Source of the DNA: Sanchytrium tribonematis
Lineage: Eukaryota > Sanchytriomycota > Sanchytriomycetes > Sanchytriales > Sanchytriaceae
Direction of reading: 5' to 3'
Length of the DNA stretch: 35,953 nucleotides
Assembly: GCA_018985235.1 (NCBI GenBank)
Contig: JADGIG010000036.1
Coordinates: 1 to 35,953, forward strand
Of this stretch, positions 1 to 35,953 are shown piece by piece. Each line of letters starts with the position of its first letter. Position 1 is the stretch's first letter. A program made the position numbers and the translations under genes. The notes below the pieces were generated by a model. That model did not search any database. It was not told where the DNA came from and worked only from the letters and a program-made list of their open reading frames with translations.

Positions 1-648
1 AACTATGGTGAATTTCGGGCTTCTTCGGTATTTAGTCGTGACTCTAATTATAATTCTCGGAAAAATATTGATAAACCGCAATCCAAATATAATAAGAGAG
101 CTGAATTTAAGGATATTAGCAGCGATACGACTTCAGAAAGCAATTTTGAATCATTAACCGACCTTTCCATTGAAAGGAGGCCACCAAGCTTAACCAGCGA
201 AACCGAATACGATCACCCTTATATCAAAACGAAAGTTAAAAAGAAGGAAAAGCATCATACCACACTAACAATCCCAAAGCCTTTGCGGACACCTCCCCCT
301 AAGCAGGATAGTATTTACCACGACTCACCAGCTGCCCCTCCTCTTAAGCCAAGAAAGGTAGGTGCAGCTTCCGTTGATGAAAGCGATTTTGGCCAAAATT
401 ATACAGATAGTGATGAACTTTCTGACATTTCTAGTTCAATGTCATTTTTAAACGATGAAGAATCTGGCATTTACAGTTCAAGCTCCAAAGCTGAATCTAA
501 GGGTAAGAGACCGAATATGATATCAATAGTTCTTTCTGATAGACCCGATTCTATTTTTAGTGACGATATGCCAGATATGAGAAGAAATCCACACCCTCTT
601 TCGAAACAAGTTTTTAAAAAAAACGAAGTTAGTCCTTCCTTGCATTAA
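1..648 (+). CDS. 3' part of a Ser/Pro-rich, probably disordered protein (5' end outside window)
   Basis: The frame is open from base 1 and ends at a TAA followed directly by a second TAA, giving about 215 codons of the C-terminal part of a longer protein; no start codon is needed inside the window. I do not recognise the protein. It is rich in Ser, Asp, Glu, Lys and Pro, has proline motifs of the SH3-ligand kind (LRTPPPK, APPLKPRK) and acidic serine runs (SDELSDISSS), and shows no hydrophobic segment, so it looks like a disordered tail of a regulatory or cytoskeletal protein. That reading is inference. An in-frame ATG only occurs well inside, so the gene surely begins upstream. The next gene starts 149 bp downstream on the same strand. 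Confidence 0.7.
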   Translation, partial: NYGEFRASSVFSRDSNYNSRKNIDKPQSKYNKRAEFKDISSDTTSESNFESLTDLSIERRPPSLTSETEYDHPYIKTKVKKKEKHHTTLTIPKPLRTPPPKQDSIYHDSPAAPPLKPRKVGAASVDESDFGQNYTDSDELSDISSSMSFLNDEESGIYSSSSKAESKGKRPNMISIVLSDRPDSIFSDDMPDMRRNPHPLSKQVFKKNEVSPSLH

Positions 649-797
649 TAAATTGAAGTATGTAATTAACATTTAATTCAGTAATAATTCTTCTTTAAAC
701 TTGAAGATTCAAATTTACATTGACTTTATTAATTTGTTCGGCAACGCCAATCTTAAAGACTATAAACTAATATACTATCTGAAACATAATCTAACTT

Positions 798-2456
798 ATG
801 CTTTATTATATTGCTGTAGATTCTCCCAAGCGCAATACTAGAAATGAAGAGATATCCAAGAAGCCGGTCGAATGGAGGATATTGGAAAATTCAGAGGAAC
901 TTGAGCAGACTTTTCAGGACTATGCGAAGGACAGGTCAAGTAATACCAAAGTCATAATAGAAGATCAGCTGTTTTACGCGGATATTGCAAATTTCGAAAT
1001 AAGATCTATTTATTGGGAAGGACCAGTATTTGAAATGAGACGAGGACTGTGGTTTAGCGAAAATGGAAGCAAATATTTACCTTGCGAAGAAAAACTTTCT
1101 GCCCAACTTGAACAAGGATTTAAGAAATTTTTTGATCAACTGGCTGATATCAATAGCAGTGAAGAGTATAAAAAATATCCTCTTTTTGGTCCTTACTTAG
1201 GTCAATATGTGCTTTATGCTTCAAGATCGTTAGCATATATAGTGATGGATGGTATAACTTCAAAAGTAGCGCAGGCATTAGTGGGAAAATTTTCTAAACA
1301 AGAAGTTTGGGGGACCCGATATTTAAGGGATATAGAAAATATTCCCAAAGAAAAAAAACCTGCGTCAAGTCGTAAAATGTCCGCCAAAGGAGCTCCAAAA
1401 ATTAATGTGAGAAAAGGAAAAACCCCTGATCATTTAATTTTTGTTGTACATGGAATTGGGCAAAAACTGTTCACTAGAGACGGAATTTACACTTTTGCTT
1501 CAGATGTTTCTGATTTAAGAGAGAAGATGGATATCACTATGACAGATTTAAATGTAGTAGACCGTTACATGATGTTGCCCATTCAATGGCGAGAAATAGT
1601 GGAGTTCGGCGTAAACCCTGAGCCTATTTTAAATACGAAAGAAAAGATGTCAGATATAGGTCTGAGTAGTTCCATCGACTGCGAAGGTGTATTACAAATG
1701 AAATCCAACGAGACTTGTTTGCCAAGCATTGATGAAATTATTATTCCTACGAATCCTTACCGAAATATTATCAAGGATGTTTGCTTAGATATATTACTTT
1801 ATATGACAGATAAGCACCGGATCTCTATGCTCCAAACTGTTGCAGAGGAGCTGAATAGAGTTCATAACCTTTTTTTGAAAAATTTTCCTGATTTTAAAGG
1901 CAGTATATCTATGATAGGACATTCTTTAGGGACTCTGATTTTATTTGATCTGCTAAGTATGGAAAAAGAGGAATTTTTGAAGTTCGAAATACCGCCATTA
2001 GTATTTTGTCCGTTGACCTTATTTTTTCTGGGGAGTCCTGTATCAATGATTCGTCTTTTAAACGGCGAAATCATCAGGCCTATTCATACTGAAGATAAGA
2101 AAGAGGGCGTAAAAAGGCTTCGGATCAAATATTTATACAATATTTATCATATGTTTGATCCTATAGCTCACAGAATGGAGCCTATTATCAGCCGAAAATT
2201 TCCAAAAGAACCTGTTCAGGTCTTTAAACAGATCATAATACAAGAGGAGGATGCATTCTTAGCCGAGTTTAATCCATTGAGGAAGAGAGTAGACTTTGTT
2301 CTACAAAGTGGTTATCTCGAGTCAGCGTATCAGTATTTGAGCGCAATATCTCAGCATAGTAATTATTGGACAAATTCTGAAATTACTTCATTTCTAGCCA
2401 GAGAACTAGTGGAAATCCATAAGTTTGAGAATGAATTGCCGATAAATAAAGTTTAA
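798..2456 (+). CDS. DDHD-domain phospholipase, PA-PLA1 family
   Basis: A 552-residue intracellular phospholipase A1-like protein of the DDHD family (relatives: mammalian DDHD1/DDHD2/SEC23IP, yeast YOR022C), which hydrolyse acyl chains from phosphatidic acid or other glycerolipids at Golgi/ER or mitochondrial membranes. Seen: an N-terminal module with the family pattern (EGPVFEMRRGLWF), a lipase entry motif HGIG, the nucleophile elbow GHSLG with Ser376, and the DDHD domain containing FLGSP, then YHMFDPIAHRMEP (Asp454, His458) and RVDFVLQ (Asp499), after which the family's C-terminal YW...E segment follows. All key residues are present, so it should be active. The ATG at 798 is the first in frame and the protein is complete without introns. 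No signal peptide or clear membrane segment. It converges on the eL33 gene with 25 bp between stops. Confidence 0.93.
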   Translation: MLYYIAVDSPKRNTRNEEISKKPVEWRILENSEELEQTFQDYAKDRSSNTKVIIEDQLFYADIANFEIRSIYWEGPVFEMRRGLWFSENGSKYLPCEEKLSAQLEQGFKKFFDQLADINSSEEYKKYPLFGPYLGQYVLYASRSLAYIVMDGITSKVAQALVGKFSKQEVWGTRYLRDIENIPKEKKPASSRKMSAKGAPKINVRKGKTPDHLIFVVHGIGQKLFTRDGIYTFASDVSDLREKMDITMTDLNVVDRYMMLPIQWREIVEFGVNPEPILNTKEKMSDIGLSSSIDCEGVLQMKSNETCLPSIDEIIIPTNPYRNIIKDVCLDILLYMTDKHRISMLQTVAEELNRVHNLFLKNFPDFKGSISMIGHSLGTLILFDLLSMEKEEFLKFEIPPLVFCPLTLFFLGSPVSMIRLLNGEIIRPIHTEDKKEGVKRLRIKYLYNIYHMFDPIAHRMEPIISRKFPKEPVQVFKQIIIQEEDAFLAEFNPLRKRVDFVLQSGYLESAYQYLSAISQHSNYWTNSEITSFLARELVEIHKFENELPINKV

Positions 2457-2481
2457 TATAGAAGAGCTTTATTCCGAAATA

Positions 2482-2817
2482 TCAAATTTGACTTGGGTAA
2501 AGAAGAACACGAACTTCCTTACCAAACCACTCAGGGTTAACATTTTTAGCAAACTTAGCTCTGACTACGCCACCATTACCATGAAGACCTGTGATTTTGC
2601 CCCATACGGTTCTTTTTTTACTAATTTTACCATCGCGTCCTCGTGCGGCAGTTTTGGCATGATATACAATAACAGCTCTTTTACCCAAGTAAAATTCAGA
2701 GTCTTCGCGTGTATTTGCGTTCTCAATTCTTAATAGTGCTGTGTGTTCATGTAAATTATGCTTGCCTCTTCTAAATGAAATCAGTTTCGAGTGTGCATAC
2801 AATCTACCACCTGCCAT
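2482..2817 (-). CDS. RPL33: Large-subunit ribosomal protein eL33 (RPL35A/RPL33)
   Basis: A 111-residue protein of the 60S ribosomal subunit, full length for the family. Seen: RLYAHSKLISFRRGKHNLHEH, then FYLGKRAVIVYHAK, TVWGKITGLHGNGGVVRAKF and the terminal VRVLLYPSQI, which matches the conserved YPS(N/Q)I end of eL33 in other eukaryotes. There is no intron. The stop codon is TGA exactly at the conserved C-terminus, which shows that TGA is a genuine stop in this genome. A CACGTG hexamer lies about 40 bp upstream of the ATG (2857-2862), a plausible but unproven promoter element. The gene converges with the DDHD phospholipase gene. Confidence 0.97.
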   Translation of the reverse strand: MAGGRLYAHSKLISFRRGKHNLHEHTALLRIENANTREDSEFYLGKRAVIVYHAKTAARGRDGKISKKRTVWGKITGLHGNGGVVRAKFAKNVNPEWFGKEVRVLLYPSQI

Positions 2818-2903
2818 TATGAATTACAAATATTTGAGTTTGTGAATTTTACGCTCACGTGTTTTATTTGAAACAAAATGCCGATTTCATCCCCACAAAT
2901 TCT

Positions 2904-3437
2904 TTATTGAATTAATAAGAAAAGCAGATATGCGCTCCAAACTAAAGAGAAAGAGGAACTTCTTACACTGCCATCACCACCACTTCCTCCTGGGGTGAAA
3001 AAAGTTATAGGCTTAGAAGAAGAATCTTGAAAAGCTCCTATACAATTTCCAACATTTGACGTTGCTGTGTTGTTATCATGAAGAATTAGATAGTATCCAC
3101 CTGAATTTTGTAAAGTCACAGCTTCACCTGTAACAGCATCTTTGAAGTCAGGACTAGGTTTCCATTTGTATGATGTTGCACTTCCAACCACGGCTATTGT
3201 CTTCTGATTTTTTGGATTACGGTCATTCATCTGAAGCTTGATTGCAACATTTCCAGTGTTCTGGTCACTTGCAAATTCCCATTTTAACTCATATTCGTCA
3301 CCAAATCCAATTAATTCTGATTTATCAGAGCTGGTAGGATCAGGTGCAATCCAAGTTACTAATTGATCACCAGCATCCCTGTTGCACACAAATTGAGTGC
3401 TGTTATCAGCTGCCAATATTGTGAAACTAAAAATCAT
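2904..3437 (-). CDS. Probable secreted, GPI-anchored surface protein
   Basis: A 177-residue protein. Seen: a short hydrophobic N-terminus (MIFSFTILAAD), a middle domain with a beta-rich look and two Cys residues near the ends (FVCNRD and GNCIG), several N-x-S/T sites, a Gly/Ser-rich linker (TPGGSGGDGS) and a hydrophobic C-terminal tail (SLVWSAYLLFLLIQ). That tail after small residues is the hallmark of GPI-anchor addition. The middle part (LVTWIAPDPT, GDEYELKWEF, YKWKPSPDF) resembles fungal wall/surface proteins of the extracellular Ser-Thr-rich/Kre9-Knh1-like kind, but I cannot name it. The signal peptide is short for a real one, so the true N-terminus may lie in an upstream exon; no convincing small intron was found. 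It is divergent from the Rab gene with 171 bp between starts. Confidence 0.7.
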   Translation of the reverse strand: MIFSFTILAADNSTQFVCNRDAGDQLVTWIAPDPTSSDKSELIGFGDEYELKWEFASDQNTGNVAIKLQMNDRNPKNQKTIAVVGSATSYKWKPSPDFKDAVTGEAVTLQNSGGYYLILHDNNTATSNVGNCIGAFQDSSSKPITFFTPGGSGGDGSVRSSSFSLVWSAYLLFLLIQ

Positions 3438-3608
3438 TTGTTAAAGTTATGTGTTTTCGATTAATATCACAAGAAATTAATTAATCACCAATCAAGTCAT
3501 TTTCGTATCAGTCGGATTTGGTATTGATTTGATTGCAATAAATTGGGATTGGGTTTATTACATAGCGAATTGATTTCAAATAAATAAGGAGTAGTTTGAG
3601 TTTCATTT

Positions 3609-4230
3609 ATGTCTAGCGAATACGATTTACTTTTCAAATTGCTTCTTATTGGAGACTCTGGTGTCGGTAAGTCTTGCTTGTTACTCAGATTTGCTGATGA
3701 CACTTACACCGACTCTTATATTAGCACCATTGGCGTGGATTTTAAAATTCGAACTATTTCACTTGAAGGTAAAACAATTAAACTGCAAATATGGGACACA
3801 GCAGGGCAGGAGCGCTTCAGAACAATAACTTCCTCGTACTACAGGGGTGCACATGGTATCATGATCGTTTACGATGTAACTGATATGGATTCTTTCAATA
3901 ACATTAAAGTTTGGCTTCAAGAAATTGACAAGTATGCAAATGAACAAGTCATCAAAGTTTTAATCGGAAACAAAAGTGACTTGAGCAATAAGGTGGTGAC
4001 TTCTGACATGGCACAGCAATTGGCAAAAGATTATAACATGGAATGGATGGAAACGAGCGCAAAAGACAGCAACAATGTTGAAGACTCTTTTTTGCTTATG
4101 GCTAAACAAATCAAAGATAAGATGGCCAATCAGCAACAAACTGTAAATATTGTTAACTTAGGACGATAAGAAGAAAACTATTGACATGAATGCTACCCAA
4201 GTTCAACCAAACGGAGGTGGATGCTGCTAA
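3609..4230 (+). CDS. YPT1: Rab1/Ypt1-type small GTPase, two exons
   Basis: Exons 3609-4142 and 4162-4230 give a 200-residue Rab GTPase that controls ER-to-Golgi transport. Seen: P-loop GDSGVGKS (15-22), switch I Thr40 followed by the Rab motif IGVDFK, WDTAGQE (62-68), NKSD (121-124) and ETSAK (148-152). If the DNA is read without splicing, the frame ends in VNLGR and lacks any prenylation cysteine. Removing the 19-nt segment 4143-4161 continues the frame as DDKKK...GGGCC, the double-cysteine geranylgeranylation signal of Ypt1/Rab1. The hypervariable tail is then of normal length. The CC end is direct evidence that the intron is real. The stop lies 20 bp from the convergent Sft2 stop. Confidence 0.96.
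4143..4161 (+). other. 19-nt spliceosomal intron in YPT1 (phase 0)
   Basis: Sequence GTAAATATTGTTAACTTAG between codons ACT and GAC. Its removal links QQQT to DDKKK and restores the CC prenylation end. Retention leads to a TAA a few bases into exon 2 and loss of the membrane anchor. TTAAC is the candidate branch site with A at position 14. Confidence 0.9.
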
Positions 4231-4250
4231 TAAACTAGTTTACTCGGTAC

Positions 4251-4697
4251 TTATTGAAACATTCTTCCGACAGCTGCTCTCGCATACGGGATATAACTCA
4301 AAGAGTACCAGACCAACGCTAAATACTGAAGTATTATGCAAACAAATACTAGAGCCTTATTCTGTAATACTATTGCCACAACTAGTGTCAAAACCATCAT
4401 TACAATGTAAAGTATAGTCGCTAAGATTCTGCTAGAGGCGAACATACTGCCAAGTTGCCTCTTAAATCCAATGATAAATCCTGTGGAAAATAAACTTATA
4501 ACATTGCCAACGGTATATAGAATTGCAAACAAGCCGACTAGTCCAATTGATAAAAACAAAGTACTTAAAAATGAGATCACGAAACCAGTGATAATGCAAC
4601 CTATAAACGCATACATTCTCTGAGTGTAAGTAAGGCTAAACATTGAGCCTAAATTATCCCTGTCATTAGAACCAACTAGATTTGATAAACTATCCAT
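4251..4697 (-). CDS. SFT2: Sft2-like Golgi membrane protein
   Basis: A 148-residue tetraspan protein of the SFT2/GOT1 group, which acts in vesicle fusion with the Golgi (retrograde endosome-to-Golgi traffic in yeast). Seen: a short polar N-terminus, then four hydrophobic segments, with the family signature between them: TLFLSIGLVGLFAILYTVGN, STGFIIGFKRQLGSMF, RILATILYI, and finally WYSLSYIPYAR near the C-terminus. Length is typical for short fungal Sft2. ATG at 4697 is followed by a hydrophilic stretch, which fits. It lies head-to-tail with the upstream two-TM protein gene (26-39 bp gap) and converges on YPT1, another Golgi-trafficking gene; whether this neighbourhood means anything is unknown. 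Confidence 0.92.
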   Translation of the reverse strand: MDSLSNLVGSNDRDNLGSMFSLTYTQRMYAFIGCIITGFVISFLSTLFLSIGLVGLFAILYTVGNVISLFSTGFIIGFKRQLGSMFASSRILATILYIVMMVLTLVVAIVLQNKALVFVCIILQYLALVWYSLSYIPYARAAVGRMFQ

Positions 4698-4736
4698 ATT
4701 CCTTCCTAAATTCGTGTTTCAAATATGTAAAAAAAT

Positions 4737-5210
4737 TTATTCAATGACCTCAAAAATCGGTTCAGTAGATGGTTTTCGACTACTTGGATTCATTTTTCTG
4801 TCTTTCGGCAAATCCAATTTTGGCTTTTCTGGAGCAATAGGAATTGGTAACAGTACCTTAGGGGATTTTAAAATCATTTCCACTTGTTCTCTCAAATCCT
4901 TGGTTTCTTCCTCTGTGAAATAGGCTCCAGGGTTAAAAGAGTTAGACCGGCTGTTACTCAACTCACCTCTTTCCCTTTGCATCTTCCTGTGAGACTCTTC
5001 CGTATTTGGTTCATTGGATTTACCGATTGACCTTTCCCTCGGAACTAATTTCCAAAAATGATTCATTAAAATCCCAATATTTCCGACCACCAAAAAACCA
5101 GTCAGGATTCCAAAATAAATCCATTTTTTACTTTCCACAGAGTCTGTAGTAAAAATGGTGGCTAACGCAATAGCATATAGGAACAAGGATAAAAATATTT
5201 TTAGCCACAT
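4737..5210 (-). CDS. Small two-TM membrane protein with charged tail, unknown function
   Basis: A protein of 157 residues counted from the ATG at 5210 (MWLKIFLSLFLYAIALA); the frame is open further upstream but has no ATG there. Seen: two hydrophobic segments at about residues 3-20 and 31-50 (YFGILTGFLVVGNIGILMNHF), then a long hydrophilic tail rich in Glu, Lys, Ser and Pro, including PIAPEKPKLDLPKDRK and a charged stretch likely to form a helix (EEETKDLREQVEMI). This topology suggests a small ER or inner-membrane protein with a cytosolic or matrix tail. I do not recognise a family. It is divergent from the glycogen debranching gene with 143 bp between starts. Confidence 0.7.
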   Translation of the reverse strand: MWLKIFLSLFLYAIALATIFTTDSVESKKWIYFGILTGFLVVGNIGILMNHFWKLVPRERSIGKSNEPNTEESHRKMQRERGELSNSRSNSFNPGAYFTEEETKDLREQVEMILKSPKVLLPIPIAPEKPKLDLPKDRKMNPSSRKPSTEPIFEVIE

Positions 5211-5353
5211 TCTGAAAGTGAATGCTAATTTAAGAAAAACATATATATATGATGTGGACAATGACAATTAAACATTACCGACTTTATGCTATGGACATAA
5301 ACTGCTTCTCAAAAATAATTCATTAAATTACTTTTTTCTAGGGTCAAACAAGA

Positions 5354-8300
5354 ATGATGATTTTAGATTTGCAAAACGGCCCAGATTTTGTTCGCCTACT
5401 TACCGACAAATTGACTCTTTTTTCATTTGTAACCGGGAAGCTTTTATTTGATAATGAAAATTATAATATTAGTGTGGATCAGCCGTTAAAGCTTGGGATC
5501 CCGGTTGGTTATCACCGAATTATCTTCTCGAGAAAAAACACTACTAAAGAGATCACCATATTGAGATTATCTTTCCATCCCAGCAAATTGAGAATTCAGA
5601 CAATTATGCCAAAATGGTGTTCAGATTTATCCCAGATTGTCAAAGTTGCCAGAGATTCTCATTTCAATGCAATTCATTTTACTCCACCACAGTTGAGAGG
5701 TGGATCCAACTCTCCTTATAGTATAAAGGACCATCTTGATTGGCATGAGTATAAGGAGCGAGATTTTGTAGGTCTAACTAAAGACTTGCGATATTTCGTT
5801 GATGTGGTATGGAATCACTGTTCCAACGATGCACTTTGGATACGTAAGCATCCCGAGTGTGGCTACAACCTTAAAAATACTCCACATCTCATTCTTGCTT
5901 TCATTGTAGATGAGTGCATTTTACAACTAAGTGAAGAGATTGACGGCCCTTGTGATAATGTGGAGCACATTGTCTACTTACTTAGAGTCAAATTAGAAAA
6001 CAGTGATTTGTTTAAATATCTCGTTGTACACGATACCTCATCTGAAGTTGATAATAAAGCCGTACCCGAAATGAACCGTGAAGATCTCAAGCGTTTTGTG
6101 TTAGACCGCGGGCTAATTCGAAATTACAAGAAAAATGGCACTAAGCTCACCAAGTCGGTTGTTGATTATTTGTCGAAAATGTCTTGGGATCTTGAACATT
6201 TTATTAAAGATGTGAATGACGCTATACTTTTAAACATGAAAGGCGATATTGACGAAATTTGTCAAAATATAACCAATACGCTAAAATATGAGCGACTTGA
6301 TGAAAACGGTCCATTGAAGGGTAACATATCGATAAAATCACCTATTTCTGATACCTATTTTTCTAGATTTGGAAATTCAGAAGAGACAATTATGATAAAT
6401 AATGGTTGGGTCTGGGGAGCAAACCCTCAAGAAAATTTTGTGAAAGACGGATACTACAAAAGAAAAGTGGTAATATGGGGTGATTGTGTCAAATTAAATT
6501 ATGGTGATAAATATGAAGATTGTCCTTACTTATACGATTACATGAGAACTTATACAAACTCCATGGCAAAAATCTTTGATGGATTTCGGATTGACAATTG
6601 CCATTCGACCCCACTGCATGTTGCTAAATATCTATTAACGGAGGCTCGAAAAATTAATCCCGGTCTTTATATTTTTGCTGAATTGTTTACAGGAAATGAA
6701 GATATGGATAAACACTACGTCAGGGAACTAGGGCTTCATTCTTTGATTAGAGAAGCAATGCAATGTTGGGACGCAAATGAATTAGGGAGACTTGTGTGGA
6801 AATATAGTGGGGATCCTCTAGGCAGTTTACATCCTGCTGGCATAACCCACCAGCAATATGACCTGACTCAAAATTTACCAAATGATTGCACAATCTTCAG
6901 CGATCCTCACGCTATATTTTTTGATATGACTCATGACAATGAAACTGTTTCTCAAAAAAAACAAGTGGCAGCATCAGTTGAACAGGCTGCTTTAGTAGCA
7001 TTCAGTTGTGCTGCAATAGGTAGCTCAAGAACTTATGATGAGATTTTGCTGAAGCATGCTAATATCGTTAATGAAAAGCGAATCTATCTTCCAAAACCAT
7101 TTGAAGATCTACAGAGCATTGGGATGTTTAAATTGAGAAGAATATTAAATCAACTTCACGAAACATTAGTAGACTACCCAGAAATATATGTTCATCAAGA
7201 GCACGACATCATACAAGTCAGTAGACTAAACCCTAAAACCCTTAAAGGTTTTCTTCTTGTATGTCGTACAGCATACAAAAATACCCCCTCTTTATCACCA
7301 TGTCTAGATATTCCTATTGAAAAAGGCAGAGTGCTGCCTCGGTATTACTCATATTTATCAGAACTAAATCCTAATTATGACAAGAAATACTTATACGACA
7401 TCGACACCAATTTGACTTTGCAATCTTGGGAGTCAGATATAGAGTCTTCTCTTGAAGAATACCTGAAAAATATTCAGTTGGAGTATCCAGCTTTTCACAT
7501 TTCACACGAGCCGTATCAATTTTCTAAAATACATTTGCATAATAACTTTGCCCCTGGTAGTATTATCATTTTTGAGACTGTCGCCAACGAATGTTTATCC
7601 CCTACTGTTAGACAGCTGGGATTTTTGAATTACCCGATTTCAGAATTGATCATCTCAATATCAGAGCAAAGAGATGTTTTACATGGTATCAGTTTATCGG
7701 AATGCTTAAAAGATATTTCTACACAAGATTTAAATATATTGTTGTATAGAACACACGAGGAAGAACGGGAATACAATGTGGAACCCTACTTGATACCTAA
7801 TTATGGATATTTCAAATATTGTGGACTTCAAGGGATTGTAAGTGCCTTGGAAGAAATTGTTAAATATAATAATTTAGGGCATCCAATTTATCAAAATCTT
7901 ATGCAGGGCAGCTGGTTGATGGACTATGTCATCTATAGAATCCAACAATACCCACATCAGTTACATAGTCTGATTGAATGGTTACGAACTAGATTTTCAT
8001 GTATAAATTTATTACCAAGATACGTAATTCCTCGGTATTTTACCGCCATTATCTTCAGCGTGTATGAAAAAGCAATTGAGTTGTTTGTAGCAAAGTGTCC
8101 CAAATGGGTTGCCAATAGCAATATAATCATTCAAAAATTGACTTTGACAAGTATACAGATGATAGGTCCAACGAAAAGTACTGGTTTGACAAAAACATTA
8201 AATGGAATGGCAGCTGGTCTACCACATTTTGCAGTTCAATATATGAGGTGTTGGGGAAGAGATGTATTCATTAGTTTAAACGGTCTATATACGATTTTGG

Positions 8301-9593
8301 GACAGCAGCAGATTGCAAAGGAGCATATTATTGCATTTGGCAGTACTTTGAAACATGGCTTAATTCCCAACCTTTTAGATAAACAGATAATGCCAAGGTA
8401 CAATTGTAGAGATGCGGTCTGGTTTTGGCTTTACAGTATTCAAAAATATTGTGAAACTTACGATGAATCCATTTTGAAAGAAGAGATTTTGCGAAGATTT
8501 GAAACTGATGAATTTATTCCCATAGAAAATGGGTTTAAACTAAAATATTCACTTATAGACTTAATTATAGAGGCTCTTACGAAACATTTAAACGGCATCG
8601 AGTTTAAGGAATATAACGCAGGCAAAGAGCTTGATCAATGTATGCAAAATTCTGGTTTTCACATCAAAATTGCTACAGACTTAAATGGGCAATTAAGGTC
8701 ATACATTGCTTATCAAAAAAATTATGAAGGAAATCCGACTTCAAATGCTCAAGAAACGGGTTTCATTTATGGAGGTAATAAATGGAATTGCGGAACCTGG
8801 ATGGATAAAATGGGGAGCTTTGATAAAAACTATGGAAAGCCTGCTACTCCTAGAGATGGCGCAGCTATTGAAATTCAAGCATTATTATACAGATCATTGG
8901 TCTGGCTTGGTTCTTTATTTAAAAAGGGCGTCATTAAGCAAAGTGGTGTTTACTTTGGCGAAAAACTTGTCGAATTTGAAAATTGGTCTCAAATCATCAT
9001 GTCTAATTTTGAGAGTATGTTTTATGTACCGTTGGATACAGCCAATCCTCTTGTAAAGCAAAGAGGCTATTACAAAGACACCGTCGGAAGTAGCTCGCCC
9101 CAGAGTGATTATGATGTGAGGCCTAATGTATTTATTGCGATGGTAGTTGCACCAGAGTTATTCAATATGAAGCACTACGCCATTGCCTTGGAGACTGGTA
9201 AATGTTTAATAGGTCCTTTAGGAATGAAAACATTATCAAATCAAGATCCAAAATACAGAGGTTTTTATGACAATAATAATACTTCTGACGTTTCAACTGG
9301 AAAAGGCTGGAATTATCACCAAGGTAATGCCAACTAATGTAGGACCGGAATGGGTTTGGGTGAAAGGTTATTACGAAATGGCTAAATTTCAATTACAAGC
9401 TATGCTTCGTCAGGATATTGAAATAGACTTACAAATTTATAACAATGAACTTGCTAAAAACGAATATAGAGGATTACCCGAATTAACAAACGAAGACGGA
9501 AGCTACTGCTATGATAGCTGCTCCACCCAGGCTTGGAGCGGTGCTACATTATTAGAATTTTTTCACAAGAAATATAAACTTGAAAACAAATAA
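5354..9593 (+). CDS. GDB1: Glycogen debranching enzyme (4-alpha-glucanotransferase / amylo-1,6-glucosidase), two exons
   Basis: Exons 5354-9323 and 9343-9593 encode 1406 residues, slightly short against about 1530 in yeast Gdb1. The enzyme moves maltotriosyl units and then cleaves the alpha-1,6 branch glucose during glycogen breakdown in the cytosol. Seen: N-terminal GH13-type transferase with HFTPPQLRGGSNSPYS, DVVWNH, RIDNCHSTP (Asp414, the nucleophile position), FAELFTGN (Glu443) and MTHDNET (Asp528); C-terminal GH133 glucosidase with RCWGRDVF (Asp970), CRDAVWFW (Asp1020), PRDGAAIEI (1167-1175), and across the splice junction NYHQ|GPEWVW. The region between PYS and DVVWNH is about ten residues shorter than in yeast. 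All catalytic motifs are there, so it should be active. The downstream gene starts only 26 bp after its stop, same strand. Confidence 0.96.
9324..9342 (+). other. 19-nt spliceosomal intron in GDB1 (phase 1)
   Basis: Sequence GTAATGCCAACTAATGTAG. It splits a Gly codon (G|GA) and its removal creates YHQGPEWVW, the invariant motif of the family. Retention gives a stop inside the intron itself (GGT AAT GCC AAC TAA). ACTAAT supplies the candidate branch A at position 14. Confidence 0.93.
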
Positions 9594-9619
9594 ATTTGTT
9601 TCGAAATTGAAAGCTTGAA

Positions 9620-12600
9620 ATGATTGGACACTTTATCAAATCTACAGTTTTTGAAGTCTTCTTCTTGTTGGCTAAAGATAATGAAATAATTGACAAGCTG
9701 GTAGCAATTGGCCACCTGACAGATGTAGTGCAAAACTTGGCATATATTTTTTATTACACAATTCCATGGGGGAATCCTGTTTTCCAAAATATATGCATGT
9801 ATTTGAATTTGAATTTTAAAAACAATGTTGTTTTTGCAATTTCACTGTTATTCATCTTGTTATTCATTTTCAATTTCTCATATTTATGTTGGCAGGTTCA
9901 ATCAAATGGCAGTATACACACCACAAAGATCTTAGCCGTCACGAGGTATCAGTATGGTTTGCTTAGTACTTTACTGTTCTTTCCAACTTTAGAACAACTG
10001 TTAAATAACATAGAATTTGATACAGGCTTGGCATTGTTTATTGCTTTGGTATGTATTATGGTCTTAATTGTCTACTGCATTATTGTTTGCTTAGGGGCAT
10101 TCTTACTATTTTCTCCAACGCCGAATGTGAGATCTCATACAGGTAGAAATAGCCAGAGAATCGATTTATTTGAAATTTTGTTCAAAGTGTTCACTGCAAT
10201 CGGATTTGGATTTTTTGATCCTAAAATAGGATGTTTTGTTCTGCTCCTTGGTTGGACCATCTTGTATACATCCAGTTTCATCGCTCCTGCCTTTTATAAT
10301 TTCTCTAGCAATATTATTAGAAGTGGTTTTTTTCTTGGGCTTTTGATTTCTTCTTTGAGTTCAGTAGCAGTTACTTTTAATCCAAGTCGAAGGTACTATT
10401 CATGTTATTTAATGATTGTTGGATTTATTTTGAGTTCATTAGTTGGAATGATTATCTATTATTTTTACATAAAATCTAGAAAACTACCTCCTGGAATTTT
10501 TTTCTACGCGCTGAAATGCATTGAATCACGAGGGTCAAGTTCAAGTATTAAATATCGAAGTATGCTTCGAAATATAACTGATGAATGGATTAGTACCATG
10601 TGGAGCCCATTGGAAGTTGTGAATGTAATTCAGATACTATGTAATATCGTTTACTCTAAAAATAAGGAAAGTTTTATACACTCCTTGGTCATGAATCAAG
10701 AGGAAGATGAAAATGAAAAAGAGAATGAAGTTTTAGAGGCAGATGTAGTAGAAAAACGAGAGGGGCGAAAAGATGAGAAACTGCTTTACAAAATATCAAT
10801 TAACTTCAATGAGATCGCAAGACTAGTTTGTTTACAAGTGTATGAATCTGGGAAAAACAGATTCGAGACCTCCACATGGATTTCTGCACAATATCTTATG
10901 TTTCTGGAATTTTCAAACGATATATTTCCCAACTTAAAAAACTTGAGGAGTTTGAAATTTCATGCAGAAGAATTATTGAATCGAACGTTTTTAGAGGAAA
11001 AATCAATTGATGTTCATTATGTATTGTTCTCGTTTTACAAAATGAAGGTATTTGAAAAAGCAAGAACTAAAAAAGGATATTTGAAAAAGGTTGTTGATAT
11101 TGTTGCTTTTCAACACGACAAAGATAAATTTATTGAAAATCTTCATCTTGTGATTAATTCTGGAAAACAATTGGTATCCCTTCTTGAAAAAAACCTTTTA
11201 ACATTTGATTTGTTCGTATCTATTTCTTCTGATTTCCAAATGCATTGGAACCTCGCGAAAGAATATTTGAAAAAAGGCCTTAATCGAGAACCGATGTCAG
11301 GGGAGCTTTTGCTCCTGTTCAAAGAGTCAACTTTTATTTTTGATAAAAACAAGGATTTAGGATTTTATCTAAATTCAGTTATGAATGCAAATGCTAGGGC
11401 AAGCGAAGAAAAATTATTGGGAAGTCTAGAAGACAACGAAATAATGATAGAGAAACATAAAAAATCATTATTTCAGACTCGAAATCACCTACCCATGCAC
11501 TTGGCAAGAGTTTATAAATTTTCGGAAGTATTTTTCAGAACACAATTTATTCTAGCATTGTTATTGTACGTATCATTCTTCTGCTTAGTATTGTTCTATT
11601 TGAAAGATCAAGACTTATTTCTTATCAAAGAAAACTATAAAGTTCTGACATACGGAATTAGTTGCCAATCATTTTTTTATAACAAATTTTCTTTTCAATA
11701 TCTTCAGAACAGTTCTTTTTTTCAGGCTTGCGGTGATGACGTTATGTATATGAAGGCTGAATGGAAAGAAATATTGACCTCAGACTATCTCAAGCAATTA
11801 AAACCCAGTCCATTCGAACTAAATGTGACCAACTTTGATAATGATTTGGAGTATACATCATTTGGTATTCAAAATGGCGATTTTCAATGGAATGCGAACA
11901 ATTTTCTAAAAGACACCTCACAGGATATCAATATCAATCAAAATATGGCATTTATTAATCAGAACTATCTAGAGTTTTTTAAATCTATTCACGAGACAAG
12001 TGAATCTAAGTTTGACGCATTACTGGCCAAATTTTTGGTTTATTTTGGCGCTTTCTACTTTTTATTAATTGTCTCTCTATTTCCCATGAGTTACTATCTC
12101 TACAATTCTATTAAGCTGGATATGTATTTGAGATTTATGTAGGAAGGTAGATGAAAATTGTTTTTCGTATTCACAAGAAGCTATTAGGTTTAAATTTGAC
12201 CTTGACTATCTGTACCAAATAAGCCTAAAAACCGTTGACAAGTGGTCAAAAGCCACGTCTGAGTATGTGCAGACTTATGATATAACCCGAAATCTCAAAT
12301 TGAAACTTCTAATTCTATTAATGTTATATTTAGGATCTGCAGGAGTAGCATATTATATTCAAAATAGTGCTAGTGATTTATTAGGAAGATACTATGATGC
12401 CGCAGTTTGGATGAGAGTGAGGACATACTACGATTATGCACTTATCTCAAGTGCATCCTACTTTGTGCAAATGCAGCTTAGTAACAATAGCCAGGATATC
12501 ATCCTGAGGGCAAAAAATGCCATGATTTATAATCTCGAGGCTCATAAAAATGTAACCTCATCATTTTTTAAAGGATTGACAGTAGAGGGAGTTTCTATAT

Positions 12601-13055
12601 TGAATGGCACTTCACCTGCAGAGTTCTGGAATATGGAAGATACCAAATTGTATTTTGGCAATAATTGTGTAGAACTGACCAATTGCAACTCTCCTGTACT
12701 TGGTCATCGTGGAATAATGATGACCTCTAAATTATTAAAGTCTATCAGCAATTTGCAGTGGAGTGATGACATAGTTCTTTACCAATTGTCAATTCTTGAA
12801 TCTTCACGATATCTTGATTCCCAATTACGCTTTCTAGAAAAAATTGATATTGAATTCGAGAGTAGATACCAATTTGTAGAAGACGCGTGTGGTTTTATGA
12901 TTGGAATTTGCATTTTGATGCTACTAGTTGTTTACAAATTGTCCATGAGAACCATTAAGCAACTCGCTAGAACTCATAATCGAATAAAAATATTGAAGGA
13001 GATATGTGTCGGAACAGCGGTTGGCCAGGAATCTCTCAAGAATATTGCTGAATAA
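9620..13055 (+). CDS. TmcB-like multi-membrane protein, two exons
   Basis: Exons 9620-12123 and 12143-13055 give 1138 residues. Seen: about six hydrophobic segments in residues 60-290, a long soluble middle with acidic low-complexity part (NQEEDENEKENEV) and a helical-repeat-like element (PMSGELLLLFKEST), a TM near 645-667, a polar loop, a TM near 800-825, then after the splice another TM (LKLLILLMLYLGSAG), a loop with N-glycosylation sites and a last TM (GFMIGICILMLLVVY). This architecture matches the Tiny macrocysts TmcB/TmcC-like family found in Dictyostelium and zoosporic fungi, often sensory or cyclase-linked; here no cyclase or kinase domain follows. Function unknown. Without splicing the gene looks like two separate reading frames; the 19-nt intron joins them via an ATG codon split AT|G. 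Confidence 0.8.
12124..12142 (+). other. 19-nt spliceosomal intron in the TmcB-like gene (phase 2)
   Basis: Sequence GTATTTGAGATTTATGTAG. Removal joins ...SIKLDM to KVDENCFSY and keeps one frame open for a further 300 codons. The intron's own terminal TAG is the stop codon if it is retained. TTTAT places an A at position 14, as in the other two introns, but this branch site is weaker. Confidence 0.85.
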
Positions 13056-13129
13056 ATTCATGTTCTACAAGGAACGCACTCTAAAATTAACAAATGAGAG
13101 CCTGTTTAGTTGTTTTTTTTTCATTTCAG

Positions 13130-13336
13130 CTAATCAAAATTTATAGAATAATTAATCGAAAAGTTTGAAAGGGTATCAACGTATTTACTTAAATAGAAGT
13201 ACATGATCATGTAGCCGGGAAGGTACTCCACCTCTTCTTTGTTTTTATGGATAAAGATCAGAGATCGAATTAAAGTGAATGCTGAGAACTTACCCACCTC
13301 TTGCTGATACAAAACTAAACTGATATTAATAGGATG
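13130..13336 (-). pseudogene. Orphan coding fragment at the edge of the host block
   Basis: A minus-strand frame without ATG at its start, reading NISLVLYQQEVGKFSAF, then IRSLIFIHKNKEEVEYLP and ending KYVDTLSNFSINYSINFD before a TAG. Residue use is varied and looks protein-like, and its stop is only 74 bp from the stop of the TmcB-like gene, as in other convergent pairs here. I do not recognise it. It may be the last exon of a host gene whose remainder was displaced by the transposons that begin just to its right, or a relic. Confidence 0.35.
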
Positions 13337-13366
13337 AGTTGTACGAGTTATAAAGTCTTTGGCAGC

Positions 13367-14068
13367 TCAACTCTTCCCGAGAGAGGAAATGGATTATTAG
13401 TTTGGGATCATGCAAGCGCTCATACTGGACCAGAAATTGAATTATACTTCCAGAATAAAAATATTAATGTTATTAAAGTTCCGGCAGGAACAACAGGTTA
13501 TTGTCAGTTGCAGATGTTGGTTTGATTAAAAGTTTTGAGGCAGACATTTGAAAATCAATTTTAGACTTCTATAATGAACAAGTGGATGAATTTCAAGCAG
13601 ACCCAAACAAGCTAAAAATCTTCCAAAAACCAGGAATTGTAAAATTTAGAGACTGAATTGTCTTTGAATGGGCAAAATTGACTCCTGAGATTATTGAAAA
13701 AACTTTAAAAACTTGTTATTTGACTAAAAACGTTGAGAAATTACATATGGCAAAAGTAACTGGCTTAGGTAGTTTTTTAAAATTTAGGTTCACAATTCAA
13801 TGCATCATTTAAGCGTTTTTCAGTTTCAAATGCACTTTTAAAAGGATAAACATACTCGATGACTGCAGAAGAGTTCAAAATACACAATTTGATGAAGATG
13901 TTCCTCGATTTGAAGCACAAGAAGAAACCATTGATTTAACTGGTAAAAATGAATAAATATATGAATTAAGTAATTATTTATTGAGTTGAGTATACTGGCG
14001 AAATTACTCACTCAAGTCCCCCAGGGAAGTTAAGCTGGTAAAGATTTTATATGGGTAACAGTGCATTA
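13367..14068 (+). mobile_element. Pogo-like DNA transposon relic, copy A (5'-truncated)
   Basis: Contains the second half of a DDE_1 (pogo/Tigger superfamily) transposase. Seen: LLVWDHASAHTG with the second catalytic Asp, then VPAGTTGYCQ and, after a frameshift, DVGLIKSFEADI with the third Asp, then KSILDFYNEQVDEF and the tail IVFEWAKLTPEIIEKTLKT. Two in-frame TGAs (13549-13551, 13654-13656) interrupt it. The part before LLVWDH, including helix-turn-helix and first Asp, is missing. The right end (gggtaacagtgcatta, 14053-14068) looks like a degraded version of the copy B inverted repeat, and the preceding CCCCCAGGG block resembles the CCCGGGGG block of copy B. Dead element. Confidence 0.7.
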
Positions 14069-14110
14069 AAAAAGCGATTAACAAGGAAAGACTTCAAAAA
14101 GCTCTTGATA

Positions 14111-14122
14111 AAGTGTTTACCC
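14111..14122 (+). repeat. Left terminal inverted repeat of pogo copy B
   Basis: AAGTGTTTACCC, preceded by TA. Perfect reverse complement of 15637-15648. Confidence 0.75.
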
Positions 14123-14168
14123 CCCGGAAAATTGAATAGATTTTAGTAAATACTTTTTGTAACCAAAA

Positions 14169-14345
14169 ATGGCAGACAAAAAGCAGACACCGGTAGAGAC
14201 TAAAAGAAAAGCTTTGCACAAGCATCCCAGACCAAAAGGCGCTACTTTCTGCACCAGCTCATCTAAAGAACCCCAAAGAAATTTCCAGAAAATAGAATAC
14301 AACTCCAAAGACGATATTGGAGAAAAAATGCGCAAAATATTTTAA
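14169..14345 (+). pseudogene. Basic N-terminal piece of pogo copy B
   Basis: A 58-residue frame beginning ATG 58 bp inside the left repeat: MADKKQTPVETKRKALHKHP, continuing with basic and polar residues to KMRKIF and a TAA. Position and basic character fit the N-terminus of the element's transposase; no family motif is visible in it. The following bases read LAPLGHNMKFASIKETTIE in another frame and may continue it. Confidence 0.4.
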
Positions 14346-14487
14346 ATTTTAAAGGGAAAAAAACGCGAAAATTGGCACCACTTGGACATAATATGAAATT
14401 TGCGAGTATCAAAGAAACTACTATTGAAAGAATCAAGTTTATGATGGATTGAAAAATGGTTATTAATTAAAAAAATGGATTGGAAAA

Positions 14488-15539
14488 TGGATTGAAAACC
14501 AGAAATTAGAATGTGTATTAGATGATTCTTTCAAAATATCATTAAACTGGTACAAAGCAATGCTAAAAAGAAATGGATTAATCAACAGATTATCTACTTA
14601 ATCCACTAAAAAAGAAAATATGGAACTGGCAAATTCGGCTGCACAATACATTTATGATGTTAGAAAAGAATCTGCAATTACACGGAAGACAATATTTTAT
14701 TTATAGATGAAATCGTTATTTGGATGGATGTTGGGAAACCGAAGCCTGTTGCGAAAAAAGAGGCATATGTAGTTCCTTGTTTCCAATGAAAAAACAAGTG
14801 CTACATTTATGATTGCAAAAAAGAAAAATGGATCAAAAATTATACCATTTATTGTAAATGCAAAAAGTGCAGCTAAATTAGACACCATTGAGATCAAAGA
14901 AGATTGTGTTATGGAATATACTAAAAAGGGATGGGTAACTCAATCATTATTAGTCAAATATTTAAATTACATTTTAACATTTGGAAATGCATTGCTCATT
15001 TGGGATCATTGTTCAGCACATGGAGCATCTAAATCAGGAAACACTATGAGTGAATTTTTAGACAATAAGAAACCAAATGCTTATATGTTCCAAAAGGCGC
15101 AACTGGGTATTGTCAAGTAGCAATTATTAGATTTTTAAAGTGTAATATCAGAAAGTCTATCAGAGCCTTTTATACTAAACAAGTTCACAATTTATGGAAA
15201 AATTCTGAGTTGTCAAAAGTATTATATAAACCACTTATTGGTAATTTGAGAAATGGATTGTAGAGCATTGGAATCAAGTTCCACTTTCCATTATTAAAAA
15301 TGGTTTAAAAACACGTTACTACAGTGAAACTATTGGAGATTTGCACATTGGAAAAAGACCAAATGTTTGACCCAGTTATGGCTTCTTTAACTAGAGGTCC
15401 AGCATATTCTGACTCATTTGATTTTTACGATGATATTGAGGTTACTGATGAAGGATTTCCAGTTTATGACTTTGAAAATCAAACTGAAGAGTCAGAAGTG
15501 ATGGTTTGCTCATTGTTAAGTGAAGAAGAAATTTATTGA
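14488..15539 (+). pseudogene. Broken DDE_1 (pogo-type) transposase of copy B
   Basis: Cut-and-paste transposase in at least four frame pieces. Seen: CENP-B/Tc5-type helix-turn-helix (LDDSFKISLNWYKAMLKRN), a TAA and a TAG in it, then FIDEIVIWMDVGKP with the first Asp (14706-14708), KKKNGSKIIPFIVNAKS, LLIWDHCSAHG with the second Asp (15004-15006), about 99 residues later. After a frame break the region that holds the third Asp in copy A (DVGLIK) reads VAIIRFLK here, so the third catalytic residue seems lost. It then continues KSIRAFYTKQV, EKWIVEHWNQVPL, and an acidic tail ending SLLSEEEIY (15537-15539 TGA). The tail from 15324 is in a further frame. Not functional. Confidence 0.7.
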
Positions 15540-15636
15540 TTTGATAGAACTTTTTTATTATGGGGGGATTGTATTTTTATAGTCAAAATCTTATCCCATT
15601 CTCCCGGGGGAATTTATTAGGAGGAAGGAATTGGAT

Positions 15637-15648
15637 GGGTAAACACTT
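15637..15648 (-). repeat. Right terminal inverted repeat of pogo copy B
   Basis: GGGTAAACACTT, followed by TA. Perfect reverse complement of the left repeat. Confidence 0.75.
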
Positions 15649-16093
15649 TATTACTTTCTGAGGTGATGTTTGTGGTTGATTGACTTCACTTGAATGATCC
15701 GCTGCTATTTAAAAGAACGATGTCTTATTAAGAATTGTGTGCAGGATGATGTAATCACATGGGATCCTGTTTGTGCTGTTGGTGACACTTCAGATGTTCG
15801 AGTGTGTGACATTGTACCGATAACTTAGTGTACGATGTCAAGTTTTAAAAAGAAATAGAGTAAGCGAAGATACTGAGTTAGAATGAGTTTAAATAATTTC
15901 TTTGAATTAAAGGACTTATAATATAGTCAATGGTGTGTCAGGAAAAAATAGAAGGAACGCTGAATGGCACAATGACCACAATGGAAGCCGAATTGGTTTA
16001 ATTCCAAACACGACAAAAAAGTCAAATGAAAAAGAAATTAGAGACCAAATACGGGTGTATCATAAACAGATTGAATAAGAACATCTTTTCAAG
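15649..16093. other. Spacer between two transposons
   Basis: No open frame with a recognisable motif on either strand and no structural RNA that I can see. It separates the pogo copy B right end from the left inverted repeat of the tyrosine-recombinase element. Confidence 0.5.
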
Positions 16094-16114
16094 ATCGGGA
16101 ATTTCTATCGGGAA
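16094..16114 (+). repeat. Left inverted repeat: two ATCGGGAA units
   Basis: Two directly repeated ATCGGGAA octamers, starts 13 bp apart, 25 bp upstream of the recombinase ATG. Reverse complement matches 18109-18129 at 19 of 21 bases. Confidence 0.65.
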
Positions 16115-16139
16115 ATAAAATAAATATTTTTTGAAACAT

Positions 16140-18008
16140 ATGCCATCTCTTCAATCTTCTCCCAAGAAGGGAAATCTGGATAGTCTATTATTAACTCAAA
16201 TGAATACTCGTATGGAGAGTACAAATGAAAAATATGGAACTTGCATTAATGTATTTATTAAATTTTGTAATGAGAATGAATTCGATTATGAAACGATTTC
16301 AAATCGAACACCCGTCATTATTGCTGGCTTTCTTGAGTATGTTTCTTTTGTCAGAGCTAATAAAGTGTTGAAAGATACATCCTGTGTTTCCTATATTAAT
16401 GCAATAAAGATGTTTATCGAGATAAGTTATTTTGCGATTGGGATATGGCTCTGGAACCATCTCTGTACCTGAAGGAACAAATTAATAAAATATCAAGTTT
16501 AAAAGATGCCGAGGATCAGTCTGAAAGTGATCATTTAGATGACTTGTTAGAATCTGAGTTTGGTGCATTTGCACTGGAAATTAGGCAAATTCCATTAAAA
16601 GAAGACAGTAGAGAATTAAAAGGCGATCCATTTAGTTCAAGATTCTTAAAACGATTTTGCAGTGGAATCCAAAGAGAATTAGCTAGGTTGGATAAAAATA
16701 AAAAATCAGCCAATATTTTTACTGTAAATGATTTGGTGCAGATTGAAGAATCATGGAACTTGTCAACTGTTTGTAATGGTGAATTGCTGTATTTAAAAAC
16801 ATTTATTTTAACTGGTTTTTGGTTGTGGTTAAGATTTAACGATTTACAAAAATTACAATGGGAATCTATAAAAAGAAATTTGCTAGATGTAGAACTAGAC
16901 ACCACATTTAAATATCACAAGATTTTCCTACATGCCAGAAAACATGATGACTCTACAACAATAAGAAATTTATATAAACGAGTACATAAATCTGAATTGC
17001 CATTTTGTGTATTTAACTGTTTAAATTTACTTAAAGAATATGTATCAAAAAATAGAGAGATCAAGGATACAGATTTAGTGTTTCCTAATTATAAAATAGA
17101 GAAAAATTGTTTATTAATTAGCGATTTCACCCAACATTTGGAATCTAGATTCTTTTGTGGTACTTTAATCTAATATAGGTCGAATAAATAAATTACTAAT
17201 TGAAGTAGGAGTATCCGACGGTAATAAGTATACAACCCATGCTATGCGTCGCAGTCAATATATGGTATTTTTTGCACCAAATACACTTACTTTGGATGCA
17301 GAGGCAAACTTTGGTGGATGGGGTGAGGGTTTATCGGGGAAACGTATGTTGAGTGTGTATTTGATTAATAACTCCTTGGATAGTGATTTGGCAATTACAG
17401 ATGGTTTGAGACCAACCCCTCGTCTAATGGAACACAAATATTTTCTAAATATGACACCAATTCCAATTGCAATCAGATAAAATGCATGTTAGAAGAGTTT
17501 AAGAATGAGTTAATTAGTGCTCTTGTAGGTAAAATTGTAGTTGCCACGACATTAGATCATGAAAATACACCAAATGAAAGTAATCGGGGTGTTACAAGGG
17601 ACACTTTAGAAAATTTAAATTTAGAAGCAGGTTTGGCAGAGACTCAATGCCCTTTAATACCTAAAAGTACCTTCAAAACATGTAATGCCTGCTAATTTGC
17701 TCTTCTTTCATATTACAATCAAGGGGTTTAACGAGCAAATATTTCTCAAATACACCAAATTGGACAAATGTTTATTTCATTTTGTACCAATCGTCAATTG
17801 GGGGGATAATATGGTTGTTACTAAGACATTGAGTAATCGTATTAGAAAAAGAATGAGAATTCTTGAGTATTTCCAAACAAGAGGTGAGGATCAGTACATG
17901 GAATTAACATCGGGTATGACAGCTGCACAAATTCCATTATTAATTTCACTACCAAGAAAAATGCGGGAAGGAAATCAAGAAAGAAGTCTACTTCATCACT
18001 TGAGTTAG
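16140..18008 (+). pseudogene. Tyrosine recombinase (Crypton-type) in several frames
   Basis: A site-specific DNA recombinase of the integrase/Crypton class. Starting ATG at 16140 (MPSLQSSPKKGNLDSLL). Seen: a core-binding-like N-terminal domain (YGTCINVFIKFCNENEFDY, VSYINAIKMF), a frameshift near 16415 to YRDKLFCDWDMALEPSLY, then TGFWLWLRFNDLQKLQW with the first catalytic Arg (16832-16834); another frame break near 17165; then THAMRRSQYM with His (17238-17240) and Arg (17247-17249), FGGWGEG with the Trp, and VYLINNS with the candidate Tyr (17358-17360). A C-terminal extension follows in two more frames (EEFKNELISALVGK; NWGDNMVVTKTLSNRIRKRM) up to 18008. The catalytic residues R, H-x-x-R, W, Y are all present, but at least four frame breaks make it dead. 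Confidence 0.75.
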
Positions 18009-18108
18009 ATTTAGTAAGTGAAGATGACAACTAAATAATTTAGTAGTAAATATGTATGGTTATATTTTCTGTTTTGATATTTACTACTGTTTATATGTGA
18101 AAGTTTGA

Positions 18109-18129
18109 TTCCCGATATTAATTCCCGAT
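18109..18129 (-). repeat. Right inverted repeat: two TTCCCGAT units
   Basis: Two TTCCCGAT octamers 12-13 bp apart, the mirror of the left repeat, about 100 bp after the end of the recombinase relic. Confidence 0.65.
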
Positions 18130-18160
18130 ATGGTATAAATTCACAAGGAGTTTCTGCAAC

Positions 18161-18170
18161 ATCGGGAATT
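18161..18170 (+). repeat. Additional ATCGGGAATT site
   Basis: A fifth copy of the motif in the left-end orientation. With AATTCCCGAT at 18120-18129 it forms a 10-bp perfect inverted repeat around a 31-bp loop. A weaker copy (TTCCCGAACTTCTCCCG) starts at 18272. Confidence 0.5.
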
Positions 18171-19089
18171 TATTTAAATCTTCAATTCGCGTCGCATAGA
18201 CATATAAAATGCATCAATGGAATGCTAGTAATGATAAGAGTTGATTACAGTTTAAAGATAATTTATTTTTATTCCCGAACTTCTCCCGTATATACACATT
18301 GATGCAGCAAAGGCAGCACAAGAGAACATAATCAATTGAAGATTGATGCCACCATGTTGCTTGAAATAGGAATAAATGAGGCGATGGTAGGGCCATATCA
18401 GCACTTACCACAGCATTAGATGACCCAAATCTTGCACAAACTGTTTTCAATCTTTTTAATTACATTGATGGAACTGTAGTAGGGCGTGGTGTTAAATTTT
18501 ACAATATTTGAATAAACAGACCAAAGATACATTTTGATTTGCCTGATTTAAAATTGAATTGACCAGGATGACTTTCCAGGACTTTTTTGCAATTCAATAC
18601 CTTGATGTTTTATAAAAGTAAGGTATTGGAATTGCACTAATTTTGCGCAATATTTTAGCAATCATTGTGGCTAATTGAAAACTTGTTAAGTGTAATGCAA
18701 CATCGAATGACAAACTCGGCTCTACCATTTATCTTCTTTGCAAATGCGTTTTGGACATGATTACCCCCAAGCGCTGAGGCTAGAGGGATCTAAATAAAAG
18801 GTAACAACAGGATTATTGTATACGCAGTCCCCAACTGTGTGTTCACAATTGTCTGGCTGGTTTAACTCTGAAAAAGACTTGCACGGGAAATTCTGGCGTA
18901 GTCGCATAGACATTTACCCGGCTATTGCATCGGCCTAATTCTTTGTTTATCAGTACTATTTATCCAATGCAAACTTGTTTACTATTGATGTAATACCTTT
19001 GACACGTCTTTGCGTGATCTGCGAAATGTTTTTCCAATTGCGGCTTGTTATTTTATTAAATTCTTTCCTTCAAAGGCAACTATTGCTAC
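18171..19089. other. Gene-free stretch with traces of coding sequence
   Basis: The plus strand at about 18408-18600 reads coherently (LTTALDDPNLAQTVFNLFNY, then RPKIHFDLPDLKLN) with three in-frame TGAs, so it is a decayed frame of unknown origin. From 18640 to 19089 I see nothing identifiable; base composition is less AT-rich than the surroundings. Confidence 0.4.
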
Positions 19090-19205
19090 CGTGTCTTCTA
19101 AAACTCTGTTAACGTGCATTTAAAGCTCTGACATATACTTTATCTCCAATGTTTAGATTTTGATTGTTTTTGTTCTTGTTAATTTCTTCAAATCTATCCC
19201 CTGAT
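19090..19205 (-). pseudogene. Possible Ty3/gypsy integrase C-terminal fragment
   Basis: Minus strand reads NKNKNNQNLNIGDKVYVRAL followed by NAR and a TAA. The pattern xIGDxVxVR is typical of the C-terminal barrel of retrotransposon integrases. It is short and isolated, so the call is weak. Confidence 0.35.
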
Positions 19206-20639
19206 TTGATAAATTCGGGTTAAGTTGGTTTTGAATGTGAGATTTTTGATTTTTGGGAACTTCAACCGGAAATGGCAAATTTTTTGGTACCTCAATGTTA
19301 TTTGTGATGTATTTGGAATTCTTCTAGAAGACTCAAAAATGGTAAATGTATTTAGAGCAAAATTTGCGTTGAAAAAGATAAGAAATAATATTTCAGATAT
19401 TCTTAAAAAAATACAAACAATACCCGAACTTTTTCAAATCAATTCAAAGGTAGTATAAAAGCATTTCAATCTGGCACTCCAGATACACAAAAGATCTCGA
19501 AACTTGAAAACATCGTCAAAGATGCTTTTACAGGACATTTAGTTAAAATTACCAAATTAACAAAACATTTGACCTTCAATCACGCGCTATCTTAACTAGC
19601 TGCTTGGTATTTTATTTCACTTCTAAAATTATCAAATTGAATTTTAAAATTGAAAGGTGTTAAATTGGATAATTGAAATAGCTGCTGCCACTAATGATCA
19701 ACAAATTGATAATCTTTTGATAAATATCGTTTTCAAGATTAGTTTTACCAGCACAAAATGCTAATTTATCTTTGAATTTTAATCAGTATTGTAATAAAGA
19801 ACGCATAAGGAGATCGGGTAATAATGCTAGGCTGAAAGGCGAAGATTCGATTGATTTAGATTCGTGATCTCTTTGGTTTTAGATTTGGTTTTAACCTTAG
19901 CTTTTAATTTGGGTGTTGGGCGACTGGCTGGGATGTTTGATTTTTTTGATTTTTTGTTGGATATACAGATGGTTGGCAAATGGTATTTTGATGTGGTCTG
20001 TGTTGGTGTCAAAAGATCAATAGATGCTGCTGCTGTTTGGTCATTTCTGTTAAATCTGGATCTGGATCTGGATATGAATATAAAAGGTCAATATGATTGA
20101 TATTTTCAATGCTCTTATTGGTAGGATCTGTAGATGACTTTTTAAAATATTCATCATATGGAATTCTTGAATCTTTTTCAAATTCATTGTTTAGAGGTAG
20201 AAACCGTCAAAATTAGAGAATAAATCGATAAAATAGCTTATTTCGTGAAATCAAAATTAACAAAATTTTATTGCTTCGATTTAGAGGCCCTTGTCTAAAA
20301 TTGAATAGGTGAAATATGAAATAGTTTTGGTGCTGGGACTTACTCTATATTTTGTCAAATATGGTTTGCGAGATGGTAATATTCCACCAGTTTTTTAATC
20401 TCGAACCCAATGCTCTATATTCAAGGGAGAAGATCCCAAACTCTATTGAAAGAAGTGGTGTTGCAAATCTAGGGAAAAGTTTCACATGACACACTTCAAA
20501 AATCCAGTCAATGACAAAGCCAAAAACTATTTCCAAATTTAACTTTCAGTGATAACTCTTTCATTCTAGATAAAATTATCGTGTCCAGAATGCCAATTCA
20601 TGATGTTGGCTCGAATAAATTTGTTATTTGCAATTCTAC
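19206..20639. other. Relic region, low-complexity basic frame, no identified gene
   Basis: Plus strand 19470-19600 has a protein-like stretch (KLENIVKDAFTGHLVKITKL). Minus strand 20012-19827 encodes a Lys/Thr/Pro-rich stretch (PKLKAKVKTKSKTKE) of the kind seen in retroelement tails. A GGATCT hexamer repeats three times near 20056. Minus strand 20536-20345 is open but featureless. None of these can be assigned. Confidence 0.4.
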
Positions 20640-22500
20640 TAAATTTTCAGGCAGGTATGGACACTAAACCTATCTAAGTTCAGTTTATTCAAAAAAATCA
20701 GCTAATGGAGGTTATGATGATAAATCTCGAGCAAAAGACGCTGTTAGTCCACTCAAGTCCTTTAAAAGAGACTCGGATCTTTCCCAGTATCACCTTTTAA
20801 AATCTATTCGCATCCAGATTAAATTTCTCATTTGGACATTTTCTACCAAATTAACGCATCCATCAAGAAATGAGTAATTAGTATCACCATTTTGACTATA
20901 GAAATACATATATCTCATGTAATAGTCACAATCTCTGTGGTCAATTTTTAATGCATCTAAAGAATGAATCAGTTTCAAATTGGGGTTTTTGGAATGAATC
21001 ATTTTCAAATTTAATGGTGAATAAACATCAGTATCCTGTTTATGAATCACAACTTCTTTAGATACCATGTCAATGGCCATAAATGCAATAAATCCAACAG
21101 AATTTACCATATTACCATATTTTTTTAAAGGTGATAATTTGACATAATTGAAGATAATCGTTTTCTCATCAAATCCAAAGAACAATCTGGCCGCTACACT
21201 TTTCACATTATCTTTTCTGTACATCTTGGTGCTGATGCACTGAATTTTAGATTTCTGCTCAAAAACTTCGACCATTTTAAAATTGATAAGATCTTTCATT
21301 TTAGTGTCCTGGACCTCTTACTTCAATACAGTTGTGGCAGCAGATTCACTATATCCCTTAATATGCTGCATCTGACTAGATAACATGCTGGTGTTGATTT
21401 TGCTTGATTTTTCTTCCCGCTGAAAATTTGCCTCAGTGTCTTCTTTGAACTCCTTTACGACTTTATTAATGTCATTAATATATATTGATATGACAAATTT
21501 ACCAAAAGGATCATCGGATTTCTCTTCAAGCATGATTTTGTAGGCTTTGATGTAATAAAGAAAATAATCACTAACTCTCCAGATGGATGATATGGTCAAA
21601 TGATGGTATTTGCCTCTTTATCCATGAATTCCTGCACTTCTTGCTCTTTGTGCTGCAAGAATAGTAGATACTGCTCTTTTGTGGAGAAATTGGAATTGTT
21701 TTTTGAGATATCTGGCCTATAAATCATGAGATGGTCTTTCCCAAGCAGCTTTAAAATACTCAGTAGCAAATGCTAATTGATCCAATGTATATGATTTGTA
21801 AGCAGAATTGAAGAATTCTGCTAATTTATTAAATTCTTGCACAAATTGAATTAAATCAATAAATTTGAATTTATCAATTTAATTCATACGCAGTATCAAT
21901 AGTAATGAAAAACCTGAATGTATTTAAATACAGTCTATTTACGATGACTTCTTTGATTACATCTTCTGGAGCAATGTCCTTTTTGATCATGAGTGGTCGC
22001 ATGTCTTGTATAGTGTCCAAAAGGGCATTCTTTTGAATACTAATGAAGACAAATAAGTAATTGGATGGTACTGGGGATTTTCTTGAATATGATCTTTAAT
22101 CCAGTTAATTAAATAATGTATATCTTGGTTGACTAAGTGGTTGATGGGATAATGATAGTTGAAGGATTAGTTCTTGACGAATGTAGTTCATTCTTTTATT
22201 TTCGCCTTCGCGGTCATTGTGGTTGGATCAGTGATTAAATGTTTCATAAGAGAGCAGACTAATACAAAGATGGTCATTAAACCCAATTCTCTGTAATAAT
22301 CGTTTCTGAAAATTCCAAACATGCTGAACTTTCTTGCGATATTTTTAAATAAAAGGCGATTTTTTTTTGAAGAAAAAACAATTTGACAGCCCCAAATCCA
22401 TAGAACAATTAATGCCAGTTTACATCTTGGGAGAGTTTGAAATCAAAGTATGGTGTCAAATTTAACAATGTTCGAATCAACACTTCTTTCAAACTAGCCT
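20640..22500 (-). pseudogene. Large decayed protein-coding gene, unknown family
   Basis: Nearly the whole minus strand here reads as protein when allowed to change frame. In order from the 5' side (22500): SLKEVLIRTLLNLTPYFDF, FGAVKLFFLQKKIAFYLKI, NYIRQELILQLSLSHQPLS, HYLINWIKDHIQENPQYHP, DTIQDMRPLMIKKDIAPEDV, KFIDLIQFVQEFNKLAEFF, QHKEQEVQEFMDKEANTI, the open stretch 21599-21318 (WRVSDYFLYYIKAYKIM, INDINKVVKEFKED), and 21299-20790 (VKSVAARLFFGFDEKTIIF, MAIDMVSKEVVIHKQDTDVY), and past a TGA RSESLLKDLSGLTASF. About 550-600 residues. I do not recognise it; a structural (gag-like) or replication protein of a mobile element is possible. It has at least five frame breaks and several stops. Confidence 0.5.
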
Positions 22501-22794
22501 GTAAAATGCACCAAATATCCATCTTTTTACTTAATCAATAATACATCTTCATTTTTTGATTTGACTTTCAATCCCATACTTACAACTATCTGAAATCAAA
22601 GCACGTGCACTAAAATAGAAATATCCGATATTTCTAACGGTAAAATAAGACTACTATCAATTGGTCGTGAAATTAGACAACAAAATGAATCTTAATGTCA
22701 TGTTTTTCACCGGCAAATGAATGGCGGGTCACAAAAACTCAGTCTATTTGACAACCAACTACAAATGCTAGTGATAATCCATCAAACCATGGTA

Positions 22795-23140
22795 AATTCT
22801 CTTTTGGTGACTTTGAAGTTGCATTAAGCGATTTGCCAAATGGGAAAACTGCAGGACCAAATGAAATAAATTTAGAAATGCTCAAAAAGTATCAACTTTC
22901 TGGAAAAACTGCTTAAGTGGACAAAGCTATGTCTATGGAGTGGCTGCTTACCTAAACTATGTTATAGTAGTGATCTGAAGGACTTAATAAAAAGGGTGAT
23001 GTCTCAAATCTAAAAAATTTCCGTTACATTTGTCTTTCCTCACATGTTCGAAAGTTATTGGAAAAGATGATTCACAATACGACTGAATCCAAATTCACTA
23101 GTTCAAATAATTCTCTAAATCCAAAGTGACCAGCATGGTC
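22795..23140 (+). pseudogene. Non-LTR retrotransposon reverse-transcriptase fragment
   Basis: Palm-domain start of a LINE-type reverse transcriptase. Seen: FGDFEVALSDLPNGKTAGPN and EINLEMLKK, the GKAPGPDxI-type motif; after a frame break LKWTKLCLWSGCLPKL; then LIKKGDVSNLKNFRYICLSS and RKLLEKMIH, the classical KKGD...N(Y/F)RPIxLxSxxxKLxEKII motif. The expected YxDD block is not found downstream. Fragment only, at least two frame breaks. Confidence 0.7.
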
Positions 23141-23941
23141 AATTGGCGTTTTCTACGAACGTGATTGGTCGGTAATATCAAGAATACTAAGGGAAGCTAT
23201 CTTGATAAGCTTTCCAATTATTTACTAATGGATGATTATCTGAAGTGTTTAATAAATATGATTTTTAAAAAAGGTGCCCAATGTACAAACAATGAGGATT
23301 TATGAGTCATGTTTGACTATTCACATTCTATTGAGGTGGAGCGATTTTTATCAGCAATTTACTAGCCATACAGTCCATAGACTCAATAAATCAACCAAAA
23401 ACATTAAATACTATTCAAATCCAAATCTATGAAATCCATCAGCACCTAATCAAAACTCTCCATCAAGCTATTAAAGAGGCAAATACCATACAGATTTATT
23501 GTAAGATGTGTAAAATGCCATGAAAATCATAAATTTGCTTTCACACCAAATTATGATTCCAACGAATTTGCATTTAAATCTACTCACCACTGACACAAGA
23601 TTACACTTATTACAGTCAATACATGAATATGACAAGTGTTATGACTCATTCATTGCCCAAGTGTTTTACACAGATGCGTTTTATAAAATCAGATTAGGGG
23701 ATTGCACTTGGTGCCATCTTTATCTTATCCAACAAAACATTCAAATTACTAGATGCTGAACTATTTGCCATTCTTGTTACAAAGCCAAATGGTGAAATAT
23801 TTTGGTTAGTCCTTAATTAACGTCTTCTAAATACCATGTTGGTGATTGTATGCCAGCCATTGCCTTTGATTATAAATTTACTAAACGCATTGGTGGGATC
23901 CTGTTATTTTAGTTTTTTTAACATGTCTGACGGTTACAGAG
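23141..23941. other. Relic stretch without an assigned gene
   Basis: Short protein-like pieces occur on the plus strand (LDKLSNYLLMDDYLKCLINM near 23200; LLDAELFAILVTKPNGEIFW near 23750), some perhaps belonging to the reverse-transcriptase relics on either side. No motif is firm enough to name. Confidence 0.35.
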
Positions 23942-24600
23942 ACTGGGGAATTATCAAGCTTTGAGACAAGTAATGGTCGCCAATATTGTTTGAAAAGACC
24001 TGCTCAAAATGCTTGTTGTTCTCCAGGTTTATTTCAACACAATTTAATGCAAATTTTACGACATTTGAAGAAAATGGGTCTACATATTGATGATTTGATT
24101 ATTCATGACCGTTAAATGAATGAACACAAGCAGCAGATACGCTAATTGATTACAACATGCAACAAATTACATTTTCGCATAAATTGGGAAAAAGCGCAGA
24201 TTTGTCACAGTAGTATATTTGAGATTTGAGGTTGTTAGCATTGGTTATAGGTTCAAAACGGACTATTTCAAAGATTTACACATCATTGTCAGTTCCAAGT
24301 CTAAGAAAGAAGTACAACGAATCATCGGCATGATCAATTGGGTTATTCAAATTTAAAGGGATATGAGGTGCTAATTCAACCATTTGTATGATACTAAAGC
24401 ATGACAGATTCAAGTGGACTGATGACGCAGAAATTTCAGAAACAAAGAATATAGAATTAAAACATTTCACAAAAAGGGATTTGATCTCTTCTGTGGTGCA
24501 TCAAAACACAGAGTTAGGAGTTCCTTACACCAGAATGGGCGAATCAGTGTCATTATTTAACAAGTGTTTAACAGAAACAGAGAGCTTCTGAAATTCATTG
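23942..24600 (+). pseudogene. Ty3/gypsy-type reverse-transcriptase relic
   Basis: LTR-retrotransposon pol fragment. In one frame: ELSSFETSNGRQYCLKRP and SPGLFQHNLMQILRHLKKM, then HIDDLIIHDR (catalytic Asp pair at 24089-24094), MNEHKQQIR, LITTCNKLHFRINWEKAQI. After a shift: FEVVSIGYRFKTDYFKD, KKEVQRIIGMINWVIQ, and finally HDRFKWTDDAEISETKN, which matches the gypsy order FGxxxS...KxxQxFLGxxNxxRxFI...FxWTxxxxxAF leading into RNase H. Two TAAs within the first frame sit where Gln is expected (EHKQQIRxLI). No LTRs were found. It is dead. Confidence 0.75.
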
Positions 24601-25689
24601 AGAACTAAGGAAGGTATATGTGTATTGGTGATAACGGGTATGCAACATGTTCACACTATTTTATAGTTTTGAGTTACATTAAAAGCCGGATGATTAAGCA
24701 TCAAAATTTCAAGTTAACACTATATTGTTGTGGATAGAGTGCTTGCTTGTTTTCAAGTTTATTGTGTATTGATTTTGATTAATATGTCTGGATTCAAACA
24801 AACAGCCCGAAAGTATTATTAGATTCAGGATCAAAGCTTCAATAAAGGGGTGTGACGGTCCACGACCTTGACGAGTTCTTGTTTCGCTAACAGCAGCCAA
24901 ATTTTTATCATATTGTAACATGAATCTTGTCAAAATTCTAGTATTGCCAATTAAACTTTTTATATTAAATAAACCAATTCTAATGATATTGTTAATTGCT
25001 GATAGTGTTCGTTAATTATTAGGATATGGTAAAGGCTTAGATGGCCAATCAATGAAACAGGATCCAAATGTTGAAATTAAACAATTTTTAGCTTATTTTT
25101 GATTTCTCTTATGAATGTTTGTTTATAAGGAGGTATACCAATGTATTAATTTGAAATGCAGTAATGTGGTAGTATTTATTAATAAGAAGGTCATGTATGT
25201 GTTTAAGATTTTTTAATTTTATATTTTTTTGGTATTTATATTGAATTTAACTTGAGTTGCGATGAGTAATTACTCGGTGGAGGAGAATCTTTGGATTGGA
25301 TTTACTTGTGTACCGAAGGGGAGATAATGGACATCTTGTAATAGGTTGCAATAAAAATTACTAGTGAAGTGCTCTACATACACAGCCATTTGTTTAAAAT
25401 TCAGACACATGTAAATTGCAAGCGAATTTAAGAATTAAAACAATTGCTCTAAAAGACGCGGAATTAATTTCAAGTTGCAATTGGAGGAACTGAAACGCTT
25501 TCAGAGACACATGGTAAAAAAGGTGATCCCTTGGTGTATATGTGAAACTCCACTTGAGCAGAATAATTCTACTGCTTTGTGTGACTGTGTGTATTTAAGA
25601 TACTCCAGTGGAGCACAACTTAAATTTGTTCAACTCGGTCTGATACAAACTAATCATTTTAAATGAAATTTGTTTGTATACATAAGTAA
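24601..25689. other. Gene-free stretch
   Basis: Only short open frames such as 25475-25666 (QLEELKRFQRHMVKKVIPW) and minus 24933-24709, with no recognisable motif and stops at chance spacing. No repeat or RNA structure noted. Confidence 0.45.
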
Positions 25690-26040
25690 ATTTTATTGAT
25701 CACTAGAGGTACTATTTCTTTGGGGTTTATTTCGTACTCAACCCAATTGGTGTGGATTTCGGTTTGATGCAATATTTGAATTCACTGTAATTTTAATTTT
25801 GCAATTAATACATCTAATGAATGTAATTTACCCAAATCAACAACCAATTCTGAAACACAATTTCAAATACTAGTGATCCACTGAGTTCCCTCAGCATCAA
25901 TACCCGTACATGGTAAATGAAATACTCTTTTAATAGCATAATACTTTTTCAGTGTCATTCTTTCAAAAATCTCCGGTACTCCATTTGGGCCAAAATATTG
26001 AAAAAAATAGCCTCTGGACTACTACCTTCAAAATACAACA
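25690..26040 (-). pseudogene. Decayed frame of unknown family with two in-frame TGAs
   Basis: Minus strand reads YFFQYFGPNGVPEIFERMT, LKKYYAIKRVFHLPCTGID, AEGTQWITSI, TGA, NCVSELVVDLGKLHSLDVL, IAKLKLQ, TGA, IQILHQTEIHTNWVEYEI, NPKEIVPLVINKIY. The frame is continuous for over 100 codons apart from the two TGAs, with no frameshift. Not recognised. The TGAs could be decayed CGA or TGG codons. Confidence 0.45.
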
Positions 26041-26567
26041 TCCATTAAACTTCAATTATATTTGCATTTAATTTTATCTTTATATATTTGATTATTCTGT
26101 CATACTTGGATTCGATTTACTATTTTGGTAAAAAAAGGTAGGATTTGTAATGACAGCAGCAGAATAATATAGTTTAAATAGTTGATATGGCTCATAATTA
26201 CGCTAAAATTACTTGGTTTTGGTATGAAATGGATTAAAACGATCACTCATATTGAAATATCTACTCGGTTTAAGCCGTAATTCCACGCTATCGAATTCTT
26301 TCGTTTCTACAATGAATGATGTTGATAAATCACCTTCAACGTGTTCCAAAAAATCTTAAAATTATTATCCAATCAAAGATTATGAGAAAAATCTAGATAT
26401 ATGAAAAAACTGTTACTATTAATTGGAGTGATTGCTCTAGTATTTTAAAAATGAGTTTTACTCAAACTGAGTATAAAATTTATTCCGACACAAAGGGAAA
26501 CGACCATCTGAAATCTTGAAATCAAAATGCGTCTTGGTTGGAGGTGATGTCAATCGAATTCCTAAAA

Positions 26568-27034
26568 AGATGAACTTCATATTTTTTAGAATCAGAAGTC
26601 AAGAAACAAAACTTGGAATATTTACCGCCCCCAGATACACTGTTATTGGCTAGTAATATTGTGGATTCGAAGGAATCAGCTTTACTATCTCGTAATTTTG
26701 ATAACAAGAATAACGATACCAAGGCAATTCACATTATAAATAGAAAACCCGTAGTTGAAAATATGGTGGCAAAAATTCACGACTATATTCAAAGTGGGTT
26801 GTGGATCGTAAATTTGTGTTCAAACCCTACATTGCCAAGGATTTTATTCGAAATTGTCAACAATTTTAAGTAGCAATTCATGTTAGAATTAGATTTCATT
26901 AATGAATCAAGTCTAGCAGGTACCATTAGATTACTGTCAGTCGTAATAACACGATTGGATCAACGGAACACTTGTAAAATTGAATTTAATTCAAATATAA
27001 TACCTAAATTTGCAGCATTAGGGGAGAAATTGTG
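26568..27034 (+). pseudogene. Decayed frame of unknown family with an in-frame TAG
   Basis: Reads FLESEVKKQNLEYLPPPDT, LLLASNIVDSKESALLSRNF, AIHIINRKPVVENMVAKIH, DYIQSGLWIVNLCSNPTLP, then TAG within NFK-TAG-QFMLELDF, then SSLAGTIRLLSVVITRLDQR and FAALGEKL before a TGA. About 150 codons in a single frame, interrupted once. No domain recognised; mobile-element origin is likely from context only. Confidence 0.45.
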
Positions 27035-27632
27035 AGTCTTCTTCTACAATATTTCACCACTACCGCTTAATATCGCAGGGTAGTTAATAAAAGTAATCAA
27101 GTTTCTTTTAACTTGTTCTCTATTTTTTATATTAATCTCATTCACACTCTGAAATCTCAATTTAATTAAAAATTGTTCGACCAACATGAGCTTTGAAGTC
27201 AATAAGTTCAATTACATAATGAACTTACAATACAAGTTAACCTATCTTTGACCATTTCTGCCTCAATGTAAAAATAAATAATTTCAACTGATTGTAAATG
27301 CAGATAAGATGATTTACTGGGGTTTATGGCTTTATATAGCCCATATAACCTTCTAGTTCTTATCCATAAGCAGATAACACACCTATATTCCCATTCAAAA
27401 GTTCATCGAACGCCTTGCAATCAAGAACATTTTCCAGAGGCAGCCAATCTCTTTCATTTAAATAGTTCTTATATCGTGTATCGCTTAATGCTTGATATGT
27501 TGCAACTGCATCTCTACTAGTTCTTTTGAATCTTATTTCTTTTAACCGATTTACAGTGTAATGCCTGACATGCTCTTTCCACTAGCTTTAAACTTTTTAA
27601 ATCAACAAGAAAATGCGTGAAAACAATTTAAA
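27035..27632. other. Gene-free stretch
   Basis: No open frame with recognisable motif on either strand; a 64-codon open stretch at 27326-27520 looks random. Confidence 0.45.
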
Positions 27633-28354
27633 ATGAAACCAAAACCAAGTAAAAATGTCGTTGACTTTGGATTGGCAACTGCGTTGAGTGGTAAAATGAC
27701 ATTTGATTCTGATGAGAGTACTAAGAGTGATTTAAAAGAGCATTTGAATCTCCGATCACAACCCGATCTTTTTGACCAATCAAATTTAGCCAATCAAGAT
27801 ATTAGAGATGATTCAGAGTCATCTAGTTCAGATGAATATAGCGACATTGAAATGGACCAATTAGTTGAGTCCAATCAAAATTTGGATCAATCACAAATTT
27901 GGATCAGTCACAAATTAAAGCACCCACAAAAGCCCATGATCCTGCCGATGCTAAATCCAAGGTCAAGAAAGCTGTCTTCGAGCATTAAAATCCCATATTT
28001 TTCAACCCATTGAATTCCGGTAACAAATCTGATGATGCCTCAGCAACCTTGAATGCACTGGCAGATCCTCTCGTAAATCAAAAGAGCACCACTGCCACCC
28101 TATCCTGTCGAAAAGGTCAAAGACAAACCGACTGAGTTTTTAATTTGATTGAAAATGATCACTTTCCAGTATGCAAATGGAAACCAGACACCACCATTGA
28201 AAACATTTTCTCACACAGTGATTATCATTACATTGTAAACAATATCTTGGCATATCCTGATACATCAAAATTTATTGATAAATTCTCCACCATCTTCTTA
28301 TCGCCAAAAACTGAGTCAGAAATCCAAGTCAAGTGCATTCTATTAAACAGGTAA
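27633..28354 (+). pseudogene. Acidic, Ser-rich frame pieces of unknown family (gag-like?)
   Basis: First piece from ATG 27633 (MKPKPSKNVVDFGLATALSG), continuing with an acidic serine-rich stretch (DDSESSSSDEYSDIEMDQ) and a Gln/Asn-rich repeat-like part (NQNLDQSQIWISH) to 28013. After frame changes it continues NSGNKSDDASATLNALADPL and, from 28145, NDHFPVCKWKPDTTIENIF, SHSDYHYIVNNILAYPDT, SKFIDKFSTIFLSPKTESEI. The composition and the position among retroelement relics suggest a gag-like protein, but there is no zinc knuckle or other diagnostic motif. Confidence 0.4.
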
Positions 28355-28499
28355 TCTATCTTGAGTTAACCCAGCTACACATTGCCATCTCAAATCATTT
28401 CGCATTTTGTTGCCAACCAACCATTCAAATATGCGATTTGAGTAAATGAGGAACCTTACGCCACTTACCAGGAATCGAATTATGAACTAGCATGTTTAT

Positions 28500-28896
28500 T
28501 CTTGCTTCTTTTTGCAAGTCATCTCAATTAAGTCCAAATTCACTTTTGGACCAATATTTTCTTTGGAGATGAAGCTTATTTTGAGTTAAACAATTGTAGT
28601 GCAGGTCAGCAATTTGTGTACCTTACTTTAGAGGTGAGTTACAACGATCACGTAGAATAATGGCATATATGTGTATTTCTTACAAATTTGGTCCAATATT
28701 TATACATTTCTTGGAGGCAAACACAAGTGTAACTGCAAATGTCTATCAAAGACAGATAATTCCCAAAATTGCTAGCAGTTTAGTAAATAGCCAGTCGAAT
28801 TATAGAGTAGTAAATAATGAACCATACGCATTTATTGATGATAACCGTTGTCTCACTGGGGTGATGGATCTTTGGAGGCATTATCGGCTGAATTGA
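28500..28896 (+). pseudogene. Tc1/mariner-like (DDE_3) transposase fragment
   Basis: Seen: WTNIFFGDEAYFELNN, with the Asp-Glu pair typical of the first catalytic Asp of Tc1-like enzymes (Asp at 28568-28570); then ISYKFGPIFIHFLEANTSV and TANVYQRQIIPKIA, the xxNxxxYxxxLxxxxxP motif; then PYAFIDDNRCLTGVMDLW, the DNxxxHxxxxVxxW region with the second Asp (28837-28842). The spacing fits DDE_3 endonucleases. The N-terminal DNA-binding part and the third acidic residue are not seen. Confidence 0.6.
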
Positions 28897-29439
28897 AGGG
28901 TGAAAGAAATGTTGCTTGAAGATATGCTATACTTTGGGACAGATATGGTGAAATTTAAGGTATAATTTGATAACATAGGAATTTATTGAAGATAGATTAT
29001 TAAATCACTTGGATATAGACTACATAAAAGCATCTTATTTGGGTATTCCAGGTAGATTGAATAATATCTTGACTCGAGGTAGTAGGGCATATACAATAAA
29101 TAGTTCGCTAGTTATTTTAATTGTAATGAAAGCGAGTTGAAGGGTAAAAATTTGGGGAACGTAGTTTAAAAGATTTATTGAATGCACTTTACACAATTGA
29201 ATGATTTAATTATTAATAAGGATGGAACCATCATTTAGAAACGATTAAGAGGTAGTAGAACGCTTCTTCCATCAAATTCATATGAAATTCTAGTGTTGAA
29301 AGTGACAGATTTCATGCAGAGGTGCTTTTATCTCCTTCAAATGACTCCGCGCCAATTCAAAATTTTCGCGATACAGCCAAAATCAGACCTTCACGACCGG
29401 ATATTACTCATCATGCTGTCAAATATGATCAGGAAATTC
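28897..29439. other. Gene-free stretch
   Basis: AT-rich with only short frames. A few residues (YIKASYLGIPGRLNNILTRG near 29020) look protein-like but cannot be assigned. Confidence 0.4.
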
Positions 29440-30340
29440 CCCATTTGCAGAAAAATTACCTCAGAATCTCTTATTTAAATATAGACGGCATTCCCGCAAA
29501 ACAAAGATCTGTTGCTCCAATGATGGATTTTTCTCAATCAGATATTATCATATATGGAGAAGCCAAAGCAGCACGTTAAAAATCATTAGACCCAGCCATT
29601 GTATTTAAGACAGAGACTGAGAATCATCAATATGGTCTTTGCGTTGCTTTGAACAGGAAATATAAAAATCAAGTGCTTTCTATAAGATATTTTTTACCTT
29701 ATCATCTCCGAATTTGGAATATTGGTAATTACATTTAAAATTAAATTGCCAAAATCTTTTATTATCGGTGACTCAAACAAGTCTATTTTAAAAGAAATTG
29801 CACCTGGTTCATATAAACTTGGGAAAGACATGCTTTCTAGCTATTCTACGGATCTCAAACAACTCAATAAAGAGCTAGATGATGAAACACTGGTCAATTC
29901 ATGAAACCCCAAACTGGACAACCCAGTAACATTATATGATCAAAAGACTTGATAAGAAAAGAACTACGTTCCAAGTGGACCAAAGATTATCCCACGCATT
30001 TCAATCAAGAGTTCGTAAATGCTCCAAATCATTTCGCATTTGTGATCTTGTATAAAATTAAAAGAAGTGGTAAACCACAAGGTGTATAAAATTAAAAGAA
30101 GTGGTAAACCACAAGGTGAAGATCTGGTCGATAAAGAGATGCTCCATGTGTGTTCAGCTCGTTATATAGCATTAACCAGTCCAGTACTTGGGATTTAAAA
30201 TCTCGGCTACTGGATTGAATCTTAATCAACTAGTACAAAGTAATCTCAAGGCTGCCCGTCACCGAGTGAAAGCATTGGTCAGGTTCGGTATTGATATTGA
30301 AAAACCATCGTATAATTTAGGGTGTTATCATTGCCACTGA
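29440..30340 (+). pseudogene. Non-LTR retrotransposon relic: AP endonuclease and post-RT part
   Basis: Begins with an APE-type endonuclease N-terminus, LRISYLNIDGIPAKQRS and DIIIYGEAK (the Asn and Glu of the xxNxxG...E motif), a TAA, then YGLCVALNRKYKNQ and, after a shift, FGILVITFKIKLPKSFIIGD followed by SN, the GDxN motif. From 30040 it carries KIKRSGKPQGEDLVDKEML and, after shifts, LGYWIES and GLNLNQLVQSNLKAARHRVK with ALVRFGIDIEKPS, like the region downstream of the LINE reverse transcriptase. The reverse transcriptase itself is missing, so an internal deletion is likely. Confidence 0.6.
30051..30118 (+). repeat. Perfect 34-bp tandem duplication
   Basis: Units 30051-30084 and 30085-30118 are identical; each contains the palindrome GTGGTAAACCAC shifted by one base. 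The unit is not a multiple of 3, so it adds to the frame damage of the LINE relic around it. Confidence 0.9.
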
Positions 30341-31050
30341 TACCTTTGATAGTAAAATACAGTTCTAACAACATAACAGCATTTTCTATTTCTATGGTAA
30401 ATGAGGCATTTTCGCACTTATCATAGGCAGTAAGAAAGCTAGGCCATATGCGTGCACATTCTGACCTATCAAATATGAAAACATGTTTTAAAACAAGGCT
30501 ATAAACGGCTATAATAAATAAATGAATTGAACATTAAAAATTGATAATTTTACTATTAAATGTAAGAAAAATGTAATATTTTAAGTTGTAATGTGTCCTA
30601 GTGCTTGCGATTGGTCTTTTAATAGTTAAATTAGCTATATTTAATATATTATTTTGTTGTTTTCACAGTAGCAAAGTCACTATAGATTTTAAAAAGTTAC
30701 TAATAATAAATAGAAGACTAATGACACCCTCAAGCTAATTAATTTGTCAATTTTATTTTATTTTATATAGTCACTATAGATAAACAAAACACTTGAAGTT
30801 TTGCAGTTACTTTAATAAGCTATATGGATATAATACAATGGACTCGTATTATTCATTGTACTTCTACGTTGATGTTGCATCACTCCCAATTCTGTTATAA
30901 AAGCCTTCAAAATAACACAAACAAAAGCTGAAATTTTGCATAATACTAATAAAACATTTATTTTAAATTTGTATGTTAAATAACTCCGGCAAGGATGTTT
31001 CAAATTTAACAAAAGTTTGAAATTTTTTCCTAGTCTATTTATTGACTATT
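30341..31050. other. AT-rich spacer
   Basis: No gene seen. The 13-mer AGTCACTATAGAT occurs twice in direct orientation (near 30674 and 30769). The right edge at 31048-31050 (ATT) is the target duplication of the Harbinger element. Confidence 0.5.
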
Positions 31051-31065
31051 AGAGTGTTTGCGATT
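31051..31065 (+). repeat. Left TIR of the Harbinger element
   Basis: AGAGTGTTTGCGATT, perfect reverse complement of 32488-32502. Confidence 0.88.
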
Positions 31066-31182
31066 GACGCTTACAAATAAATTTTCAAAATGTTTGGAAA
31101 TACCCCTTTGTATCTCCTTTAAATTTTTGGAAAATCACGTGAAAATAACCCAGTTTTGAAAATCCAATTTGCAAATTTTAAA

Positions 31183-31491
31183 ATGACCAAAACAGCTTCT
31201 GAAAACGATGAAAAACAAAACAATGATGACACAGCTTCAAAATCAAGTAGCGAAAAGCAGAAGAAGTCACAATTTCGTTGGAATTCTTTCGCAAAAGACC
31301 GATGTGTCAGTGGAGCCGCTGGAGAATATGAAGAATACGACCAAATTTACCAAGAACTTGTGGATTTATATTCAGCGTATTTAACAGATCATAATGAAAA
31401 CAAAGAAATAAAAGAAGAATAGAAAAAGAAATTAGTAGAAGATGAAAAGCATGCATTGGAATTTAGAAAAAACGCTGCTGAAATTAGATAA
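31183..31491 (+). pseudogene. Harbinger accessory (Myb/SANT-like position) protein, one in-frame TAG
   Basis: From ATG 31183 (MTKTASENDEKQNNDDTASK) through a basic/Ser-rich stretch to QFRWNSFAKDRCVSGAAGEY and QELVDLYSAYLTDH, then a charged coiled-coil-like tail (NENKEIKEE) cut by TAG at 31420-31422, after which the same frame continues KKKLVEDEKHALEFRKNAAE to TAA 31489-31491. About 100 residues. In this transposon class the second ORF is normally a Myb-like DNA-binding partner needed for transposition; the position fits, while the fold is only weakly suggested by the Trp and the helical pattern. Confidence 0.6.
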
Positions 31492-32322
31492 CAACACTGC
31501 CACACTATACATTGCAGAAACCGGCTGCAGCATGATTTTTTGGTTCTTATAATAATCAATAAATGCCCATTCTCTAACAACCTTTCCAAATCCCCATTCT
31601 ACACAGATTCGAAAAGAACTCATGCAAGTAATAAACAATCGCATTTCACGGGTGTTGTTTGTTGTTTTGAAGGGCGAAATGATGTGTTTTCCAACTTGAT
31701 AAGCTGGGTCACCATATACAAATAGTCTGATATTTGGGAAATATGTTTTGAAAATATTCTAATTTTGATAACAAACCAGATGCACGTAATATTGATATAT
31801 CATGCTTTTTACCATCAAATACGTCACTCAAATGAATAATAAGCCCATTCCACAAAATGCAAGATTGATATTTTAAGACGTGGTGACGTTTATTATACAT
31901 AAGGCGTGGAATAAATCTGACCGTACCGTCAATAAATCCAATTACAGCATGCTCTGATTTTGAGCGAGAGTGATATAATCATGGGTAAAAAGATGTTCGG
32001 GGAAATCGAGAAGCCATTTGAAGTTATAATAAATATGATTAAGCACAAAATCACAAATACGGCTTATTTTAGACTGCTCTATTCCAAAATATACTACCAA
32101 GTCGCTTAATCTGTTCGGGTAAGACATTCTCTTCAAAAATACACATAAATCTACTGAACCATTAGATAATTTCATTGTGCTAGGGATTTCCAGTAAATCC
32201 TGCAATTCACAGATGTCTGATTTGTAAAATCGAAAGTTAATCCATGCATCGGAGTCTGTAATTGCATTGAAATTGAATTTAACTGCGGGGACAGATGGTC
32301 TGTGTCTTGCTTTCTTTCCCAT
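31432..32322 (-). pseudogene. PIF/Harbinger transposase (DDE_4, HARBI1-like) with two frame breaks
   Basis: Read from ATG 32322 (MGKKARHRPSVPAVKFNF). Seen: NFRFYKSDICELQDLLEIP, VDLCVFLKRMSYPNRLSDLV, VYFGIEQSKISRICDFVLNH, all typical of the HARBI1 N-terminal half; frame break near 31950-31975; then AVIGFIDGTVRFIPRL (first Asp, complement of 31928-31930), LWNGLIIHLSDVFDGKKHD; frame break near 31720; then FVYGDPAYQVGKH (second Asp, complement of 31708-31710) and ICVEWGFGKVVREWAF (Glu, complement of 31597-31599), followed by VAVLLSN. Spacing of about 73 and 37 residues fits the family. All three catalytic residues survive; two single-base indels disable it unless the host frame is otherwise resolved. 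Confidence 0.85.
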
Positions 32323-32487
32323 GGTAATGGAAATTAAAGTCAAATGACGGAAAAGCATCTGTATGCCAAACCCCAAAACCCCAATAAAGCAAATTTTATT
32401 ATTTTTACAATAATTTTCGAATCGCAAAGATGGAGCAAGGATTTTCAAATAAATTTTCAAACCATTTGAAACTGATTTGAAATTTCA

Positions 32488-32502
32488 AATCGCAAACACT
32501 CT
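32488..32502 (-). repeat. Right TIR of the Harbinger element
   Basis: AATCGCAAACACTCT, perfect reverse complement of 31051-31065. Confidence 0.88.
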
Positions 32503-33058
32503 ATTTGCTAGCTTAAAGTAATAAAAGGATAATAAAAACGTTATTTGTTATCACTTAAGAAGTAAAAACTCCAAAATGTTGCAAATTGACTGTGGACTTT
32601 CAAAACTCAGTTGTTGGAGTGCTAATTAGTTCCTTTTATAGCTTTTTAATTACATCTGCCAATAGGTATGTTGTCTTACATAACTTGATTAATGACATAT
32701 AGATCATGAAACAAAATGTTAATATTCATTTTATTTTCGACCAATCATAAAAAAGAAACTAAATTTCACAAGCGGATTTTGTACAAAATAAATTATTTTA
32801 CTTCAAAAATTATAAAATTTTGTCCCACCGTTCAGTCACTTAAAGGAGCAATTGTCCTACTAAAGTCAAGGAATTTAAATTTTATTTGCGATAGGGTGAA
32901 ACATGTTAAAATTTCTAACCCTTCGCATAGCGGCGAAAAAAAGTAAAAACAAGTTAACAACAGTCCCCAGTGGTAGATTTGACTTAGATATATATACAGA
33001 TGACGATTGCTGACAATATTTTAGATTCTTAAAAGAAGACATCATTTTACTGTTTGAT
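32503..33058. other. AT-rich spacer
   Basis: An open plus-strand stretch at 32716-32946 (KINYFTSKIIKFCPTVQSLK) has no recognisable motif. Nothing else seen. Confidence 0.45.
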
Positions 33059-33583
33059 TTAATAGAGATGTTCTACGCTTCCTTTTGTATTCAATGTCAG
33101 ATTAGCGAACTCATGCAATAATTTATTAGCCTGTTTCTCTTTTCCATCCTTATCCATTTTATCTGATAACGCGCCTCTTTCTACACTAGCTCGTTGATCA
33201 GAAGGTTCAGAGTCTTTGAATGCATTCAAAAGAGATTTAAATTTTCTTGAGCAACTTCCAGCATTTGTATTATGCTTATACTTAGCTTTTAATGACCCGC
33301 TATGATAGAATATGCAAGGGGAAAATTACGAAACAAGCGTAAACGTAAACAGAAATCGCAAGGTCCCTATAAGGCTTGGAAAATCTCTTTTTGATTTGGT
33401 GAGCGATTTTCTTGTTTAGTTTGTGCAAAAACGTCAACCTATTTTTTAAAACTCAACAAACATGTGAGAAATATTTTTAAAATCATGAAATAGTAGATAT
33501 TAATGACTTCTCTTGTCGTCGGTAATGTTTTTAGACCACTCGGTTGTATATTTTCTACATTTAGACGCGATTTAAGTACGACC
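33059..33583 (-). pseudogene. Decayed gene of unknown family
   Basis: Minus strand, 5' to 3': VVLKSRLNVENIQPSGLKTL, PTTREVINIYYF, a break, DVFAQTKQENRSPNQKEIF, QAL, TAG, GPCDFCLRLRLFRNFPLAYS, IIAGH, a one-base shift, then LKAKYKHNTNAGSCSRKFKS, LLNAFKDSEPSDQRASVERG, ALSDKMDKDGKEKQANKLL, HEFANLTLNTKGSVEHLY and TAA. The pieces join naturally into about 170 residues, with a CxxC and a Lys/Asp-rich C-terminus. I do not recognise it; it could be a truncated host gene or the accessory ORF of a transposon. Confidence 0.45.
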
Positions 33584-34231
33584 CAAATTTTAAAATTTGA
33601 ATTCAACACTTAAAAAATGTAATTTGAATTTAAAAAACACTTGAAAGAAAAGAAAATAGGTAGCTAAAATAATTTCATATCCATTCATCTCAAATTTTAG
33701 CTTTTAAATGGTATGGCCAGAGTGTGACAACATTTTAAAAATACTATTTTTATTTACGGACAAAATTAACTGTGAAACAATTCATTTACATTGTTATTAT
33801 TGACATTGTTATTAACAAAATATAACGTTGGGTAATTACATGTATAAAGTATAATGTGGTGGAGAAATAAGGATAATTATAGGTTATTTTAGGAAATGAA
33901 GAAGAATCAACAGAACATTACTCATTAATTGAGCAGAAAGAGCCTCTTGAGAATATCAGTGTACTTCAGATGTTTATCAATGATCAAGATACCCATACAC
34001 TTCTGTCAAGTTTATGTCTATGCAGAAAAGAAACGAAGATGAAAAAGTGAGAGCTAAACCAGTAAAATAAATGCAATATACCAATACAATCTGGGCTCGC
34101 GTGGCGTGGCCAAGGTGTCGAAGATTTGTTGAACTTGAAATAAGCGAGAAATGACTATATTTTCAGTAAATATCACTGAAAATTTACTTTATTCTCAAAT
34201 AATGTCACAAATTGTTTTTATATTCTAACAT
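33584..34231. other. Mostly gene-free stretch
   Basis: A short plus-strand frame at about 33893-34048 reads GNEEESTEHYSLIEQKEPLE and NISVLQMFINDQDTHTLL before a TGA; unassigned. Otherwise AT-rich without features, apart from a small inverted repeat (AGCTAAAAT / ATTTTAGCT) at 33662-33702. Confidence 0.4.
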
Positions 34232-34640
34232 TTAAGATCTGTCAGGAAAATCAAATATACACGCCCATGTATCTAGGAATGCGGTAAATATGGTTTCCAT
34301 ATCTTTATTTGGAATAGGTACTGCTATTAAAAACCTACTTCCATCGTCCATTATTGTAAAATCCTGTCTTTTATCGCCTCTTTTTTAATAATTTGTCTTT
34401 TCTTGCTTTTTTTAACAAGACAATTTAATTTCATTCCAGTGCATTCCCGCGTGACCTTTAATCCATTTTGTGCTCACTTTTATGTATAATTCTGCATGGA
34501 TGGAAGATGCTGCATGATTCTTTGATGATGATGTACATGTAATTTGTTTGATTTTAATGACATTTTTAATATATAAAATGCAACTTGCCATATGTTATCC
34601 CCGAAGTGATGCATCAGTAAATATAGATTCAGATAACTTC
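34232..34640 (-). pseudogene. RNase H relic followed by a Ty3/gypsy integrase-core fragment
   Basis: Minus strand: FTDASLRG (first catalytic Asp of RNase H), TGA/TAA, MASCILYIKNVIKIKQI, ASSIHAELYIKV (Glu), KWIKGHAGMHWNEI (the GHxGxxxNE motif), KKQEK; then, in the same frame past a second TAA, DFTIMDDGSRFLIAVPIPNK and DMETIFTAFLDTWACIFDFP, the first half of an rve integrase core (DxxSRFxxxxPxxxKxxE...FxxxxFxxP). The H2C2 domain expected between RNase H and integrase is absent, so either a deletion or two different elements meet here. Confidence 0.6.
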
Positions 34641-34882
34641 ATTTGTTGTACCTTAGCGATTATTTGGTAAATTTGATTGATTTGATGCCGATGACTGGAG
34701 TTGAACATGTTTTAAAGTCCAATGAAAAAGATGTAAATTTGATTTGAATCCAATATTTGAATCTTATGATTATGGTATTTATCGTGTAATTTATCCCAAC
34801 GGTGCTGTTGAAATATTTTGGTATTCTAGTTGATTTCTTAAAAAATCCTCGTAATAGTGTCTAGTATTAGAATAGATTTGCA

Positions 34883-35480
34883 TCACGGCGTCTTCACAGC
34901 CAGTACCAAAAGTATAAGCAAATTGATTTGATACTTTTGGCGAGTTGGATCACTAATGATTCTGTTGATATCTCCGTGAAAAAATAGCAGATGATCACTG
35001 ATTAATGGTCCAATTTGAGTAGGCCCAATTTTATGAGCAATGGACTCAATCAACATAATTCCATTAATGCATGATCCAGATGACACTCCTAGTCGTGTAA
35101 TAGGATCTTCTACATCATAGTCATTAATTATGCAGCTTGATCCTGTAAACATTATTTATAAAATTCAATTCATTATTTTTTCTAATTTGGACCATGCCAC
35201 AATTATAGTCACCAATCATAAAGAAATTATTAGATGATGCACGTCTTACATTTTAATAATTCATTATAAAACACATTTCCATCAATACTATTTGTCTTAT
35301 GTAAAAATACAATGAAATAATCACAAAATTGGACAAATAGAATGACTGGTGATTCAAACAGTACTATTGGATAACATTGGATGAATATATAGTGCCATTC
35401 CCAGTTGGGTAGACTCTGTTCTATTTGTGACATATTTTATATTCTTGAACTTTGAGTGGAATTTTGAGAGTCTGGCCTCT
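34883..35480 (-). pseudogene. Non-LTR retrotransposon AP-endonuclease relic
   Basis: Minus strand, in three frames: WHYIFIQCYPIVLFESPVIL and FVQFCDYFIVFLHKTN, then SSNNFFMIGDYNCGMVQIRK (the GDxN motif), then FTGSSCIINDYDVEDPITRL, GVSSGSCINGIMLIESIAH, GPLISDHLLFFHGDIN, which fits the TR...SxxIDxIxxS...SDH end of the exonuclease-endonuclease-phosphatase fold. The Asp of the ID pair is Asn here. Two or more frame breaks. Confidence 0.6.
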
Positions 35481-35488
35481 GCGTAATT

Positions 35489-35880
35489 TTAATCCGGAAG
35501 GATTTCTCCAATTGTCTCAATTCCATCATGATCATAATATTCCCGGAGACCATTGGGCGTACGGAATTCTAATTTATACATGTTATTGTTGTTGTCGTGG
35601 AAATTGGAGTCAATTTGGTATGTATTGAATGGAATTGGGAAATATTCTGGATCGACAAATGTCATGGAATTTTTGATAAGTATTTGTGCATTAAAAGAAT
35701 GTGCTGGTGGTAAATCTTTTAATTTTGCATTTGAATTTAAATTACTCTGTTGTTTGTGGTCATTATATTCAATTGTGATAATTTGTGGGGATTTACAAGG
35801 ATCTGGTGGGCTGATATTGTATTTCTTTTCAGATGTATACTTCTGTGGCACAGGTTCTTTTTTTCTAAAATTATAATAAT
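35489..35880 (-). pseudogene. Open relic frame of unknown role upstream of the endonuclease relic
   Basis: About 130 codons without a stop on minus: FEEIIQVNYYNFRKKEPVP, QKYTSEKKYNISPPDPCKSP, QIITIEYNDHKQQSN, KLKDLPPAHSFNAQILIKNS, DPEYFPIPFNTYQIDSNF, MYKLEFRTPNGLREYYDHDG, IETIGEILPD and a TAA. No ATG at a sensible start and no domain recognised. It may be an N-terminal extension of the LINE ORF or a gypsy spacer. Confidence 0.4.
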
Positions 35881-35889
35881 TAACTTGTA

Positions 35890-35953
35890 TTATTTCCTCA
35901 AAAGATCTAGACCAAGTACGTCGGCAATGGGATTATTAACACCCTTAATATAG
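35890..35953 (-). pseudogene. End of a Ty3/gypsy RNase H (runs off the window)
   Basis: Minus strand reads IKGVNNPIADVLGLDLLRK and TAA, matching the (I/V)xGxxNxxADxLSR end of gypsy RNase H. Truncated by the window edge; short, so moderate confidence only. Confidence 0.4.

Follow-up and report, generated by a model that had tools for sequence, protein, structure and literature searches.

Are the 19-nt segments that interrupt reading frames of Sanchytrium tribonematis genuine introns, and do they belong to a class that reaches beyond one locus? Both questions arise from the window analyzed here, the whole 35,953-nt stretch of contig JADGIG010000036.1. A preliminary description had placed three such segments in phases 0, 1, and 2 and proposed that each excision returns a conserved protein feature; the sequence and its spliced translation confirmed both points.

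Three interrupted genes and their restored proteins

The three segments are GTAAATATTGTTAACTTAG (4143-4161), GTAATGCCAACTAATGTAG (9324-9342), and GTATTTGAGATTTATGTAG (12124-12142), all on the + strand as written. The first, in phase 0 and with a proposed branch A at 4156 (from sequence and motif search), lies in a Ypt1/Rab1-like gene (3609-4230, +; exons 3609-4142 and 4162-4230). Its removal recovers the frame and the prenylation-type tail GGGCC followed by the stop; the product matches the Ras family (216.6 bits, residues 10-169), a match that stops short of the junction at residue 178. The second, in phase 1 with a proposed branch A at 9337, interrupts a Gdb1-like glycogen debranching enzyme gene (5354-9593, +; exons 5354-9323 and 9343-9593), and the spliced translation reads continuously through WNYHQ|GPEWVW. 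The Pfam domain GDE_C runs across this junction, and the range of the PDB match (784-1399), as distinct from a residue alignment, takes in junction residue 1323. Removal of the third, in phase 2 with a proposed branch A at 12137, yields one TmcB-like membrane protein (gene 9620-13055, +; exons 9620-12123 and 12143-13055) for which relatives were found; one of these, P0245, matched TPR_TmcB with a score under the cut-off.

Two of these three introns are kept at the same site in relatives, as judged from read-through protein tails. The tail of the Gdb1 relative P0002 points to an intron of 20 nt that agrees with 9324-9342 in site and phase. The ORFs of two TmcB-like relatives, P0246 and P0247, stop at the site of 12124-12142, and the P0247 tail is compatible with the 19-nt motif, which 37 of 20,000 random tails were able to encode.

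Restoration was also seen elsewhere in the assembly. Intron removal gave gapless PDB alignments over the junction in GAPDH and ETF-QO. Window genes included, the PDB match ranges took in the junction in all five proteins tried, with junction residues seen aligned in three; the match for a PP2A-like protein was obtained at a looser cut-off, with nothing at the stricter one. Pfam domains crossed the junction in 11 of the 20 spliced proteins submitted (6/10 and 5/10).

Two further matches to the motif lie downstream on the + strand. A probable fourth 19-nt intron, in phase 1 at 17160-17178, joins two pieces (16400-17173 and 17169-17480) of a mobile-element-like ORF, which we call recombinase-like by eye only, as Pfam gave no match for the pieces. 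The fifth match (28960-28978) falls in decayed repeat-like DNA, and an identical 19-mer recurs at C23:13557-13575 of the assembly. Altogether, the window holds five copies of GTAN8TNAYNTAG where 0.53 would be expected, and none of 100 shuffles reached that count.

A narrow length class with a nearly fixed branch-point motif

The proposal of a genome-wide class was examined in a 236-kb portion of the assembly (about 4% of 6.34 Mb), and it held up: a sharp peak was found at 19 nt. Among GTA...TAG segments that join two long frames, 18 were 19 nt and five were 20 nt long, with 0 to 3 at each remaining length from 9 to 80 nt. The motif matched 34 times at 19 nt, compared with a mean of 3.28 and a maximum of 7 across 47 other lengths, and with a mean of 3.05 and a maximum of 8 in 40 first-order Markov resamplings. 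No motif excess was detected at 21-60 nt in this 4% of the assembly, a result that covers introns with this motif. The ultrashort class is not confined to the window, and over the portion scanned it has a single length in the sense that the introns stay below about 22 nt and within a span of 1-3 nt. The description of the introns as exactly 19 nt long is correct for the window; in the genome, the five frame-restoring 20-nt segments form a minority.

Controls at the two lengths behaved differently. In a loose scan, GT..AG ends were found 33 times at 19 nt versus 5-20 times for six other end pairs, and 16 times at 20 nt, barely over the 6-15 of six control pairs. Over the assembly, 781 motif matches at 19 nt stood against 331 for a reversed pattern, which indicates a higher background, and at 20 nt 177 stood against 250, with no motif excess. 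The loose scan also showed minor rises at 34 nt (23) and 55 nt (22), which were rejected as intron classes and are read as noise: only 1 and 2, respectively, were left with GTA..TAG ends, and 8 of the 23 at 34 nt coincide in part with a listed frame-break 19-mer.

The alignment of the three window introns, with T at 12, A at 14, and a pyrimidine at 15, reappeared in 23 19-mers picked by frame break and GTA...AG alone (T12 in 22/23, A14 in 21/23, and the pyrimidine at 15 in 23/23). Most of the introns begin with GTA, carry a TNAY branch point, and close with a 3' TAG, and the TNAY branch A is followed by five nucleotides to the 3' end of the intron. In the 20-nt introns the spacing from motif to 3' end is unchanged, and the additional nucleotide sits between 5' site and branch point. 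Finally, 48 of 52 introns are in the 3' half of their gene. This was unexpected; the usual bias in intron-poor genomes is the opposite one, toward the 5' end. We estimate that the genome holds several hundred introns.

Probable spliceosomal removal and its alternatives

The segments carry the marks of U2-type introns: GT/AG ends (selected in the scan), a branch motif, restoration of frame and protein, and spliceosome genes in the same genome. As to the latter, the suggestion to inspect U1, U2, and U2AF had a mixed outcome. U2 was found over the cut-off (115.9 bits), and the U2-like RNA contains GTAGTA, whereas the U1-like gene, which starts ATACTTACCT, scored 43.7 bits against an Rfam cut-off of 69.5, and the best U2AF65-like gene 51.6 bits against 310.3, none reaching that cut-off. 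U6 (61.8 bits) was over the cut-off, and Prp8 is present (PROCN, 697.6 bits). Searches for SF1-HH and U5 gave no match and were silent in control genomes too; the search for EF-1alpha gave none over the cut-off.

Very probably, the 19-mers are GT-AG introns of the ordinary spliceosomal kind, shrunk to one length. They would then be excised from RNA in the cell, with U2 presumably pairing with the branch site and the AG that ends five nucleotides past the branch A serving as acceptor. As little past GTA remains for U1 pairing, the 5' site may be recognized largely through its 13-nt distance.

Could the frames instead be broken by chance, through errors of sequencing or assembly or through insertions in pseudogenes? 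If this is the sanchytrid assembly of PMC8371127, with which assembler, gene finder, and GC content agree, it was built in single-cell mode, and beyond 13 kb the window carries short, disrupted ORFs. However, such errors should not give segments of one length that have GT..AG ends and a branch motif, nor should they recur in relatives with codon and phase unchanged, and GAPDH, ETF-QO, proteasome subunits, and calcineurin are among the genes interrupted, which makes this origin very improbable. Elimination from DNA, as in ciliate germlines, is even harder to credit. The segments are short and AT-rich (about 80%, n=44), with TA near both ends, as such elements would be, but, judging from the sequence, TA-to-TA excision would take 15 nt of the 19-mer and leave the frame broken, whereas GT-AG excision restores the proteins exactly; moreover, the branch motif is without a known role there, and the genome holds fungal-type genes (homocitrate synthase over the cut-off and a Kre9/KNH domain). 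Ribosome bypassing elements, which are retained in mRNA and hopped over in translation, occur in some yeast mitochondria and would likewise leave frames broken in DNA, but the GT..AG ends, the U2-type branch motif, and the genome's own Prp8 and U1-, U2-, and U6-like RNAs leave this reading hardly any credibility.

Ultrashort introns in other lineages

The preliminary description named nucleomorphs and Stentor among the lineages with introns this short, and the mikrocytids belong with them (PMC10245619). Introns of the heterotrich ciliate Stentor are 15-16 nt long, and almost all have the branch A at position 10 (15-nt introns) or 11 (16-nt introns) (PMC9505925). As in the sanchytrid 19-mers, there is a single narrow length, a standard genetic code, and five nucleotides past the branch A; however, the stretch from 5' site to branch is 4 nt shorter, and that source calls the branch consensus not strong. 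The introns described here, at 19-20 nt, fall outside the heterotrich class, and among the 120 matches listed, the Gdb1 relatives that carry a name are fungi, aphelids, and one fish. In the Gdb1 tree, the window sequence groups with P0002 and P0003 (100/100), a trio on a long branch that is unplaced within fungi.

Chlorarachniophyte nucleomorph introns (18-21 nt; PMC10245619, PMC2483917, PMC2222250) span the same length range, but those of B. natans are described as lacking a branch-point signature (PMC2483917), whereas TNAY is nearly fixed here. A nucleomorph is also a tiny relict genome of an algal endosymbiont, in contrast to this main nuclear genome with its metabolic and cell-wall-type genes. 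Mikrocytids (Rhizaria), likewise intracellular parasites, have introns of very narrow length and conserved sequence, but these are shorter (16-17 nt), number 224 predicted in M. mackini (PMC10245619) against our estimate of several hundred, and belong to an unrelated host lineage. The short, uniform introns of dicyemids, parasitic animals on the opisthokont branch (mean 26.2 +/- 1.9 nt, 16 reported; PMC2222250), are about 7 nt longer and have no branch-point signature (PMC2483917). Within fungi, the introns of Cryptococcus neoformans average 56 nt, with a small group in the 20-40 nt bin, and those under 40 nt are poorly spliced (PMC11913375), whereas 19 nt is the main class here; introns of the microsporidian E. 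cuniculi average 35.8 nt (PMC2483917). In the literature searched, no fungus with an intron class this short was found.

It is likely that a fungal phylum has arrived, independently of ciliates, mikrocytids, and nucleomorphs, at introns of one length, 19 (rarely 20) nt, with the branch fixed five nucleotides from the 3' end as in Stentor and with sites near gene 3' ends. The five-nucleotide spacing in both the fungus and Stentor suggests a possible common geometric constraint. The fungal case would be the fourth lineage on the very short list of spliceosomes handling introns no longer than about 20 nt, and a new one for asking what minimum intron size the splicing machinery can handle, while the 3' bias of intron positions is a separate puzzle for intron-loss models. 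The 19-nt introns were overlooked because no intron search went into the published gene set: published sanchytrid proteins are ORFs called on contigs, and one that we examined is cut at its intron. If our reading of the host as a sanchytrid fungus, which is very probable, is true, ORF-based annotation of the phylum hides introns and shortens proteins, with truncation at hundreds of sites, which would bear on the gene losses inferred from these proteomes and on the phylogenies built from them.

Length class of the short introns

Three introns of exactly 19 nt had been proposed in the preliminary description as a possible genome-wide ultrashort class. The 19-mers were confirmed by sequence and motif search at 4143-4161, 9324-9342 and 12124-12142, and spliced translation bore out phases 0, 1 and 2 for the Rab (Ypt1/Rab1-like), Gdb1-like and TmcB-like genes, respectively. 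Their removal regains the conserved Rab end GGGCC, the Gdb1 stretch WNYHQGPEWVW and a single TmcB-like protein. The shared motif, GTAN8TNAYNTAG, has five matches in the window, against a shuffled mean of 0.53 (0/100 shuffles reach five). One 19-mer fitting it is present identically at window 28960-28978 and at 13557-13575 of contig C23, and this identity suggests a repeat carrying that 19-mer. An apparent 19-nt intron at window 17160-17178 lies inside a mobile-element-like, recombinase-like ORF whose pieces had no match in a Pfam search; the element looks as if it were adapted to host introns.

From the assembly (6.34 Mb, 311 contigs) we sampled 235,953 bases (~4%), namely the window (contig C242) and 200 kb from nine other contigs, and tested every GT..AG segment of 9-80 nt for removal. 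A segment passed if its removal joined two open stretches, each of at least 45 codons and 140 together, and if the kept segment closed the frame within 40 codons. For GT..AG ends, 33 passing segments were 19 nt long and 16 were 20 nt long, compared with 5-20 and 6-15 for six control end-pairs. With GTA..TAG ends, there were 18 at 19 nt, five at 20 nt, one at 21 nt and 0-3 elsewhere. Independently of frame, GTA..TNAYNTAG was counted 34 times at 19 nt (2 at 18, 9 at 20 and 4 at 21 nt); the remaining 47 lengths in the 12-60 nt range had a mean of 3.28 and a maximum of 7, and 40 first-order Markov resamplings gave a mean of 3.05 and a maximum of 8 at 19 nt. This 19-nt peak supports the genome-wide class. 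A length of exactly 19 nt holds for the three window introns, but 20-nt introns also appear, five of them among the GTA..TAG frame-break cases; the ETF-QO intron has this length.

Assembly-wide, 781 sites match the 19-nt motif vs 331 for a reversed-pattern control, and 177 match the 20-nt motif vs 250 for its control. With the rate at other lengths as background, about 690 real 19-nt and about 90 real 20-nt introns are expected; if the reversed control is used instead, the figures fall to about 450 and zero. We take the two estimates as bounds. Judged by sequence-level features, the 19-mers are real, common throughout the sampled genome and spliceosomal.

Intron anatomy and spliceosome genes

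The motif positions were borne out in 23 19-mers picked by frame break and GTA..AG only, with no branch filter: T12 is found in 22/23, A14, the proposed branch A, in 21/23, Y15 in 23/23 and the terminal TAG in 18/23. Y11 is present in 22/23, and the two 19-mers lacking A14 may be chance passes. Among 20-mers picked likewise, the branch motif keeps its distance to the 3′ end in 5/7; therefore, five nucleotides follow the branch A in 21/23 and 5/7 cases. Positions 4-6 are variable, mostly A or T, which leaves GTA as the main 5′ signal.

The preliminary description singled out the U1, U2 and U2AF genes for inspection. The U2 gene (115.9 bits) carries the usual GTAGTA. A U1-like gene on contig C152, starting ATACTTACCT, scores 43.7 bits, under the 69.5 cut-off, and the best U2AF65 match in the assembly reaches 51.6 of the 310.3 bits needed. 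A U6 gene (61.8 bits vs a cut-off of 44) and a Prp8 PROCN domain (697.6 bits, within a 2239-aa open frame) were also found. SF1-HH and U5 had no match in the assembly, and the same searches matched in no control genome either.

Restored proteins, relatives and position along genes

The branch motif is present in the 19-21 nt segment of 28 junctions (22 at 19 nt, five at 20 and one at 21). We ran Pfam on 19 of these 28 junction proteins plus the Rab, in some cases trimmed to at most 350 residues on each side of the junction. A domain over the cut-off crosses the junction in 6/10 spliced proteins of the first set (ornithine decarboxylase, two proteasome alpha subunits, CAP, glutamate decarboxylase and E1 dehydrogenase) and in 5/10 of the second (anoctamin, choline transporter, FH2, Vps11 and Gdb1); the remaining nine of the 20 have no over-cut-off domain there. 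For all five proteins compared with solved structures, the match range takes in the junction. The printed alignments stop before or at it for Gdb1 and calcineurin, and the junction residues themselves are aligned for a PP2A-like phosphatase, GAPDH and ETF-QO, without gaps in GAPDH (TATQKTVD/GPSGKDW) and in ETF-QO (QNCVHCK/TCDIKDPSQNINW; intron of 20 nt). Two further cases were recognized by eye, a GATA-type zinc finger (NESP/EWRKGP) and a Ras-like protein (SAK/A...CCVIA). The EukProt protein P0124, 99% identical to the glutamate decarboxylase on contig C44, ends 19 read-through residues beyond the junction.

Shared intron sites in relatives were judged from protein tails by back-translation. 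P0002, a Gdb1 relative from ENA with 47% identity, has the C-terminal sequence WNYHQG-KLQLIK-DRNGCG. The final six residues, shifted one frame, can encode GPEWVW, and the six preceding them back-translate to a 20-nt segment in which the branch motif is possible if the end is AAG, not TAG. P0003 (EukProt) is uninterrupted (NYHNGPEWTW); because P0002 and P0003 are sisters in the Gdb1 tree (100/98) with the window sequence outside, P0003 is most simply read as having lost the intron. For the TmcB-like membrane protein family (window 9620-13055), seven members passed E 0.001 among the best 8000 candidates scored, the window's own included; all come from the window, ENA or EukProt. P0242-P0245 read on past the window's junction site, and P0246 and P0247 end at it. 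The latter two are near-identical for the first ~290 residues and may be paralogues from one genome; we counted them as one lineage. The P0247 tail, YFIFI-stop, back-translates to 19 nt, and GTAN8TNAYNTAG fits whenever the stop is TAG (72/216 back-translations); 37/20,000 random tails can encode the motif in this way.

The 19/20-nt introns are strongly 3′-biased along genes. In complete ORF pairs, with gene starts set at the first ATG, 48/52 distinct introns lie in the protein's 3′ half (p = 1.3e-10; median relative position 0.82), as do 36/38 in the 236 kb sample alone and 26/28 of the branch-motif junctions. Before one duplicate was dropped, 0/53 had <45 codons upstream and 19/53 had <45 downstream. 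This set, from the sample and loci L001-L020 and L030, was drawn from 81 motif matches and contains motif-selected loci; introns next to very short end exons would escape it. Sixteen matches were excluded for short ORFs, none with >53 codons downstream, and another 12 for an ORF leaving its sequence. In one of these 12, 25 codons lay upstream of the segment and no fewer than 113 downstream.

Host genome and other ultrashort introns

GC content in the 236 kb sample is 35.0%. According to the available text of Galindo et al. 2021 (PMC8371127), two sanchytrids were assembled with SPAdes in single-cell mode, with final genomes of 10.5 and 11.2 Mb (GC 36.27 and 34.64%) and protein sets predicted by TransDecoder run on contigs; in that text, the word "intron" occurs solely in a reference title, and it is absent from PMC9616733.

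The genome encodes a homocitrate synthase above the LysS_fung_arch cut-off. Among the best 120 of 2093 Gdb1 matches, the named ones are fungi, aphelids and one fish, the first two being Sorochytrium and Paraphysoderma, both Blastocladiomycota. A Kre9/KNH-like domain, of fungal cell-wall type, lies at window 2907-3440 on the minus strand (29.3 bits vs a cut-off of 24.6). Canonical EF-1alpha was not found in the assembly; the best family match, at 35795-37064 of contig C164, is far under the cut-off, with two frames at 195.1 and 114.1 of 540.1 bits. The first 13 kb of the window are compact and gene-dense; by contrast, 13,000-35,953 holds short broken ORFs and repeat-like features, including inverted arms of 35 nt each (31050-31084 and 32469-32503) and a 34-bp tandem duplication (30049-30116).

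The ultrashort systems listed in the preliminary description stand for nucleomorphs (18-21 nt; PMC10245619) and Stentor (15-16 nt; PMC9505925), but the list should also include mikrocytids, at 16-17 nt (PMC10245619). Nearly all Stentor introns have their branch A at nucleotide 10 when 15 nt long or at nucleotide 11 when 16 nt long (PMC9505925), so five nucleotides follow it there as here. B. natans nucleomorph introns have no branch signature (PMC2483917). Short introns in other organisms are described as uniform at ~26 nt in dicyemids (PMC2222250), as short as 23 nt in Trichomonas (PMC12316389) and, in Cryptococcus, as a small class in the 20-40 nt bin with poor splicing below 40 nt (PMC11913375). 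Among the matches listed for short, microsporidian or sanchytrid introns in the open-licence literature, there was no report of a fungal 19-nt class. On its sequence features, S. tribonematis adds a fungus to the organisms with ultrashort introns.
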